DNA of 64,000 nucleotides, taken from the NCBI GenBank assembly GCA_021828865.1, contig JAJZCW010000006.1:1-64000 (forward strand), read 5' to 3'. The stretch's first letter is position 1. Each line of letters begins with the position of its first letter. The notes beneath the pieces are model-generated. The model saw nothing but the letters and a program-made list of their open reading frames with translations, was not told the origin of the DNA and ran no database searches. Below are positions 1 to 64,000 of this stretch, in pieces. Source of the DNA: Bacillota bacterium (lineage in GTDB: Bacteria; Bacillota; Bacilli; Alicyclobacillales; SLC66). Position numbers and translations under genes: made by a program.

Positions 1-303
1 CCACGAATTTTTATTGGTGTTTTCGGCTATTATGCATATGTTCTTGTGAAACGTTTTTTTTCAAAAGCCAAAACCGGGGGACTCATTTTGGCTATTGGGG
101 TCGCGGGATTTATCGGGTCCGCCACGAATACGATCCTGGTATTAGCGATGATTTACTTGCGCGGATATTTGTCATTACAGGCCTGCGCTTCCATTGCGCT
201 TATCAACGGGGTGCCTGAAGCCGTGGTGTCGATCATCATCACGGTGGCAGTAGTCGCCGCGTGGTGGAGGTTAGATCGTGGCAGAAAAGGTTCCCGCATC
301 TGA
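1..303 (+). CDS. ECF transporter S component, C-terminal part (cut by window edge)
   Basis: The reading frame is open from base 1, so the N-terminus lies outside the window; about 100 residues are visible. They are hydrophobic with at least two membrane helices and carry the segment TNTILVLAMIYLRG, which resembles the last helices of vitamin-binding S components of energy-coupling factor transporters (PF12822-like). These membrane proteins bind a vitamin or precursor and work with a shared EcfAAT module. The substrate cannot be told from this fragment. The gene ends 26 bases before the P1 peptidase start, so the two may be cotranscribed. A GTG at 46 is in frame but is probably internal. Confidence 0.6.
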   Translation, partial: PRIFIGVFGYYAYVLVKRFFSKAKTGGLILAIGVAGFIGSATNTILVLAMIYLRGYLSLQACASIALINGVPEAVVSIIITVAVVAAWWRLDRGRKGSRI

Positions 304-329
304 ATGTCCGATTGGTGAAGGAGAGGTCT

Positions 330-1274
330 ATGGATAGGCATGAGGCAATGACGATCACCAGCGTGCCAGGCATTACGGTGGGTCAGGTTGAGGATGAGGA
401 AGCAGGTACCGGTTGCACCGTGATTGTGGCACCAAAAGGTGCAGTCGGCGGCGTGGATGTCAGGGGATCCGCGCCTGGTACGAGGGAAACTGATCTCTTG
501 AATCCTGTGCATACGGTGGAGCGCGTTCACGCTGTGGTACTCTCAGGAGGAAGTGCTTATGGCTTGTCTGCTGCTGGCGGGGTCATGCAGGCGCTCGAGG
601 AGATGGGGATTGGGCTTGATGTCGGCGTCGCGAAAGTACCGATTGTTCCTGCAGCGGTGCTGTTTGATCTGGCGTATCGCTCTTCTACCATCAGGCCTGA
701 TGAGGCGATGGGCTATGCGGCGACCAAGCTGGCCACCTCCTCTCCTGTAGAGGAAGGCAGTGTCGGCGCGGGGTGCGGTGCTACTGTGGGCAAATTGCTG
801 GGGATAGAGAGGGCCAGCAAAGGGGGAATTGGTTCTTACGCCATCGCGGTAGGTGAACTTGTCGTTGGCGCGATCGTGGCCGTCAATGCGCTCGGAGAAG
901 TGGTGAATCCGGAAAATGGGGAGATCATTGCAGGCATACGACGAGATAATGGCGAAATGAATGAAGATGAAAGCGCTTTTATACCAAGTATCGATGTACT
1001 CAAAAGTGCTCAATCAGAAGCATTCTTTGGTCAGAACACGACAATAGGGTGTGTTGCCACTAATGCAAAACTGAGCAAGCCGGAAGCAAATAAAGTGGCG
1101 CAGATGGCTCATGACGGCCTTGCAAAAACGATACGTCCTGTACATACGCCGTTTGATGGCGATACCATTTTCGCGTTATCCACTGGCGATGTGCAGAGTC
1201 GTGTGGAATTGGTGGGGGCATTGGCGGTAGAAGCGATCGCTAGGTCCATAGTGAACGCTGTTAAAAAAGTTTGA
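330..1274 (+). CDS. P1 family peptidase (DmpA/NylC-like, S58 family)
   Basis: A 314-residue protein of the self-cleaving N-terminal-nucleophile P1/S58 family, which includes D-aminopeptidase DmpA and the nylon-oligomer hydrolase NylC. Visible motifs are HAVVLSGGSAYGL near the N-terminus, GSVGAGCGATVGK in the middle, and QNTTIGCVATNA near residues 235-246. By analogy with NylC, cleavage would fall between Asn236 and Thr237, leaving Thr as nucleophile. The ATG at 330 is chosen because GAAGGAGAGG lies just upstream; an in-frame start at 261 would overlap the preceding gene. The family has varied peptidase and amidohydrolase substrates, and nothing here identifies which applies. Confidence 0.85.
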   Translation: MDRHEAMTITSVPGITVGQVEDEEAGTGCTVIVAPKGAVGGVDVRGSAPGTRETDLLNPVHTVERVHAVVLSGGSAYGLSAAGGVMQALEEMGIGLDVGVAKVPIVPAAVLFDLAYRSSTIRPDEAMGYAATKLATSSPVEEGSVGAGCGATVGKLLGIERASKGGIGSYAIAVGELVVGAIVAVNALGEVVNPENGEIIAGIRRDNGEMNEDESAFIPSIDVLKSAQSEAFFGQNTTIGCVATNAKLSKPEANKVAQMAHDGLAKTIRPVHTPFDGDTIFALSTGDVQSRVELVGALAVEAIARSIVNAVKKV

Positions 1275-1285
1275 GGTGATACACT

Positions 1286-2578
1286 ATTCGCAGCATCGAT
1301 GATTTGGAACCTCATTTGCAGTCTGTGTGGGAAAGGTATCTCCATGTTTCCCGCATCACCTCTGTCTTTCAACCCATTGTGCATTTGACTAATGGGCAAG
1401 TAATTGCGTATGAAATATTGAGTCGCATCACCGATGAAGATGGGGCACTCATTCCTATTGAACTTTTGTTTATGGCAGCGGAGCAACTAGGAAAGTTGTA
1501 TCAGTTGGATCTTCACCTATTGAAAAATTCACTGCAACAAATCCTTGAGCGCTCAGTACCCCATATGCGTTATTTTATCAATGTGATGCCAGAAAGTCTC
1601 AGGTCGCGAGAACTTCTTTTTGCGATCAAGGAATTTGTCCGGATGTCACATGGTAATATGCCGATCGTTCTTGAGATATCCGAATTTACCGCAGATCCTT
1701 CTTTGTCAAAATGGAGTGAACTCTTAGCGCCATATCGTCAATTGGGCGTGGAAGTGGCGATTGACGATGTGGGGAGCGGTTATGCAGGTCTCAATCGAAC
1801 AGTCGAGATTTCTCCTGATTGGATGAAACTTGATATCGGTCTCGTGCGGGACGTCGATATTAACGCTGTGAAAGCGGCCATGATTGCAAGCGTCGTGACC
1901 TTTACAAAGCGTATGACCTCGATCCGCATTATTGCGGAAGGCATCGAAACAGAAGGCGAGTTGCAAGCGCTTCTGGATTTGGGAATCGAGGTAGGGCAAG
2001 GATTTTTAATGGCTAAGCCGGCTAGAGACATTCCCACAGAGAGGTTCCTGCAGATTCATGAAAAAATGGAACCTCCCTATGTCGAATTTGACCAGTTGAC
2101 ATATGGACTTCTTTTAGCACAGTACCTGGAGAAGGTTTGTTTTGGCTATCAGAATGAGCAGGCAATGGCCATTGATGCCTGTCACTATATCAAAGCGACA
2201 TTGCTTGTCGACCACGTGGAAGTGCTAAAAGTGAGTAAGGCAGGAGTTGCTACGCCCTTAGCCATAATCTCCGAGTCGGTTACGGAAGATAGGCCTGATA
2301 TCCCTTTTGATGTGATGAAAAAAATGATCGCCGGGGAGATCTCTATCAGCCAGGATACACAAGACGAGGAAAGACCCTATAGCCATCTCCTGAATCTGCG
2401 CTCTTCACTAAAAGTGCCGATTTTTGTGAGGGGGAAGGTCTATGGGCTCCTTTTTTGTGGCTATGAAAAACCGTATCAAATCCGCAGCGAAATGATTAGT
2501 GTACTGAGGGGAATTGCAGCAGTGCTTGCGGTAGCCATGGTTCATGGCGAAATGAGCGATAATCCGGCGGTGGTATAG
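1286..2578 (+). CDS. EAL-domain cyclic-di-GMP phosphodiesterase with C-terminal GAF-like domain
   Basis: About 430 residues. The N-terminal EAL domain (roughly 15-255) has the family's key residues in slightly altered motifs: YEILSR in place of EALLR, FINVMPESL, EISE, IDDVGSGY in place of DDFGTG, MKLDIGLVRD, AEGIETEGEL and GQGFLMAKP. The metal-binding Glu, Asn, Asp pair and Lys appear to be kept, so it is probably an active phosphodiesterase. The C-terminal 150 residues look like a GAF sensor (VPIFVRGKVYGLLFCGYE). The start is unusual. The only good ribosome site, GAGGTGAT at 1273-1280, is correctly spaced from an ATT codon at 1286; the first ordinary candidate, TTG at 1304, is about 25 bases away. 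The stop overlaps the Nudix gene start. Confidence 0.85.
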   Translation: MRSIDDLEPHLQSVWERYLHVSRITSVFQPIVHLTNGQVIAYEILSRITDEDGALIPIELLFMAAEQLGKLYQLDLHLLKNSLQQILERSVPHMRYFINVMPESLRSRELLFAIKEFVRMSHGNMPIVLEISEFTADPSLSKWSELLAPYRQLGVEVAIDDVGSGYAGLNRTVEISPDWMKLDIGLVRDVDINAVKAAMIASVVTFTKRMTSIRIIAEGIETEGELQALLDLGIEVGQGFLMAKPARDIPTERFLQIHEKMEPPYVEFDQLTYGLLLAQYLEKVCFGYQNEQAMAIDACHYIKATLLVDHVEVLKVSKAGVATPLAIISESVTEDRPDIPFDVMKKMIAGEISISQDTQDEERPYSHLLNLRSSLKVPIFVRGKVYGLLFCGYEKPYQIRSEMISVLRGIAAVLAVAMVHGEMSDNPAVV

Positions 2579-3057
2579 TGCAGGGAATGATCTCTCGAAG
2601 TTGGCAGCGGTTGGTGGTGTTCATGTTTCGTTTGACACCGCGTTTTCTATCCAAGTGGATCGTCTATATCGTAAAACCCAAATATGTGATTGCAGTGGTG
2701 GCGCTTGTGGCAGATGATGCCGGGCGCCTGCTTGTTCTGCACCATACCTACGGGAAAAAATACCGTTGGCGGTTCCCCGGCGGAATCATGGAGCGGCATG
2801 AGCGTCCTTTTGAAACCGCAGAACGAGAATTACGAGAGGAAGCGAACATGGTGGTCAAAGCCAAACAACTGATCACCATCGTGGACGGCTATGCTACGCT
2901 CGATATCGCCGTCTATTGTGAACTGGTAAACGAGTTGCCGTTTGTGCCAAATGCGGAAGTGGACGACTTGCGATGGATTCATCCTGATGAACGGGAACTG
3001 TCCCTTCCTACTGAGCAGATGGAGATTTGGAATGTGTTAAAGGAGATGAACCCATGA
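2578..3057 (+). CDS. Nudix hydrolase
   Basis: A 159-residue protein with a Nudix box at about residues 70-95: GG followed by an E seven residues on, then RELREEANM. This matches GX5EX7REUXEEXGU except that Asn replaces the last Gly. Such enzymes hydrolyse nucleoside diphosphates linked to another moiety; the substrate is not predictable here. The first 40 residues are basic and hydrophobic (VFMFRLTPRFLSKWIVYIV), so the protein may sit at the membrane. The GTG start overlaps the EAL gene stop by one base, and the end overlaps the next gene by four bases (ATGA), so translation is probably coupled. Confidence 0.85.
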   Translation: MQGMISRSWQRLVVFMFRLTPRFLSKWIVYIVKPKYVIAVVALVADDAGRLLVLHHTYGKKYRWRFPGGIMERHERPFETAERELREEANMVVKAKQLITIVDGYATLDIAVYCELVNELPFVPNAEVDDLRWIHPDERELSLPTEQMEIWNVLKEMNP

Positions 3058-3977
3058 TTCTCGTCTATCATGAAAAACAGGCGGAAAAATACGCCCATCA
3101 CCTCACTGATCAGGGACTGACAAAGGTGGTGCATGCCAGAAGCGAGGAAGAGGCCAGCGAGTGGCTGGATCAGGTGGAGATTCTTTTTGCCTGGAAATTT
3201 CCCGCACATTTGTACCAGAAAATGCCGAAGTTGCGTTGGGTGCAATGGATGGGGGCAGGGGTGGAAGATGTGGTAAGGGGGCTGCCTGAATCGGTCCTGC
3301 TGACAAGAATCGTTGGCCAGTTTGGGAAGGTCATGGCAGAATATGCTTTCACCTGGTTGTTGCATGAATATCAAGGAGTGAATCGATTTTTAGAAGCAAA
3401 AGCAAGTCGAGAATGGAACCCTAAGAGGCCAGAGTCACTTGCAGGAAAAACTCTTGGCGTGGCAGGACTCGGATCGATTGGACAAGAAGTGATCAAACTG
3501 GGCAAGGCTTTTGGTATGAAAACGATCGGGCTCAGTCGTACTGGAAGCCATGAGAAGATCGTTGAACAACATTTTTTTCCTGATAAGTGGGTGGATTTTG
3601 CCAGCCTGGTGGATGTGCTTGTGATCGTATTGCCTCATACAAAAGAGACGGACAAGGTGGTGAATCAAGAGGTACTTGCTGCCATGTCTCCGTCTTCGAT
3701 TGTGGTGAATATCGGAAGGGGCAAAACGGTGGATCAGGAGGCGCTCCTTGCACGCATTCAGTCGCAAAAGTTGCGCGCGGCGATATTGGATGTGTTTGAA
3801 GAAGAACCGTTGCCGGTTGACCATCCTTTCTGGGAGCTGCCGCAGGTGTACATCACGCCTCACATATCAGGGCCAAGCCTCAGCCGCGATGTGAGTCGGT
3901 TTTTTATGGAAAATTACGAACGACTCGAAAGTGGTAGGCCGCTTCTGGGACTAGTCGATAGGCATCAAGGCTATTGA
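3054..3977 (+). CDS. D-2-hydroxyacid dehydrogenase family protein
   Basis: A 307-residue NAD-dependent 2-hydroxyacid dehydrogenase. The Rossmann motif GVAGLGSIGQEVIKLGKAFG lies in the middle, followed by the catalytic-region signatures LVIVLPHTKETDKVVN, NIGRGKTVDQEAL and ILDVFEEEPLP, with a histidine in ITPHISGPS. It should interconvert a 2-oxoacid and a D-2-hydroxyacid in the cytoplasm; no substrate is implied by context. The ATG at 3054 overlaps the Nudix stop (ATGA) and has AAAGGAGATG upstream, so it is preferred to the in-frame candidate at 3027. Confidence 0.85.
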   Translation: MILVYHEKQAEKYAHHLTDQGLTKVVHARSEEEASEWLDQVEILFAWKFPAHLYQKMPKLRWVQWMGAGVEDVVRGLPESVLLTRIVGQFGKVMAEYAFTWLLHEYQGVNRFLEAKASREWNPKRPESLAGKTLGVAGLGSIGQEVIKLGKAFGMKTIGLSRTGSHEKIVEQHFFPDKWVDFASLVDVLVIVLPHTKETDKVVNQEVLAAMSPSSIVVNIGRGKTVDQEALLARIQSQKLRAAILDVFEEEPLPVDHPFWELPQVYITPHISGPSLSRDVSRFFMENYERLESGRPLLGLVDRHQGY

Positions 3978-4040
3978 TGGCAGAAACTTAGAATAAGCAG
4001 TAGGCAGTTACGTGAAAAATACCCCTAAGGGGGCGTGAAC

Positions 4041-5507
4041 GTGGCTGCGGATGTGATATCAGTTCTTCCTTTACTGGTGGTGATCCTGGTCTCTTTATGG
4101 ACCAAACAGGTATTAGTGGGGCTAGGGGTAGGCGTCATTCTCGGCGCATGGTTAATCAGCCCTGGGATCATGCCAATGCTCAATACGCTATTGACTTACC
4201 TTTATAAAGAGTTGTTGATTCCCGGAAATTTGCACCTTCTCGTATTTTTGTACCTGTTTGGGGCGTTTATTGGACTTCTCAGAGCATCTGGCGGGATACA
4301 GGGCTTTATTCACTGGCTTGAACCCTGGACAAAAACCCGCAGACGAGCTTATGGGGTATTGTGGTTATCCTCATTATGGACGGCAATGGCACCTGACTTT
4401 CGCATCCTCGCCATGGGACCGCTTTTAGCGCGGGGGTTAGCCAAAGATCAAAAGGACTTAATCAGGTCAGGCGTTGTGCTGACGGCAACGGCCACGCCAC
4501 TTGCGGCTGTGCTTCCGATTGGCACTATCTTTGTAGGGTATATGGTCGGTTTATGTGCCATTGCGGCAAAATCAGTACATTACACAGGGTCCACCTATTC
4601 ACTGTTTTTGCAAACCATTCCCTTTAATTTTTTTGCCTGGGCGATTTTACTTCTCTCTTTGTGGCAAAGTTTTTTTTACAGGAAGCATCAAGTCTTGGAG
4701 CAAAGGAAACAGGCCAAATGGGAGAAAACAATGCATCAGCCTGCATTCAGTGGGGAATGGGGGGCGATTGGTTCAGGCGGGTCTGGTGAGCATCAATTGA
4801 ACATCAAACCAGGAGAGATTGCCGAGGATGTCACTCCTCACGTTTGGCATTTTGTTCTCCCCATGCTGGTGTTGTGGGCACTGACGCTTGTTTTTACCTA
4901 TATAAGCGGAATAGGGTACTCGACAAATCCACTTCGCGCCTTACTGTATGCGGATGCGAGTAAGGCCATGATGCAGGCTCTGATCGCCACGCTCGTCATT
5001 ACAGTGGTGTTTCTCTTAATTCGAAAGGAAACCATCAGCAATTTGATGAAAGCGGTGATCTCTGGTGGCAACGAGATGATGCCTGTGCTGCTACTGCTCA
5101 TTTTGGTCTGGGCGGTGGCGGGGATTGCTACATCGCTTGGATTTACGCGCTGGGTCACCTCCGTACTAGGGGCCCACGTCCCGCATTTCCTAATATTACC
5201 TATGTTGTTTTTAGCGAGTTCGGTACTCTCGTATTTCCTTGGTTCGACGTTTGGCGTATGGGGGTTGTTGTTGCCGATCGCCATCTCACTCACGCTCGCA
5301 ACAGGCACATCACTTATCTTGACGCTATCCGCTATTTTTGCGGGGGGGACGCTTGGCGGTTTTGCGTCACCACTTAGTGACAATACGGCAACGTTAGCAC
5401 TTGTTTTGGATAAACAGGTGATGGAGTTGACAAGGCCGCTGCTCATCCCATCGCTCATTGCAGGCGGAGCTGCGTTGGTGGGTTTTTTTGCTGTCGGATG
5501 GATATAA
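4041..5507 (+). CDS. NhaC-type Na+/H+ antiporter family membrane protein
   Basis: About 488 residues with roughly 11-12 membrane helices and a conserved intramembrane stretch FAGGTLGGFASPLSDNTATLAL near the C-terminus, typical of the Na_H_antiporter family (PF03553, NhaC and relatives). Members exchange Na+ for protons, or in the NhaC/MleN branch couple this to organic acid exchange. Two GTG codons compete as start. The one at 4035 is only one or two bases from the AAGGGGG ribosome site, so the GTG at 4041 is preferred. A hydrophilic loop of about 70 residues lies near the middle. The gene stands alone, ending before a shared hairpin. Confidence 0.85.
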   Translation: MAADVISVLPLLVVILVSLWTKQVLVGLGVGVILGAWLISPGIMPMLNTLLTYLYKELLIPGNLHLLVFLYLFGAFIGLLRASGGIQGFIHWLEPWTKTRRRAYGVLWLSSLWTAMAPDFRILAMGPLLARGLAKDQKDLIRSGVVLTATATPLAAVLPIGTIFVGYMVGLCAIAAKSVHYTGSTYSLFLQTIPFNFFAWAILLLSLWQSFFYRKHQVLEQRKQAKWEKTMHQPAFSGEWGAIGSGGSGEHQLNIKPGEIAEDVTPHVWHFVLPMLVLWALTLVFTYISGIGYSTNPLRALLYADASKAMMQALIATLVITVVFLLIRKETISNLMKAVISGGNEMMPVLLLLILVWAVAGIATSLGFTRWVTSVLGAHVPHFLILPMLFLASSVLSYFLGSTFGVWGLLLPIAISLTLATGTSLILTLSAIFAGGTLGGFASPLSDNTATLALVLDKQVMELTRPLLIPSLIAGGAALVGFFAVGWI

Positions 5508-5536
5508 AAAAACCTTTGGAGAAGATCCTCCAAAGG
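5506..5536 (-). terminator. Terminator of ccdC, possibly bidirectional
   Basis: A perfect 9-bp stem, CCTTTGGAG/CTCCAAAGG, with a 6-base loop, has a run of seven A on its left side. That gives a T run on the minus strand after the ccdC stop. It sits between the convergent antiporter and ccdC genes. Confidence 0.8.
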
Positions 5537-5551
5537 GGAGATGCTAATTGG

Positions 5552-6064
5552 TCAGTTTTCTGCGAGTTTCTGCAATACGCCATGATCCCGACGAATAAAC
5601 CTTCGATAGGACAAGAACATCGCAATTCGCCATGGTAGCAACATGCCAAATGCGAGGATAAAGAACACAGCACCCGTCTGAGGAATGCTGATGTATTTTT
5701 CAATGTAGGTGTGTAGCAGGATGCGAATGACAAGAAGACCAAGCAGTACCACGACAAATGCCGGAGAACGCTTCAAATACACTTGGTCGTCTTCTCCCCG
5801 ATGCATTTTGGAACTGGTGATGAGTGGAATGGAGAATACCATTCCCACAAGAAATGCAGCCAACGCATATAGATAAGAGATACGCATGATAGGCACCACA
5901 AACATCAGAAATCCAGTTGACATCCCAAGTGGTGGTATAAGGATTTTTTTGATCGAGGTGGGTTTTCTTGCTGCTCGCATTCGGATCACAATAACAGTTA
6001 AAGCTCCTACCACAATCACAAGGGTACTCAGGAGTTGCAGTGTTTGATTAGAAATGGAAGGCAT
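5552..6064 (-). CDS. ccdC: CcdC-like membrane protein (DUF1453 family)
   Basis: A 170-residue protein with about five membrane helices. Length, the basic segment VIRMRAARKPTSIKKILIPPLGMSTGF and the overall pattern match CcdC of Bacillus, found near the cytochrome c biogenesis gene ccdA although its own biochemical role is not established. Here it is alone, convergent with the NhaC-type antiporter and divergent from hemE. The ATG has AGGAACT upstream. The assignment rests on pattern recognition of the family. Confidence 0.75.
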   Translation of the reverse strand: MPSISNQTLQLLSTLVIVVGALTVIVIRMRAARKPTSIKKILIPPLGMSTGFLMFVVPIMRISYLYALAAFLVGMVFSIPLITSSKMHRGEDDQVYLKRSPAFVVVLLGLLVIRILLHTYIEKYISIPQTGAVFFILAFGMLLPWRIAMFLSYRRFIRRDHGVLQKLAEN

Positions 6065-6251
6065 AGTTCCTGACCCCCAATTAGTTATTCTTTACTATCA
6101 TGATAACGCAATGGGAAATTGTCATCAACCATAAATAAAAATATTTTATAATTATTTTAACTATATTTTAAGCTGAATTTTCGTTACGAGTTTGCCATTG
6201 TGGTATCATGAAGATTGATATTTTACCGATGTGAAAACATCTGGAGGCAAT

Positions 6252-6299
6252 ATGGAAACGATGTTTAGTGATAAAGGGGTTTGGGACTGTGAAAAATGA
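6252..6299 (+). CDS. Possible 15-residue leader peptide overlapping the hemE start
   Basis: An ATG four bases after a good GGAGG site (6243-6247) opens a 15-codon frame, METMFSDKGVWDCEK, that stops at 6299, eleven bases inside hemE in a different frame. A small GATGT-GAAA-ACATC hairpin (6228-6241) sits just upstream. The ribosome site is better than that of hemE itself, so translational coupling or a leader role is possible. No family is recognisable, and it could be coincidence. Confidence 0.35.
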   Translation: METMFSDKGVWDCEK

Positions 6300-7341
6300 T
6301 TTGTTTTTACGAGCCTGTAGAGGTGAAAGGGTAGAGCGGTTGCCAGTATGGTACATGCGCCAGGCAGGGCGCTACCAGGCGGAATACAGGGAAATAAGGA
6401 AAAATTTTACTCTTGAAGAGATATGTCTTGATCCTACTCTCTGCGCAAAAGTGACGATGTTGCCTGTTGAGCAGCTAAATGTCGATGCAGCTATTTTATT
6501 TTCCGATATTATGATTCCGCTTGGCCCCATGGGAGTGAATTATTCGCTGGTGAAGGACAAGGGGCCGGAAATCGCGAATCCGATTCGCTCACTTCATGAT
6601 GTGGAGCAACTGAGGAAAATTCATCCGGAAGTGGATTTGCCACATGTCCTTGAAACCATAAGACTTCTCAAACAGCAACTTGACGTGCCGCTAATTGGTT
6701 TTTCAGGAGCCCCTTTTACACTTGCTAGTTATATGATCGAAGGAGGACCATCTCGCAATTATTTGCTGACGAAAACCTTGATGTATGAGGCGCCTGCTAC
6801 TTGGGAATTGTTGATGGACAAGCTTGGGGATATGGTGGTCACCTATTTGCGGGCACAAGTCATGGTTGGTGCAGATGCTGTTCAGATTTTTGATAGTTGG
6901 GTAGGTAGTCTGGCACCTGCCGATTACAGGCGTTACGTCAGGCCTGTTATGGAAAAGATATTCGCGGGAATCAAAGACTTGGATGTGCCCAGTATCTATT
7001 TTGGCGTGAATACAGGCGAATTGCTTGCTGATTTTTCGCAAATTGGCGCAGGCGTGGTAGGAGTTGACTGGCGGGTGCCCATACAATCAGCAAGAGAACG
7101 CACTCGTGGCATGGTCTCTCTTCAAGGGAACCTGGATCCGGCACTTTTGTTTGCCCCGTGGGAGGTATTGCAGTCCCGCGCGAAGGAAATTATTGATGAA
7201 GCAGTCAAAGAGCCAGGCTTAGTATTTAATTTGGGACACGGTGTGTTGCCAAGTGTTGACCCGTCCGTGTTGCAGAAATTGACTGCTTTCATTCACGAAT
7301 ACAGCGAGAAAAAAATTAGCGAACTAAGTAAAGCAAGGTGA
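6289..7341 (+). CDS. hemE: Uroporphyrinogen decarboxylase
   Basis: A 350-residue cytoplasmic enzyme that removes four acetate carboxyls from uroporphyrinogen III to give coproporphyrinogen III. Signatures are PVWYMRQAGRYQAEYR near the N-terminus, ILFSDIMIPLGPMG, GFSGAPFTLASYMIEGG, QIFDSWVGSLAP and NLGHGVLPSVDP near the end. The GTG at 6289 is chosen because AAAGGGG lies about nine bases upstream and the protein then starts just before the conserved N-terminus; an in-frame GTG at 6268 has no suitable site. It overlaps or abuts hemH, forming a hemEH unit. The oxidase hemY lies 18 kb away on the other strand. Confidence 0.97.
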   Translation: MKNDLFLRACRGERVERLPVWYMRQAGRYQAEYREIRKNFTLEEICLDPTLCAKVTMLPVEQLNVDAAILFSDIMIPLGPMGVNYSLVKDKGPEIANPIRSLHDVEQLRKIHPEVDLPHVLETIRLLKQQLDVPLIGFSGAPFTLASYMIEGGPSRNYLLTKTLMYEAPATWELLMDKLGDMVVTYLRAQVMVGADAVQIFDSWVGSLAPADYRRYVRPVMEKIFAGIKDLDVPSIYFGVNTGELLADFSQIGAGVVGVDWRVPIQSARERTRGMVSLQGNLDPALLFAPWEVLQSRAKEIIDEAVKEPGLVFNLGHGVLPSVDPSVLQKLTAFIHEYSEKKISELSKAR

Positions 7342-7346
7342 GGACA

Positions 7347-8243
7347 GTGAAGCGTGCAGTGTTGCTGATGTCGTATGGTTCGCCGTCAAGTAAGGCAAAT
7401 GTGGAGCGTTATTATACGCATATCAGGGGAGGAAGGGCACCAGAACCTGCGCAACTCGAGGAGCTACTAGGGCGCTATGATGCGATTGGAGGAAGGTCTC
7501 CACTGACGGAGATAACGTATGCACAGGCGGAATCACTTGAGAAGCGGTTGGGGGAGACACCAACCGATTTTTCCCACGTGTATGTAGGCTTTAAGCATAC
7601 GGAACCTTTTATTTCACAAACTGTCGAGCAAATGGTAGCTGACGGGGTTCAAGAGGCAGTGGGGCTTGTGTTGGCCCCGCACTACTCGGCACTCAGTGTA
7701 GGGGTGTATGTTCATGAAGCAAAAGAGAGGTCTGATGAGTTAGGAATGCACATTCGATTCATCCATGACTGGTATCAGCAATCCTCCTTAAATCAAGCGC
7801 TCGTGTCACGTTTACAGGAGGCTTTGTCTTCAATGCGTCATCACAACAAGGTAAAAGTCATTTTCTCGGCGCACAGTTTGCCTGAGCGGATCGTTGCAAT
7901 GAAAGATCCTTATCCGGAACAACTGCAAAGACACAGCATTATACTTGCCAGTCAGGTAGGTATTGATGATTGGCAATTTGCTTGGCAAAGTGCGGGCAGA
8001 ACGCGTGAGCCTTGGCTAGGTCCGGATATTTTGCGGGTCCTGTCAACGCTCAAGGAGAATGGTTATGAGGGGGTGGTCAGTTGCCCTATCGGCTTTATTG
8101 CTGACCATCTGGAAGTGCTTTACGATTTGGATGTAGAGGCAAAAATTCACTGCAATCAATTAGGCTTGGATTTTGTGAGGACACACTCGTTAAATACTGA
8201 TCCGTTGCTAATTGAAGCGCTATATCAGGCGATCATCGCCTAA
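7347..8243 (+). CDS. hemH: Ferrochelatase (coproporphyrin III type expected in Gram-positives)
   Basis: About 298 residues. VLLMSYGSPSSKANVERYYTHIRGG at the N-terminus, YVGFKHTEPFI and FSAHSLPERI (catalytic His) identify the ferrochelatase family, which inserts Fe2+ into a porphyrin. In Gram-positive bacteria with the coproporphyrin-dependent route the substrate is coproporphyrin III (CpfC); that is inferred from lineage. Two GTG codons are available. The one at 7347 has AAGGTGAGG at good spacing, whereas 7338 overlaps the hemE stop. Confidence 0.93.
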   Translation: MKRAVLLMSYGSPSSKANVERYYTHIRGGRAPEPAQLEELLGRYDAIGGRSPLTEITYAQAESLEKRLGETPTDFSHVYVGFKHTEPFISQTVEQMVADGVQEAVGLVLAPHYSALSVGVYVHEAKERSDELGMHIRFIHDWYQQSSLNQALVSRLQEALSSMRHHNKVKVIFSAHSLPERIVAMKDPYPEQLQRHSIILASQVGIDDWQFAWQSAGRTREPWLGPDILRVLSTLKENGYEGVVSCPIGFIADHLEVLYDLDVEAKIHCNQLGLDFVRTHSLNTDPLLIEALYQAIIA

Positions 8244-8252
8244 ACGCAAAAC

Positions 8253-8281
8253 GGTGAAAAGGGTAACCTACTCTTTTCACC
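8253..8281. terminator. Shared terminator between hemH and cheW
   Basis: A 12-bp stem (GGTGAAAAGGGT with ACTCTTTTCACC, one wobble pair) and a 5-base loop are followed by TTATTATATT. It lies between convergent genes and could serve both. Confidence 0.75.
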
Positions 8282-8303
8282 TTATTATATTACCATTATG
8301 CGT

Positions 8304-8681
8304 TTAAAGATTATTGGATTTGACCATGACTATCAGTTTGTCGCCTTGCTGAATAATTCCCTTGACGAGGGGATGATCGTCATCTTGCATCTCCACATGG
8401 TCTGGATCAACTTCAAGCACATCCAATGCTTCATCGACAATATATGCAACATCTTTGATCACTAACAACCTAGTATCAGGCGTAAAATCAATTTGCTGCA
8501 TATTTAACATGGCCCGAAGGTCAATAACCGTCATCACCACGCCTCGCAGGTTCATAATGCCGACAATGTTTTCTGGGGCCATTGGCACAGGGCGAATGGG
8601 TTGCATGCGTTCTATTGATTTTACGGTATCTACGGGTAATGCATATAATTCGCTGTTAATGCGAAAGGTGACAATTTTCAA
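8304..8681 (-). CDS. cheW: CheW-type chemotaxis coupling protein
   Basis: A 125-residue single-domain CheW. IVTFRINSELYALPVDTVKSI, NIVGIMNLRGVVMTVIDLR and the ending KLIVMVK are typical. CheW bridges chemoreceptors and the CheA kinase. The start is taken as TTG at 8681, seven bases after GGGAGG; longer in-frame versions would include the ribosome site itself. It lies 50 bases downstream of cheA on the same strand, so the two probably form a transcription unit. Confidence 0.93.
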   Translation of the reverse strand: MKIVTFRINSELYALPVDTVKSIERMQPIRPVPMAPENIVGIMNLRGVVMTVIDLRAMLNMQQIDFTPDTRLLVIKDVAYIVDEALDVLEVDPDHVEMQDDDHPLVKGIIQQGDKLIVMVKSNNL

Positions 8682-8731
8682 AACACAACCTCCCGTCATC
8701 AATAAGATAGTTCATTCTGTACAGAATCCAA

Positions 8732-11083
8732 TCAATCAATGAACGCATTCGCATCAATGATGAGGGAAACTTCTCCATCGCCAAGTATCGTGGCACCCGC
8801 AAAGTAAGGAATCTTCTTAAGGCGCTGATCAAGTGTTTTTAATACCACTTCAAATTGTCCTAATAGTTCATCCACTACAATACCCACCACTTTATCGCCG
8901 CGATTCACGAAAACCACGAATCCTTCCTCATGGGAAGCTGATTCATTGAAGATGTTGCGTGCACGAATGATAGGTACCACACGATCGCGCCAGATCACTA
9001 CTTCAGAGCCATTGACGGTTTGCGTCCCACGGAGTACACCAGTTTCCGTGATGCTACCGATTGGGATGAGATACGGATGATCACCGATTTTTACCATCAG
9101 TCCATCCATAATGGCCAATGTCATCGGTAGGCGTACGACAAACTTGGTGCCTTTTCCTTCCTCGCTGAAAACGTCCACTTTCCCAGAGAGCGATTCAATT
9201 TTTGATTTGACGACATCCAGTCCCACGCCTCGTCCAGACAAGTCACTGATCGCATCGGCTGTGGAGAATCCGGAAGCAAACATCAATTGGTACACCTGAT
9301 GGTCGGTCAAATGTTCAGAACTGCTGACTAGGCCTTTTTCAAGTGCCTTCTTAAATACCTTGTCCCTATTAATGCCGTGGCCATCATCTTCCACCTCGAT
9401 AAAGACGTGATTGCCTGCCGCATAGGCTCGAAGTTCAATATGTCCATTGTCAGGTTTACCTGTAGCTCGGCGTTCGGCAATACTCTCAATCCCATGGTCG
9501 AGCGAGTTCCGAAGCATGTGCATGATTGGATCGCCAATTTCCTCTACCACTGTGCGGTCAAGTTCCGTGTCTTGTCCGACGATGGTAAAGTCCACTTCTT
9601 TGCCAAGTTGTTGAGAAGTGTCTCTGACCATGCGGGGGAAACGACTGAACACTGTCTCCACCGGCACCATGCGGATGGACATGATCAATTCCTGAAGTTG
9701 GCTGGACAGTCGACTCATATGATCCACTGTTTCGGATAAGCCAGTGTGTGGGACTTCGGTACGGATTCGCTCCAGCCTGGTCTTGTCAATGGCAAGTTCG
9801 GAAACAAGGTTCATCAGGTCGTCCAGTTTTTCCGTATCCACACGAACCGTGCTCATTTTGCGCTTTTCAGTGGTAGTGGTTTTTTGTTGTTCCGTTTTTT
9901 GTACCATATTAGGTCCGCGTTGCGTTTCTTCGCCTTCTTTGGACCATTCCCTCAGTTCGACGAGATCCACTTCAGAAATGCTTTGGATCGCTTTTTGCAC
10001 TGTCTGCAAATCCTCCTTCGACCACATAACAAACAGTACATCTCTTGCCATTTGTTCTTGTTCAATTTGTTGAACGTGCGGATTAGTATATAAAAGGTGA
10101 TTTTGACCGCCAATTGCTTCAAACACCATAAAAATGCGCGCTGATTTCATTTGGCAAGTCTCTGCCAACAGTACACCCACTTCGAATACGCGAAAGTTCT
10201 GTTTTAAGGCTTGTTCGATTACTTTGCGCACGTGTTCATCATCAGTGATATGCCCTTCTTGCGGTAGAAGGTTGCCGGATTTGACGTATGTATTGCCATC
10301 ATTTTTCGTCCATTCCTGGATTGATCTGACCATCACTTCAGAGATATCGGCTAATGTCTCGCCAACCACCTCAAAATCCTCCCTGGATGCGATGACTGCT
10401 GTAATATCGCCGGTGTAATCGCCCGCATCAAGAATGGTAGAATCCGGGTTGGTGTAAAGCAGTGAGTCTTGGTCAATCCGTTGCAACCATTGAGCGAATC
10501 TGGCAAGTGGCATAATGCATTCAGGTGTGAAGCCAATTTGAATTTCATAGATACGAAAACCGTCATCCATTGCTTTTTCAGCAATTTTACGAATTAACGC
10601 TTGGTCGGATATGCCTTCTTCCGTGCTAATTTCTTGTATCGCAACGGTGGCTGCCGTTTCTGCCTTGGCCGCTTGGACAGCGGATTTAGCTGTAGCAACA
10701 AAGGCACGACCTTCACGAGCTGCCGTCAATTCATCAATAATGGGCTGGATGTTTCGGTCCGATTCCTCTTCAGTGGCTTCAATGTCATCGAGGAGTACCT
10801 CTAGCATGTCGAGCGCATGCAGGAGAGCGTCCACTACCGGGGTGTTGATCATTAATTTGTTATTTCGTAAATCATCCAATAAGTTTTCAGCTTTGTGAGT
10901 GACTTCACCCATGTGCTTGTAGCCCATGGTCATCGCCATGCCTTTAATGGTGTGCGCGGCACGAAATATGGTAGCAACGGCAGTTAAGTCGCCTGTTTTT
11001 TCCATGTTGATCATACCGTCAGACCAAGCTTGCAAATGCTCACGCGTCTCATCAATAAACATGGATAGATACTCTTTACTCAC
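8732..11083 (-). CDS. cheA: Chemotaxis histidine kinase CheA
   Basis: A 783-residue cytoplasmic kinase. The N-terminal Hpt domain has the phospho-acceptor His44 in AAHTIKGMAMTMG. Two similar domains follow at about 155-265 and 285-390; both contain FR[IV][YF]E and LLYTNP. Next come the dimerisation helices (about 410-475), an HATPase domain with the H/N box MLRNSLDHGIES and GRGVGLDVVKSKI, and a C-terminal CheW-like domain from about residue 650. The GTG start has AAGGAGTG upstream. No cheY, cheB, cheC or cheD gene is adjacent. The doubled middle domain is unusual, since most CheA proteins have one P2 domain there. Confidence 0.95.
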   Translation of the reverse strand: MSKEYLSMFIDETREHLQAWSDGMINMEKTGDLTAVATIFRAAHTIKGMAMTMGYKHMGEVTHKAENLLDDLRNNKLMINTPVVDALLHALDMLEVLLDDIEATEEESDRNIQPIIDELTAAREGRAFVATAKSAVQAAKAETAATVAIQEISTEEGISDQALIRKIAEKAMDDGFRIYEIQIGFTPECIMPLARFAQWLQRIDQDSLLYTNPDSTILDAGDYTGDITAVIASREDFEVVGETLADISEVMVRSIQEWTKNDGNTYVKSGNLLPQEGHITDDEHVRKVIEQALKQNFRVFEVGVLLAETCQMKSARIFMVFEAIGGQNHLLYTNPHVQQIEQEQMARDVLFVMWSKEDLQTVQKAIQSISEVDLVELREWSKEGEETQRGPNMVQKTEQQKTTTTEKRKMSTVRVDTEKLDDLMNLVSELAIDKTRLERIRTEVPHTGLSETVDHMSRLSSQLQELIMSIRMVPVETVFSRFPRMVRDTSQQLGKEVDFTIVGQDTELDRTVVEEIGDPIMHMLRNSLDHGIESIAERRATGKPDNGHIELRAYAAGNHVFIEVEDDGHGINRDKVFKKALEKGLVSSSEHLTDHQVYQLMFASGFSTADAISDLSGRGVGLDVVKSKIESLSGKVDVFSEEGKGTKFVVRLPMTLAIMDGLMVKIGDHPYLIPIGSITETGVLRGTQTVNGSEVVIWRDRVVPIIRARNIFNESASHEEGFVVFVNRGDKVVGIVVDELLGQFEVVLKTLDQRLKKIPYFAGATILGDGEVSLIIDANAFID

Positions 11084-11206
11084 GCTAAGTCACTCCTTAT
11101 CGTGGAAACAAAAGATAGCTCGACATTTATAGAACCATTCACTTGAGATCACATTTATTTATGGGAATTTCTCTGTTAGCCAGAGTTATTCCTGCTAAAA
11201 GTAAAA

Positions 11207-11228
11207 TAAAAGCGCGTGAGCGCTTTTA
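11207..11228 (-). terminator. Terminator after small membrane protein gene
   Basis: A perfect 9-bp stem TAAAAGCGC/GCGCTTTTA closes a GTGA tetraloop four bases after the stop of the 31-codon gene. It is followed on the minus strand by ATTTTAC. Confidence 0.65.
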
Positions 11229-11231
11229 TAT

Positions 11232-11327
11232 TTACCCAAGAGCCACCATGACAAGTACCATCATGATTACTGAAACTCCAAGAATAGCCCAGCTCCAGGT
11301 TTTTTCCTTAGCATCCATCATTGGCAT
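11232..11327 (-). CDS. Small single-helix membrane protein, 31 residues
   Basis: A short gene with a strong ribosome site (GTAAGGAGG, four bases before ATG). The product starts MPMMDAKEKTWSWAILGV and continues as one hydrophobic helix ending MVALG. An intrinsic terminator follows directly. Site, helix and terminator together support a real gene although it is very short. No family is recognised. It lies in the 450-base gap upstream of cheA. Confidence 0.6.
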   Translation of the reverse strand: MPMMDAKEKTWSWAILGVSVIMMVLVMVALG

Positions 11328-11539
11328 TATCCCTCCTTACACGACAAAGTCATCCCATAATTTCATATTCTATCACACTTTAATGCCTACAATAAATCTA
11401 TCACATTAAATTCAATTAGAAGTAGGTAATTTTATGCCATTCTGTGTGACGAACTGTCGATAATTGCTTTCAATCGGCTTCGTTCATTCGACAGTCCTCT
11501 TAAATCGGACATGCTATGTTCATGGAGAGGGGGGACGTC

Positions 11540-11734
11540 ATGAACAGGCAACGCTATCTTGAAGTGTGGTCACCACTTCGTTGGGTACAGATCCGCTTTT
11601 TTGTTAGTGATGAAGGGGATTGGTTTGTGAAGTTAGGGAATCATCACCGAATGAACATCTCTTATTCTATTTTAAGCCGAGCGGTTGTGAAGCGATGGCT
11701 TTGGCGCGTGAATTCGAAAGGTCGCCTACGCTGA
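11540..11734 (+). CDS. Hypothetical basic protein, 64 residues
   Basis: ATG at 11540 follows GGAGAGGGGGG at good spacing. The product is rich in Trp and Arg (EVWSPLRWVQIRFFVSDEGDWFVKLG) with a basic C-terminus and no membrane helix. Its last 68 bases overlap the 3' end of the convergent transglycosylase gene, so the C-terminal part may be an antisense extension. I do not recognise the family. Confidence 0.4.
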   Translation: MNRQRYLEVWSPLRWVQIRFFVSDEGDWFVKLGNHHRMNISYSILSRAVVKRWLWRVNSKGRLR

Positions 11735-12365
11735 CCATGCGCTGCAACACTTCCCATTGTCTCTGTTTCGCGTATTGCAAATGCGTAAATGGGTCATATT
11801 CGCTTGGGGCCTGCGGCAATCCCGCTAGTAGGGCGCTCTGTGCGGGAGTCAATTGCCATACCGCACGATGAAAATAAATTTCCGCCGCATCTCCCATTCC
11901 ATAGGCGCCATTGCCCAAATACACCTCATTTAAGTATAACGATAAAATCTCGTTTTTAGGAAGACTTTTTGTCAACATCACGGCGATCGCAATTTGTTTC
12001 ATTTTTCTGCTGATCGTTTTTTTGTCAGTCAAAAATATGTCTTTAGCCAACTGTTCCGTGATGGTGCTAGCACCTTGCACTAGGCTCCCCGCCTGAATGT
12101 CGGCAATCACCGCTCTGGCAATGCCCTCGAGGTCAAATCCCATATTGTGATAAAAGCTCTGATCTTCAGTATCGATCACTGCTTTTTGCAAAAAAATGGG
12201 CATTTTAGACAATGGGACAAATCCGCCATGAACGGCGCTAATTTGATGTACTTTTGTCACCAGTGTCTTTGACATCGAAGAATTCCATACTGATTGGATG
12301 TACAGGTAACCTGCAACAGCGATCAAAAGGATCAGGCTGACTAAGGTGATCAGAGTGCGTCTCAT
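11667..12365 (-). CDS. Monofunctional peptidoglycan glycosyltransferase (GT51)
   Basis: A 232-residue protein with one N-terminal membrane helix (LITLVSLILLIAVAGYLYI) and an extracellular GT51 domain. Motifs are VIDTEDQSFYHNMGFD with the catalytic Glu, QGASTITEQLAKD, KMKQIAIAVMLTKSLPKNEILSLYLNEVYLGNGAYG and ALLAGLPQAPSEYDP. It polymerises lipid II into glycan strands outside the membrane. There is no transpeptidase domain, unlike class A penicillin-binding proteins. ATG at 12365 is preferred because AAGGA lies eight bases upstream; a TTG at 12383 would include that site. Confidence 0.9.
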   Translation of the reverse strand: MRRTLITLVSLILLIAVAGYLYIQSVWNSSMSKTLVTKVHQISAVHGGFVPLSKMPIFLQKAVIDTEDQSFYHNMGFDLEGIARAVIADIQAGSLVQGASTITEQLAKDIFLTDKKTISRKMKQIAIAVMLTKSLPKNEILSLYLNEVYLGNGAYGMGDAAEIYFHRAVWQLTPAQSALLAGLPQAPSEYDPFTHLQYAKQRQWEVLQRMVSVGDLSNSRAKAIASQPLGLK

Positions 12366-12481
12366 TGTACCAATCCTTGCCAATGCATATTTTTATAGGC
12401 AATGAAGCGGGTATCGAAGAAGCTCACTCAAATATGGTACCATTTTATTCACAACTTTGCGATTTTGGGGGTTGATCCAGT

Positions 12482-13024
12482 TTGCGTTATTTTATTGGAA
12501 TTACGCCTGAACCTGAAGAACAAGCGAAAATTGACGCATTGCGTCACCGTTTTCCCGGCAAGCTTGCACAACACGTGGAGCCTCACATCACTATTTTGCC
12601 GCCGGCAGAATACACACAGGCATCGACAATGGAACAAGGATTGTTAACAGCACTTTCTTCCACATCCAGTTTCACTATCCAATTGGGGACACCCAGTTAT
12701 TTTGGCAAACGCGTATTGTTCTTTTCGGTCCTTGATGAAGGGAGATCCCTTCAAAATTTACGAGACAGTGTGTGGGAAGAAGTGAACCGAATCCGTTTCA
12801 CCGACCAACTTCCTATTATTGAGGACAGTAGGGCTTTTCACCCACACCTGACTTTGGCCATGAGTTCGTTTGGCACACCTTTTGTCATCATGCAACAAAT
12901 GGAGACCGAAGCAAAAGTTTTGGCTGAATCATTTCCTCCATTTTTGGTTCGTAGCGTAAAGGTGTATGTTCGTGATCAAAAAGGTTGGAGAACGTGGAAA
13001 ATCCTAAATTTAAAAAAGGAATAA
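12482..13024 (+). CDS. 2H phosphoesterase / 2'-5' RNA ligase-like protein
   Basis: A 180-residue protein with the two HxTx motifs of the 2H family: PHITI near residue 35 and HPHLTLA near residue 120. The family includes 2'-5' RNA ligases and cyclic phosphodiesterases acting on RNA ends. The substrate here is unknown. It begins with TTG about ten bases after GGGGG. The stop codon lies inside the left arm of the downstream hairpin. Confidence 0.8.
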   Translation: MRYFIGITPEPEEQAKIDALRHRFPGKLAQHVEPHITILPPAEYTQASTMEQGLLTALSSTSSFTIQLGTPSYFGKRVLFFSVLDEGRSLQNLRDSVWEEVNRIRFTDQLPIIEDSRAFHPHLTLAMSSFGTPFVIMQQMETEAKVLAESFPPFLVRSVKVYVRDQKGWRTWKILNLKKE

Positions 13025-13056
13025 GCGGCAGAATGTCTGTTCTGCCGCTTATTCCT
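13017..13056. terminator. Bidirectional terminator, 17-bp perfect stem
   Basis: AGGAATAAGCGGCAGAA and its exact complement flank a TGTCTG loop. A run of six A precedes it. It lies between the convergent 2H phosphoesterase and bacilliredoxin genes and includes the former's stop codon. Confidence 0.8.
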
Positions 13057-13058
13057 AG

Positions 13059-13490
13059 TTAAGCGTCGAGCCGCTGCAATTCTTTCACGATCAACCGGGT
13101 GACATCTTCTTTGGAATGTTTTTCAATTTGGTGCCTTTCAATCAAATTGATAAATTTGCCGTTCTTGAAAAAGGCGATTGATGGCGATGATGGTGGGAAG
13201 TTGGTGAAATACGTTCTTGCCTGTGCGGTCGCTTCTACATCTTGCCCTGCAAAGACGGTGTAAAGATGGTCAGGAGTAGGGCCATTGGCCATCGCTTCAG
13301 CGATGGCTGGCCGGGCAATTCCTGCCGCACACCCACATATCGAATTGACAACCAACATCATCGTGCCTTGATGACTCGTAAGTACTTTATCGACGACTTC
13401 CGGGGTGTGTATTTCAGTAAAGCCAATCGCAGTCAATTCATCCCGCATCGGTTGAATGATGGCAGTGAAAACCGGTGAGTCATAAGCCAT
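13059..13490 (-). CDS. Bacilliredoxin (BrxA/BrxB family)
   Basis: A 143-residue cytoplasmic protein with the CGC redox motif in VNSICGCAAGIARP and the conserved GPTPDHLYTVFAGQD and FPPSSPSIAFFKNGK segments of the YphP/YqiW family. Bacilliredoxins remove bacillithiol from oxidised protein thiols. The presence of this family suggests a bacillithiol-using Gram-positive. Length is normal for the family. BrxA and BrxB cannot be told apart here. Confidence 0.92.
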   Translation of the reverse strand: MAYDSPVFTAIIQPMRDELTAIGFTEIHTPEVVDKVLTSHQGTMMLVVNSICGCAAGIARPAIAEAMANGPTPDHLYTVFAGQDVEATAQARTYFTNFPPSSPSIAFFKNGKFINLIERHQIEKHSKEDVTRLIVKELQRLDA

Positions 13491-13572
13491 TAAATATCCA
13501 CCTCCAATGAAGTATAGTCTGATTATACCATCATCAAAGGGATTGTAGTCTTTTTATACTATGACATTTTAA

Positions 13573-14883
13573 CTATTCTTGAGCAGTTTCTTGCAACTCA
13601 TACTCTTCGGAATAGATTAGCTTCGAGTCCTCATCATAGGCAAAAAGCTCTGCATAACGCCCCCAACTGATGAGTGTATCGAGTTGTTGCTCCGCTTCTG
13701 ATTTACCTAGGCTATTTTGAAGGATTTCGAGAAAGAATTCACGCGGCATTTGGCCGTTGCGCTTGGATTCGAGCACCCAAAGGATGCGCTCCATCAACGG
13801 GATGTGTTTGAGTGCCTGGTCCCGTACGATCGTTTTTCGATCGAGAACGGTGGCATCGGCTAGCCGCTTGCCAATATCCGTGAGCTCAAAATCGCCGCTT
13901 AGGACATCGCCAAAGCCGAATATCCTAGCGGTTTCTACGATCGGAAGCAAATCTTCAAGATCAAGTGACAGTGATTCGCCTATTTTATATAAATCCACTC
14001 TGCCGCCTAAGTCGTCTATCAGTTCAATAAAACCAGTCACCGCTCCTGCAGTCACATTGGGAATGGTGGTGATTTTGCGCGAGATTTGCGCTGCTTCTTG
14101 CTGGATGGCGCGTACTTCTTTTTGTTGCGTCATGATGGAATAGAGTTCGTCCACCAATCGAGTAAACGGGTCAGATTTACGGTCGCGCCAATGCGGGAGT
14201 GGGATCGGCAAGTTGTGAATGACGCGTGCCGGGTCTCTAGAAAGGACTATGGCCCGGTCGGCCATATAGACCGCTTCTTCGATGCCATGAGTGACAAGGA
14301 CGATGGCTTTGGTTGGGATTTTGCCCATTTGCCATAATTCCAACAGGTCGCGTTTCAGGTTTTCCGCTGTTAAAACGTCTAGCGCAGAAAATGGTTCGTC
14401 CATGAGCAGAATGTCTGGTTCCATGACAAGTGCTCTACCTAGCCCCACCCGTTGTCTCATACCACCTGATAATTCTTTGGGATAGGCATTTTCAAATCCA
14501 TCAAGGCCGATCATGTCAATGGCCTCAATCGCTTTTTGTCGTTTTTCAGCGCGGGTTAGCGGTACATAACGAAGTCCGAGCTCCACATTCTCAAGGACGG
14601 TTAACCAGGGAAAGAGGGCAAATGATTGAAACACCATACTCACGCCGGGATTGGTTCCCGTAAAAGGCCGGTTGCGATAATACACCTCTCCTGAGGTTGG
14701 TTGTACTAGTCCTGCAATGATGCGCAGTAACGTGGATTTACCGGATCCTGAGGGTCCGAGAATGGCGAGAATTTCCCCTTCCTGGATGTTGAGGTTAATT
14801 TCGCTGAGCACGCGAAACTGATGGCCGCTGGCTCCTTCAAAGTCTTTGCTGATGCTTCGTACCTCAATCAGATGGTTGGCCAT
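13573..14883 (-). CDS. ABC transporter ATP-binding protein, nitrate/sulfonate/taurine type with C-terminal AAA-associated domain
   Basis: A 436-residue protein. The N-terminal 260 residues are an ABC ATPase with Walker A GPSGSGKST, signature LSGGMRQRVGLGRAL and Walker B ILLMDEPFSALD, closest to the NitT/TauT import group (SsuB/TauB). The C-terminal 150 residues form an extra helical domain like PF09821, found in a subgroup of these ATPases. ATG at 14883 follows AAGGAGATTCCC. It is ten bases downstream of the double permease. No solute-binding protein is nearby, so the substrate is unknown. Confidence 0.9.
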   Translation of the reverse strand: MANHLIEVRSISKDFEGASGHQFRVLSEINLNIQEGEILAILGPSGSGKSTLLRIIAGLVQPTSGEVYYRNRPFTGTNPGVSMVFQSFALFPWLTVLENVELGLRYVPLTRAEKRQKAIEAIDMIGLDGFENAYPKELSGGMRQRVGLGRALVMEPDILLMDEPFSALDVLTAENLKRDLLELWQMGKIPTKAIVLVTHGIEEAVYMADRAIVLSRDPARVIHNLPIPLPHWRDRKSDPFTRLVDELYSIMTQQKEVRAIQQEAAQISRKITTIPNVTAGAVTGFIELIDDLGGRVDLYKIGESLSLDLEDLLPIVETARIFGFGDVLSGDFELTDIGKRLADATVLDRKTIVRDQALKHIPLMERILWVLESKRNGQMPREFFLEILQNSLGKSEAEQQLDTLISWGRYAELFAYDEDSKLIYSEEYELQETAQE

Positions 14884-14893
14884 GGGAATCTCC

Positions 14894-16624
14894 TTACTCC
14901 AAATGGTATTTGTTTTCTGCCAATCGATACATCGGTCTCCACAGCACGCGATTAATAAGGACAACAAAAATAGACATTACCGCAATGCCGAGTGAAATTT
15001 CCGACCAGTTGCCATTGGTAGTGGCGTTTGCAATGTAGGAACCAAGGCCAGAGGCGATGAGCGAGTGATTTTTCCAGTTGACGATTTCCGCGACAATGCT
15101 TGCATTCCATGCGCCTCCACTGGCGGTGATCAGGCCCGTGACCAAGTTTGGGAAAATCGCGGGCAAAATGAGTGTCTTCCACTTTTGAGAAGGCCGCAAG
15201 CGAAGGATGAGCGATGCTTCTTTCAGAGAACTGGGGATCGCCATGGCGCCAGCGATCACATTGAATAGGATGTACCACTGGGTACCAAGCATCATCAGCG
15301 GGATGGAGCCTAGGTTAAAGTTGATGTGCAGTCCCATGTAAAGCATCGCAATGAGACCGAAAAACAAATTAAATGGAAATGACGAAAAAATTTGTACAAG
15401 CGGTTGCGCCACACGGGAGAGTTTGCCGTTTAAGCCGATCGCAACGCCAACGGGTACCGTCCAAAGCGCACCAAGAAACGTGGCGATGGTAACCCTCAAA
15501 AAAGTGAAAAAGCCCATTTTGATAGCATAGAGAATCTGACCAATGCCCAATTTGGCGATGTCGAGCATACCAGCATACAAGTAGCGCAAGGCAAATAGCA
15601 GGATGATCGTCCAAATGAAGATCATCAACCACCGCAAGCCAGTTCGGCGTTTGTGAGAAGGCTTTTGCAATGGTGTTTCTACAGCCGAGTGATACCGCAT
15701 GGGGATGAAAGTGCTGATGGCTGCAGCTAATGTCTTAAATGTATTCTGCACCCATTCAGACCGCCTCAACAATTGCAAAAACCAAGAGGTCGGGGCGTCT
15801 GTCGCCTCATTCTGGTCCAATTTGTACTTTTGCGACCAGGCAACTAGCGGTCTCCAAACCAGTTGATCAATAGCGATGATGACGATGACCATGGTTAGTA
15901 TGCCGTAGATTTGGTCAGGAATGTTGCCCACCGCAATGGCTTCCGCCATATAGGATCCGATTCCCGGCAACTGGATGTGGTTATGCAGCACGGTGATCGA
16001 CTCAGAGGCGGCTAAAAAAAACCAGGCCCCGCCAAACGACATCATGCTGTTCCAGACGAGTCCGATCATGCTGAACGGGACTTCCAGCTTGATGAATTGT
16101 GCCCAGGTGCGAAGTCGGTTAATCTTCGCCGCTTCTTTTAAATCGGCGGGGATCACCGTGAGCGAGTGATAAAAACTAAAAGTCATATTCCAAGCTTGAC
16201 TGGTAAAAATGGCAAAAATAGAGGCGAGTTCTGCGCCTAGATAACTTTTTGGGAACAAAGCGAGAAATCCGGTGACGGTAATGGACAAAAAACCAAGCAC
16301 CGGAACAGATTGCAAGATATCAAGAGCCGGGATCATTACTTTTTCTGCAACTTTGTGATAGGCCGCATAGCGTCCATAAACGAGGGTAAATGCGAGCGAC
16401 AAGAGATAAGCAATAAACATTCTCAGGAGCGATCTTCCGGCATAGTAGGGAAGAAGCCGTGGATTCAGTGAAATAGCACCGGCTGATTGGAGGGAAAACT
16501 TACCCACCATTCCTTTGCCAAGATCCAGAATTGCGTAAAGGGTTCCTGCGATTAAAATGACTACCAAAAGGTCGGGCCATCCAATTTTGTGTTTTAAGCG
16601 AATTTGCATCAGCCAACGGTTCAT
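14894..16624 (-). CDS. ABC transporter permease with two fused BPD_transp_1 domains
   Basis: A 576-residue membrane protein in which two homologous permease halves are joined. Each carries an EAA-type loop: DLKEAAKINRLRTWAQFIKLEVP in the first and LKEASLILRLRPSQKWKTLILPA in the second. The linker near residue 310 is hydrophilic. In most NitT/TauT systems the permease is a homodimer of one such unit, so the fusion replaces the dimer. It is cotranscribed with the ATPase downstream. A palindromic sequence lies directly upstream of the ribosome site GGAGTGTG. Confidence 0.9.
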   Translation of the reverse strand: MNRWLMQIRLKHKIGWPDLLVVILIAGTLYAILDLGKGMVGKFSLQSAGAISLNPRLLPYYAGRSLLRMFIAYLLSLAFTLVYGRYAAYHKVAEKVMIPALDILQSVPVLGFLSITVTGFLALFPKSYLGAELASIFAIFTSQAWNMTFSFYHSLTVIPADLKEAAKINRLRTWAQFIKLEVPFSMIGLVWNSMMSFGGAWFFLAASESITVLHNHIQLPGIGSYMAEAIAVGNIPDQIYGILTMVIVIIAIDQLVWRPLVAWSQKYKLDQNEATDAPTSWFLQLLRRSEWVQNTFKTLAAAISTFIPMRYHSAVETPLQKPSHKRRTGLRWLMIFIWTIILLFALRYLYAGMLDIAKLGIGQILYAIKMGFFTFLRVTIATFLGALWTVPVGVAIGLNGKLSRVAQPLVQIFSSFPFNLFFGLIAMLYMGLHINFNLGSIPLMMLGTQWYILFNVIAGAMAIPSSLKEASLILRLRPSQKWKTLILPAIFPNLVTGLITASGGAWNASIVAEIVNWKNHSLIASGLGSYIANATTNGNWSEISLGIAVMSIFVVLINRVLWRPMYRLAENKYHLE

Positions 16625-16634
16625 CGGTCACACT

Positions 16635-16677
16635 CCAGTGATCATTGCTCACATTGTACAATAAGTTAGATCACTGG
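16635..16677. promoter_or_regulatory. Concentric inverted repeats upstream of the ABC transporter operon
   Basis: CCAGTGATC and GATCACTGG face each other across 25 bases, with the smaller palindrome ATTGTACAAT almost exactly centred between them. On the minus strand the inner palindrome contains TACAAT, which could be a -10 element. It could be an operator or a leader-RNA hairpin; the gene start is at 16624. Confidence 0.45.
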
Positions 16678-16690
16678 CGCACGGACATGC

Positions 16691-16718
16691 AAAAAACCGA
16701 CACCTTAGGGAGTGTCAG
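16691..16718 (-). terminator. Terminator of the DedA gene
   Basis: Read on the minus strand, CTGACAC pairs with GTGTCGG across a short loop and is followed by six T. The stop codon of the DedA gene lies within the loop region. Confidence 0.7.
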
Positions 16719-17349
16719 TTTTGGTGGTGAGGGTTTGATTGGATTCTATTTTTATTATCTTATGTTTGAGTCGCCAGACCACGTAAAGTAGTGCGAGGAC
16801 TAGTAGTCCGACGATACTTGCGAGAATGGGGTGCGCCGATGACCAGGTGACAATCAGGTGCCATTTTGCGCTAACGGTGCTACCAAGGAAAATAAACACA
16901 AGACTCCAGAGGGCCGCGGAAACCATGGTAATAAGTGAGTACACGCCGAATTTCATCTTATTCATACCTGCCACGTAGGCAATTAGCACACGAATACCAG
17001 CGATAAATCGACCAAAACCAACGATGGGTAGTGAATAGCGGGTAAAAACCAACTCCGCCTTGTGCAGTTTAGATTCATTAAGCCCGACATAACGACCGAA
17101 TTTCAAAAGGATGGGCCTGCCTACGTAAGTTCCGATAAAATAGGCAATGAGCGAACCCGTCCAGGAGCTCAAAATGGCCACGATGAGAAGTGGGACAATA
17201 TGGAACACACCCTGATGCCACATTACACCAGAGAAGACAAGGATCGTTTCTGCAGGAAATGGAATCAGCAAAAATTCCAGAATGAGCGCAAAAGCAACGC
17301 CCTCGTATCCATATTGAGCTAATATCATGTGTGGAGACATATCCACCAT
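16705..17349 (-). CDS. DedA family membrane protein
   Basis: A 214-residue protein with about five membrane segments. EFLLIPFPAETILVFSG and GRFIAGIRVLIAYVAGMNKM match the DedA/SNARE-associated family motifs. These proteins are linked to envelope homeostasis, and some act as undecaprenyl phosphate or phospholipid flippases; which applies here is unknown. The start at 17349 is kept, but an ATG three codons later is equally plausible. Convergent genes follow on both sides. Confidence 0.88.
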   Translation of the reverse strand: MVDMSPHMILAQYGYEGVAFALILEFLLIPFPAETILVFSGVMWHQGVFHIVPLLIVAILSSWTGSLIAYFIGTYVGRPILLKFGRYVGLNESKLHKAELVFTRYSLPIVGFGRFIAGIRVLIAYVAGMNKMKFGVYSLITMVSAALWSLVFIFLGSTVSAKWHLIVTWSSAHPILASIVGLLVLALLYVVWRLKHKIIKIESNQTLTTKTDTP

Positions 17350-17440
17350 CCGTTCTTTGCTATGATGATTGCTAATGCTATTTAATTATAGATAGCATAA
17401 TAGTAAAAGTTGAATAAAAGCTGGCGATAGATCAGGAGGA

Positions 17441-18700
17441 ATGAAATTGCCATCGATATGGTTGTTTGGATTACTTATCATTGTTATCATTCTCCAATTG
17501 ATTTTATTCGGAACCATGCTCTGGCAACGAAAAGATGGGCTGACACCGCTCATCGGCAGACGTTTTCAGGAGCTTGCTGAAGCGATGGACAGGCTGGAAA
17601 GGGAAATGCGGGAAGAATCGCAGCGCAATCGCAAAGAGTGGGCAGAAAACAGCATGCTGGGCAGGCGCGAGACACAGGAGCAACTTGCCAAATGGATGTC
17701 CTCGTTGAATCAGGTAGCGCAGCGGCAATCAACCACCCTTCGTGATCAGTCCACACAGACACTGAACATGGTCACCAACTCCCTTCAAGACATGCGCCAA
17801 ACGGTGGAAACTAAGCTGGATGAGATGCGGCAGATGGTCGGTGAAAAATTGCATGCTACGCTAGAACAGCGGCTTGGGGACTCTTTTCGCATTGTTTCTG
17901 AGCGTCTAGAACAGGTGCATCAGGGACTGGGGGAAATGCACGCACTTGCTGGCGGCGTTGGCGACTTGAAGCGGATGCTAAGCCATGTTAAGGTGCGCGG
18001 CATCTGGGGAGAAGTACAATTGCAACAACTGCTTGATCAGGTGTTTACGCAGGAGCAATATCAAGTGAATGTAGCCGTCCGGCCCCATTCATCGGAGCGC
18101 GTGGATTTTGCCATACGCCTGCCTGGCAAGGGCCATGCGGATGCCCCCGTCTGGCTGCCCATCGATGCCAAATTTCCGCTCGAAGATTATCAAAGGTTGC
18201 TCGAGGCCGAGGAAAAAGCGGACGCGGCGATGGTCGAAGAAGCGGGGAAAAGTTTGGAGAGGCGCGTGCGTGAAGAAGCGATCAGTATCCGCAAAAAGTA
18301 CATTGATCCGCCTTATACGACTGATTTTGCCCTGTTGTTTGTGCCGCTTGAAGGGCTGTATGCGGAATTGATTCGAAGGCCCGGGTTGCTTGAAAGTCTC
18401 CAGAACAATGAGCGCGTGATCCTGACTGGTCCCACCACCCTTTGGGCTATTTTGAACAGCCTGCAGATTGGGTTCCGGACGCTTGCCATTGAACGGAGGA
18501 GTTCAGAGGTGTGGCAGCTTTTGGGGAGCGTCAAACAGGAGTTTTCGAAGTTTGGCGACACATTGGAAAGAGTAAGAAAGCGCATCGAACAGGCAGGACA
18601 GGATTTTGAGCAAATTGAAACAAGAACCCGCGTCATCAACCAACGGTTGCGATCGGTGGAAGCGTTGCCTGCAAATGAAACGATCAAGCTTGATGAATAA
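17441..18700 (+). CDS. rmuC: RmuC family DNA recombination protein
   Basis: A 419-residue protein with an N-terminal membrane helix (IWLFGLLIIVIILQLILFG), a long coiled coil at about 35-170, and the RmuC nuclease-like domain from about 185 to 385. Conserved segments include VRGIWGEVQLQQLLDQV, RVDFAIRLPG, LPIDAKFPLEDY and GPTTLWAILNSLQIGFRTLAIE. RmuC restricts inverted-repeat-mediated rearrangements in E. coli. ATG at 17441 has AGGAGGA just upstream. The gene ends against the remains of an endonuclease III-like gene on the other strand. Confidence 0.9.
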   Translation: MKLPSIWLFGLLIIVIILQLILFGTMLWQRKDGLTPLIGRRFQELAEAMDRLEREMREESQRNRKEWAENSMLGRRETQEQLAKWMSSLNQVAQRQSTTLRDQSTQTLNMVTNSLQDMRQTVETKLDEMRQMVGEKLHATLEQRLGDSFRIVSERLEQVHQGLGEMHALAGGVGDLKRMLSHVKVRGIWGEVQLQQLLDQVFTQEQYQVNVAVRPHSSERVDFAIRLPGKGHADAPVWLPIDAKFPLEDYQRLLEAEEKADAAMVEEAGKSLERRVREEAISIRKKYIDPPYTTDFALLFVPLEGLYAELIRRPGLLESLQNNERVILTGPTTLWAILNSLQIGFRTLAIERRSSEVWQLLGSVKQEFSKFGDTLERVRKRIEQAGQDFEQIETRTRVINQRLRSVEALPANETIKLDE

Positions 18701-19023
18701 CGCGGTCTTGTCCATACCCACAGTAAAGTAGTAGGGGACACGAGGGGTATTGCGGTTTCCGGTCCGATGCCCCATGCCGATAAAAGATGCTGTCTCGCCG
18801 TTGAAAGATCTGCCTGTTGCAATAGATGCCAATCTCCACCCCATTTTGATATAAAATAATTAGCAAAGGTCATTAGTTTTTGTGCCTTCATTTTATTGAA
18901 CCTGGTGCAGACAATACATGCTTTCATTTGTTCCTGAGAACTGTTGCAAATAGTTTGAAACGTTAACAGGCCTGCTTCCTTCAATCGCTGGATCGCTTTT
19001 TCTGTATTGGACCATGACACATA
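18684..19023 (-). pseudogene. Remnant of an endonuclease III-like (HhH-GPD) gene
   Basis: The minus strand encodes SWSNTEKAIQRLKEAGLL, then FNKMKAQKLMTFANYF, GGDWHLLQQADLSTARQ and HLLSAWGIGPETA. This is the order of motifs in the HhH-GPD domain of endonuclease III-like DNA glycosylases, including the GIGPETA hairpin. Right after GIGPETA the expected ILLYA continuation is found only in another frame (CPLLLYCGYGQDRVIHQA), so there is a frameshift. The frame then runs into a stop at the rmuC end. The region before SWSN, which should hold the start of the domain, and the iron-sulfur C-terminus are both missing. This is a decayed gene; an antisense frame continues into rmuC but is not meaningful. 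Confidence 0.65.
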
Positions 19024-19059
19024 TAAATTTCCTTTCCTGATGAAAGTGAGGCGTTGTTC

Positions 19060-19845
19060 GTGTTGATCAAAGATCACTTGGGCAGAAGGTTGGTGCTCGA
19101 TTTGCCCGCGAAAAGAATCATTTCTTTATGTCCTTCGATCACGGAAACACTTTTTACACTTGGCGCTGGTGGCAATGTCGTCGGAAGAACGCGATTTTGC
19201 ATTCATCCGGAACCGGATGTGAAAAATGCACTCAATGTGGGTGGTACAAAAGATGTCAATATGCCAAGGATTGCTTCGCTACAGCCTGATCTAATTGTGG
19301 CAGAAAAAGAGGAGAATACCAAGGAAATCGTGGAGACGTTGGAACGTGATTACCACGTTTTTGTTGGGGATGTGAAAACGGTAGACGATGCACTACGGTT
19401 AATCCAGGATCTCGGTAGGCTTACCGGGTTGAACGATGCTGCGGTAGGTTTAGTCCATACTATCAAGGAAAATTTACCTGTCGAAGAATACCGCCTCACT
19501 TACCGTTACGCCTACATGATTTGGAAAAACCCCGAAATGGCGGTAGGTCATGATACGTATATCGACGATTTATTGTCCAGATTCGGCTTTCAAAACGTAT
19601 TCTCGAAAACGATCGGTCGCTATCCTCAGGTCTCTCTGCATCAGCTTACCGAGTTGGCACCTGATGTTGTCTTTCTCGCTTCAGAGCCCTATCCTTTTTC
19701 TGATGGTGACCGGGACTTTTTTGCAAACCAATTGCCAGGTTCACAAGTGTTGCCTATTGATGGGGAAATTGCATGGTACGGGTCACGTATGGTAAAAGCG
19801 CTTGAAGTCCTGAAAGAGGTGCGAATGCGCTTGCAGAGTGCCTAG
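19060..19845 (+). CDS. Periplasmic-binding-fold metal/cobalamin receptor-like protein without signal peptide
   Basis: A 261-residue protein of the helical-backbone metal receptor (PF01497, BtuF/FecB-like) fold: RIISLCPSITETLFTLG, GGTKDVNMPRIASLQPDLIV, WKNPEMAVGHDTYIDDLL and LAPDVVFLASEP. Typical members are lipoproteins that feed ABC importers of cobalamin or siderophores. Here the mature fold begins within about ten residues of the start, with no signal peptide or lipobox and no transporter genes nearby, so it is probably cytoplasmic with another role. GTG at 19060 is preferred to TTG at 19054 because AAAGTGAGG ends only two bases before the latter. Confidence 0.8.
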   Translation: MLIKDHLGRRLVLDLPAKRIISLCPSITETLFTLGAGGNVVGRTRFCIHPEPDVKNALNVGGTKDVNMPRIASLQPDLIVAEKEENTKEIVETLERDYHVFVGDVKTVDDALRLIQDLGRLTGLNDAAVGLVHTIKENLPVEEYRLTYRYAYMIWKNPEMAVGHDTYIDDLLSRFGFQNVFSKTIGRYPQVSLHQLTELAPDVVFLASEPYPFSDGDRDFFANQLPGSQVLPIDGEIAWYGSRMVKALEVLKEVRMRLQSA

Positions 19846-19892
19846 GATTCATGCAGAATAGATATGATGTGTAGGGAATGGAGGGAACTTTT

Positions 19893-20315
19893 TTGTTTGA
19901 AAACCCCAGCCTTGAAGAACTTCGTGATATTTTAACTCGATCCAAAACCATTGCCGTGGTGGGACTCTCAGACCAACCGGAACGAGAAAGTTACATGGTG
20001 GCCAAGGAAATGCAAAAGCGTGGATACAAAATCATACCCGTCAATCCTAAAATAGATGAGGTGTTGGGCGAAAAGGCCTATGCGAGCCTGAAAGACATCC
20101 CGGATTCAGTCGATATTGTCGATGTTTTCAGACGCAGCGATGCGTTGCCCGGTGTGGTCAAGGAAGCGGTACAACTGAGTGCACCTGTCATATGGGCCCA
20201 ACAGGGAATCTACAGCGAAGAAGCCGCTGAAATCGCTGCAGCAAGCGGGAAGACCATGGTGATGGACAGGTGTATCATGTTAATGCACAGCCTGCTCATC
20301 CAAAAACACGAGTAA
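19893..20315 (+). CDS. CoA-binding domain protein (YccU-like)
   Basis: A 140-residue single-domain protein of the CoA_binding_2 type: TIAVVGLSDQPERESYMVAKEMQKRGYKIIPVNP, DIVDVFRRSDALPGVVKEA and VIWAQQGIYSEEAAEIA. The Rossmann-like fold binds CoA, as in the N-terminal part of succinyl-CoA synthetase alpha; the physiological role is not known. TTG at 19893 is preferred because GGAGGGA lies seven bases upstream; the in-frame ATG at 19878 overlaps that site. Confidence 0.85.
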   Translation: MFENPSLEELRDILTRSKTIAVVGLSDQPERESYMVAKEMQKRGYKIIPVNPKIDEVLGEKAYASLKDIPDSVDIVDVFRRSDALPGVVKEAVQLSAPVIWAQQGIYSEEAAEIAAASGKTMVMDRCIMLMHSLLIQKHE

Positions 20316-20323
20316 ACTTGATC

Positions 20324-20563
20324 TTAAACGGCAGCGCGCGGATCAATCACGGTGACATCGAGATGGATGGCCTGCTGCCGTAAGTACTTCTCTATTCCCC
20401 GCTTGATCATTGCTCCCGGTACCACACAATCCATACAAGCATCATCAGTGAATGTGAGTCTCAGCGTCAAATCATAGTCTGACACATCCTCAATCACAAG
20501 ATCGGCGCCGTTTTTATTGAAATCAGGCCGCAATTCCTGAAGGATGGCTTCGATCTCGTCCAT
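20324..20563 (-). CDS. NifU-like C-terminal domain protein
   Basis: A 79-residue protein matching the NifU C-terminal (Nfu) domain, with the cluster-binding CxxC in ACMDCVVPGAMIKRGIEKYL. Nfu proteins carry and deliver [4Fe-4S] clusters. AAAGGAGAG precedes the ATG. It lies 15 bases downstream of the antiporter gene on the same strand. A role in iron-sulfur cluster transfer is inferred from family membership. Confidence 0.8.
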   Translation of the reverse strand: MDEIEAILQELRPDFNKNGADLVIEDVSDYDLTLRLTFTDDACMDCVVPGAMIKRGIEKYLRQQAIHLDVTVIDPRAAV

Positions 20564-20577
20564 CTGGTATCTCTCCT

Positions 20578-21825
20578 TTAAATATCCTTTTCGTAAGAAG
20601 GAAGTAGCACATTCAATTTTTTAGCTAAAAGTCCAGTGGTGCTCGCCTGAAGCAGAATGGTGACGATGATAGCGACAAACGTAACGGCGCGAATGCTATC
20701 CACATTAGGGATGTCGCGAACAGTCAGTATGCTGGAAAGTGCGGCAGGAATCACGCCTGTTTCCCTTGTCCAGCACATAAACAGGTATTCCCTTGGCTTC
20801 CATTGTACGCTGAGGCTGGGCAATACGCCAGCGGCAACGGTGAGTGGACGGGCGATGAACATGAGGACTAACACGATGCCTAGCGCAGGCCAGAGATAAT
20901 GAACAATGATGCGAAAATCCACTTGTGACCCAAGTAGAACGAAGATCAACGTCCGGAAAATAAACGTGATGGCCTGATAAAAGTGTTGGATATTGGTTTC
21001 CGTGTTCGAGGAAAGAGGTAATCTTAGCGATTTGCCATTTCCGCTGATTAGCCCTGCCGCAAATGCGGCCATAAACCCGCTTCCTCCTGCAACGGTGGCA
21101 AGCAAAAAAGTGCCCATCGCCGTAATGAGCATGACAATGGAGCCGTATTCATGAAAAATACCCCAGGATTTTTTTGAGGTGAGAAGAAGCGCGATATATC
21201 CGCCGAAGAGACCAATCATCAAGCCAATGCCAGATTCGATGAGAAACTGGAGGATGGGCTGGTATACGGAAATGGAGCGTCCCCCTGATGAAACTATTTC
21301 CAGCAGTGTAAAAAACAAAACAGCAGCCGTGGCATCGTTGAAGGCGGACTCTGCTTCTACGGTTTGTTGGAGTCTTGGGTTTACGCGAACCCGCTTGAAC
21401 ACAGGAATAAGAGTTGCAGGATCAGTTGAAGCGATGATAGCAGCCAGCAAAAATGCGTAAGCCCAAGGCAGTGACAGGAGAAAATGGGCGGTGACTCCGA
21501 CTACAAGAGCCGTCACAATGACACCAAGCGTGGCCAAAAGCACGACCGTCACCAATGTTTTTCGCAGGGTACGGAGTTGAATTCCCATCCCGCCTTCAAA
21601 AAGGATCAGCGTAGCACCCAAGTTGACCAACATTTGATTGATTGACGAGTCGCTTGGGACGGAAATAAGATGAACGGCAGTCGGTCCGATGACGATGCCA
21701 AGAAGAAGGTAGCCAACCACATCCGGGATTTTTGGCCTCTCTGTCAATTTTGCCATGATCAGGCCACCTGCGAGTACTAACGCCAAGAGCGCCCAAGCCT
21801 GTTGCCATGATATAAACTGTAACAA
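20578..21825 (-). CDS. Monovalent cation:proton antiporter (CPA family)
   Basis: A 415-residue membrane protein with about 12 helices. ASTDPATLIPVF and the ESAFNDATAAVLFF segment are the proton- and cation-handling motifs of CPA1-type Na+(K+)/H+ antiporters. There is no C-terminal TrkA-N or TrkA-C domain. It starts at TTG 21825 after AAGGAGCG. It probably helps in pH or sodium homeostasis; specificity cannot be read from the sequence. Confidence 0.88.
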   Translation of the reverse strand: MLQFISWQQAWALLALVLAGGLIMAKLTERPKIPDVVGYLLLGIVIGPTAVHLISVPSDSSINQMLVNLGATLILFEGGMGIQLRTLRKTLVTVVLLATLGVIVTALVVGVTAHFLLSLPWAYAFLLAAIIASTDPATLIPVFKRVRVNPRLQQTVEAESAFNDATAAVLFFTLLEIVSSGGRSISVYQPILQFLIESGIGLMIGLFGGYIALLLTSKKSWGIFHEYGSIVMLITAMGTFLLATVAGGSGFMAAFAAGLISGNGKSLRLPLSSNTETNIQHFYQAITFIFRTLIFVLLGSQVDFRIIVHYLWPALGIVLVLMFIARPLTVAAGVLPSLSVQWKPREYLFMCWTRETGVIPAALSSILTVRDIPNVDSIRAVTFVAIIVTILLQASTTGLLAKKLNVLLPSYEKDI

Positions 21826-21977
21826 TCGTATCGCTCCTTACGTCTATGCAGATCATCAATTTGTTTTCATTATCTGACGAGAAAAATTTTGATGCAAATT
21901 AGGAAAATCTATCAATTTATTTTATAATATATTCATGAGTATGATGTATGTTTTATAAAATTAAAGGGGTAATAACA

Positions 21978-22664
21978 ATGGTGCATGTAGAACAACATTT
22001 TGAGTCATCAGAAGTAATACGCGATATTGTGATTGGGATGTCTGATGGTCTAACGGTTCCGTTTGCCCTTGCCGCAGGACTATCCGGAGCAGTATCCACT
22101 ACAGTGCTTGTCGTCACTGCGGGTCTCGCAGAGATCGCGGCAGGGTCAATTGCAATGGGGCTTGGCGGTTACCTGGCGGCAAGAACTGACCGCGAACACT
22201 ACCAGTCAGAGGAAGCGCGCGAGCGTAGGGAAATTGTTGAGTTGCCGGAACGGGAGCGCCAAGAAGTCGAAGACATTGTTCGAACATGGGGAATTGATGG
22301 AGAAGCGATGGAAAAAGCAGTAACAGCCATCACGAAGGACCATGACAAATGGCTTGATTTTATGATGAAATATGAATTGGGCTTGGAAACTCCTGATCCA
22401 AAACGGGCGCGAAACAGTTCCTTGACCATTGGCATTTCTTATATTGTAGGCGGATTGATTCCTTTATCCCCCTATATATTTATCCATACCCCGTCACATG
22501 CCCTTTGGATTTCCGTCATTGCCACACTTGCAGCGCTCTTTATATTTGGTTGGGTAAAAGGGAAGTTTACAGGCGCTAAGCCTGCTAAAAGCGCGCTTCA
22601 AACCATGCTTGTCGGCGGGGTTGCCGCGTTTGTTGCGTATTTCGTTGCAAAGTTAATTGCTTAA
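21978..22664 (+). CDS. VIT1/CCC1 family transporter
   Basis: A 228-residue protein. The start region [28 protein letters not shown] and [22 protein letters not shown] are the first two helices of the VIT1/CCC1 iron/manganese transporter family. A charged, Glu-rich cytoplasmic domain (about 75-140) follows, then three C-terminal helices. It is expected to move Fe2+ or Mn2+, by homology with vacuolar iron transporters. ATG at 21978 follows AAAGGGG. Its stop codon overlaps the stop of the convergent MCP gene within the palindrome TTAA. Confidence 0.9.
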
Positions 22665-23929
22665 ACCTGAAACTCTTTGATCACGGCTTGTAATTGGCTA
22701 GCCACTTCTGCGAGTGAGCTTGAAGACGATGATATCTCCTCGATAGTAGCCAACTGTTGTTCTGTCGATGAAGTAGAGTGCTTGACTTTTCCTGCAACAT
22801 CCTGTTGGGCGATTTGAAGTTGATGGGAAAGTTCCGAGACTTGACCACTGACATTCATGAGTCCATTGGTGGTGTTCAATAACTGTTGCATTTGTTGCAC
22901 CGCAAGTTGGATGGAATCCATAATTTGCTGGAATGCATTGCCAGAGCCCTGGACTGCGGTACGCCCTGTATGGAATTCTTCTGAGTTGGATTTGACTGCT
23001 TGAATTGCACGCTGAGATTCCATCTGAATCTTCTCAATCAGTGCGTTGATTTTTTTGGCGGAACCTGATGATTCCTCCGCCAATTTTCGCACTTCGTCCG
23101 CAACAACGGCGAATCCTTTGCCGGATTCTCCTGCTCGAGCAGCTTCAATCGCGGCATTCAGTGCGAGGAGGTTAGTCTGTTCCGAGAGTTCTGTGATTAG
23201 CTCCGTAATTTGACTGATTTCATTGGATAATCCCCCCAAACCCTCCATGACATTCGTCAGTTCGTCGAATGTTTCGGCGATATGATCCATTTTAGTTAAT
23301 GCAATAGAGATTTCTGCATGCCCTTTATCGGCAAAGTCAGATGCCTTTTCTGAAATCAACGAAGCTTGTTTGGTGGTCTCCACCACTTGCAGCACACTTT
23401 CATTTAAGTGCTTGATTCGAGTCATAGTTTGATTCATGTTCTCAGTCTGTTCTTGTGAACTTTTCAGCATGGAATCCATGGAGACGGCAATTTCTTCCGT
23501 GAAATGGCTGGTTTCTTCAGTGCTGGAGCTAAGGTCGGCTGAAGAGACGGATACTCTATTCGACACTTCTGATACTTGATTCAACAAAACGCTAATTTTT
23601 TGGATGGCTTCGTTTAACGCATGTGCAATGGGAGCAAGTTCTCCGCTTTTTGCTTCGTCAAAGTGGACCGTAAAATTGCCTTTTCCAAATTCAATGACGT
23701 TATGAATTAAGGAAGGGATCGGCGCTAGAAATTTACGGTAGTTAACAAAACTAATAAGGGCGCCCATTATGATACAACCAATCGTGATTTCAATATCAAG
23801 TGACCAAAACAAACTACCTTTGATGTGATTAAGGAGAAGAATGGCTGAAACAAGTATTAATGCGCCAAATAAAGCTAGAATGACGGTTCGCATCAAATAG
23901 GCAAATAATGAAGTGGTTTTAGGCACCAT
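22661..23929 (-). CDS. Methyl-accepting chemotaxis protein without extracellular sensor
   Basis: A 422-residue receptor. Two membrane helices (about 10-60) are separated by only a few residues, so there is no ligand-binding domain outside the cell. A HAMP-like region (about 65-120) leads into a cytoplasmic signalling domain whose tip reads [20 protein letters not shown], followed by [20 protein letters not shown]. It may sense a membrane or cytoplasmic signal. The ATG at 23929 follows GGGGAGATC; a longer frame from 23959 lacks such a site. Confidence 0.92.
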
Positions 23930-24011
23930 GATCTCCCCTAGCAATAAATGAATGAACAATCATTTAATTTATAGGTTAATCATCCAACATTAATAAGTCA
24001 ATGGAATTCAC

Positions 24012-24052
24012 AAAAAAAATGTGCTCATCGGATGGGATGAGCACATTTTTTT
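24012..24052 (-). terminator. Terminator of the FAD-dependent oxidoreductase gene
   Basis: A perfect stem whose GTGCTCATC and GATGAGCAC cores are flanked by A and T runs, closed by a GGATGG loop. The stop codon of the upstream minus-strand gene lies at its right end. It separates that gene from the MCP. Confidence 0.85.
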
Positions 24053-25475
24053 ATAAACTTTGAACAATATTTCTCACCGCATAAACGCCACTGCTAGCGG
24101 CCTGTGAAATTCCTCGGGAAATACCTGGACCATCGCCAGCGCAAAACAGCCCATGGATTTTAGTTTGCATGCTTTTGTCTACATCAGCACGTGCAGCATA
24201 GAATTTTGCCTCCACACCGTAAAAGAGGGTGTGGTCGCTGGAAATTCCAGGCGTCACATAATTCAACGCTTCGATCATTTCTTGGAGCGCCAACATGGTT
24301 TTATAAGGGAGTACCAGTCCTAGGTCGCCAGGAACTGCTTCTTTCATAGTGGGCTCTACAAAGCCTTCACGAATGCGATCCGGGGTGCTTCTTCGCCCTT
24401 TTCTCAAATCACCATATCGTTGAATGATGATTGAACCGTTAGAGAGTTCGTTAGCATGCCTGGCGATTTGTTTGGCAAATTCATTCGGCTGGTCAAATGG
24501 TTCAGTAAAGCGATGGCTGACAAGCAGGGCAAAATTGGTATTCTCTGAACCAAGCGCTGGATCTTTATAAGCATGCCCATTGGCTGCCATGACACCGGTG
24601 TGGTTTTCCACTACCACGTGACCAGATGGATTGCTGCAAAAAGTCCGCACGCGAAGTCCCGTGGAGGGGGATTCAAAAATGAATTTACCTTCATACAGAT
24701 TATCGTTGATTTCTTTCATTACGATGTTCGATGTTTCCACGCGAACTCCGATATCTACCTGATTGCGCGTCATCTTCAAGTGATGACGGCGGAAAATATC
24801 AGACAACCATGTGGACCCGTCACGCCCCGGAGCGAGCAGCAAAAAGCGGGAACGGATCTCTTCTCCACTTGCTAATCTGATGCCCTGGATGGTGCCGTTT
24901 TCCACCAAAATGTCTTCGACAAAAGTGCGAAAACGCAAATCCATCCGTTCTTCCAAATAGGAAAAAATGCTGTTCATCAGCTTGATGTTATTATCCGTGC
25001 CAATGTGGCGAACACGCGCGCGAAGTAATTTGAGCCCAGCACCGATGGCGCGTTTCTCGATGTCTTTCACCGCATCCGTGGTGGGATCAGTGATGATTTC
25101 AGGAGCACCATGAGCCAGATTGATTTCATCGACGTAATGGATGAGCGACAGCACTTCCGAGGCAGGAAGGTATTCTGTCAGATATCCACCATACTCAGCA
25201 GTAATATTAAATTTTCCATCACTAAAACTACCAGCACCCCCGGCACCGTTGATAATGCCGCAGGCAGGCCAGCAACTGGCGTAAGTCTTGATCTTGTTTG
25301 CAGGTGGACATTTGTCAATTTTGCCCTCCAAAATGGGGCAATGTCGGTACTTTGCCTCTACGCCTTTATCGATTAAGAGAACCTTAGCAGTTGGCGCTTT
25401 GCGCGTCAGTTCATAGGCTGCGTATAATCCGGCAGGCCCTGCTCCAACAATGATCACATCATAGTTTTGATTCAA
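24051..25475 (-). CDS. FAD-dependent oxidoreductase (COG2509-like)
   Basis: A 474-residue flavoprotein. The FAD-binding motif VIIVGAGPAGLYAAYEL is at the N-terminus, followed by YRHCPILEGKIDKCPPANKI, ASCWPACGIINGAGGAGSFSDGKFN, and near the C-terminus GLFCAGDGPGISRGISQAASSG. This is the uncharacterised FAD-dependent dehydrogenase group whose members keep several cysteines near the N-terminus. The reaction is unknown. It starts with TTG after GCGAGGTC, and its terminator overlaps the stop. Confidence 0.82.
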   Translation of the reverse strand: MNQNYDVIIVGAGPAGLYAAYELTRKAPTAKVLLIDKGVEAKYRHCPILEGKIDKCPPANKIKTYASCWPACGIINGAGGAGSFSDGKFNITAEYGGYLTEYLPASEVLSLIHYVDEINLAHGAPEIITDPTTDAVKDIEKRAIGAGLKLLRARVRHIGTDNNIKLMNSIFSYLEERMDLRFRTFVEDILVENGTIQGIRLASGEEIRSRFLLLAPGRDGSTWLSDIFRRHHLKMTRNQVDIGVRVETSNIVMKEINDNLYEGKFIFESPSTGLRVRTFCSNPSGHVVVENHTGVMAANGHAYKDPALGSENTNFALLVSHRFTEPFDQPNEFAKQIARHANELSNGSIIIQRYGDLRKGRRSTPDRIREGFVEPTMKEAVPGDLGLVLPYKTMLALQEMIEALNYVTPGISSDHTLFYGVEAKFYAARADVDKSMQTKIHGLFCAGDGPGISRGISQAASSGVYAVRNIVQSL

Positions 25476-25565
25476 GAAAAAGACCTCGCTTTATGAATAG
25501 AAGTTAATAATGGCCGCAGAGATTATACACGCATTGCCTGAAGATGACAAGAATAGAAATAAGAC

Positions 25566-25593
25566 AAAAAAAGCCTGAGCATGATGCCCAGGC
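25566..25593 (-). terminator. Terminator of the FMN reductase gene
   Basis: On the minus strand GCCTGGGC pairs with GCTCAGGC (one wobble) across a 5-base loop and is followed by seven T. Confidence 0.8.
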
Positions 25594-25600
25594 CGCATGA

Positions 25601-26140
25601 TTATATCATTTGTAGAAACTTGTCCACCACTTGATCGAGAAATGTCAGCGTATTTTGATCAACCAATCGCCCGGAAGCGTCGAATTTATCGTTAGCCATG
25701 TTGATCAGGATCTCATTGCCTCCTGCAGGTAACGTTCGAGCAGAAATTCCCAGGCTGGACAAGATTTCACGAAGGTGTAGCTGCGCTCGCACCGTTCCTA
25801 GCATGGCAGGTGTGACGCCGGCGATCAGAACCGGCTTGTTTATGAGCACTTTATCGCCGCGAGATAGCCAATCCAGCGCGTTTTTTAGTACGCCTGGGAT
25901 GGACCAATTGTATTCTGGGGTGACGATGAACACTGCGTCCGCTTCGTTAATTTGTTTTTTTAACTTTAGCACAGTGTCACCTGGATGTTCTTCGTCGTCT
26001 GTGTTGTAATACGGCAAAGTTCCAATATCCGCTATTTCCAAATCGAACTTACCCTGGTACCGCTCTTGCATCGACTTGGCCAAGGCCATATTCAATGAGC
26101 CTTTTCTAAGGCTTCCAACAATTGCAATCATTTTCATCAT
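25601..26140 (-). CDS. NAD(P)H-dependent FMN reductase family protein
   Basis: A 179-residue flavodoxin-fold protein with IVGSLRKGSLNMALAK (FMN phosphate loop), LPYYNTDDE, VTPEYNWSIPGVLKNALDWLSR and GGNEILIN. The family reduces FMN or quinones, azo dyes or metals using NAD(P)H; the physiological substrate is unclear. The longer in-frame ORF up to 26227 is hydrophobic and not family-like, so ATG 26140, six bases after AGGTGG, is chosen. It is 99 bases downstream of hemY on the same strand. Confidence 0.87.
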   Translation of the reverse strand: MMKMIAIVGSLRKGSLNMALAKSMQERYQGKFDLEIADIGTLPYYNTDDEEHPGDTVLKLKKQINEADAVFIVTPEYNWSIPGVLKNALDWLSRGDKVLINKPVLIAGVTPAMLGTVRAQLHLREILSSLGISARTLPAGGNEILINMANDKFDASGRLVDQNTLTFLDQVVDKFLQMI

Positions 26141-26239
26141 AAGACACCACCTATACGTGAGGAAATTCACAAAAATCAAAATGAGTATATTACAAAAAGT
26201 AAGTACAATCAAATGAACAATGAGCAAGGAAATTAATGC

Positions 26240-27658
26240 CTACTGCACAAAGAGTGATTTGACTAGATCTACCGCTCTGGTCGCTTCCTTGATGCAATCC
26301 GGGATGCCAATTCCTCGGTAGGCTGCACCAGCTAAAATGATCTCTGGGTACTTCTGCAGTTCGTTTTCCATCATTCGCACGCGTTCCAGATGGCCCGCAT
26401 CGTATTGCGGCATGGAGCGTTGCCAGCGTTTGATTTCAATAAAATACGGTTCTTCATAAAGGTCGATACTTTTCTTTAAGTCTTGTTGGGTCGTTTCAAT
26501 CAGACGCTCGTCCGTCCAATGAACCGCTTCTTCATCACCGTCTCGGCCCACGTAACAGCGGACGAGTAAATTGCCGTTTTTCGAGGAATTCTTCCATTTG
26601 TTCGAGACGATGGTGCAGGCGGTGATGCGAGTGCCTTCATTGCGAGGCACAAGATAGCCTGATCCTGCCATCTGGAAGGATGAGGGGATGCCCTTATAGC
26701 CAAATGATACGGTGGCGGTATCCGCATAACGAATAGCCCGTAAGGGTTCTAAGTTGATATCTAGGGAGGACAGAATGTCCGCCGCTGCAAATGACGGCGT
26801 GGCAACAATGATGGCATCTGCTTCGATCGTGGAGACGGTTCCTTTATTGTTCACGGTGATTTCATAAGTGCCGTCCGTATTTTTTGTCACTTTTGTCGCG
26901 CTGGTGTTAAGGTGCATGTCGATGCCATTCTTGATCGACTGTATGAGATGATCCACCAATTGTTCCAAGCCGTTTTGCAAATTGATAAATAGTGGCCCTG
27001 ATGGCGTACTTGGTGCACTTTGGGCTTTTTTCTTCATCGCCATTGCCCCGAGGATCAAACTTCGATGATCCTCATAAATCTTACGCCACATCGGCATCGT
27101 GGCATCAAGGCTCAATCGGTCAATGTCTCCTGCGTGGATGCCAGCAAGAAGCGGTGACGCAATGACGTCCACCACTTCGTCGCCAAGGCGCTTTCGCAAA
27201 AGGTCTCCGATCGCAATGTCTCCTTCTAAAGGCACCAAAGGCAAGATCAGATCAGCCAATGCTCGCATTTTACCCTGTGCTGAAAGAAGTTTGGTTTTGG
27301 CAAATGCATTCATGTCCGATGGTACGCCTGTGTTGACGCCGGGTGGGAGTGGTTGCAGTTGCCCATTGTGCCAGACAAATGTTCCACTGCTGGGACTAAC
27401 GGGAACAATTTGGTCTTCAAGCCCCAACTCTCGGATGAACTCGATGCCTGCAGGTTTGCGTGTGTAAATCGAATCGGGACCCAATTCCAGCGTGAAGTCT
27501 TCTGTTCTTCTGGTGACGATCTTTCCGCCGAAGCGATCGGCCTCTTCCAATAACGTGCATGTTAATGTATGGTCAGTGGTATTGAATTGACGCAGGCGAT
27601 ACGCCGCTACGAGCCCAGTGATGCCTCCACCGATAATGACCACATGCCGTTTATTCAT
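26240..27658 (-). CDS. hemY: Coproporphyrinogen III / protoporphyrinogen oxidase
   Basis: A 472-residue FAD enzyme. VVIIGGGITGLVAAYRL at the N-terminus and DRFGGKIVTRRTEDFTLELGPDS are typical of HemY. In Gram-positives using the coproporphyrin-dependent pathway it oxidises coproporphyrinogen III to coproporphyrin III (CgoX). The C-terminal AGAAYRGIGIPDCIKEA motif is also conserved. It is separated from hemEH by 18 kb and is on the other strand, whereas in Bacillus subtilis hemE, hemH and hemY are adjacent. The ATG follows GGGTGAGAAAG. Confidence 0.93.
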   Translation of the reverse strand: MNKRHVVIIGGGITGLVAAYRLRQFNTTDHTLTCTLLEEADRFGGKIVTRRTEDFTLELGPDSIYTRKPAGIEFIRELGLEDQIVPVSPSSGTFVWHNGQLQPLPPGVNTGVPSDMNAFAKTKLLSAQGKMRALADLILPLVPLEGDIAIGDLLRKRLGDEVVDVIASPLLAGIHAGDIDRLSLDATMPMWRKIYEDHRSLILGAMAMKKKAQSAPSTPSGPLFINLQNGLEQLVDHLIQSIKNGIDMHLNTSATKVTKNTDGTYEITVNNKGTVSTIEADAIIVATPSFAAADILSSLDINLEPLRAIRYADTATVSFGYKGIPSSFQMAGSGYLVPRNEGTRITACTIVSNKWKNSSKNGNLLVRCYVGRDGDEEAVHWTDERLIETTQQDLKKSIDLYEEPYFIEIKRWQRSMPQYDAGHLERVRMMENELQKYPEIILAGAAYRGIGIPDCIKEATRAVDLVKSLFVQ

Positions 27659-27827
27659 TCTTTCTCACCCGGCTTCTATAATATGTAAAGTGCGTTGCGA
27701 ACCGAACTATACGTACTATATCAGAAAACAGGAGATGCTTCCTGCAAGTTGTTTTGCTATATGATACGAATGTGAAATCAATATGTCATGGTGCTGCAAT
27801 AATGCTTGATGGAAGAGGAGTCTCGTT

Positions 27828-28012
27828 ATTGCGAAAGTAGTGATTGACGAAGATCTAAGCTTTTACGCGGGACCGCTAGATCAGGTCAGCATTCCGAAAA
27901 TCATGAAATTTGGCCTAGAGTTGGAGAAAAAGATCCTTGCTTTTGATAAGCGAGTGAAAACCACCAATTACTTTATGTTGTCAAGATCATCAGAAGAACG
28001 TCGATTGATCAT
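27828..28012 (+). pseudogene. Truncated gene fragment, weakly TldD/PmbA-like
   Basis: An open frame begins IAKVVIDEDLSFYAGPLDQ and continues SIPKIMKFGLELEKKILAFDKRVKTTN. The pattern (a helix with ELEKKIL followed by AFDKRVK) resembles a central part of TldD/PmbA-type proteins, but the match is weak and most of that family is absent. AGAGGAG is seven bases before an ATT codon at 27828; no ATG, GTG or TTG is at the right spacing in this frame. The frame runs on to 28148, but that part is antisense to the 56-codon gene at 28013-28183 and is probably meaningless. It could instead be an unrelated small gene. Confidence 0.35.
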
Positions 28013-28183
28013 TTATGCGCCGCGCCACCAGTTGAAAGATGGAATTCTCCAAGCACCTGCGAGTTCAAAGCCGAGAATTCCTATGATGATGACAAGGCCA
28101 ATGAGGATCAGCATGGATCCAAGGGGATGCTTTAATAACCATTTATAAAATTGCCAGGTTTGCGAAGGTTCTCTTGTTTTCAC
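28013..28183 (-). CDS. Small membrane protein, 56 residues
   Basis: GTG at 28183 follows AAAGGACGG at good spacing on the minus strand. The product is soluble and basic at first (KTREPSQTWQFYKWLLKHP), then has one membrane helix (GSMLILIGLVIIIGILGF), then a short tail rich in Trp. Ribosome site, composition and helix argue for a real gene. I do not recognise the family. It converges on the gene fragment at 27828. Confidence 0.55.
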   Translation of the reverse strand: MKTREPSQTWQFYKWLLKHPLGSMLILIGLVIIIGILGFELAGAWRIPSFNWWRGA

Positions 28184-28533
28184 TGGTCATCCGTCCTTTC
28201 TGGTATTAAATTTCCCCAATTCACTTGTTTTACCCAAAATTAGTCGGACTGAGAAAATCAGTTCGGTTAATTTTTAGAAATTTCCCATTCGTTTTTCGTG
28301 ACAATAACTAAATAAGTAGGGCCTGCTGAATAGTCGCCGAGTTACACGCAAGTTCCATTTTCAGGATGAAAACCACTTGAGACGATCGGTTTTATGAAAA
28401 TTATCAAATGTGCCGTAAAACCCCTGGCTTTAGCCATGGGGATATAAGGTGCTCGCCGTTAGGCGAATGTTTTGGTCTTGATGCACATCTTTAATTTCTA
28501 TATACTAACTATATAGAAAGAAGGAGAACATCA
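28184..28533. other. Intergenic stretch with a hairpin and the left end of an IS200/IS605-type element
   Basis: No gene is visible. It holds the hairpin at 28237-28275, the sequence GGGCCTGCTGAATAG at about 28320, which resembles ends seen in some other IS families but is unsupported by a partner, and from about 28396 the left end of the TnpB element with the hairpin CCCCTGGCTTTAGCCATGGGG at 28421-28441. Confidence 0.5.
28237..28275 (+). terminator. Likely intrinsic terminator, 16-bp stem with wobble pairs
   Basis: AAATTAGTCGGACTGA can pair fully with TCAGTTCGGTTAATTT, three of the pairs being G-T wobbles, around a GAAAA loop, ending in five T. No intact gene now precedes it on the plus strand, so it may belong to a lost gene. 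Confidence 0.55.
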
Positions 28534-29796
28534 GTGTACCTAACACAGAGTAACCAGATCAAAGGACTCAACAAAGTGGAATACGAAGCCTTGCGCGAAA
28601 TGTGCAGGTACGCGAAAAATCTCTATAACGTGGGTTTGTATTCGATTCGTCAATACTTCTTTGCAGAAGGTCGTTACCTTCGCTACGAATCGAACTACCA
28701 AGCGGTAAAGGATAGCGAGAATTACGCCTTGCTTCAAGCAGGTGTGAGCCAGCAAATTCTCAAGGTAGTAGACCGTTCATTCCGCTCGTTCTTTAACCTA
28801 CTGAAAAAGGCGAAGAGTGGCGAGTATCGCTATCATGATGTGCGGATTCCGCACTACCTTGATAAGAATGACTACTTTCCTCTCATCTTGTCTATCAACG
28901 CTATTGTCATCAAGGATGGCTATTTACAAGTGCCCATGTCGCGCGAGTTTCAACGGTTGCATCCTGACTTAAAACGGATAAGAATTCCTTTCCCTTCTCG
29001 GTTGGAAGAGAAAACGATCAAAGAAGTTCGTATATTGCCTGTTGAGAAAGCGCGATTCTTCAAAATTCAGTTCGTCTACGAAGCGTCAGAAGAACCACAA
29101 CCTACTCTGTCGCCAGACAAGGCGCTTGCGATTGATCTTGGTTTGGATAACCTCGCTACTTGCGTTCGTAGTATTGATGGGTCGTCGTTCATCATCGACG
29201 GAAAGAAACTAAAATCCATTAACCATCAATACAACGTGAGAATGGCAACGTTGCAATCCGTCATAGATCAACAAAAGTTACCTCGGTCTGAGCAAATGGC
29301 AAGGATTACGATGAACCGTAACAATCAAGTCCACGACTACATGATGAAGTCAGCACGATACATTGTGAATTACTGCCTGAATCATGAGATTGGCACTATT
29401 GTCATCGGGTACAATCCTGAATGGAAACGTGACTCGAACATGGGCAAGAGAAACAATCAGAACTTTGTCCAGATTCCACATGGTCAACTTCACAACCAAC
29501 TCGAAAACCTATGTGAGCGTTACGGCATTAAGCATGTGGAGCAGGAAGAAAGCTACACGTCGAAAGCCAGTTTCCTAGATGGCGATGCAATCCCCGTCTG
29601 GAACGGCACTCATCAAGAAGTCACGTTTAGCGGTAAACGTGTGAAACGCGGGCTATATCGCGCCAGTAATGGCGAAATATTAAATGCTGACGCAAATGGT
29701 GCTGTGAATATTCTACGTAAAAGTAACCATAGACTCGATTTTGAGCGAGTGGCTAGGGGGCTTTTGGCAAACCCTTTGCGAGTAAAGCTGATCTAA
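28534..29796 (+). CDS. tnpB: TnpB family RNA-guided nuclease (IS605 OrfB)
   Basis: A complete 420-residue TnpB. RuvC-like motifs are present: AIDLGLDNLAT (first Asp), IGTIVIGYNPEWKRD (Glu) and ILNADANGAVNILRK (last Asp). The usual CxxC...CxxC zinc finger between the second and third motifs is absent; that stretch reads ESYTSKASFLDGDAIP, as in a known subgroup of this family. TnpB cuts DNA next to a target-adjacent motif, guided by an omega RNA made from the 3' end of the gene and the element's right end. GTG 28534 follows GAAGGAGAA. Confidence 0.92.
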   Translation: MYLTQSNQIKGLNKVEYEALREMCRYAKNLYNVGLYSIRQYFFAEGRYLRYESNYQAVKDSENYALLQAGVSQQILKVVDRSFRSFFNLLKKAKSGEYRYHDVRIPHYLDKNDYFPLILSINAIVIKDGYLQVPMSREFQRLHPDLKRIRIPFPSRLEEKTIKEVRILPVEKARFFKIQFVYEASEEPQPTLSPDKALAIDLGLDNLATCVRSIDGSSFIIDGKKLKSINHQYNVRMATLQSVIDQQKLPRSEQMARITMNRNNQVHDYMMKSARYIVNYCLNHEIGTIVIGYNPEWKRDSNMGKRNNQNFVQIPHGQLHNQLENLCERYGIKHVEQEESYTSKASFLDGDAIPVWNGTHQEVTFSGKRVKRGLYRASNGEILNADANGAVNILRKSNHRLDFERVARGLLANPLRVKLI

Positions 29797-29844
29797 GTCG
29801 GTTTCTCGTAAGAATCCCCTGCCTTTAGGCATGGGGAGTGTCAA
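29700..29844 (+). ncRNA. Expected omega RNA scaffold of TnpB (approximate bounds)
   Basis: In characterised TnpB systems the guide RNA scaffold spans the 3' end of tnpB and the right end of the element, and the guide is the flanking DNA just beyond. Here that puts the right-end hairpin (29816-29836) at the scaffold's end and the receptor sequence beginning TCAGGACATCC as the guide. Transcription and exact limits are inferred from the family. Confidence 0.4.
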
Positions 29845-30220
29845 TCAGGACATCCAAAACAATACCGTCATGTCTGTGTCTGCCATGGATCAGGTGACGG
29901 TGGAAACGAAGCAAGGCATTAGTGTGATTGACAGCGCTGGCCAATCTTTTGCTAAAATACTTCTTGCCACGCAAAATGTGTCGAAGCAGGTACAGGATGT
30001 GATGGCTTCTTCTGAAGAGATCTCTGCTACTACTGAAGAAATTACCGCTACCATGGAGAATATGGCGAAAATTTCAGCGGGGGCTAGTGACGAAGCCCAG
30101 AATGTTGCTGCTGCTTCTGAAGAACAGCTTGCCTCGATGCAGGAAGTGACGGCTTCTGCAGGAGCTCTTAGCAAGATGGCGATGGATTTACAACAGCTTT
30201 TGAGTCAATTCAAGTTATAA
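29845..30220 (+). pseudogene. C-terminal remnant of a methyl-accepting chemotaxis protein
   Basis: About 125 codons encode the last stretch of an MCP signalling domain: TKQGISVIDSAGQSFAKIL, SSEEISATTEEITATMENMAKIS, AAASEEQLASMQEV and the end MDLQQLLSQFKL. The receptor tip ([18 protein letters not shown]) and everything before it are missing. The frame joins the right end of the TnpB element. The matching N-terminal part is not found left of the element, so insertion was accompanied or followed by deletion or rearrangement. It would not make a working receptor. Confidence 0.85.
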
Positions 30221-30235
30221 ATGACGGGGTGACAA

Positions 30236-31225
30236 ATGAAAAAACTATTATTGATCACGACCGGGGGAACGATTGCATCTCTTCCTGGTCACCAGGGGTT
30301 AGCTCCTAGTCTTGATCCATCAGAATTGGAACGGTTCCTGTTGCAAGAAAATCTAGAGTGCGTGATCGAAAACTATCCATTGTTTTCTATTGACAGCACC
30401 AATATGCAGCCGGAGCATTGGGTGGGAATTGGGGAATTGGTTAGCCGACAATACGACGAATATGATGGGTTTCTCATCACGCATGGAACGGACACCATGG
30501 CGTATACAGCGGCTGCGCTCTCCTATTTTCTATGCCATCTTAATAAGCCTGTGATTCTAACAGGCTCCCAAGTACCGTTCAATAATCAAAAAACTGACGC
30601 CAAAAGGAATCTGCTTGATGCGGCACACCTTGCTATGGAAGACATAGGAGGTGTGTTTGTTGTGTTTAACGGTAAAGTCATTGCGGGAACAAGAGCAATG
30701 AAAATACGAACCAAAAGTTTCGATGCGTTTGAAAGTGTTAATTTCCCTTATATAGGGTTTATCAATGAAAAGAAAATAGACTATCAATTGTCGCTTTCAA
30801 ACAGTCATGAGAAACAATTTTACTTGGACACCTCACTTTGCACAGACGTATTTTTGGTAAAATTGTATCCTGGAATTAATCCGGACTTGTTTTCTCATCT
30901 CTCCACTTATCGGGGTGTTGTCATTGAGAGTTTTGGAAACGGGGGTATTCCTTCGCTCGGAAGGGACCTGGTGCCAGCTATTGAGGCGCTTGTCGAAAAA
31001 GGGGTGGCAGTGGTTGTTACGACACAATGTCTTCAGGAGGGAGAGGATTTAAGTCTCTATGAAGTGGGGCGCAAGGTGGCGCAAAATCCTAATATCATCA
31101 TCTCAAAAGATATGAATACGGAAGCGATCATTCCAAAATTAATGTGGGCACTTGGAAAAACCAACGATTTGCTGGAAGTCAAGGCCATCATGGAGTCGCC
31201 TATGGCCTATGATTGTTCTTTTTAA
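30236..31225 (+). CDS. ansA: L-asparaginase, type I (cytoplasmic)
   Basis: A 329-residue enzyme hydrolysing asparagine to aspartate and ammonia. Catalytic motifs are LLITTGGTIAS (first Thr), SIDSTNMQPEHW, FLITHGTDTMAYTAAAL (Thr-Asp pair) and TDAKRNLLDA (Lys). There is no signal peptide, so it is cytoplasmic. The gene lies 15 bases after the MCP remnant, with GGGGTGA upstream of its ATG. It may depend on the interrupted gene's promoter or on one from the element. Confidence 0.93.
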   Translation: MKKLLLITTGGTIASLPGHQGLAPSLDPSELERFLLQENLECVIENYPLFSIDSTNMQPEHWVGIGELVSRQYDEYDGFLITHGTDTMAYTAAALSYFLCHLNKPVILTGSQVPFNNQKTDAKRNLLDAAHLAMEDIGGVFVVFNGKVIAGTRAMKIRTKSFDAFESVNFPYIGFINEKKIDYQLSLSNSHEKQFYLDTSLCTDVFLVKLYPGINPDLFSHLSTYRGVVIESFGNGGIPSLGRDLVPAIEALVEKGVAVVVTTQCLQEGEDLSLYEVGRKVAQNPNIIISKDMNTEAIIPKLMWALGKTNDLLEVKAIMESPMAYDCSF

Positions 31226-31349
31226 CGTGGATAGTCTGTTTGTACTGGTCCTAATGAAACTTATTAGATTAGATAGCGTAATATAATATTAATTCAACAA
31301 ATGAGATATTTTCATTTTTTTCTTTCTTTTTTGTAATATTATTTAATAG

Positions 31350-31445
31350 TTTGTCGAACGGGCAAACCGCTAGAAATGGCGGGACGCAAAGCTACGGGTC
31401 TAAAGATTCTAACTGTGGATTCTACGATCGCCGGGTTGCAACGAT
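31350..31445 (+). ncRNA. Cyclic di-GMP-I riboswitch (GEMM-I)
   Basis: The conserved core reads CGGGCAAACCGCTAGAAA, then TGGCGGGACGCAAAGC, and closes with GATCGCCGGGTTGC. These are the hallmark GGGCAAACC, GAAA tetraloop, GGGACGCAAAGC and GCCGGGTT segments of the GEMM-I aptamer that binds cyclic di-GMP. A terminator follows 23 bases later and the cheW gene after that, so the switch probably acts by transcription termination. The direction of control (on or off) cannot be decided by eye. Confidence 0.93.
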
Positions 31446-31467
31446 TTTTTGACTTCTCGTCAGCGTG

Positions 31468-31498
31468 CGACCGTTCACGTAAGGAATGGTCGTTTTTT
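31468..31498 (+). terminator. Riboswitch-controlled terminator
   Basis: CGACCGTTC pairs with GAATGGTCG (one wobble) around ACGTAAG and is followed by six T. It lies between the riboswitch aptamer and cheW, in the position of an expression platform. Confidence 0.85.
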
Positions 31499-31530
31499 GT
31501 TTTTAATTTTTAATAGAAAGGAGAATGGGG

Positions 31531-32025
31531 ATGGCGAACGCTCCTATGGATGAAATCATCGAAACTGAAGAAGATACGCAAAAAGGTAAGTATCTTACGT
31601 TTTCGCTTGGCCAGGAGTTTTATGGTCTTGAGATACAGTACGTAACGGAGATTATTAAGTTACAACCAATCACAGAAGTTCCGGAGATGCCAGATTACAT
31701 TCGAGGGATCATCAATTTGCGCGGTAAGATCATACCTCTGATGGATGCAAGATCCCGTTTCCGAAAAAGCATAGTGGAATACAATGATCGCACTTGTGTC
31801 ATTGTGATCGATATTCAGGATATTTCTATCGGATTGATCGTAGACAGTGTTTCTGAGGTGTTATCGATTCCGGACGAGGAAATTGTTCCTCCTCCAGATT
31901 TGAACCGTGGAGGGAGTCGTTACATCAAAGGAATCGGAAAAGTAGGCAGTGAAGTGAAACTCCTGCTGGATTGTGAAAAGATGTTGTCTGACGATGATCT
32001 GGAAACACTTGAGGGGATTATTTGA
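31531..32025 (+). CDS. cheW: CheW-type coupling protein, first gene after the riboswitch
   Basis: A 164-residue CheW: YLTFSLGQEFYGLEIQYVTEII, MPDYIRGIINLRGKIIPLMD and YIKGIGKVGSEVKLLLD. About 20 acidic residues precede the domain. ATG at 31531 is preferred because AAAGGAG lies seven bases upstream; the ATG at 31525 is only one base from that site. It heads a run of same-strand chemotaxis genes reaching to 36994. This second CheW differs clearly from the one beside cheA. Confidence 0.93.
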   Translation: MANAPMDEIIETEEDTQKGKYLTFSLGQEFYGLEIQYVTEIIKLQPITEVPEMPDYIRGIINLRGKIIPLMDARSRFRKSIVEYNDRTCVIVIDIQDISIGLIVDSVSEVLSIPDEEIVPPPDLNRGGSRYIKGIGKVGSEVKLLLDCEKMLSDDDLETLEGII

Positions 32026-32052
32026 TTTTTCAAGTAAACGGCAATTCATAGA

Positions 32053-32667
32053 ATGGTGATGGAAATGGCATTTACTTACTTCTTTCGTGACATGCAAACA
32101 TTAGAGATGATTCGCGATCACGCGTTGCCATCGCTCCGCTCCCGACAACGGATACGAATTTGGGACGCGGGATGCGCAATGGGTCCTGAACCCTATTCGC
32201 TCGCTATCTTGCTAAGGGAAAACGTAGGCTACATGTATTTCCGCAATATTAGCATAATAGCTACAGATATTGATCAGAGCCAGCAATTTGCAGAGATTAT
32301 TGCGGAGGGTCGTTACCCAAGGGATCAGGTGGAACGGATTCCAGAGGATGTTTTGGCCAAGTATTTTTTAGCGGATGATTCTCTTGAAACATATCAAATT
32401 TCGGAGGAAATACGCAAGGTAGTTCATTTTCTTCGTCATGATCTGCTTTCCTTGCAACCTCCTGCAGAGCAATTCGACTTGATCCTATGCAAAAATGTCC
32501 TTTTGCATTTTTCTCAGCAGGAGCGCGTGCAGGTGATTCGAATGTTTCATCAGGCATTAGCAATTGGTGGATTTTTGGCAGTAGAACAGACGCAGAAACT
32601 ACCTGAGGAGTTGAAAGATTCATTTGTTCAAGTGGTATCGCAGGCACAACTTTTTCAAAAAATTTAA
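32053..32667 (+). CDS. Short CheR-like methyltransferase
   Basis: A 204-residue protein matching only the SAM-binding half of CheR: IRIWDAGCAMGPEPYSLAI (motif I), SIIATDID, and FDLILCKNVLLHFSQQERVQVI. The N-terminal receptor-recognition domain of CheR is absent. Motif I differs from the usual SAGCSTGEEPYT found in the full CheR at 35747: the Ser/Thr and first Glu are replaced. It may be a diverged methyltransferase or non-catalytic. The start is uncertain; an ATG four codons later has GGTGA upstream. Confidence 0.8.
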   Translation: MVMEMAFTYFFRDMQTLEMIRDHALPSLRSRQRIRIWDAGCAMGPEPYSLAILLRENVGYMYFRNISIIATDIDQSQQFAEIIAEGRYPRDQVERIPEDVLAKYFLADDSLETYQISEEIRKVVHFLRHDLLSLQPPAEQFDLILCKNVLLHFSQQERVQVIRMFHQALAIGGFLAVEQTQKLPEELKDSFVQVVSQAQLFQKI

Positions 32668-32706
32668 CTTGCTCTTACTTTCATAGACTGAATTGGATTG
32701 AGAAAG

Positions 32707-33300
32707 ATGAAAAATATCAATTTAACAGAGAATAGCCCGGTTTATACTTCCAATGTGTATTTGTTGACTGGCACTTGGAATGCTTTGTCTGATGTGAATA
32801 CGCTAATCGACGCAGGTCGCGATCCGAGAATTATTCAACGATTACAGGAAGCTTCGACCGGGGTGGGAAAAAGGAAAGTGGAACAGGTGATCCTGACCCA
32901 TGCACACTATGATCACACCGGAATGATCAAGGTTTTGAAAGAGGCATATAACCCAACGATTCTGGCTTTCTCGTCAACGCTTGATGGGGTGGATCATGTG
33001 CTGATGGATGGTGAGAGGATTAAGGCTGGTGATGGGAACTTGGCGGTGATTCATATGCCAGGGCATAGCACGGACTCCATTCTTTTATACGACGAAGATA
33101 ACAAGGTGCTATTTGCTGGTGATACCCCACTTATCATCACGTCACCAGGTAGTGATTATGACGAAACTTTTATCAGAACGTTCTGGCGGTTGTGCAATTT
33201 GGATATTCAGACGATTTATTTCGGTCATGGAGAACCTTGTCACGAGCATGCCATGGAGGTGTTGCGTTCTTCCTATCAAATGATCTGTTGTAAGAATTAG
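32707..33300 (+). CDS. MBL-fold metallo-hydrolase
   Basis: A 197-residue metallo-beta-lactamase-fold protein with the metal motif [11 protein letters not shown], the further ligands MPGHSTDS and FAGDTPL, and YFGHGEP near the end. Members include glyoxalase II-type hydrolases, quorum-quenching lactonases and persulfide dioxygenases; none can be chosen here. ATG 32707 is three codons into the open frame; ribosome sites are weak for both candidates. It lies between cheR-like and MCP genes of the riboswitch-led operon. Confidence 0.85.
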
Positions 33301-33323
33301 CACTATACAAAGGAGGTATTAAG

Positions 33324-35663
33324 ATGAAATCCATACGAACCAAGATTATGGCAGGGTTTATGGGCATTCTGGTGATTGCCCTGATCGTTATCGGTGTGCT
33401 GATTACTACCTCGATTCATGACGCAGTAGCTTCGAAAGTATCTCAAGTTACCACAGTTTCTATTATTGGTATTATATTAATAATTGTTTTAAGTGTTATC
33501 ATAGGATGGTTGATTGCAAGTCAAATTGTAAAGCCATTGAAAAATATGATTAAGATAGCGGAAAATTTATCATTGGGCGATTTGGATGTAGCGATAAATG
33601 TAAGCAGTAATGATGAAATTGGCCATTTGTCCCAAGCATTAAATACAATGAAAGAATCAATCAAGGGTCAAGCACTTACCGCACAACGTATCGCTGCTGG
33701 AGATATGCAAACGGATATTCATGTGCTTTCGGATAAAGACATATTGGGACAAAGTTTGAAAAATGTGGTGGGGACTTTGCAGGCGTTGTTCCAAGAAATG
33801 ACTGTCTTGATCCAGGCCACTCGTGAAGGAAAATTAGATACCCGAGGTAATGCGTCCACTTATCAAGGTGACTGGGCGAAATTGGTGGGTGGCGTGAACG
33901 AAATGATCGACGCATTTGTGGGCCCGATCAACGTGACGGCTGAGTATGTGGACCGGATCAGCAAAGGCGACATACCGCCTAGAATAACCGATGTGTACCT
34001 AGGCGACTTCAACGAGATCAAGAACAACCTGAACGCATGCATCGATATTATGAACGGACTGCTCACTGAAACCAATGGACTGATCAAGGCGACGAAGGAA
34101 GGCAAGCTCGACACGCGCGGCAACGCTGCAGCTTTTGCTGGTGGTTGGGGTCAACTGGTAGGCGGCGTGAACGAAATGATCGACGCATTTGTGGGCCCGA
34201 TCAACGTGACGGCTGAGTATGTGGACCGGATCAGCAAAGGCGATATACCACCTAGAATAACCGATGTGTACCTAGGCGACTTCAACGAGATCAAGAACAA
34301 CCTGAACGCATGCATCGATATTATGAACGGACTCTTGACCGAAACCAATGGACTGATCATGGCCTCGAAGGAAGGCAAACTCAGCACCCGCGGCAACGCC
34401 GCAGCTTTTGCTGGCGGCTGGGGCCAACTGGTAGGAGGCGTGAACGAGATGATCGACGCCATTATCGAGCCGGTGATGGAAGCAGCAGCAGTGCTGGATG
34501 AAATGGCGAAGGGCAATTTGCAAACAAGCGTGAAAGGTAATTATCAGGGCGACCATGCTAAAATAAAAAATGCATTGAATGACACCATTGAAACACTTTC
34601 GACCTATGTGAGGGAAATTTCCGTCACGTTGAACGAGATGGCCAAAGGGAACTTGAGGCTTGCGATCACACGAGAATATCGCGGTGACTTTGCTAGCATC
34701 AAGTCATCGCTCAACGAGATCATCCGTTCTTTAAACAACGTGTTGAATGATATTCACAACACGGCAACGCAAGTGGCATTAGGATCAAGACAGGTTTCGG
34801 ATTCTGCACAGGCATTGTCTCAGGGCTCAACGGAGCAGGCCAGTTCAGTGGAACAGTTGACCGCATCCATGGAAGAAATCTCTGCGCAAACTAAACAAAA
34901 TTCACTTAGTGCCAATCAAGCCAGTGAAATAGCGTTATCCGCAAAAAATGGCGCAATTGAAGGCAACAAACAAATGAAAGAAATGCTTGGCGCGATGCAG
35001 CAAATCAATGAGGCTTCAAGCAATATCTCTAAAATTATCAAAGTGATTGATGAGATTGCATTCCAGACCAATATTTTGGCGCTGAATGCAGCGGTTGAAG
35101 CAGCAAGGGCCGGTCAGCACGGTAAAGGATTTGCGGTTGTCGCTGAAGAAGTGAGAAATCTTGCGGCCAGAAGTGCCAATGCTGCAAAAGAAACCACGGT
35201 ATTGATTGAAAGTTCCATTAAGAAAGTGGAAGATGGTTCAAAGATTGCTGAAGATACAGCTAGCGCACTGAATACGATCGTGGATAGTGTTAGTACTGCC
35301 ACCAATCTGGTTGGTGAAATTGCTAAGGCGTCTAATGAACAAGCGCTTGGAATTGCGCAAGTTAATCAGGGGATCATTCAGGTTTCACAAGTCGTACAAA
35401 TGAATTCAGCGACTTCTGAAGAAAGCGCGGCTGCTAGTGAAGAACTTTCCAGCCAAGCTGAAATCCTTAAAGAGATGGTGGGGAGATTCCAACTAAAGCA
35501 AGCAGACTCCTCGAACCGGAGCAAGGATGAACTTTCTCCAGAGATTCTTGAAATGATTGAGAACATGAAGACTTCAAGAAGTCAGTCTGAAAGATCGAGT
35601 GCAGTACCGCTAGGCGTTGCGAAAGATTTTGTCGCAGCCAGTAGCGATTTTGGAAAGTATTGA
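33324..35663 (+). CDS. Methyl-accepting chemotaxis protein with tandem HAMP-type array
   Basis: A 779-residue receptor. Two N-terminal helices (about 8-30 and 44-65) are separated by a dozen residues, so there is no extracellular sensor. A HAMP domain (about 65-120) is followed by a series of HAMP-like repeats up to about 470. Three units with a 91-residue spacing share [11 protein letters not shown], and two carry the identical block [21 protein letters not shown] standard signalling domain follows with [27 protein letters not shown] precedes the ATG. Chains of HAMP units usually transmit signals to the cytoplasmic tip; the input here is unknown. Confidence 0.93.
33829..34446 (+). repeat. 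Tandem 273-bp repeats inside the MCP gene
   Basis: Copies of a 273-bp unit follow in register: the GGCGTGAACG element ends at 33900, 34173 and 34446. The stretch from the first to the second copy is nearly identical in DNA to that from the second to the third, apart from a few, mostly silent, changes. The first copy differs upstream of 33890. This suggests recent duplication or gene conversion. Confidence 0.9.
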
Positions 35664-35746
35664 TGATCGAATAATACTAGTAAAGGTGCGGGGAAGAGTG
35701 GTTGCTTCCCCGTTCTTTGTAGTATGAACGGGAAGGTGTGCTGGTA

Positions 35747-36562
35747 ATGGTCACGATTACGCCAAGTGAGTTTAGGCTACTGGCAGAATTCATCAAGACC
35801 AACTTTGGCGTTTACTTAAAAGAGGAAAAACAGTTGCTAATCAGTGGCCGGTTACAAGAGATTTTAACGAAAAACGGGTTTTCAAGTTTTTCTGAGTACT
35901 ATCAGTATGTGGTAGAGGATCGAACCGGAGAAGCATTGAAGGTACTTCTAGATCGTGTTACTACTCATCATACCTTTTTTATGAGAGAATCCGATCATTT
36001 TTACTTTTTTAGAGATAAAATTTTGCCCTATTTTAAGCAACATATTATTGACCATGATCTGCGAATCTGGAGTGCTGGTTGCTCTACCGGAGAGGAACCC
36101 TACACTTTAGCCATGTTCATTGATGAATTTTTAGGTGCGGAGAAAATGTTTTGGGATACAAAAATTCTGGCAACGGATCTTTCTAACGATGTATTGGAGA
36201 CAGCCAAAAAAGGGACTTATAAAAATGAAAGCCTGAATGCCTTGCCTGCTGAGTGGGTATCGAAGTATTTTACACGTCTAAGCAATGATCGGTCAGAATT
36301 GGTTGATCGTATCAAGAATGAAGTCGTTTTTCGGCCCTTTAACCTGATGGAACCAATTTATCCGTTTCGAAAGAAGTTTCATGTGATCTTTTGCAGGAAT
36401 GTGATGATCTACTTTGATGCAGAAACGAAAAACAATTTGGTCAATAAATTTTATGATTTTTTAGAATCAGGTGGATACTTTATTATTGGCCATTCTGAAT
36501 CACTCGACCGGACCAAAACAAGATTCAAGTATGTGATGCCTGCCATTTATCGGAAGGAATGA
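35747..36562 (+). CDS. cheR: Chemotaxis protein methyltransferase CheR
   Basis: A 271-residue complete CheR. The N-terminal helical domain (about 1-75) with FRLLAEFIKTNFGVYLKEEK recognises receptors; the SAM-binding domain shows LRIWSAGCSTGEEPYTLAM, ILATDLSNDVLE, FHVIFCRNVMIYFDAETK and FIIGHSESLD. It methylates receptor glutamates using SAM. ATG 35747 follows AAGGTG at eight bases; an upstream GTG at 35738 overlaps this site. Together with the MCP just upstream it forms a receptor-modifying pair. Confidence 0.95.
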   Translation: MVTITPSEFRLLAEFIKTNFGVYLKEEKQLLISGRLQEILTKNGFSSFSEYYQYVVEDRTGEALKVLLDRVTTHHTFFMRESDHFYFFRDKILPYFKQHIIDHDLRIWSAGCSTGEEPYTLAMFIDEFLGAEKMFWDTKILATDLSNDVLETAKKGTYKNESLNALPAEWVSKYFTRLSNDRSELVDRIKNEVVFRPFNLMEPIYPFRKKFHVIFCRNVMIYFDAETKNNLVNKFYDFLESGGYFIIGHSESLDRTKTRFKYVMPAIYRKE

Positions 36563-36598
36563 GTTAATGAAAATACAACGTTTGAAAGAGGGATATAG

Positions 36599-36994
36599 AT
36601 GTCGTATATAGAGTTTGAACCCAAGTATCGCACTTATACCATCATGGATCGGGAACATGAGCAATTGATCAGCATCATTAATCGTTTTTTTGACGAATGG
36701 GTAGGCAATAAAGGGGTAAATTCACTCCCCTATTTGCTCGAATTGGCCGAATACGGGCAGAATCACTTTGATTCAGAAGAACGATTTATGGAAAACAACC
36801 ATTCGAATAACATCGAGGAACATAAAGCTATTCACAAAAAATTAATGGAACGGCTTGTCGAAATGATTCAGCGTATACAAAACGGTGAAGAAATAACGAT
36901 GGAGACATTTCAATTTTTACAACATTGGTTGATGAACCATATTGCTGGAACGGACAAAGCCAGCTATGGTGTCCTTGGCAATAAAGCTCACTAA
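36599..36994 (+). CDS. Bacteriohemerythrin family protein
   Basis: A 131-residue four-helix protein with the di-iron ligands in order: DREHEQLI, NHFDSEERFM, EEHKAIHKKL and HWLMNHIAGTDKAS. Hemerythrins bind O2 at a di-iron centre and in bacteria serve as O2 carriers or sensors. It is the last gene of the riboswitch-led chemotaxis run, which suggests oxygen-related behaviour. Its stop overlaps that of the convergent GGDEF-EAL gene by four bases. Confidence 0.9.
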   Translation: MSYIEFEPKYRTYTIMDREHEQLISIINRFFDEWVGNKGVNSLPYLLELAEYGQNHFDSEERFMENNHSNNIEEHKAIHKKLMERLVEMIQRIQNGEEITMETFQFLQHWLMNHIAGTDKASYGVLGNKAH

Positions 36995-39321
36995 TAATTT
37001 TCGATAGTCTGTGGTCGACCAAATAAGTATCCCTGAATTTCATCACATTGCATTATTCTCAACTTCTCCAATTGCTCCTTGGTTTCTACGCCTTCTGCCA
37101 CTACTTTGAATTGCAGGCCATGGGATAATTCAATAATGCCTTTAACAATGTTTGCAGAGAATGGATGGGAACTGAGATCTCGAATAAATGATTGGTCGAT
37201 TTTGATGTAGTTCACTGGGAATTCCTTTAAGTAACTCAGTGATGAATATCCAGTACCAAAATCGTCGATCGAGATTTCGAGTCCCATCTTTCGCAAAATG
37301 TTCAATGTGGTAATGGCATCCGATACGTTTTTCATGACAACACTTTCGGTAATTTCGAGTTCAAGTTTGTTGGGGTTGACTCCCGTCTCCTCAATGACTC
37401 TCTTGATGATTTGGGGGAGATTGTGATCTGCCAGTTGTAAGCTGGAAAGATTAACAGCCATGCGGAAAGTGGAATATTTAGGAATATCCCACTTCTCCAA
37501 ATCGATACAAGCACGCCTTAAAATCCAATACCCCAGATCCATGATCCACCCTGTTTCTTCTGCAATAGGAATGAATTCCCCAGGTGAAATCTCACCAAGC
37601 TCAGGATGACGCCAGCGTAAAAGTGCCTCCATTCCTTCAAGTTGTTCAGTGACCGCATTGACCTTGGGTTGATAAACTGCATAAATTTGATCATTTTCAA
37701 TCGCCTTTTCTAATTCTTCTTCCAGACGGATTCGTCTGGATACTCGCTGCCAGGTTTCGAGAGAAAAAAGAGTATCGTTAGACAAATTCAGTCGCTTCAT
37801 GGCCAGCATATTGCGTTCCGCACGTTGTATTAACAGTTCTTCGGTGGTCCCGTCATCCGGGTAACGGCTAACTCCGATGTTTAGCCCGATGCTTAGTGTG
37901 AATTCACCAATCTGATAGGGAAGAGATAGTTGTTCAATAATGGCGTAACTGGTGAGTTGAGCTTGCTCTGTTTCGGATTCATTTAATAAAACACTAAATT
38001 CATCGCCTCCCAATCTGGCAATGAAGCCTCGTGTTTCGACAATTTTTTCAATTCGACGGGATAATTCAATCAAAAGTTGGTCTCCAACGCGTTGTCCGAA
38101 GGTATCATTCACGTTCTTAAATTGCTTGATGTCCAGAATAAATAAAAAGAATTTTCGGCTATCTATGCAATGTTCACTGATAGTGGTTTGAAACTGATTG
38201 CGATTATAAAGGCCAGTCAGTCTATCATGATAGGCCTGATATGTAATAATTTTCTGAGATTCAGCCAATCCGTCCATTAGCGCATTGAATTCAATCCCTA
38301 ATTGTGATATCTCGTCTTTCCCTCTTACGTTAATTCTCGCCTCCAGATTATCTCGTTTGCGAATGAAACGGATCACCTGAAAGATCCTTCGCAAGCGACG
38401 TACGATGGAAAAATTAAAATAGGCAATGATGAACAACCCATAACCGACAGATAATATACCCAGAAACCAACTGAAATACGTAAGCGCATTTTCTCCTCTT
38501 GAAAGAAAAGAATTTTTTGATTCAGATAAAAGAATTAGTGCGGGATTATCGTTTACATCCGGTACCTCTAAATAAGCATTGGTAAATTTATATCCGTAAT
38601 CTACCGTCCAATAACTTGCATGATAAAGAGAGTTCTGCGTCAATTTTTCCTTATCGATGGGCAGTATTACTTTTTGAGGATTTTCAATGGTGATAGGCAT
38701 ATTGAGGCGGGCAGAAAGGTTGGCAGCTTCGGTAGACGTAAAAAACCTCCCTATAATGAAATGCCCCTTGATTGAGTTTAAGGATTTGCCGTTCCTAATG
38801 GAGTTTGACACGATCATCAAAGGTCCTTGTGGTGTTTGCAAAATTCCTTGTTGGAAGAGTTCTTTACCTTTTGATTGGAAAAATAGCTGACGGTGATTGA
38901 GTATCTCCTTACTGATCAACGCAACAGGAATTTGTTTTACATGCTGGGTGGGAAAAGTCTTGAAATCAACTAATTGGTTATTTTGATTAAAAAACAAGAC
39001 CAATTGGATATCATTTTGGGCAAAATTCATATTGGTTAAATTGGCTTGATTAAATGTATCTTCATCAAAAGTGCGCTTGGTGGTGACATCCCCTATATGA
39101 AACGAATTGATCCATGGCGCATAGGTCATGGCAATTCCGTTCATGTCCAAAAATTGATTGTTGATTCCATTAAGCAACGTGTACATGCTAGTACGTGTGT
39201 TTTGATCTTCCAAACGTTGGAATGCATTGAGCACCAGACGACTGGAAGTAAAGTAGAATGCTGCAAAAGTGAGAATCGTAATGAGTAGTGAAAAGAAAAT
39301 AGTTTTTACGCGCAGGTTCAC
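36991..39321 (-). CDS. Membrane GGDEF-EAL protein with extracellular CHASE4-like sensor
   Basis: A 776-residue protein. Two membrane helices (about 7-28 and 283-305) enclose an extracellular region resembling CHASE4 (TYAPWINSF, and the GHFIIGRFF segment). A HAMP region follows, then GGDEF at about residue 437 (ARLGGDEFSVLL) and an EAL domain with GMEALLRW, EITESVVM, IDDFGTGYSSLSYL, IKIDQSFIRDL and AEGVET. Both enzymatic motifs are intact, so it could make and degrade cyclic di-GMP. No RxxD inhibitory site is seen before GGDEF. It is transcribed divergently from the large histidine kinase. Confidence 0.92.
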   Translation of the reverse strand: MNLRVKTIFFSLLITILTFAAFYFTSSRLVLNAFQRLEDQNTRTSMYTLLNGINNQFLDMNGIAMTYAPWINSFHIGDVTTKRTFDEDTFNQANLTNMNFAQNDIQLVLFFNQNNQLVDFKTFPTQHVKQIPVALISKEILNHRQLFFQSKGKELFQQGILQTPQGPLMIVSNSIRNGKSLNSIKGHFIIGRFFTSTEAANLSARLNMPITIENPQKVILPIDKEKLTQNSLYHASYWTVDYGYKFTNAYLEVPDVNDNPALILLSESKNSFLSRGENALTYFSWFLGILSVGYGLFIIAYFNFSIVRRLRRIFQVIRFIRKRDNLEARINVRGKDEISQLGIEFNALMDGLAESQKIITYQAYHDRLTGLYNRNQFQTTISEHCIDSRKFFLFILDIKQFKNVNDTFGQRVGDQLLIELSRRIEKIVETRGFIARLGGDEFSVLLNESETEQAQLTSYAIIEQLSLPYQIGEFTLSIGLNIGVSRYPDDGTTEELLIQRAERNMLAMKRLNLSNDTLFSLETWQRVSRRIRLEEELEKAIENDQIYAVYQPKVNAVTEQLEGMEALLRWRHPELGEISPGEFIPIAEETGWIMDLGYWILRRACIDLEKWDIPKYSTFRMAVNLSSLQLADHNLPQIIKRVIEETGVNPNKLELEITESVVMKNVSDAITTLNILRKMGLEISIDDFGTGYSSLSYLKEFPVNYIKIDQSFIRDLSSHPFSANIVKGIIELSHGLQFKVVAEGVETKEQLEKLRIMQCDEIQGYLFGRPQTIENY

Positions 39322-39478
39322 AACGAAGCCTCCCCAACGTATAGCAAAGTCATATTTCCTATATTTTTATACACTAAATGAACAATCTAAAAATCAACTT
39401 AATTATTGATTATTTGACAAGAAAGGTACTTTATCAAAAATAGAATTGGTCTTAATATCATAATGAGGGGGTCATAGC

Positions 39479-42400
39479 GTGAGCCAAAGGTATTTGGGGT
39501 TTTGGGCGTTAATTTTAGTTTGGTTTTTTGTGACCCTGATCGGTATTGGTTATTCCTCTTGGTCCTCTGAATTATCCAATGCGCAAAAATACATCGAAAA
39601 CAATGCGACACAATACGCCAATCTGGTCAATGTTCAGCTTCAACTCGATCAACGTACAATGGCTATGATCAGCAATGACATATCGAAAAAAGGGGTAAAA
39701 AGTAAATTAGAATTCAATCAGGAACTGAATAGCCTTAGGGCATTCTATCATGTTGATGTGGCGGTGGCGATCATCAATAGCACCGGTCATCAATTGATAC
39801 ATACAGGTCCTCATTTTTCTTTGCGAGTGTTGCATACCGCAAAGTATAGCGAGGCAACGAAGCTCGCCTATCAACGAATTTTCCAATCCGGTCATTTCGG
39901 TATAGGTCCGCCGCTTCCCTCCACCTTTTATGCCGGACACATAATGACCGTGGAGTTATATCCTATCCCGCATTCTCATGGCTTGTGGCTGGTGCTTGTC
40001 CATCCGGTCGTATTTGCAGCAACGCCACCTGATCAATCGATGTACCAAGGAACTGCTTTTTCGATTCTTCGGTCTGATGGCTTACTACAATCCAGATACC
40101 CCTTTCCCAGCGTCACGACCTATGGGCAAGTGCAGACAGGTGTGGCGATGCACTACATCAAAGCACATCCCAATATGCAAATGGGGATTTTGACTGGAAA
40201 GGTTTCTGCTGATAATCAAATTCGCATGACAGCGTTTGAAGCGATTCGCGGTGAATCTTTATTCGTTGGTGTGAGTGTTCCCTTTCATAGTATTATCGCA
40301 GAATGGCTATCTAATTATCTTCCCTTTGTCATCACTTCGCTGGTGCTCTTAATCATGGCGATACTGGTGTTCATGTTGGAATCCAAGAATCTTCGCAAGC
40401 GTGAGCATAAGGCCACTCAATTGGCAAGTCGTATGCAATCACTCTATCAGGTATTATCCATCGTTGGCGAAGTATCCCAACAGGAACTCGAAGAACAGCA
40501 ATTGTTTCAATTGGTGTGTGACACTTTGGTGCAAGAGAAGGTGTTTTCAGGCGCCTGGATTGGGGCACCTGATGTCAATCATCAATTTGACTTTTACGCG
40601 ATGGCGGGTCATCGAATGAAAGAATATTTAGAGAGCATCGAAATTCGTTCGGATGACACTGTCCCTGGTCGTGGTCCAGCCGGAAGAGCATGGCGGACAG
40701 GCAAGTATCAAGTAGAAAATAATTGGGAAACCAGCGAGAACATGGGGTTTTGGCTGAATAGTGCAAACGCCACTGGCGGTTGGAAAATGAGTGCCGATTT
40801 TCCCATTTATAGAGGCGATAGTATCTATGCGTTATTGACAGTCTATCATGTAGAAGCTTTTGTTTTTGATGACAAATTAGCTCAACTTGGATTGAGAATT
40901 GTAGAACTGATCAGCGAAATCTTAACTAATAGGGATCTTGCTAGTGATCTTAGTCAAATGGAAACCCGCTACAATTTATTACTTGAAAGCATGGCAGAGG
41001 GGGTTTTCGGCCTTGATTTAAATGGAGCTATTATGTTTAGCAACGCTGCTGCCGAAAAAATGACCGGTTACTCTAAAGAAGAGTTGATTAATAAGGACAA
41101 GCATAAACTTATCCATCATCACCACGAGAATGGGAAAGTTTATCCGTTAAGCGAGTGTTTGATCAACCAATCTTTGATAGAGCGAATCAGTGCTCACTAT
41201 GATCACGAAGTATTCTGGCGCAAAGATGGTTCCAGTTTTCCTGTTGAATACACGGTCAATCCAACCCTAAACGACGATGGAAAAGTAGTGGGGGCAGTGC
41301 TTACCTTTCAGGATATCTCCGTAAGGAGAAGAGCGGAGGAAGCACTACAAGCCACGGATGAAATCAGGAGAGCACTGATTGATAACAGTCCCGTGGGAAT
41401 CTTTCTGTCATCCCCTGAACGTGTCATTGCTCATGCAAATAAACGAGTATGTGAAATGCTTGGGTATATTCAATCGGAATTGATCGGGAAAAATTTTCTT
41501 ATTATCCATGAAAATCATGAATTTTATGAAGCTTTTGGATCGAATTATCAACTATTGAGAGAGTCAGCCAATGGCCTAATTAATTTGGAATATCCATTTA
41601 AGAAAAAGGATGGGACGAGGCTGAATTGTGAAGTTTCAGGAACGCCACTTGACCCGGAACATCTGCAAAAAGGAATTATTTGGACACTTCAAGACATCAC
41701 AGAACGCAAACTAGCAGAAGAGAGATTGAAGGAAAGTGAAGAAATGCTGCGTACCATCTATGAAGTGCTGCCTGTAGGCATTTCTATAACAGACCCTGAG
41801 GGGAATCTCATTGATTGCAATCTGGAGGCTGCTAAATTATTGGGGATTACTTCAGAAGAACACAATTCTCGGAATTTTGCAGGCCTTGAGTGGACGATAT
41901 TACGCGAGGATGGCACGGTGATGCCTGCCTCCGAATATGCCAGTGTGCGGGCATTAGAAGAACATCGCATGGTAAAGGATGTTGAAATGGAGGTCATGAC
42001 ACCGCTGGGGAGCACATGGCTTTCCGTTAGTGCAATGCCAGTCGAAAACCCCAAATATGGCGTGACCATTGCTTATGAGGATATCAGCACCAGAAAAAAC
42101 ACAGAAAGGGAAATGCTGAAATTAACTAGGGCCGTTGAATACAGCCCTGTGTCGATTGTGATTACCAACTCGGCAGGTGATATGGAGTACATCAATCCAC
42201 GCTTTACAGAGGTCACCGGATACACACTGGACGAAGTGGTGGGCAAAAATCCTAGAATCTTAAAATCCGGACGCGTACCCCAGCATGTCTATGAAACGTT
42301 GTGGCGAACGATCAAAGAGGGAAATACATGGCGTGGTGAACTTATGAACAAGAAAAAAAGTGGCGAGTTGTTTTGGGAGATGGTGAGGATTTCTCCGGTG

Positions 42401-43555
42401 ACGGATTCTGCAGGAAGGATCACGAATTTTGTTGCTGTCAAGGAGGACATTACCGCTCAAAAACTGACGGAAGAAAAATTAAGAGAAGCCAAGGAGATTG
42501 CAGAATCGGCTAATCGAGTTAAAGGTGAATTTTTAGCCAATATGAGTCATGAGATCCGCACACCGATGAATGCGATTCTGGGGCTGACTCAATTGCTGAA
42601 AAATACGGAATTAACGTCTAAACAAGCAGATTATTTGGATAAAATATATATTTCATCCGATGCGCTTTTGCAGTTGTTGAATGACATCCTTGATTATTCA
42701 AAAATTGATGCTGGTCGCATGGAAATTGAAAAAAGTCCTTTTCTCATTGATGAAGTCCTGCAAATGGTCCTCAAATTATTCAGTGCCAAAATTGATGAAA
42801 AAGGACTTCAGGTTAAGCTCGATATTCAGCCAGGCGTTCCTCGGCAAGTGATTGGTGATTCACTTCGTCTGACACAGGTGCTGAATAACCTAGTGGGGAA
42901 TGCGATCAAGTTCACCGACCAAGGAATGATTCGCATTCTTGTGAACGTGGACGAGCAAACGGATGAGGGCTGGCTGCTTCATTTTACTGTGAGTGATACA
43001 GGGATTGGAATCCCGAGAGACAAGCAGACCCACTTGTTTCAAGCATTTACACAAGCGGATAGTTCGATTTCGCGAAAGTATGGCGGTACAGGGTTGGGCC
43101 TTGCCATCAGTCAACAGCTTGTTCAGTTGATGGGGGGGAGCATCAGCGTGACTAGTCAACCAGGTATTGGATCGGATTTTCATTTTACCATTCAAGTAGG
43201 TACCTTCGACAATAGGAATGACCTCGAAGAACTTAGTGTTTCTGTCGCGATTAATTCCCCATCAAACAGAGAGATTGCAGTCGCAAAGATGAACATAGAG
43301 GAATGGGAACTGCTTGGCGAAAGTGATCCAGCATTGCTTAAATCCCTATTGATAGACATTTATGCTTATTTGAAAGAGCAAGAGATCATTCCCGAGGCAA
43401 TGTTGGAAAGTCTGGTGGTGTGGTCCAAGAAGGGAATCTGCGCTGATCAATTCTATCGGCTTCTCAATCAAATTGATCAATTTGATCATCTAGGTGCTCA
43501 AAAAACACTACTGGAACTTGCTAAATTGCTGTCCATAGAGTGGGAGGATAAATAG
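39479..43555 (+). CDS. Large multi-PAS sensor histidine kinase
   Basis: A 1358-residue membrane kinase. An extracellular sensor (about 30-275) lies between two membrane helices. In the cytoplasm follow a GAF domain (about 320-470), four PAS domains (about 490-990; the last has ITNSAGDMEYINPRFTEVTG), a HisKA domain with phospho-acceptor His1024 in NMSHEIRTPMN, and HATPase_c with NLVGNAIKFTDQG, DTGIGIP and GGTGLGLAIS. The last 110 residues are helical and unassigned. There is no receiver domain. GTG start. The next gene begins two bases after its stop and is a response regulator, the likely partner. Confidence 0.93.
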   Translation: MSQRYLGFWALILVWFFVTLIGIGYSSWSSELSNAQKYIENNATQYANLVNVQLQLDQRTMAMISNDISKKGVKSKLEFNQELNSLRAFYHVDVAVAIINSTGHQLIHTGPHFSLRVLHTAKYSEATKLAYQRIFQSGHFGIGPPLPSTFYAGHIMTVELYPIPHSHGLWLVLVHPVVFAATPPDQSMYQGTAFSILRSDGLLQSRYPFPSVTTYGQVQTGVAMHYIKAHPNMQMGILTGKVSADNQIRMTAFEAIRGESLFVGVSVPFHSIIAEWLSNYLPFVITSLVLLIMAILVFMLESKNLRKREHKATQLASRMQSLYQVLSIVGEVSQQELEEQQLFQLVCDTLVQEKVFSGAWIGAPDVNHQFDFYAMAGHRMKEYLESIEIRSDDTVPGRGPAGRAWRTGKYQVENNWETSENMGFWLNSANATGGWKMSADFPIYRGDSIYALLTVYHVEAFVFDDKLAQLGLRIVELISEILTNRDLASDLSQMETRYNLLLESMAEGVFGLDLNGAIMFSNAAAEKMTGYSKEELINKDKHKLIHHHHENGKVYPLSECLINQSLIERISAHYDHEVFWRKDGSSFPVEYTVNPTLNDDGKVVGAVLTFQDISVRRRAEEALQATDEIRRALIDNSPVGIFLSSPERVIAHANKRVCEMLGYIQSELIGKNFLIIHENHEFYEAFGSNYQLLRESANGLINLEYPFKKKDGTRLNCEVSGTPLDPEHLQKGIIWTLQDITERKLAEERLKESEEMLRTIYEVLPVGISITDPEGNLIDCNLEAAKLLGITSEEHNSRNFAGLEWTILREDGTVMPASEYASVRALEEHRMVKDVEMEVMTPLGSTWLSVSAMPVENPKYGVTIAYEDISTRKNTEREMLKLTRAVEYSPVSIVITNSAGDMEYINPRFTEVTGYTLDEVVGKNPRILKSGRVPQHVYETLWRTIKEGNTWRGELMNKKKSGELFWEMVRISPVTDSAGRITNFVAVKEDITAQKLTEEKLREAKEIAESANRVKGEFLANMSHEIRTPMNAILGLTQLLKNTELTSKQADYLDKIYISSDALLQLLNDILDYSKIDAGRMEIEKSPFLIDEVLQMVLKLFSAKIDEKGLQVKLDIQPGVPRQVIGDSLRLTQVLNNLVGNAIKFTDQGMIRILVNVDEQTDEGWLLHFTVSDTGIGIPRDKQTHLFQAFTQADSSISRKYGGTGLGLAISQQLVQLMGGSISVTSQPGIGSDFHFTIQVGTFDNRNDLEELSVSVAINSPSNREIAVAKMNIEEWELLGESDPALLKSLLIDIYAYLKEQEIIPEAMLESLVVWSKKGICADQFYRLLNQIDQFDHLGAQKTLLELAKLLSIEWEDK

Positions 43556-43557
43556 TC

Positions 43558-45837
43558 GTGCCAAACAAATCACTTATCCTGCTGGTCGATGATCGTCCGG
43601 ATAATTTACATGTGATGGTGTCTGTTTTGCGTGCTGTCTACCGTGTAAAAACTGCCACTAGTGGAATGATGGCTTTAGAACTCGCCGCAAGGGACGATAA
43701 ACCTGACTTGATTCTGCTCGATTTGATGATGCCTGAAATGGATGGGTACGAGGTGCTTCGTAGACTTCGAAGTCAAAATGAGACCAAGCATATCCCCGTG
43801 ATTTTTGTGACTGCTGATCATTCGATTGATAGTGAGCGTGTGGGACTAGAACTAGGTGTGGATGATTACCTGACTAAGCCCGTAGTGATACCAGTGCTTC
43901 TCGCCAGGGTGCAAAATGTACTGAAAAGAAAGCAGGATGAGCAGCAATTGCGCCTTTTTGCTCAGGTGGTAGAACAAACTCGCGAGGGAATCATCGTGAT
44001 GGACAAGGACGCGACGATTGTTTTTGCTAATCATGCATATAGGGAAATGATGGGTTATGAAGAGGCTGATTTACTGGGAAGTAATCCACGCATGCTTGTA
44101 TCCGGCAAATATGAAGAAGATTTCTTTTTGGAAATATGGTCGCAATTATTGGATTTAGGGTATTGGCAAGGGGAAATTTGGAATAGAAAAAAAGATGATT
44201 CGATCATTCCATTGTGGGTATCGATCAGCAAAGTAAAGAATGAGGATGATCATTTTGTTAATTACATAGGGATCACCATGGATCTTACCGAAAGGAAAAA
44301 ACTCGAAAATGAATTAACCTTTTTGGCGCATCATGATGCACTAACAGGACTACCCAATCGGACAGTACTCGAATCACATATTGAAATGGCAATGGCGAGG
44401 GCACGGCGTCAAAAGCAGTCTATTGCGATCGGTATTCTTGATTTGGATAATTTTAAGCCTGTGAATGATACGTATGGACACCCTGTTGGTGATCAGTTGC
44501 TTCAGACGATCGCCACGAGAATGCGCAACTCCCTGCGCGGGAATGACCTTCTGGTTCGCCTCGGTGGAGATGAGTTTGTTTTAGTGATTGAAGATTTCCA
44601 TTCTATTGAAGAGTTATCCCCACTCATGTCACGTTTGCAAACGGCGATTGAGTCTCCGATTCGTCTTCAAGCTATTGATACAGAAATCGATGTTGAAATC
44701 AATGCCAGTTTGGGTATGGTGGTATTTCCTGAGAAAGAAGGTGCTCCCGATTCGTTATTGCGTGAAGCCGATCAGATTCTGTATCAGGTAAAGGTGAAAA
44801 AAGGTAGGCGGGAGCGCTGGTGGGCGTTTAATGATGAGATCAAACTGGACGAGTATGAAGAAATCTTGCCGTATGGAAGTAAGGCCGCCAGATTACTAAA
44901 AGCCAACTCGAAAATCTTAGAAGTCCTTTTGCAGGATATGATGGTGCTGTTTGAAAAGGAAATCACCACCAGGTCAGGACTCGTCAATTTAATTCAGATG
45001 CTGACACCAGAACAGGTGCAGGCAGTATTAACATTGCAATGGAATCATTTGGATTTTATTTTCGAGCCAAGCCTACATGAAAAAGAGCATCGTGAAAAAG
45101 CGAAGGAACTTGGGCGCAGGCATGCCGCGAGCGGAGTCGATTGGCTTTGGGTATTTGAAATCTATAATTTGTGGATCATGTTAATCGGAGAAAGGTTTAT
45201 CTCGTATCGCTTACCATCATCTTTGGTTCGCATCTTGACCGATCGCTTATGGGTTGATGCAGAAGGGCAGGCTGCAGGATTTCATTATGTGGATTTGCAG
45301 CGGTGGGATGTCATCAATCAAATAGACTCTTTGGTTTGGAATATCAGTAAATTTACCGAATTGGCCAATCAAACGGTAAATCTGCTGGTGGAGCTTGACG
45401 ATGTGATGGCCGCCATCATAGGTAGACCGGATGATACAGGGAAGTTCGTTTATGAATTCGTGGCGGGACCCTTAAAGGAAGACTACGGGAAGGCGATTCA
45501 ATCAGGGGTGATCGTTCCAGCTAGCACACGATTAGATGATGTGAGTGGTAGAGGGACCACAGGAAGGGCATGGAGGTTTGGTACTATTCAAAGGGCGATG
45601 AACTACGCCACGGATGAAAGTGTTTCGCCCTGGCGCCAGTATGTGCTCGATCATCAGTTGCTTTCATCGGTGGCGATTCCTCTAGTGGCACCAAACGGGA
45701 AACCACACGCCGTTTTAAATCTTTTCAGCCACTATCCGGGTGCGCTTGCTTCTCCTTCGCAACACTCCATGATCGAGCATTTGCAGAAAATTCTCGGACT
45801 TGCACTTGAGCGAATTACGAGGTCTGAAGAATCATAG
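43558..45837 (+). CDS. Response regulator with PAS, GGDEF, helical sensor-like region and GAF
   Basis: A 759-residue cytoplasmic protein. The receiver domain has Asp55 in LILLDLMMPEMDGYE and Lys in DDYLTKPV. A PAS domain (about 135-245) leads to a GGDEF domain (LVRLGGDEFVLVI near residue 336) preceded by an RGND inhibitory site at the right spacing. A helical region (about 445-570) with TPEQVQAVLTLQWNHLDFIFEPSLH and LGRRHAASGVDWLWVFEIY resembles the globin/middle region of DosC-like cyclases; this is tentative. A GAF-like domain ends the protein. Phosphorylation by the adjacent kinase probably controls cyclic-di-GMP synthesis. Confidence 0.9.
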   Translation: MPNKSLILLVDDRPDNLHVMVSVLRAVYRVKTATSGMMALELAARDDKPDLILLDLMMPEMDGYEVLRRLRSQNETKHIPVIFVTADHSIDSERVGLELGVDDYLTKPVVIPVLLARVQNVLKRKQDEQQLRLFAQVVEQTREGIIVMDKDATIVFANHAYREMMGYEEADLLGSNPRMLVSGKYEEDFFLEIWSQLLDLGYWQGEIWNRKKDDSIIPLWVSISKVKNEDDHFVNYIGITMDLTERKKLENELTFLAHHDALTGLPNRTVLESHIEMAMARARRQKQSIAIGILDLDNFKPVNDTYGHPVGDQLLQTIATRMRNSLRGNDLLVRLGGDEFVLVIEDFHSIEELSPLMSRLQTAIESPIRLQAIDTEIDVEINASLGMVVFPEKEGAPDSLLREADQILYQVKVKKGRRERWWAFNDEIKLDEYEEILPYGSKAARLLKANSKILEVLLQDMMVLFEKEITTRSGLVNLIQMLTPEQVQAVLTLQWNHLDFIFEPSLHEKEHREKAKELGRRHAASGVDWLWVFEIYNLWIMLIGERFISYRLPSSLVRILTDRLWVDAEGQAAGFHYVDLQRWDVINQIDSLVWNISKFTELANQTVNLLVELDDVMAAIIGRPDDTGKFVYEFVAGPLKEDYGKAIQSGVIVPASTRLDDVSGRGTTGRAWRFGTIQRAMNYATDESVSPWRQYVLDHQLLSSVAIPLVAPNGKPHAVLNLFSHYPGALASPSQHSMIEHLQKILGLALERITRSEES

Positions 45838-45884
45838 TGAATAAGCAATTGCTTAAAAATATTCCTACCTGATGATAAGAGCAA

Positions 45885-45908
45885 AGCGCCAGAACGAGGT
45901 CTGGCGCT
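45885..45908. terminator. Hairpin terminator between convergent genes
   Basis: A perfect 9-bp stem AGCGCCAGA/TCTGGCGCT with an ACGAGG loop lies between the response regulator and cysK. The T run is weak on either side. Confidence 0.6.
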
Positions 45909-45927
45909 AATAGACACGGTCATCTTT

Positions 45928-46869
45928 TTATTCTACGTCGAAGAGTCCAGTGGACAGGTAGCGTTCTCCCGTATCCGGAAGTAATGCGACAATGGTTTTC
46001 CCTTTGTTTTCAGGGCGGCTGGCGATTATTTTAGCTGCGGCAATCGCTGCTCCTGAGGATATGCCAACCAGAATGCCCTCTGTTTTGGCAAGTGTCCTAG
46101 CAGCTTCATAAGCGTCTTCATTGCTGATTTTGAGCACCTCATCGTACACGTTGGTATTTAATGTGCTGGGAACAAATCCAGCGCCAATGCCTTGAATCTT
46201 GTGAGGACCTGGATTGCCGCCAGATAATACAGGGGAATTTTCTGGTTCCACTGCAATCACCTGAAGGGTGGGGTTATGAGCCTTCAGCACTTCACCTACA
46301 CCGGTGATGGTCCCCCCGGTGCCAATCCCGCTGATAAAGATGTCCACGCGTCCCTCGGTGTCTTCCCAAATCTCCTTTGCGGTAGTTTGACGATGCATTT
46401 CAGGATTAGCGGGATTTTCGAACTGTTGGGGGATATAGGCTTCAGAAATTTCATTTTTTAATTCTTGCGCCTTCGCGATGGCGCCCTTCATTCCTTTTGC
46501 ACCTTCTGTTAGCACGAGATCTGCTCCAAGGGCGTGTAACATGCTGCGCCGCTCTACGCTCATCGTTTCTGGCATACAAAGGATGCAATGATATCCTTTT
46601 GCTGCCGCAACAAATGCTAGTGCAATACCGGTGTTTCCGCTTGTTGGTTCAATAATGGTGGTGACGCCAGGGGTAATCTGGCCTTTTTTTTCAGCATCTT
46701 CGATCATCGCAAGACCAATGCGGTCTTTGACGCTGCCTAGCGGATTGAAGTACTCTAATTTGGCAAGCACCTCACTGCCTGTTTCTTTACTGACGTGTTG
46801 GAGCCGAATTAGTGGGGTATTGCCTATCAATTCTGTGATATTTGTGGCAATTTTAGGGCGAGCTTTCAT
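45928..46869 (-). CDS. cysK: Cysteine synthase (O-acetylserine sulfhydrylase)
   Basis: About 313 residues. The PLP lysine is in [14 protein letters not shown], with [44 protein letters not shown] and [11 protein letters not shown] typical of CysK. It makes cysteine from O-acetylserine and sulfide. The ATG at 46881 abuts the AGAAGG site with no spacing, so the next ATG at 46869 is chosen, although its spacing of 12 is long. It is divergent from the Rrf2 gene, whose CymR relatives regulate cysK in Bacillus. Confidence 0.95.
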
Positions 46870-47007
46870 GATAATTGCCATCCTTCTTTCTTTTTATTAT
46901 AGTAATCATATGTGTTTAGTGCGATTATCTATATTGTACGGGAAATGATATGAAATGTATAGTATAATCGTGAGTTTACGCGTAAATAAGGAAGGAAGTT
47001 AGGTCAG
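46870..47007. promoter_or_regulatory. Divergent promoter region of cysK and cymR
   Basis: A 138-base AT-rich gap holds sites for both directions. For cymR, TTGTAC followed 18 bases later by TATAGT, overlapping TATAAT, are candidate -35 and -10 elements. In Bacillus CymR represses cysteine genes, so operator sites are expected here, but I cannot define one by eye. Confidence 0.45.
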
Positions 47008-47421
47008 ATGAAAATTTCAACGAAAGGCCGGTATGGACTGATGCTGTTGGTGGATCTGGCTGCAAATGAATCATCGGGAGAGCCGATCTCGTTAAAATCG
47101 ATTGCTGAACGGCAAGGTTTATCTGACCATTATCTGGAACAGCTGATTGCTCCCCTTCGCAATTTAGGATTAGTACGTAGTGTTCGCGGCGCACGCGGCG
47201 GATATGTACTTGATAGGTCGAGTTCAGAAATTCGTATCAGTGAAGTTTTGTCTACTCTTGAAGGCCCCATTACACTAGTAGATGAGGACATTGAGGATGG
47301 GCTCGGAGATTTTTGGGATCGATTGCAGGGTAGTATATTAGCCGTGCTCAACTCGACCACCCTTCAGGACCTTGTCGAAATTAGGGAAAAGAGCACGGGG
47401 AACTTCATGTATTATATATAA
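47008..47421 (+). CDS. cymR: Rrf2 family regulator, CymR-like
   Basis: A 137-residue winged-helix protein. MKISTKGRYGLMLLVDLA, SIAERQGLSDHYLEQLIAPLRNLGLVRSVRGARGGY and ISEVLSTLEGP are Rrf2 signatures. It has no cysteine at all, so it cannot bind an Fe-S cluster as IscR or NsrR do. That, and its place between cysK and cysH, supports CymR, the cysteine regulator that acts through a complex with CysK in Bacillus. It probably controls the flanking sulfur genes. Confidence 0.88.
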   Translation: MKISTKGRYGLMLLVDLAANESSGEPISLKSIAERQGLSDHYLEQLIAPLRNLGLVRSVRGARGGYVLDRSSSEIRISEVLSTLEGPITLVDEDIEDGLGDFWDRLQGSILAVLNSTTLQDLVEIREKSTGNFMYYI

Positions 47422-47442
47422 AGTTGTCATCCCCATTTTGCA

Positions 47443-47479
47443 ACACCCGGATGGTTAAAAATTTGGGTGTATTTTTTTT
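47443..47479 (+). terminator. Terminator after cymR
   Basis: ACACCC pairs with GGGTGT around a 16-base AT-rich loop, followed by A and eight T. It suggests cysH has its own promoter or is read through. Confidence 0.6.
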
Positions 47480-47546
47480 CTCAATCTTAAGAAGGTTTAA
47501 AGCTTTAGGTTATAAACTGTTTTCATTCGTAAACAGGAGGTTAGTG

Positions 47547-48245
47547 ATGAACAAATTAGTCATGCCTTTACCGCAAATTGAACAATTGGCTGCAGAATAC
47601 GAACAAGCCAAACCGGAGGTGATTTTGCGAAAAGCATTTGAAACACTTCCCAATATCACCTTTGCCTGTTCTTTTGGAGCAGAAGACATGGTACTGATGG
47701 ACATGATCATGAACGTTCAACCAGATGCGCAAATGTTTTATTTGGATACCGATCTTTTGTTTTCCGAAACCTATGCACTTCGAGAGGAAGCCATTCGCCG
47801 CTATGGATTCATGTATCTGACACAGGTCCGACCTGCGCTCTCCCTTGCCGAACAGTCAGAGCAGTACGGGCATGAGCTTTGGGCGAAACAACCTGACGTC
47901 TGTTGTATTTTACGAAAAGTAAACTCACTATCTGATCATCTACATAAATTTCAGGCTTGGATTACAGGAATTCGAAGGGAACAGGCAGTGACCAGGGCCA
48001 ACGCCCAAGTCTTCGAATGGGATCAGAAATTTGAAATGGTGAAAGTCAATCCTCTCGCAACTTGGACGAATGATCAAGTGTGGAACTATATTCGAACTCA
48101 TCATGTGCCATATAACCCGCTGCATGACAATGGATATCCCAGTATCGGTTGCATTCATTGCACGCGTCCCGTCAAGGACGGTGAAGATCCGAGAAGCGGA
48201 AGATGGTCAGGTCATGAAAAAACGGAATGCGGATTGCATCACTAA
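47547..48245 (+). CDS. cysH: Phosphoadenylyl/adenylyl-sulfate reductase
   Basis: A 232-residue enzyme reducing APS (or PAPS) to sulfite with thioredoxin. FACSFGAEDMVLMDMI, YLDTDLLFSETYAL and GIRREQAVTRA form the nucleotide site; the paired cysteines in KQPDVCCILRKVN and GCIHCTRPV are the [4Fe-4S] ligands typical of the APS-using branch; the C-terminal ECGLHH holds the catalytic Cys. No APS kinase is seen in the window, which agrees with direct APS use. ATG 47547 follows CAGGAGG; the longer frame from 47424 runs through the terminator. Confidence 0.95.
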   Translation: MNKLVMPLPQIEQLAAEYEQAKPEVILRKAFETLPNITFACSFGAEDMVLMDMIMNVQPDAQMFYLDTDLLFSETYALREEAIRRYGFMYLTQVRPALSLAEQSEQYGHELWAKQPDVCCILRKVNSLSDHLHKFQAWITGIRREQAVTRANAQVFEWDQKFEMVKVNPLATWTNDQVWNYIRTHHVPYNPLHDNGYPSIGCIHCTRPVKDGEDPRSGRWSGHEKTECGLHH

Positions 48246-48283
48246 TGGCATAAACACATTTGTGTTTAGAAAGGGGAAAATCC

Positions 48284-49447
48284 ATGTCGACCAATCTGCG
48301 TCCAGGTCGTCCATCGCTTGTGAACCGATGGATTCATGATCACCTTCATGATTTTACAGTTGAGAATATTGACAAATTGCCGAAGATTCCGCTAACAGAA
48401 CGTTCACTTTCTGATTTAGAGATGATCGGTACAGGCGTTTTTTCTCCACTCACAGGATTTGTGGGTCATGAGGACTGGAAAAGCATACTGGACACTATGC
48501 GCCTAAAAGATGGAACACCGTGGCCGATCCCAATTAGTCTTCCAGTGTCAGAGACAAGTGCTGATAAGATCGATGTGGGAAAGCCAGCTGCACTCACCGA
48601 TACAGTGGGCAACATCTTTGGCATTATTGAAGTGACGGAAATCTACCAACCGGATAAAGTGCAAGAAGCAAGCGCGGTGTATCGAACCACAGATGTTGCG
48701 CACCCCGGCGTCCAAAAGCTGATGGAGAGCGGTCCTCTCTATGTAGCAGGACCAATCTTATTGGTGAATCGGATACGGAGAAAGGCGTTTGCGGAATTTT
48801 ATTTTGATCCCAAAGAGGTTAGAGAAGAATTCGATAGACGTAATTGGCGAACTATTGTTGGCTTCCAAACGAGAAATCCTATTCACCGCGCCCATGAATA
48901 CATTCAAAAGTCTGCGCTGGAAATTGTGGATGGATTATTCTTAAACCCGCTAGTAGGAGAAACAAAGGCGGATGATATTCCTGCTTCAGTAAGGATGCGG
49001 AGTTATCAAGCGCTTTTGGCGTACTATTATCCAAAAGACCGTGTATTTTTGGGCGTATATCCTGCGGCAATGAGATATGCGGGGCCAAGAGAGGCCATAT
49101 TGCACGCATTGGCAAGAAGGAACTATGGCTGTACGCATTTTGTGGTGGGTCGGGATCACGCAGGTGTAGGCAATTATTATGGTACGTATGATGCCCAGAA
49201 AATCTTTGATCATTTTGATGTGGGTGAGTTGGGGATTACGCCACTTTTTTTTGAGAATAGTTTCTACTGTGAAAAATGCGATGGAATGGCATCTGACAAA
49301 ACCTGCTCCCATGAACCGCATTTTCGTCATATTCTCTCAGGAACCAAAGTGCGGCAACTATTGCGAAACGGACAACGTCCTTCTTCGAAATTTACTCGGC
49401 CCGAGGTTGCCGATATTCTGATTGATGGATTGGCAAACAACGAGTAA
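48284..49447 (+). CDS. sat: Sulfate adenylyltransferase
   Basis: A 387-residue single-domain ATP sulfurylase making APS from ATP and sulfate. Motifs are [36 protein letters not shown] and [18 protein letters not shown]. The [16 protein letters not shown] segment is the zinc site of the bacterial/archaeal Sat type. ATG 48284 follows GAAAGGGG. It is 38 bases after cysH and forms an assimilatory cysH-sat pair. An APS kinase domain is absent. Confidence 0.96.
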
Positions 49448-49458
49448 CTACTGTGGTT

Positions 49459-49518
49459 GACAAAGAGCTAAAAATAAGGACATGCACGCTTGCACATCCT
49501 TATTTTTAGCTCTTTGTC
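49459..49518. terminator. Large hairpin between sat and the PAS-GGDEF gene
   Basis: A 22-bp perfect stem begins GACAAAGAGC and ends with AATAAGGA. Inside it a further nine pairs with two mismatches can form, leaving a CGCT loop. It separates convergent genes and includes A5/T5 tracts, so it may be a bidirectional terminator, though it is unusually long. Confidence 0.7.
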
Positions 49519-49532
49519 ACGAAAATGGGTAG

Positions 49533-50420
49533 CTATCTATCAAAGGGGAATGACACGCATCCGCCTCCATTTTGTTTGGCGTGATACATAGCAAGATCAG
49601 CGTGATGATAGAGCGTCTCGAATGTATCCGTGGGTTCATTAGAAATGGCTATACCGATACTGGCTCCCACTGAAACGACAATCGTATCAGTGGTGATGGG
49701 GGCCGTGATCTGTGACAGAATTTGGTCACTAAGATCTGATAAGGTGGAAACCGGAATATCAGCTTCCATGATGAGTAAAAACTCATCTCCTCCCAGGCGA
49801 GCCAGTTCGTCACTGGGACGAATTACTTGTTGTAAGCGAGTAGTAACCGTTTTTAAGACGAAATCTCCAATATCATGGCCAAATTGATCGTTGATCGACT
49901 TAAATCTGTCAAGGTCAATTAGCATCAAGAAAAGTGGAGTCCTGCTTAACTGGGCAGACCATGTTTGATATCGAGAATTCAAATAGGAGCGATTGTAGGC
50001 ACCTGTTAAACTGTCATGAAACGCAAGATGCTGCCATTTATCCAATTCGATATTCACTTCGTGTATATCGACAAAGTGTGCGACATAATAAATTTCTTCA
50101 GTATCAGGATGAACTACCCGAGAGATTTGCAACCATTCCGCGTAAACTTCGCCATTCTTTCTACGATTCCATATTCGTCCCTGCCATGCGCCATTTTGCA
50201 ACAATATGGACCACATCGCCTGGTAAAAGTCAAGGTCTTGCCTTCCCGATTGCAGGATCCTGGGATTTTTTCCGACTACCTCTGAAGCAGTGTACCCCGT
50301 TATGCGGGTAAATGCATCATTCACCCGTAGTATGGTGGCATTTTCATCTGTAATGGTGATGGCCATTCCGGTGTAAAAGGCTAATTTTTCAATTTCAGAA
50401 TAATGATCAGTCATCTTCAT
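49533..50420 (-). CDS. PAS-GGDEF diguanylate cyclase
   Basis: A 295-residue cytoplasmic protein. A PAS domain (about 5-125: ITDENATILRVNDAFTRITG) is joined to a GGDEF domain with ELARLGGDEFLLIM. RPSD lies five residues before GGDEF, a good inhibitory I-site, so product inhibition is likely. It makes cyclic di-GMP in response to whatever the PAS domain senses. A second ATG two codons in (50414) is equally plausible as start, since AGGT directly abuts the first. It is divergent from the ArsR-type regulator. Confidence 0.92.
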   Translation of the reverse strand: MKMTDHYSEIEKLAFYTGMAITITDENATILRVNDAFTRITGYTASEVVGKNPRILQSGRQDLDFYQAMWSILLQNGAWQGRIWNRRKNGEVYAEWLQISRVVHPDTEEIYYVAHFVDIHEVNIELDKWQHLAFHDSLTGAYNRSYLNSRYQTWSAQLSRTPLFLMLIDLDRFKSINDQFGHDIGDFVLKTVTTRLQQVIRPSDELARLGGDEFLLIMEADIPVSTLSDLSDQILSQITAPITTDTIVVSVGASIGIAISNEPTDTFETLYHHADLAMYHAKQNGGGCVSFPFDR

Positions 50421-50591
50421 ACCTGACTTTCATGGTTGCTGACTATATTATTTAAAAAACATGCGGGGTATACATAGGTTGACAATTTTATAGCATCATT
50501 CTACCATAAAATTCGTGCCATTAAATCTATGAATATATGCGAATTTATGTGTTATTATATTCAAAAATTCAAATATACGGAGGTGAAGGAC

Positions 50592-50906
50592 GTGATCGAT
50601 TTTAAGGCAGAGCTTTTTAAGTCGATGGGCCATCCTACTCGGTTGCGCATTTTAGAACTGCTTCGTACCGGCGAAATGACGGTGAGTGAACTGCAACAAA
50701 ACCTTGAGATCGACGCTTCCTCAGTGTCTCAACAACTTTCATTGATGCGCACGCGGCAGTTGGTCAATGCAAGGAAGCAGGGGACAAACGTATATTACAA
50801 AGTTAGGGATCCTTTAATCTTCGAAATGATGGATATTGCGCGGGAGATATTCCAAAATCATGTCGAAAGCATGCAATCCATGCTGGACGATGAAGAATCG
50901 AAGTAA
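50592..50906 (+). CDS. ArsR family winged-helix regulator
   Basis: A 104-residue regulator: KSMGHPTRLRILELLRTGEMTVSELQQNLEIDASSVSQQLSLMRTRQLVNARKQG is a typical ArsR helix-turn-helix and wing. It contains no cysteine, so a thiol-based metal or persulfide sensor of the classic type is unlikely. GTG 50592 follows GGAGGTGA; the longer frame from 50529 has no site. It lies 40 bases upstream of the first gene of the Ehr-type cluster on the same strand and is the obvious candidate regulator for it. Confidence 0.88.
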   Translation: MIDFKAELFKSMGHPTRLRILELLRTGEMTVSELQQNLEIDASSVSQQLSLMRTRQLVNARKQGTNVYYKVRDPLIFEMMDIAREIFQNHVESMQSMLDDEESK

Positions 50907-50946
50907 GACATACATAGTTTAGGTGTAGGAAAGAGAAGGGATAGAC

Positions 50947-52833
50947 TTGTTAATCATCATTCTTGTTGCAATCGGTATCGGGATTTCCCTTTTAGCGGCA
51001 AAGCCAAAGACTTCGAAACGATTGACACTCATATTCAGTGCAATACTGGTGATGGTCGCCATCTTGGCGTTATGGATGCCTCGCAGTTTGGCGGTGAATG
51101 GCCCTTATTTTGAGTTGAATCCTTTGCGTGATTGGTTTTTGCTGATTCTTGGAATCGTGTCCACTGCCGCAACGTGGTTCCGATTTGGCTATCTACAACA
51201 TGATGAGCAGGCGACCTCTTTTTGGTTGCCGCTTTTTTTAGTGAGCATGCTTGGCGTGATCAGCGCGAATGATGTGTGGCTGTTTATGACGGCATGGGAA
51301 TTGATGAGCATCACTTCCTTCTTCCTCGTCATTGTGCATCATGATCGGCCTGGTGTTTTGAATGCAGGATATATCTACCTTGTCATGTCACAGCTCAGTG
51401 CCATGCTGATATTGTCAGGGCTTCTCTTGATGGCGACATCGTTGCATTCAACGAGTTTTGCCGTTTTTGCAGCGAGTGCCCACATGCTGGCTCCGGGAAT
51501 CAAGGACTTTGTATTTGCGCTACTCGGGCTTGGATTTGCGATAAAAAGCGGCATAGTGCCCTTTCATATTTGGTTGCCGCGCGCACATCCCATTGCTCCT
51601 GCTCCAGTCTCGGGGCTCATGTCTGGTGCGATGATCAAGCTTGGTGTGTTTGGCGTCACCCAATTTCTCCTGATGGATCTTGGCAAAACCAGCGTGATAT
51701 GGCCGTTTTTGCTGCTGGTGTTTGGAGCTGTTTCGAGTTTGCTTGGCGTGCTGTACGCGTTGATGGAGCACGATTTGAAGCGTCTACTGGCGTTTCACAG
51801 TATCGAAAATATAGGTATCATTTTTCTGGGGCTGGGAGTCATGGGGCTTGGCATCGATTGGCATCGTCCTCTCCTCGAGGCAATGGGCATGATCGCCGCA
51901 TTATTTCACACGATGAATCATGCGATTTTTAAGAGCCAATTGTTTCTGGTCGCGGGAGCGGTGGAACAACATACCGGCACGCTGGATGCAGACCGTCTGG
52001 GAGGACTGATTCGCACCATTCCGGGCATCACCATCGGATTTTTAGCGGGGTCCATGGCGATTAGCGCATTGCCGCCATTTAATGGGTTTGTCAGCGAATG
52101 GATCACTTTTCGGGGATTGCTGAATGTGGTCAGCGGATCCTTGGGATGGTGGACGGTATTTGGACTCGTGTTGGTACTGGTGTTGGCCATGACAGGAGCG
52201 CTTGCAGGCATGTGCTTTGTCAAGGCATCTGGCGTTATTTTTCTTGGTGAACCGCGTGAACCAGTGAGTCATACGCGGCTTCCCCGCAGTATGACATGGC
52301 CGATTATGATGATGGCACTACTTTGTCTCGTGCTTGGCATAGATCCCTATTTGGCCATCCGAGCGATCACTTCCATTCAACCGGGGCTAATCCTCAACGA
52401 ATCGCCGCAGCTGGTCCCTGTGCATGCGATGCAGACTGGATTTCTCCTTCTCCTCCTTATCATTGTGGTTGGGTGGTTGTCCCGTTTTTGGAAAGTGCGC
52501 AAAGTGCCTCGATGGAGTTGTGGACGGGTGCCTGACGCCACCATGCAATTCACTTCTGCCTCCTTTACCAAGTCAGTGAGGACTACGCTTGCCGTAATCT
52601 ATCGACCGCATAGGAACCTTGATCGAATTGGCACCTATGCCAACTATTTTCCCGAACGATTGCTTTATAAGGGGGGGACAAGCCCCATTTGGGAACGGTA
52701 TCTTTATCAACCGGGCTATCGCCTGGTTTGGCGGCTATCCCAATACAGCACAAAACTTCAAGCGGGACCCGTTAGGCTGTACTTATTGTATCTGCTAGGT
52801 ACCATCGGCATCCTGCTTCTGTTATTACACTGA
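50947..52833 (+). CDS. hyfB: Proton-translocating subunit, HyfB/NuoL-like
   Basis: A 628-residue membrane protein with about 15 helices. ANDVWLFMTAWELMSITSFFLV, the KSGIVPFHIWLPRAHPIAPAPVSGLMSG segment, LKRLLAFHSIENIGII and NHAIFKSQLFLVAGA are the quinone-antiporter family motifs with their key Glu, Lys and His residues. It resembles HyfB/HycC of hydrogenases 3 and 4. The C-terminal part (about 510-600) resembles the HycC extension. It starts with TTG after AGAAGGG. It should be one of two antiporter-like subunits that move protons or sodium. Confidence 0.9.
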   Translation: MLIIILVAIGIGISLLAAKPKTSKRLTLIFSAILVMVAILALWMPRSLAVNGPYFELNPLRDWFLLILGIVSTAATWFRFGYLQHDEQATSFWLPLFLVSMLGVISANDVWLFMTAWELMSITSFFLVIVHHDRPGVLNAGYIYLVMSQLSAMLILSGLLLMATSLHSTSFAVFAASAHMLAPGIKDFVFALLGLGFAIKSGIVPFHIWLPRAHPIAPAPVSGLMSGAMIKLGVFGVTQFLLMDLGKTSVIWPFLLLVFGAVSSLLGVLYALMEHDLKRLLAFHSIENIGIIFLGLGVMGLGIDWHRPLLEAMGMIAALFHTMNHAIFKSQLFLVAGAVEQHTGTLDADRLGGLIRTIPGITIGFLAGSMAISALPPFNGFVSEWITFRGLLNVVSGSLGWWTVFGLVLVLVLAMTGALAGMCFVKASGVIFLGEPREPVSHTRLPRSMTWPIMMMALLCLVLGIDPYLAIRAITSIQPGLILNESPQLVPVHAMQTGFLLLLLIIVVGWLSRFWKVRKVPRWSCGRVPDATMQFTSASFTKSVRTTLAVIYRPHRNLDRIGTYANYFPERLLYKGGTSPIWERYLYQPGYRLVWRLSQYSTKLQAGPVRLYLLYLLGTIGILLLLLH

Positions 52834-52852
52834 GAGGGGGTTGGTACAGAAC

Positions 52853-53770
52853 GTGGAATTATGGGGAGTTCAAATTATCGGCGTGCTTCTGGCTATCCTG
52901 CTATCACCATTTTATGTAGGAATTGCGCAAACCGTCAAAGCAAGAATGCAGGGACGACGTGGCCCTTCTCTCTGGCTTGGTTATTATGTGCTCAAAAAAT
53001 TATGGGGAAAGGAAACCACGGCGCCTGAGTACAGCTCCTGGATCTTCCAAGTAGCGCCTACCGTCAGTCTCAGTGCGTTGACAGTTATTGCCCTATTTAT
53101 TCCGTGGGGGGGGCGAGTCCCTGCGTCATGGCCGCATGATGCGCTGACTGTATTTTTCCTCTTGGCGCTGGAGCGGTTTTGGGTGGGGTTGGCGGGACTG
53201 GATGCCGCAGGGACCTTTGGGGGACTGGGAGCCAGCCGGATTGCCACACTAGGAAGCGGGATTGAACCTGCCATGTTCGCGGTTTTTGGCCTGTTGTGGT
53301 ACCTGACTGGCGGAACGGTGATCACCCCCATCATGCCTCAATGGTGGGCTCATCCATTACACATGCTTCCCTGGGGGCTAGCGGTATTGGGGTATGCGCT
53401 CGTAGCGATCGCGGAATTGGGCAGGTTGCCTGCGGACAATCCTGATACCCACTTGGAATTGACGATGATGCATGAAGCCACAATCTTGGAGTATAACGGC
53501 CGTTTGCTTGCGCAGTCCCAGGCCGCGGTGGCGATCAAATTCACCTCGATCATCGCGTTGGGGTGGGTGTGGCTCGGTCCAAACCTTGCCTCACCTTGGC
53601 TGAATCTGTTGTTGCGACTGATCGAACTTACTTTATCGAGTATGTTTTTAGGCGTAATCGAAAGCCTGGTCGTCAAATTGAGGTATTTTCGCTTGTCCAC
53701 CTACTTGGGAATTGCGATGGGAATGGGAATGCTGGCCGTTTACCTAGTGGCGTTCCAGGGAGGGAAGTAA
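52853..53770 (+). CDS. hyfC: Membrane subunit, HyfC/HycD (NuoH-like)
   Basis: About 305 residues with roughly eight helices. FYVGIAQTVKARMQGRRGPS at the N-terminus and VAIAELGRLPADNPDTHLELTMMHEATILEYNG are the NuoH/HycD motifs; this subunit links the hydrophilic module to the membrane arm. GTG 52853 is chosen because the frame's first codon, TTG at 52841, directly abuts the AGGGGG site; its spacing of 12 is long. The stop is immediately followed by the next ATG. Confidence 0.9.
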   Translation: MELWGVQIIGVLLAILLSPFYVGIAQTVKARMQGRRGPSLWLGYYVLKKLWGKETTAPEYSSWIFQVAPTVSLSALTVIALFIPWGGRVPASWPHDALTVFFLLALERFWVGLAGLDAAGTFGGLGASRIATLGSGIEPAMFAVFGLLWYLTGGTVITPIMPQWWAHPLHMLPWGLAVLGYALVAIAELGRLPADNPDTHLELTMMHEATILEYNGRLLAQSQAAVAIKFTSIIALGWVWLGPNLASPWLNLLLRLIELTLSSMFLGVIESLVVKLRYFRLSTYLGIAMGMGMLAVYLVAFQGGK

Positions 53771-54394
53771 ATGGGGATCACTGCGTTGATCGTTTTTATC
53801 GCTTCGATGGGAATGTTGCTGGTTCGCAATGTGACGCACACGGTGTGGCTATTAGCGGTCGAGGGGGTAGCGCTTAGTGTGATGGTTTTTCTGTCTAGGC
53901 CCATCACACTCGAGCAAACGGTAATTGGTCTGGTCACGATCTTCATCAAAGCAGGGGTGATTCCCTTTACGATGAATCGCGTCACGCTAACATGGCCGCA
54001 AGCGTATCGCACTGATCGTCCATTGCCATGGTGGGGATATCTCGCGGGCATTGCACTCGTGTTGTCCGTGACGCACATCATTCACCTCTTGTCTCCTGTG
54101 GGTATCATCCATCATCGGGACTTGTTTTTTTACGGATTAGCCAGTATTTATCTTGGACTATTGCAAATGATCAGCCGCAGGCATGTGCTGTCCCAGGTAG
54201 GGTCCCTGATCGCGGTAGAAAATGCACTTGTCATTCTGGCAGCATCAGTGGCAGGGCAACTCCCCATGTTTATGGAATTTGGCATGTTGATCGATTTGCT
54301 AGTTGCGGTCGTAATTCTTTCATGGATCAGCCGGCTCGTGCATCACCAATTCAATACGACAGATGTCACGGTGATGCGGTTTTTAAGGAGGTGA
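53771..54394 (+). CDS. hyfE: Membrane subunit, HyfE-like (NuoK-related)
   Basis: A 207-residue membrane protein with about six helices. The N-terminal half is NuoK-like and the C-terminal LIAVENALVILAASVAGQLPMFMEFGMLIDLLVAV segment has the intramembrane Glu residues of HyfE. HyfE is specific to group-4 hydrogenase-type complexes and their relatives, which helps separate this cluster from ordinary complex I. ATG follows GGAGGGAAG. Confidence 0.88.
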   Translation: MGITALIVFIASMGMLLVRNVTHTVWLLAVEGVALSVMVFLSRPITLEQTVIGLVTIFIKAGVIPFTMNRVTLTWPQAYRTDRPLPWWGYLAGIALVLSVTHIIHLLSPVGIIHHRDLFFYGLASIYLGLLQMISRRHVLSQVGSLIAVENALVILAASVAGQLPMFMEFGMLIDLLVAVVILSWISRLVHHQFNTTDVTVMRFLRR

Positions 54395-54398
54395 TCAC

Positions 54399-55721
54399 GT
54401 GGTCATTCTTGCAGGCTTAGGGCCAATCGGCGTGATGGCGTTGGTAGTGGCGGGCAACCGTCTGATGCCAAAATGGTTACCTATCATGATTGCGGTCTGG
54501 GTTACCATAGTATGGATAGCAACGGGATTATATTTTTATCATGATATTACTCATGGCAAATGGTACATGTGGTTACTCCTGTTAGTGGATTTGATAGCGG
54601 CAGGAAGCGCCTGGGACAGCATCTGGTGGATTCGCGAACATCAAACAATCAAAAGGCTACGCTATTACGTATGGTGGGCGTTTTTTTGGTTAGCGCTGAT
54701 CATTATTGCGACCGCAGGCAACCTGGTGCTCGCCTGGCTTGCCATTGAGTTTTCTACGCTTGCCTCAGGTGCTCTGATCGTGGAAATGGGCCATCGGCGT
54801 GCGCTGGAAGCAGCCTGGAAATACATTGTGGTCGCCTCTGTTGGAATGTTGATGGCGATTATCGGCATTGTCTTTTTGTATGCTAGTCTCCAATTTGAAC
54901 ATATGGGATGGAACACGCTGGATTATAGCAATCTGCATGCGCATTACCTTGCCATTTCGCCAATCGTGCGCAAAATGGCGACTATTTTGATTGTCTGCGG
55001 GATCGGAACCAAAGCGGGATTAGTACCTTTTCATACCTGGCTTCCGGATGCCCATTCTGTCGCGCCATCTCCGGTCAGTGGTCTTCTATCCGGGATTTTG
55101 CTGGGAGTAAGCCTTGTCACGATCCAACATTTTGTTGCTGCTGTTCCGCTTTCGAGTCATGTTTTCTTGTCAGGGCAACACCTGCTTCTTCTTTTCGGGA
55201 TATTGTCAGTTGTAGTGGGCACCCTAGCACTTTTGGTGCAAAAAGATATTAAGCGAATGCTTGCCTATTCATCCATTGAACAAGTGGGCATCATGGCCAT
55301 CGGCTTTGGCATTGGCACACCTTTTGCGCAGGAAGCGGTCATTTGGCAACTGGTCTTTCATGCGATCATCAAGTCGGGATTGTTTTATATTAGCGGGCAC
55401 TTATCCGTGCGCTATCACAGCATCCACTTACCGCAAATGTCGAACATGTTTCAGCGTCACCGTGGGCTTGCCGTGACTTGGGCCACTTTCATCATAGCGC
55501 TAGCAGGATTACCTCCTCTGGGGCTTGCTTATAGTGAATGGATGATTTTATACGGGTTATGGAGCAGTCATCTGTGGGTGATTTTGGCGTTGTTAAGCTT
55601 GTCGCTCATTTTGGGATTTGCGGCGCTGATGCATCACCTGCTTGGCGGGATGTGGGGCAGAACGAATCAGCCAGAAGACCTTGTAGGAATTGCCGTGACT
55701 GGAGGTGTGAGCCATGAATGA
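54399..55721 (+). CDS. hyfF: Second proton-translocating subunit, HyfF-like (NuoM/N family)
   Basis: A 440-residue membrane protein. LAWLAIEFSTLASGALIVEMGHR, the KAGLVPFHTWLPDAHSVAPSPVSGLLSG segment, IKRMLAYSSIEQVGIMAIG and FHAIIKSGLFYISGH are antiporter-like motifs. It matches HyfF, the extra NuoM/N-like subunit of hydrogenase-4-type complexes. GTG follows AAGGAGGTGATCA, an excellent ribosome site. It overlaps the next gene by eight bases. Confidence 0.88.
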   Translation: MVILAGLGPIGVMALVVAGNRLMPKWLPIMIAVWVTIVWIATGLYFYHDITHGKWYMWLLLLVDLIAAGSAWDSIWWIREHQTIKRLRYYVWWAFFWLALIIIATAGNLVLAWLAIEFSTLASGALIVEMGHRRALEAAWKYIVVASVGMLMAIIGIVFLYASLQFEHMGWNTLDYSNLHAHYLAISPIVRKMATILIVCGIGTKAGLVPFHTWLPDAHSVAPSPVSGLLSGILLGVSLVTIQHFVAAVPLSSHVFLSGQHLLLLFGILSVVVGTLALLVQKDIKRMLAYSSIEQVGIMAIGFGIGTPFAQEAVIWQLVFHAIIKSGLFYISGHLSVRYHSIHLPQMSNMFQRHRGLAVTWATFIIALAGLPPLGLAYSEWMILYGLWSSHLWVILALLSLSLILGFAALMHHLLGGMWGRTNQPEDLVGIAVTGGVSHE

Positions 55722-57177
55722 GGCGACTCAGGCAGAGGAAATTCGCGACAATTGGATTCAAGATAATATTTCCCGCAAAAATGCGGGAGACGTGTTGTTG
55801 GCACTGACTGGTTACCGAGACAATCAGATTAAAACCCATTGGCTTAGCGCGGATGGGAAAATGAAAGCAGTAACTACGACTTGTGTGGACGCCCAATTTG
55901 CTTCACTCTCCCCCAGTATGCCTGAGGTGGCGTGGGATGAGCGCGAAATCCATGATTTATTTGGCTATCAGCCTGTTGGGCATCCAGATCTGCGACCACT
56001 TGTCAGGACGCCAAGGTGGCCTGATACGTTTTTTCCTTTGCAAAAGAGGTCTGATGACTTTGCTCAATGGAATGACGTTGAACCAGATAACCCTGCCAAA
56101 GTGGTCGAGGGAGAAGGGATCACCATCATGAAGGTGGGGCCCACTCATGCAGGAATTATTGAATCAGGCCACTTTGTGTTCAGCATTATTGGCGAAAATA
56201 TTTTACATTTGGATGCTCACTTGTTTCAAAATCACCGAGGAGTGGAGAAGGCGCTGGAATCGTTACCCATTCAAGAGGCGAAGCCACTTATCTCGCGCAT
56301 ATGTGGTGCCGATACTGTATCACACCAATATAATTTTCTATCAGCAATGGAGAATCTAGCGGGGCGAAGGGTTCCTGAATCGGTTGAATGGCAGCGGATT
56401 ATTTTGCTTGAATCAGAGCGTATCCTCAGTCACCTGAATGATCTCGCACAGATTCCCGCCGGAGTCGGATTTACAGTCGCACACCAGCGCGGATTAGCTA
56501 TGAAAGAGTCGTGGCAAAAGGGGCTCGCGGCGATTTTTGGGCACCGGTTTTTATTTGATGCGATGTACCAGGAAAAGATGATGGCGAGCAAAAAGGAACA
56601 ACTACAGCAGCTATTGGTATCGCTTGAAACCATGTGGATGAAGTGGCGTAAGCTCGTGAGCCGTCAGCAAGGATTTCATGATCGGATGCACGGCGTGGGA
56701 GTGGTTAAGCGCGAAGATGCGGAGCAGTTGGGAGCCGTTGGGGTGGCACTGAGGGCTACCGGAGTTAGCGTGGATATGCGCACGATTATGCCGCTCTACC
56801 GGCATAATCGAATCCACATTCCACAGGTGACTGGTGGCGATGTGGAGGCTCGTTTTCAGGTCCGACTGCAGGAAGTGGAACATTCGTTTGCGCTAATCCG
56901 GAATGCGCTCGAACACCTTCAGGGAAAGAATCAGGAAGCGTCATGGCGCATTCCGGATGATTTGACGGGGGAAGTGGTCAGTTACTCTGAGTCACCGCAT
57001 GGGTTGAATGTTCATGTGGTGCAGATGAAAAACGGGGTAATTGAGCGCTATCATGTGAGGTCAGGCGCTTATCGCAATTGGCCTGTGCTGGCTCTAGCCG
57101 TGGCAGGGAATGCGGTGGCAGATTTTCCGCTAATCAATAAAAGTTTCGAACTTTGCTATAGTTGTGCGGATCGCTGA
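55714..57177 (+). CDS. hyfG: Hydrogenase-like large subunit, HyfG/HycE family (NuoC-NuoD fusion), incomplete Ni site
   Basis: A 487-residue soluble subunit. The NuoC-like N-terminus has WDEREIHDLFGYQPVGHPDLRPL; the NuoD/HycE part starts with VGPTHAGIIESGHF. Of the four cysteines that hold nickel and iron in [NiFe] hydrogenases, Cys197 (RICGADTVSH) and Cys481 and Cys484 (ELCYSCADR) are present, but the fourth, in the position of the second Cys of the CGIC motif, is Asp200. The protein ends right after the C-terminal CxxC, as if already processed, and has no cleavable tail. It is probably not a standard hydrogenase. ATG follows GGAGGTGAG. Confidence 0.9.
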   Translation: MNEATQAEEIRDNWIQDNISRKNAGDVLLALTGYRDNQIKTHWLSADGKMKAVTTTCVDAQFASLSPSMPEVAWDEREIHDLFGYQPVGHPDLRPLVRTPRWPDTFFPLQKRSDDFAQWNDVEPDNPAKVVEGEGITIMKVGPTHAGIIESGHFVFSIIGENILHLDAHLFQNHRGVEKALESLPIQEAKPLISRICGADTVSHQYNFLSAMENLAGRRVPESVEWQRIILLESERILSHLNDLAQIPAGVGFTVAHQRGLAMKESWQKGLAAIFGHRFLFDAMYQEKMMASKKEQLQQLLVSLETMWMKWRKLVSRQQGFHDRMHGVGVVKREDAEQLGAVGVALRATGVSVDMRTIMPLYRHNRIHIPQVTGGDVEARFQVRLQEVEHSFALIRNALEHLQGKNQEASWRIPDDLTGEVVSYSESPHGLNVHVVQMKNGVIERYHVRSGAYRNWPVLALAVAGNAVADFPLINKSFELCYSCADR

Positions 57178-57198
57178 GTACAATTGGGGTGATTATTA

Positions 57199-57600
57199 AT
57201 GAATCAACGTAAAAAATCATTGCAGTTGCGGCATGTAGATGCCGGTAGTTGCAACGCTTGTGAACAGGAGTTGACTGCGCTCCTCAGTAAAGACCTTGAT
57301 ATCCAGCATTATGGCATCGACGTGGTGGCATCGCCGCGACATGCGGATGCGCTGGTCGTGACAGGACCTGTGACTGATACCATGCAACCGGCGTTAAAAA
57401 AGGTGTGGGATGCAGTACCGAAGCCTCGACAACTTATTGCCGTTGGAGATTGCGCTGCGGGGTGCGGCGTGTTTCAGAATGCTTATGCCAGTCATGGCGG
57501 GGTGGAATCAGCGCTTAAAAAGCCTGATCTAACGATTCGGGGCTGTCCTCCAGATCCTGCGAAGATACTCGATATGCTCCGGGAAATGATGCAAAACTGA
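57199..57600 (+). CDS. hyfI: Hydrogenase-like small subunit, HyfI/NuoB family
   Basis: A 133-residue protein. Cys18 and Cys21 (AGSCNACEQEL), Cys85 (GDCAAGCGVF) and Cys116 (IRGCPPDP) are the four ligands of the proximal [4Fe-4S] cluster of the NuoB/HycG family. It should carry electrons to the large subunit. No NuoI/HyfH-type ferredoxin subunit is found anywhere in the cluster. It is the last gene of the run; 99 bases separate it from the rhodanese gene. Confidence 0.9.
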   Translation: MNQRKKSLQLRHVDAGSCNACEQELTALLSKDLDIQHYGIDVVASPRHADALVVTGPVTDTMQPALKKVWDAVPKPRQLIAVGDCAAGCGVFQNAYASHGGVESALKKPDLTIRGCPPDPAKILDMLREMMQN

Positions 57601-57699
57601 TCGTAATAGCTGGATGATCGGATACGCAATGAGACTGCATATCAAGTGACATCATGCTACAATGTGGTGGTAAGTTGTGGATTCGTGGGAGGGACCAGC

Positions 57700-58527
57700 G
57701 TGCAATTCGTGGTGGATAAGGAATGGCTTTACGATCATTTAGGGGATGAAGACATAGTAGTGGTAGATTGCCGTTTTGAATTGAGCCATCCTGAGTTGGG
57801 GGAAAAGCTTTATCTGGAAAGCCACATTCAGGGGGCTTTTTATTTTGGCTTAGAAAAGCAATTATCCGCCCCAATCTCCCAACACGGTGGTAGGCATCCG
57901 CTCCCAGATATTGCTCAATTTCAATTGGAAATTGAAAAAGCAGGTATTGATCTTCGCAAAACGGTAATTGCTTACGACGACGGAAGTTGCCAATATGCTT
58001 CCCGGTTTTGGTGGCTTCTTACCTATGTTGGACATGATAAGGTCTATGTGTTGAATGAAGGATTGAATGGATGGATAAAGGCTGGCTATCCAGTAACCAA
58101 CGAAATCCCTACGCCGAAATCTGCAGAGTTTGCCATTAGTTTACGAAAAGAAATGTTGGCCTCCATTGAGGATGTCAAAGAAATTGTGTCAAAAAGGATG
58201 AAATCCCCCGTATTAATTGATTCGAGGGCTGAAGCACGCTATTTAGGAAAAACAGAGCCAATTGACAGAATCCCTGGGCATATTCCGGGAGCGGTTAATA
58301 AATTTTGGGAAGATGGACTCCATCAAGGTTCATTTAAGAATAGCGATGAACAAAAAAGGAGATTTTCTGAATTTAATCCAGAAGAACCTCTTATCGTGTA
58401 TTGCGGATCAGGTGTTTCAGCTACGCCTAACTTCATCGCCCTAAAAATGGCAGGCTATCAGCATATAAAGCTATATGTAGGAAGTTATAGCGATTGGATA
58501 TCTTACGAGGATAACCCTGTGGAATAA
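57700..58527 (+). CDS. Two-domain rhodanese (thiosulfate/mercaptopyruvate sulfurtransferase)
   Basis: A 275-residue protein of two rhodanese folds. The first (about 1-130) is non-catalytic with ISQHGGRHPLPD; the second has the active-site Cys in IVYCGSGVSATPN. It transfers sulfane sulfur from thiosulfate or mercaptopyruvate to an acceptor as a persulfide. GTG 57700 follows GGGAGGG; the longer frame from 57646 is not family-like. Its position before TusA- and DsrE-type genes suggests it feeds sulfur to them. Confidence 0.92.
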   Translation: MQFVVDKEWLYDHLGDEDIVVVDCRFELSHPELGEKLYLESHIQGAFYFGLEKQLSAPISQHGGRHPLPDIAQFQLEIEKAGIDLRKTVIAYDDGSCQYASRFWWLLTYVGHDKVYVLNEGLNGWIKAGYPVTNEIPTPKSAEFAISLRKEMLASIEDVKEIVSKRMKSPVLIDSRAEARYLGKTEPIDRIPGHIPGAVNKFWEDGLHQGSFKNSDEQKRRFSEFNPEEPLIVYCGSGVSATPNFIALKMAGYQHIKLYVGSYSDWISYEDNPVE

Positions 58528-58670
58528 GGAGCGATGACTTGGGATATTAGTGATGGGGGCTTTTGGAGCCATTTTGTTATTCCTAAACGGAATATACTAT
58601 TATAACTTTTTGTTTTATTTATATCTTTGCTTTCGTATAATAGAGAGTGATGGCATAGGAGGAAATCCTG

Positions 58671-58913
58671 ATGATTCAGGTAGATGTGGTGTATGATGCA
58701 GGTCCCACGGGGTGTGGGGAATTGATTATGCAATTATTCCTCAAAATGCGGTCGTTGCCCGTGGGTTCAGTGGTGGAAGTTGTTTCCTACGACCCAGGCG
58801 CGCGCCAGGATATTCCGGCATGGTGTCATCTACGTAATCAGACTTTGTTGGAGACACGTGATGTCGGCAGCACGCGCCACTTCTTCATTAGGCGAACACA
58901 AGAAAATTTTTGA
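58671..58913 (+). CDS. TusA-like sulfur carrier protein
   Basis: An 80-residue protein with the TusA/SirA fold: VDVVYDAGPTGCGELIMQL, LPVGSVVEVVSYDPGARQDIPAWC and a C-terminal FFIRR strand. The usual CPxP motif is reduced to CG; Cys15 would be the sulfur-carrying residue. The preceding 140-base gap holds a TATAAT at 58636-58641 and a weak, possibly spurious small hydrophobic frame. It is followed ten to fifteen bases later by the DsrE-like gene. Confidence 0.8.
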   Translation: MIQVDVVYDAGPTGCGELIMQLFLKMRSLPVGSVVEVVSYDPGARQDIPAWCHLRNQTLLETRDVGSTRHFFIRRTQENF

Positions 58914-58928
58914 TCGGGGGATTTGATA

Positions 58929-59288
58929 ATGGCAAAGTTGGTTGTCAGTATTACACACGCAAAAGAGGACGCGGATAAAGCAACCGTAGGAATGGTAGTC
59001 GCGAATGCAGCAGTGGCTTCCGGTCAGGAGACGGTTGTATTTTTTAGCACTGAGGGCGCATATTTGGCGAAAAACGGATATACAGAGGATATTCATGAGG
59101 AAGGGTTTGCGCCACTTGCAGATTTGATCAAGAATTACCAAGAGGCGGGCGGAACGATCTGGGTTTGCAGCCCTTGCTTTAAAAAGCGAGGATTGACTGA
59201 AGAGGATTTGTTGCCAGGCGCGACAATTGTAGGCGGGGCAAAACTCGTAGAATTTCTATCGCAAGGAGCAGCCTGCATCACTTACTGA
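58929..59288 (+). CDS. DsrE family protein
   Basis: A 119-residue protein of the DsrE/DsrF-like fold: KLVVSITHAKEDADKATVGMVVANAAVASGQETVVFFSTEGA, then TIWVCSPCFKKRGLTEEDL and the end SQGAACITY. The CSPC cysteines and the C-terminal Cys could hold persulfide. DsrE-type proteins exchange sulfur with TusA in sulfur oxidisers. ATG 58929 follows GGGGG; an in-frame ATG at 58923 is too close to it. Confidence 0.85.
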   Translation: MAKLVVSITHAKEDADKATVGMVVANAAVASGQETVVFFSTEGAYLAKNGYTEDIHEEGFAPLADLIKNYQEAGGTIWVCSPCFKKRGLTEEDLLPGATIVGGAKLVEFLSQGAACITY

Positions 59289-59308
59289 TGCGAGGAGGTG
59301 AAGTAGCG

Positions 59309-60031
59309 ATGGGAGCGCAGTTTTGGGGGGACGCGATTTGCGATGGTGGAGATCTCGATTGTGGATCGGGTCTCCTTCTTATTATCAAAAAGGCAATGGA
59401 TCCGCTTGTTGAAGGTCAAATTCTTGAAATTCGCAGTCGAGAGGTATCGGTTGGTGAAGATTTGCCAGCCTGGTGTCGAATGGTGGGTCAGGAGTTTTTG
59501 GGGCTCGAAAAAAACAATGGATACACCGCATATTTTGTGAAAAAGCAAGCTGTTCAAGCCAATCTCAGAGAGGAGTTGGAAGCGGCACGCGGATACCGCT
59601 GGTCAGTTCGCGTGCGAGGGCTGAATGGGTTAACCGCACAGGCCTATGCACGCAATCATAGCCTAATGGTCGGGCAGGCGGCGGATTTTGGCGCTTCAGT
59701 GGAGGCGCCCTCCGGTGTCGACTTGCTACTTGCTTCCCTCGGCTCTGACTTGGTCGTTGGGCTTAAAGCGGCTGCCTCTCAGGCGCAGATCGAGCTTGAT
59801 GAAGTGGAATGTTCGCTGCGGGCGAATTTGGTAAACGTATTATTTCACATGGGATTGGAAAGTGACGGTGACCCTTCGGTTGAGCAGATCGGAGGGGTAA
59901 TTTATGTGGCAACGACAGAGGATGAGGAAACGGTGAAGTTGATTTGGCAGCAGGTTTTGAAGCGCTCGCCATTATATCAAACGTTAAAACGTGGAACAAA
60001 GATCGATTTGAGAATCGAAATCACGTTATAA
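59309..60031 (+). CDS. Fusion of a TusA-like domain and an OsmC-like domain
   Basis: A 240-residue protein. The N-terminal 80 residues (CDGGDLDCGSGLLLIIKKAM, EDLPAWCRMVGQEFLG) resemble the TusA-like protein two genes upstream, again with CG in place of CP. The remainder, from about 90, is OsmC-like (YARNHSLMVGQAADFGA, APSGVDLLLASLGSDLVVGL); the second OsmC cysteine is not obvious. OsmC proteins reduce organic peroxides or handle persulfides. ATG 59309 follows GAGGAGGTGA. A sulfur carrier fused to a thiol-reactive partner fits the neighbouring genes. Confidence 0.82.
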   Translation: MGAQFWGDAICDGGDLDCGSGLLLIIKKAMDPLVEGQILEIRSREVSVGEDLPAWCRMVGQEFLGLEKNNGYTAYFVKKQAVQANLREELEAARGYRWSVRVRGLNGLTAQAYARNHSLMVGQAADFGASVEAPSGVDLLLASLGSDLVVGLKAAASQAQIELDEVECSLRANLVNVLFHMGLESDGDPSVEQIGGVIYVATTEDEETVKLIWQQVLKRSPLYQTLKRGTKIDLRIEITL

Positions 60032-60059
60032 CTCACTATCTTGATGAAAAGGTGAAAGA

Positions 60060-61226
60060 ATGATGATGAATTTACCCCTTTATCCTGTGACGGTAGTTGG
60101 CAGTTGGCCAAGGTCCAAGGAAGTGCTGCGAGCGCTGCGAGATAAGCGCGCAGGACGAATTGGAGACAAGGAGTTTTTCCAAATCGCTGACGCGGCCACA
60201 TTACAGTGCCTTCGTCTTCAAGAAGAGGCAGGTGTAGACCTGGTCTCAGACGGTGAACAACGGCGTGATAATTTTATCTCATTTGTTGCTGATAAATTAG
60301 ATAATGTGAAGATGCTGAGTGTTGCAGAATTGCTCGATTATGTGGAGGATAAGGCAAGCTTTGAAGAGATTCTGGGGGCGCTTGATGTTCCGGCTTTTTC
60401 ACTATCTAATCCTGCAGCCGTGGGTCGAATTCGCCGTGCAAAGCCACTAGCATTAGAGGAGTTCTTATTTCTACGCCAGCATACTCGTCGCGCAATCAAG
60501 GTGGCATTGCCTGGTCCCTATCTTTTAACTCGCTCGATGTGGGTTGAGGGTTTATCTCAAGGCGCTTATCCGACGAAGGAAGAGCTTGCCCAGGATGTGA
60601 TTTCTGTACTGCGTGAAGAACTGAAGGAATTGATTGAGGCAGGAGCAGATTTTGTACAGTTTGACGAACCAGTGTTGACAGAACTTGTGTTTACTCAGAA
60701 GAACGCAAATCGTACATTTATGTGTGGAGCGCTGACGGCCAAAGCGGATGCGCAAGAAGAACTTCGCTTTGCTACTGATTTGATCAATGAAGTGACAAAA
60801 GCGTTTCGGGGACATGGAACGAGGATTGGTGTTCATGTGTGTCGGGGCAATTGGAGTACTCAGGAAGACGTCTTGCTACGAGGCCCTTATGCACCCCTGA
60901 TGCCATTTCTTAATCAGTTGGATGTAGACCAACTGGTTTTAGAGTATGCGACACCTCGTGCTGGTGAACTGGATGCTCTGGCAGATTTACAACATGCACA
61001 AGTGGGTCTCGGTGTCGTGAATCCGCGTACGCCAAGTATTGAAACTGCAGGACAAATTGTTGACCGGGTCGAAGAAGCACTGAGGTATATTTCCAAAGAG
61101 CGTCTCTTTTTGAATCCGGATTGTGGGTTTGGGACATTTGCGCAAAGGCCAATGAATGGACCAGAGCAAGCAGTCGAAAAGTTGCGGGCGTGTGCGGAAG
61201 CAGCGAAAGTTTTGCGCTCTCTCTAA
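60060..61226 (+). CDS. Core-MetE-like cobalamin-independent methyltransferase
   Basis: A 388-residue protein equivalent to the C-terminal half of MetE. TVVGSWPRSKEVLRAL, ADFVQFDEPVLTE, GVHVCRGNW and LFLNPDCGFGTF contain the Zn ligands (His, Cys, Glu, Cys) of the methionine synthase catalytic domain. The N-terminal half of classical MetE, which takes part in folate binding, is absent, as in folate-independent or uncharacterised core-MetE proteins. The methyl donor and acceptor are unknown. It follows the TusA-OsmC gene by 28 bases, after AAGGTGAAAG. Confidence 0.87.
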   Translation: MMMNLPLYPVTVVGSWPRSKEVLRALRDKRAGRIGDKEFFQIADAATLQCLRLQEEAGVDLVSDGEQRRDNFISFVADKLDNVKMLSVAELLDYVEDKASFEEILGALDVPAFSLSNPAAVGRIRRAKPLALEEFLFLRQHTRRAIKVALPGPYLLTRSMWVEGLSQGAYPTKEELAQDVISVLREELKELIEAGADFVQFDEPVLTELVFTQKNANRTFMCGALTAKADAQEELRFATDLINEVTKAFRGHGTRIGVHVCRGNWSTQEDVLLRGPYAPLMPFLNQLDVDQLVLEYATPRAGELDALADLQHAQVGLGVVNPRTPSIETAGQIVDRVEEALRYISKERLFLNPDCGFGTFAQRPMNGPEQAVEKLRACAEAAKVLRSL

Positions 61227-61341
61227 TATTGCAGAAATCTCTATACCTCAATTATCCATTGGTATATCCAACGGAAGCAAGTGTCTCCATGATCCATCAA
61301 TCAATAAATAACAGGGTCAAGGTGATCTTTCAATAGGTTCT

Positions 61342-61599
61342 GTGTGCATGACAAATCCTGGTGGTTTCCAATTCTCTTCGCCTGTTGAGTGGCAAGCTAT
61401 TCCGAACAGTCAGGGAATATTGTTCTTTGCGGAATCGACCGGATCCCCTGATCCTACTATGAATAATATTGTTCATGTAGTAAGGAAAGCTATCAACGGG
61501 CAGGACTCGGTTCTCCAAAAGGGATCGTACGTATTCGAAACCGATCATCGATCAGAGAGGCAAAATCAAATTTGGTTACAAAGCTTCATGATAAAGTAA
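61342..61599 (+). CDS. Doubtful 85-codon open frame
   Basis: The frame begins MCMTNPGGFQFSSPVEWQ and is soluble, without membrane helix or recognisable motif. No good ribosome site precedes it, and a second frame overlaps its end. It may be a remnant of a longer gene. I do not recognise a family. Confidence 0.25.
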   Translation: MCMTNPGGFQFSSPVEWQAIPNSQGILFFAESTGSPDPTMNNIVHVVRKAINGQDSVLQKGSYVFETDHRSERQNQIWLQSFMIK

Positions 61600-61979
61600 A
61601 AATAATCCTTCAGCACCATAATCTAGACTATCATCTGTCTCTATTAGAAGAGCCATTTTGTCGAACTGAGGATGGCTTTAATCACTTGATCAAAGAGTCC
61701 CCATTTGTTTGTGCGCCGTTGGACAGAAGTCAGTGGTGCTCGCATCCGTTTATCTGACGTATTCGACACGATTTAAGGGATCACGCTATTGATAGGTTAA
61801 CACGACGATTGATAGTCTAAAGTAAGGGACTCTGGTCTAGTTTATTTGATGATACGGAATGCAACAATACTTATGGAATTCGAATCATGAAAAAGCAAAG
61901 CATGAACTTCAGGGGATCCACGACCATATGGCGAACTAGCACATGGCTAGGCATTTTGCAGCAATTAGGTTAACCCGAG

Positions 61980-62075
61980 TACAAAATAGGCAGGGGAAGC
62001 GCTGAGTGGTCCATGAACCAAGAAGCTCTCGCCTCTAAGCGAAGCGAAGGCGGGAGCAGTTCAACAGAATTGGTC
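61980..62075 (+). mobile_element. Right-end remnant of an IS200/IS605 (IS1341-like) element
   Basis: The sequence GTGGTCCATGAACCAAGAAG, then a hairpin of CTCTCGCC with GGCGGGAG (one wobble) and CAGTTCAAC, has the form of right ends of TnpB-carrying elements. No tnpB frame remains upstream; at most a short degenerate tail. It differs from the element at 28396. Confidence 0.45.
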
Positions 62076-62118
62076 ATGGGTATCGAATTCTTTTCAAATT
62101 GCAGATTATGCTTCTTCT

Positions 62119-62143
62119 GATGATGCGCAAAGATGGCATCATC
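62119..62143 (+). terminator. Hairpin, possible terminator
   Basis: GATGATGC and GCATCATC pair around a nine-base loop and are followed by TTTGCTTTTGACTTT. No gene is visible directly upstream. Confidence 0.4.
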
Positions 62144-62384
62144 TTTGCTTTTGACTTTAACGTTAGGTTGAAAATAATATTAGCTTATTTTTAAAATAGG
62201 AAAGTATCTTTTACAGGAAAATTCCAGAATACCGAAATAAACTATAATAGTATATATAGTTTTCGCGAGTTGGTAGTTTTATTCGAGATTACTGAAGTCC
62301 GATTACTCGTGGGATTGAGTAATAATTGATAAGAAAACTCCCATACGTTTTTGCGAATAAGCTGAGAAAAGGTGATAATTTTCG

Positions 62385-63686
62385 ATGAAATTTTTATGGG
62401 CTATTTGGATTAAAATACCGATGTTATATCGATTTCTTCTAATTTTTGGTGGAGTTTCATTATTCTCTTTTGTAACAATTATTACACAAATTGATGTAGG
62501 GCTAACATCGCATCACTTTCAGTTAAGTGACAATATTTCAATTGCGATGTCAGTTTTGAGTATATTATTTAGTGTAACTTTCTTTTTGCTAGCGCCAAAT
62601 ACCTTGTTTACGCCTGTCAAACGATTTTCCAAACTGGCGATTCGTTTGTCTAACGGAAACTTAAAGGACGATCAACTCATTAAAATTTCCTGTCCTGATA
62701 TGAATGGTCTCTCTACAAATTTGACGATGGTCGTTCGCAATTTACGTTCTTTGGTGAAAGAAATCCAAAATAACACCTTTGTCATTAACGATTCTTTTAT
62801 TAAGCTAGATGATCATGTGAAAAACGTAGAAAAATTAAATATTGAAATTGAAGCCAATTCGCATACCTTGATGAATAATGTATCCATACAAAATCAACAA
62901 ACCGAACTCAGCAAAAAGTCTTTGGATAAAGCTTTACAAAGCCTTCATTCTCTGAGTGAATCAACGAAAAACGCAGAACAGACTGCGCAAGAGACAGCGT
63001 CAAAAGCGGAAAATGGCTATCAAATTTCGGAAAAGATATTGACACAGATGCAAACCATTCATAAATCTACCACTGAGGTCGAGGATGCCATTAAAAGTTT
63101 AGACAGTCATTCTTATGAAATCGGCGAAATCGTAGGACTAATTACAGATATTGCAGCACAAACTAATTTGTTGTCATTAAACGCCAGTATTGAGGCCGCT
63201 CGAGCAGGGGAACATGGGCTTGGATTCGCAGTAGTCGCATCAGAAGTAAAATTGCTTGCCGAACGATCCTCTGAATCTGCCAATCAGATCAGTAAGTTAA
63301 TTGAGGAAATTCAAAATAAAACGACCATCGCTATGAAAAGTGTCTCTATAGAAGAAAAAGAAGTACAATCTGGTTTGGCAATCGCTGAAGAAACGAATCG
63401 CGTATTTCGAGATATTTTGAATAAGCTAAAAGACACTTCCACACAGATCAATACCTTTAAATTAGTATCTGAAAAATCCGAAGAAATGGAGTATATTTTA
63501 AAAGAATTGTCTGATGCCATTGTTGTTCTATCCAACACTTCTAATTTATCTACCAGCGAATCTGAGAGCATATTCAAAAAGGTTTCTCGCCAAATGGATT
63601 CTGCAAAGGAAACGGTTACGGCAGTAGAGAAAATTAACACGATATCACAAGCGCTCCAAAATGTGGTAAGTCAATTCGAGTTATAG
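62385..63686 (+). CDS. Methyl-accepting chemotaxis protein-like receptor
   Basis: A 433-residue protein. Two membrane helices (about 15-37 and 50-70) with a short loop replace any extracellular sensor; a HAMP-like region follows, then a signalling domain with [36 protein letters not shown]. The tip has Ser in place of two usual Ala residues (LSLNAS). The rest of the coiled coil is rich in Asn, Ser and Lys and more AT-rich than the other MCP genes, suggesting separate origin. AAGGTGAT precedes the ATG. Confidence 0.9.
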
Positions 63687-63734
63687 AGGATTATAACTGA
63701 TAGAGTGTCGCTTGGTTTTTAATAATTAATCAAA

Positions 63735-63757
63735 CAAAAAAGCCGATGATATCGGCT
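63735..63757 (-). terminator. Terminator of the YjfB-like gene
   Basis: AGCCGAT and ATCGGCT pair around GAT; on the minus strand the hairpin is followed by seven T. It is 26 bases after the stop of the small motility gene. Confidence 0.8.
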
Positions 63758-63782
63758 CTATGATGGCAACTAGATTATTTGC

Positions 63783-63968
63783 TTATGCGTATTGATTAAA
63801 CCGCAATCCATTGTTATTAGTAGGCTGATTATTTTGCTGATTTTGGTTGATGGATTGAGAAACATTTTGCATCGTTTGGGTCATTTGGTTGGCCATTGTT
63901 TGTTGCAAGTCGATACTTTTCTTTAACATGGTTAATCCTAAATCCGACTGTACACCTTGAACGCTCAT
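63783..63968 (-). CDS. YjfB-type putative motility protein
   Basis: A 61-residue protein. MSVQGVQSDLGLTMLKKSIDLQQTMANQMTQTM matches the YjfB_motility family (PF14070), a small protein of motile Bacillales whose function is unknown. The C-terminus is a low-complexity stretch of Gln and Asn. ATG 63968 follows GGAGGAG. The longer frame from 63989 includes that site. Confidence 0.8.
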   Translation of the reverse strand: MSVQGVQSDLGLTMLKKSIDLQQTMANQMTQTMQNVSQSINQNQQNNQPTNNNGLRFNQYA

Positions 63969-64000
63969 TTTTTCTCCTCCATTCGACAAACATCATGATA

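Follow-up and report, generated by a model that had tools for sequence, protein, structure and literature searches.

Gene content of the locus

The window, as we call the whole stretch of 64,000 nucleotides analyzed here, contains six intact ORFs on the plus strand, HyfB-C-E-F-G-I (50947-57600), which overlap or are separated by no more than 21 nt (Table 1). The family profiles agreed with the hyfB-hyfC-hyfE-hyfF-hyfG-hyfI run that an earlier note on this DNA had described. The HyfE-like subunit matched its model under the curated cut-off, and its position and sequence were kept across related loci. Relatives were collected by a search of named genomes (16 loci, in which the order was kept as far as the contigs extend), and five were added later. 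Every complete related locus contained the identical six genes in the same order, and therefore the cluster is not a chance arrangement. The six-gene locus is a genuine relative of respiratory complex I and of the hydrogenases.

Table 1. Features of the six-gene locus and its upstream region
Feature	Position	Strand	Evidence
AT-rich leader with TTCAAATA	50529..50591	+	shared 8-mer
ArsR-family regulator gene	50592..50906	+	HTH_metalloreg profile, above cut-off
HyfB/EhrA-like antiporter-type membrane subunit, 628 aa	50947..52833	+	profile match, 509 bits (HyfB-like)
HyfC/NuoH-like membrane subunit, 309 aa	52841..53770	+	NADHdh/NuoH profile, E=2e-24
HyfE-like membrane subunit, 207 aa	53771..54394	+	PRK11492, E=1e-11
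HyfF-like antiporter-type membrane subunit, 440 aa	54399..55721	+	profile match; Glu/Lys/Glu kept
HyfG-like large subunit, NuoCD fusion (30-kDa + 49-kDa), 487 aa	55714..57177	+	profile match
L1 motif C197-x-x-D200 of HyfG (CxxC in hydrogenases)	56302..56313	+	invariant in 22/22 clade sequences
H429 of ESPHG in HyfG, at the place of the catalytic Arg of hydrogenases (APRG)	56998..57000	+	invariant in 22/22
L2 motif C481-x-x-C484 of HyfG (ELCYSC), kept	57154..57165	+	invariant in 22/22
HyfI/NuoB-like small subunit, 133 aa	57199..57600	+	profile match; no fused ferredoxin domain

The residues expected in the membrane arm and in the small subunit were examined by alignment. HyfB retained the equivalents of NuoL E144, K229, and H338, with a Glu at the K399 position, and HyfC retained the acidic residues aligned with NuoH E157, D213, E216(D), E220, and E228. 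The Glu/Lys/Glu set of an ion-translocating arm was conserved in both antiporter-like subunits, HyfB and HyfF, for which ion transport is predicted. HyfI carried four conserved Cys residues (CxxC..C..C), the ligands for one predicted [4Fe-4S] cluster. Hallmark motifs had been reported as intact throughout; this was confirmed for HyfI, HyfB, HyfF, and most acidic residues of HyfC, but the large subunit has CxxD in place of CxxC and His in place of Arg.

The closest solved relative of HyfG was HycE (7z0s, E=7e-54), which came before Mbh and complex I, and HycE was also the best fold match (TM 0.77). HyfG ends exactly at CADR and lacks a C-terminal maturation extension. The AlphaFold model of HyfG had a mean pLDDT of 75, and residues 119-173 and 465-487, which include part of the pocket, scored below 50; we therefore make no claim about pocket geometry.

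Elsewhere in the window, a chemoreceptor-like protein (33324-35663) contained near-identical tandem blocks, and an IS200/IS605-type TnpB/OrfB-like protein of 420 aa (28534-29796) had, by eye, no obvious TnpA next to it.

The upstream ArsR gene and its leader

An ArsR gene lies immediately 5' of hyfB in every clade locus for which upstream DNA is available, and no other neighbour was conserved among the clade loci compared. Its true start is likely the GTG at 50592 and not the ATG at 50529, since GGAGG stands just 5' of this GTG and the conserved ArsR protein core begins there. The listed ArsR ORF thus begins 63 nt too early, and the GTG start frees an AT-rich, operator-like leader. The 8-mer TTCAAATA recurred 5' of the ArsR gene at 6 of the 12 clade loci compared, a count that the best shared 8-mer reached in none of 200 shuffles. 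It is possible that this 8-mer is a putative operator half-site through which ArsR might regulate its own gene.

The nickel pocket of the large subunit

The sequences that share the window's signature form a clade of 22, from Alicyclobacillaceae, Sulfobacillus, and MAGs of Actinomycetes and Acidimicrobiia. The first nickel motif of HyfG is RICGADTVSH, and throughout the clade the pocket positions read E150, C197, D200, H429, C481, and C484, with the E150 gate kept. All 22 sequences showed C..D/H/CxxC, against CxxC/R/CxxC in hydrogenases, and this set was perfectly conserved while overall identity fell to 53%. The reading E C C R C C was found in hydrogenases and in a broad set of Bacillota relatives (four-Cys relatives below). 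Canonical Ehr complexes (energy-converting hydrogenase-related; Burkholderia, Rhodococcus, Azospirillum, Methylovirgula, and others) had lost all four Cys and kept the Arg. Invariance of the motif in 22 sequences from two phyla argues that the pocket is under selection. The new observation is that the nickel pocket of this clade was remodelled and not erased: three Cys are kept, one nickel ligand has changed to Asp, and the catalytic Arg has changed to His, both without exception.

Group 4 [NiFe] hydrogenases have four Cys nickel ligands, and HyfG has Asp at position 200. Complex I has a NuoI subunit with two [4Fe-4S] clusters and a quinone site in which His38 and Tyr87 of Thermus thermophilus Nqo4 bind the head group; these residues align with Ile149 and Gly198 of HyfG, which gives no support for a quinone site of the canonical kind, and a NuoI subunit is missing at the locus (see below). 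The incomplete nickel-ligand set and the six-subunit architecture bear out the assignment to an Ehr-type complex, and the clade complex is almost certainly no hydrogenase.

Ferredoxin subunits and electron input

No ORF resembling NuoI, HyfH, or HyfA was found beside the cluster in the window, and a CxxCxxCxxxC motif test detected no ferredoxin domain, fused to HyfI or adjacent, in any of 19 clade loci. HyfI is minimal in the clade (133-170 aa), and no gene for an electron donor was linked to the cluster in any member. In contrast, a CxxCxxCxxxC ferredoxin domain was fused to the N-terminus of HyfI in many four-Cys relatives and Bacillota relatives without the Cys; the fused domain occurred in most of L069-L082, L133, L136-L139, and L143-L152. 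A separate NuoI-like ORF adjoined the complex in six relatives (L128, L130-L132, L134, L135). By the same motif test, the nearest sister lineages (L065, L066, L075) and the proteobacterial Ehr had no ferredoxin domain, and the plasmid-borne Ehr of Burkholderia, Rhodococcus, and Methylovirgula likewise lack a separate ferredoxin subunit. The missing ferredoxin subunit emphasized in the earlier note is thus real at this locus, but the lack of a separate one is ordinary for six-gene Ehr complexes (PMC6688271).

Hyp maturation genes

HypD and HypE are required to make the NiFe(CN)2CO cofactor. HypD was present in 4 of the 22 distinct genomes with the clade complex (the window's own, G327, G400/G465, and G430) and absent from the other 18, including the closed genome of Alicyclobacillus mengziensis (L014 = G408/G466). 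Many of the HypD-negative hosts are MAGs, in which gaps may explain some absences, but not 18 of 22. HypE, searched at its curated cut-off, gave the same answer as HypD in the 14 of 22 genomes covered. The window itself contains no hyp genes, as had been claimed, but its genome carries hypA, B, D, E, and F, a maturation protease, and a NiCoT permease in one cluster on another contig. A full hyp set was among the findings that the earlier note had named as refuting its reading, and nominally it is present; however, it adjoins the large and small subunits of a separate group-1-like [NiFe] hydrogenase (G000:C29, L020, L021).

The four-Cys relatives gave an unexpected result. All 12 that were sampled from the window's family or order were in genomes without HypD or HypE (G417-G419, G424-G426, G429, G439, G444, G458, G463, and G469; loci L121-L132), ten of which are at least 90% complete, G458 being one closed contig. 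G124 and G361 likewise lack both genes. The four Cys in these genomes are therefore not explained by the NiFe(CN)2CO cofactor. The 12 relatives also keep the Arg in the large subunit. Several of L121-L132 carry QxCG in place of RxCG, together with an additional Cys (CYACCDR). Whether a genome has Hyp genes did not predict, in either direction, whether the hydrogenase motif is intact.

Phylogeny of the large subunit

We built a tree of the large subunit without the pocket columns. The window's clade was monophyletic (100/100) on a long branch, with L065, L066, and L075 as its nearest sister lineages and canonical Ehr outside; it was nested among the four-Cys relatives (96/84), a placement for which the stem length of 2.06 makes long-branch effects a caveat. 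Monophyly and nesting were the same in a second, larger tree. The AU test rejected a single clade of the window's sequences and canonical Ehr (P = 0.0048). The tree, which the earlier note had suggested as a check, thus placed the clade with group-4-like sequences, but not in one group with canonical Ehr that lack the Cys. Nesting in the four-Cys group and the AU rejection together indicate that the nickel site was most likely lost independently, at least twice. Because of the AU result, Ehr defined by motif loss are not one clade, and membership of the window's complex in Ehr rests on definition and architecture and not on common descent of the motif loss.

Neighbourhood and distribution

A sulfur-linked redox partner had been proposed because sulfur-carrier genes lie nearby, but the neighbourhood was not conserved. 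The CymR-CysH-Sat genes upstream were common only to the window and its congener L005, and downstream of HyfI a sugar-nucleotide-transferase-like gene in L005 replaces the rhodanese/DsrE/TusA set of the window. No other clade member had adjacent sulfur genes; the remaining loci had unrelated neighbours, and those of the Actinomycete copies (gene clusters c6 and c8-c13) were common to those genomes alone. A sulfur linkage based on conserved neighbourhood was therefore rejected.

The clade is rare. It was found in 3 of 4 genomes of the window's own genus and in few of its family and order; wider sampling added one further genome among 398 of the phylum, and 296 Actinomycetota genomes yielded no member besides the starting genome. 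Members in different phyla are about 55% identical, and the record names of some hosts point to acid mines or other acidic environments. The identity across phyla suggests that the clade was spread by transfer, and the record names suggest that this took place among acid-habitat bacteria. The window's genome, a 94%-complete assembly, yielded a single match each for NuoD and NuoH. The idea that it lacks complex I was not upheld; a genome of the same genus (G415/G398) has NuoD, and an assembly gap is possible.

Comparison with known complexes

As defined in published descriptions, Ehr complexes have a group-4-hydrogenase-like large subunit without the complete nickel-ligand set and six subunits, four of them in the membrane and including antiporter-like ones. 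The clade complex has an incomplete set of nickel ligands, a large subunit, a small subunit, and four membrane subunits. Six-gene Ehr complexes have been described as ehrABCDLS (PMC6688271), and the window's complex is thus of a type already known. Like it, canonical EhrABCDLS (Proteobacteria, Methylacidiphilum, Nitrospira, AOA) have six genes, no separate ferredoxin subunit, and no C-terminal extension, and are not hydrogenases; unlike it, those sampled have no nickel-ligand Cys, keep the Arg, and form a separate branch.

Six-gene 'group 4' complexes that lack NiFe motifs and whose function is unknown were reported as Ehr from Sulfobacillus, including AMDSBA3 (Justice et al. 2014, PMC4378227). 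AMDSBA3 is the source of our locus L009, of the same clade and gene set, with a HyfG 56% identical to that of the window. On the motifs, that paper noted only their absence, whereas our alignment showed that three of four Cys are retained, along with the invariant Asp and His. Rv0081-Rv0087 of Mycobacterium tuberculosis, a regulator and hyc set also called EHR or 'formate hydrogenlyase', has been placed among Ehr (PMC6728331, PMC6901956). As in the window, an ArsR-type regulator stands beside six Ehr genes and no [NiFe] maturation genes are present; by listed gene order, however, the NuoB-like gene comes first in M. tuberculosis. The plasmid Ehr of Rhodococcus has the M. tuberculosis gene order and has lost all four Cys.

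The four-Cys Bacillota relatives are group-4-like complexes of six or seven genes with the same subunits and with Hyp in some only, but they differ from the window's complex in their intact CxxC/R/CxxC and in the fused or adjacent ferredoxin or NuoI-like protein that many of them have. The E. coli formate hydrogenlyase (HycE/Hyf), closest to HyfG among solved systems, differs in that it has HyfA/HyfH, reads CxxC/R/CxxC, carries a C-terminal extension of 32 residues, and comes with hyp genes. One Actinomycete genome (G405) encodes two more Ehr-like large subunits, L136 (G405:C2) and L156 (G405:C1), whose degraded nickel motifs differ (ESGRTG and EESQSG).

Interpretation of the complex

We propose, with a probability of roughly 0.4, that the locus encodes an ArsR-controlled membrane Ehr complex that has a Cys3Asp pocket, is independent of Hyp and no hydrogenase, and works as a redox-driven ion pump. 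A soluble low-potential donor such as ferredoxin would dock directly on HyfI, at the place of NuoI, and reduce its [4Fe-4S] cluster. From this cluster, electrons could reach a Hyp-independent centre held by Cys3Asp, which would be either a mononuclear metal or an Fe-S cluster with Asp as a ligand. They would then reduce an acceptor, most likely menaquinone, in the HyfG/HyfC pocket, and the reaction would drive ion translocation through HyfC, HyfE, HyfB, and HyfF. Ligation of a [4Fe-4S] cluster by Cys3Asp through CxxD is known from the ferredoxin of Pyrococcus furiosus. More tentatively, and with some doubt, we suggest that the [NiFe] pocket was refitted without Hyp to hold mononuclear Fe or Zn or a Cys3Asp [4Fe-4S] cluster, of which the Hyp-less four-Cys relatives of the same order would carry a Cys4 version.

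Other explanations were weighed against the same data. The complex might be a minimal complex I that reduces menaquinone, with the HyfI cluster as its sole redox centre and the leftover Cys as structural relics. Its core is the same as the Q- and P-modules of complex I, and Cys-free canonical Ehr persist in many bacteria; however, relics would not be expected to stay perfectly conserved at identities down to 53%, and the quinone-ligand residues are missing, which makes this explanation unlikely. An improbable alternative is a non-redox device, an antiporter-like ion pump or a pH-homeostasis system whose soluble arm is regulatory or carries out non-redox catalysis at Zn(Cys/Asp/His). The intact antiporter residues, the acid habitats in some host records, and the pH role proposed for Methylacidiphilum Ehr (PMC6688271) fit such a device, but all four Fe-S Cys of HyfI are conserved, and electron transfer is therefore implied.

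A sulfane reductase resembling Mbs, with a sulfur-linked redox partner, would account for the genes flanking the cluster in the window. We consider it very improbable in view of their absence from other clade loci apart from the upstream set in L005; moreover, Sat and CysH are assimilatory and stand beside a CymR-like regulator, and HyfG is nearer to HycE than to MbsL. Three of four nickel ligands, the E150 gate, and the hyp genes, nickel permease, and maturation protease elsewhere in the genome could still be read as a [NiFe] hydrogenase with Asp as a ligand, but His occupies the catalytic Arg position, most hosts with the same signature have no HypD, and the Hyp set is accompanied by its own hydrogenase, so that this reading is likewise very improbable.

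If the pocket does hold a different centre in the proposed Hyp-independent complex, the hydrogenase scaffold would have been switched to another cofactor at least once. Hosts of Ehr complexes include M. tuberculosis as well as nitrifiers and acidophiles, and the papers cited here call the function of these complexes unknown. The clade shows that Cys are kept even where the NiFe cofactor cannot be made. A. mengziensis S30H14, a named strain whose closed genome has neither HypD nor HypE, is suited to functional tests, and the defined pocket of C197, D200, H429, C481, and C484 offers a handle on what the widespread Ehr complexes do.
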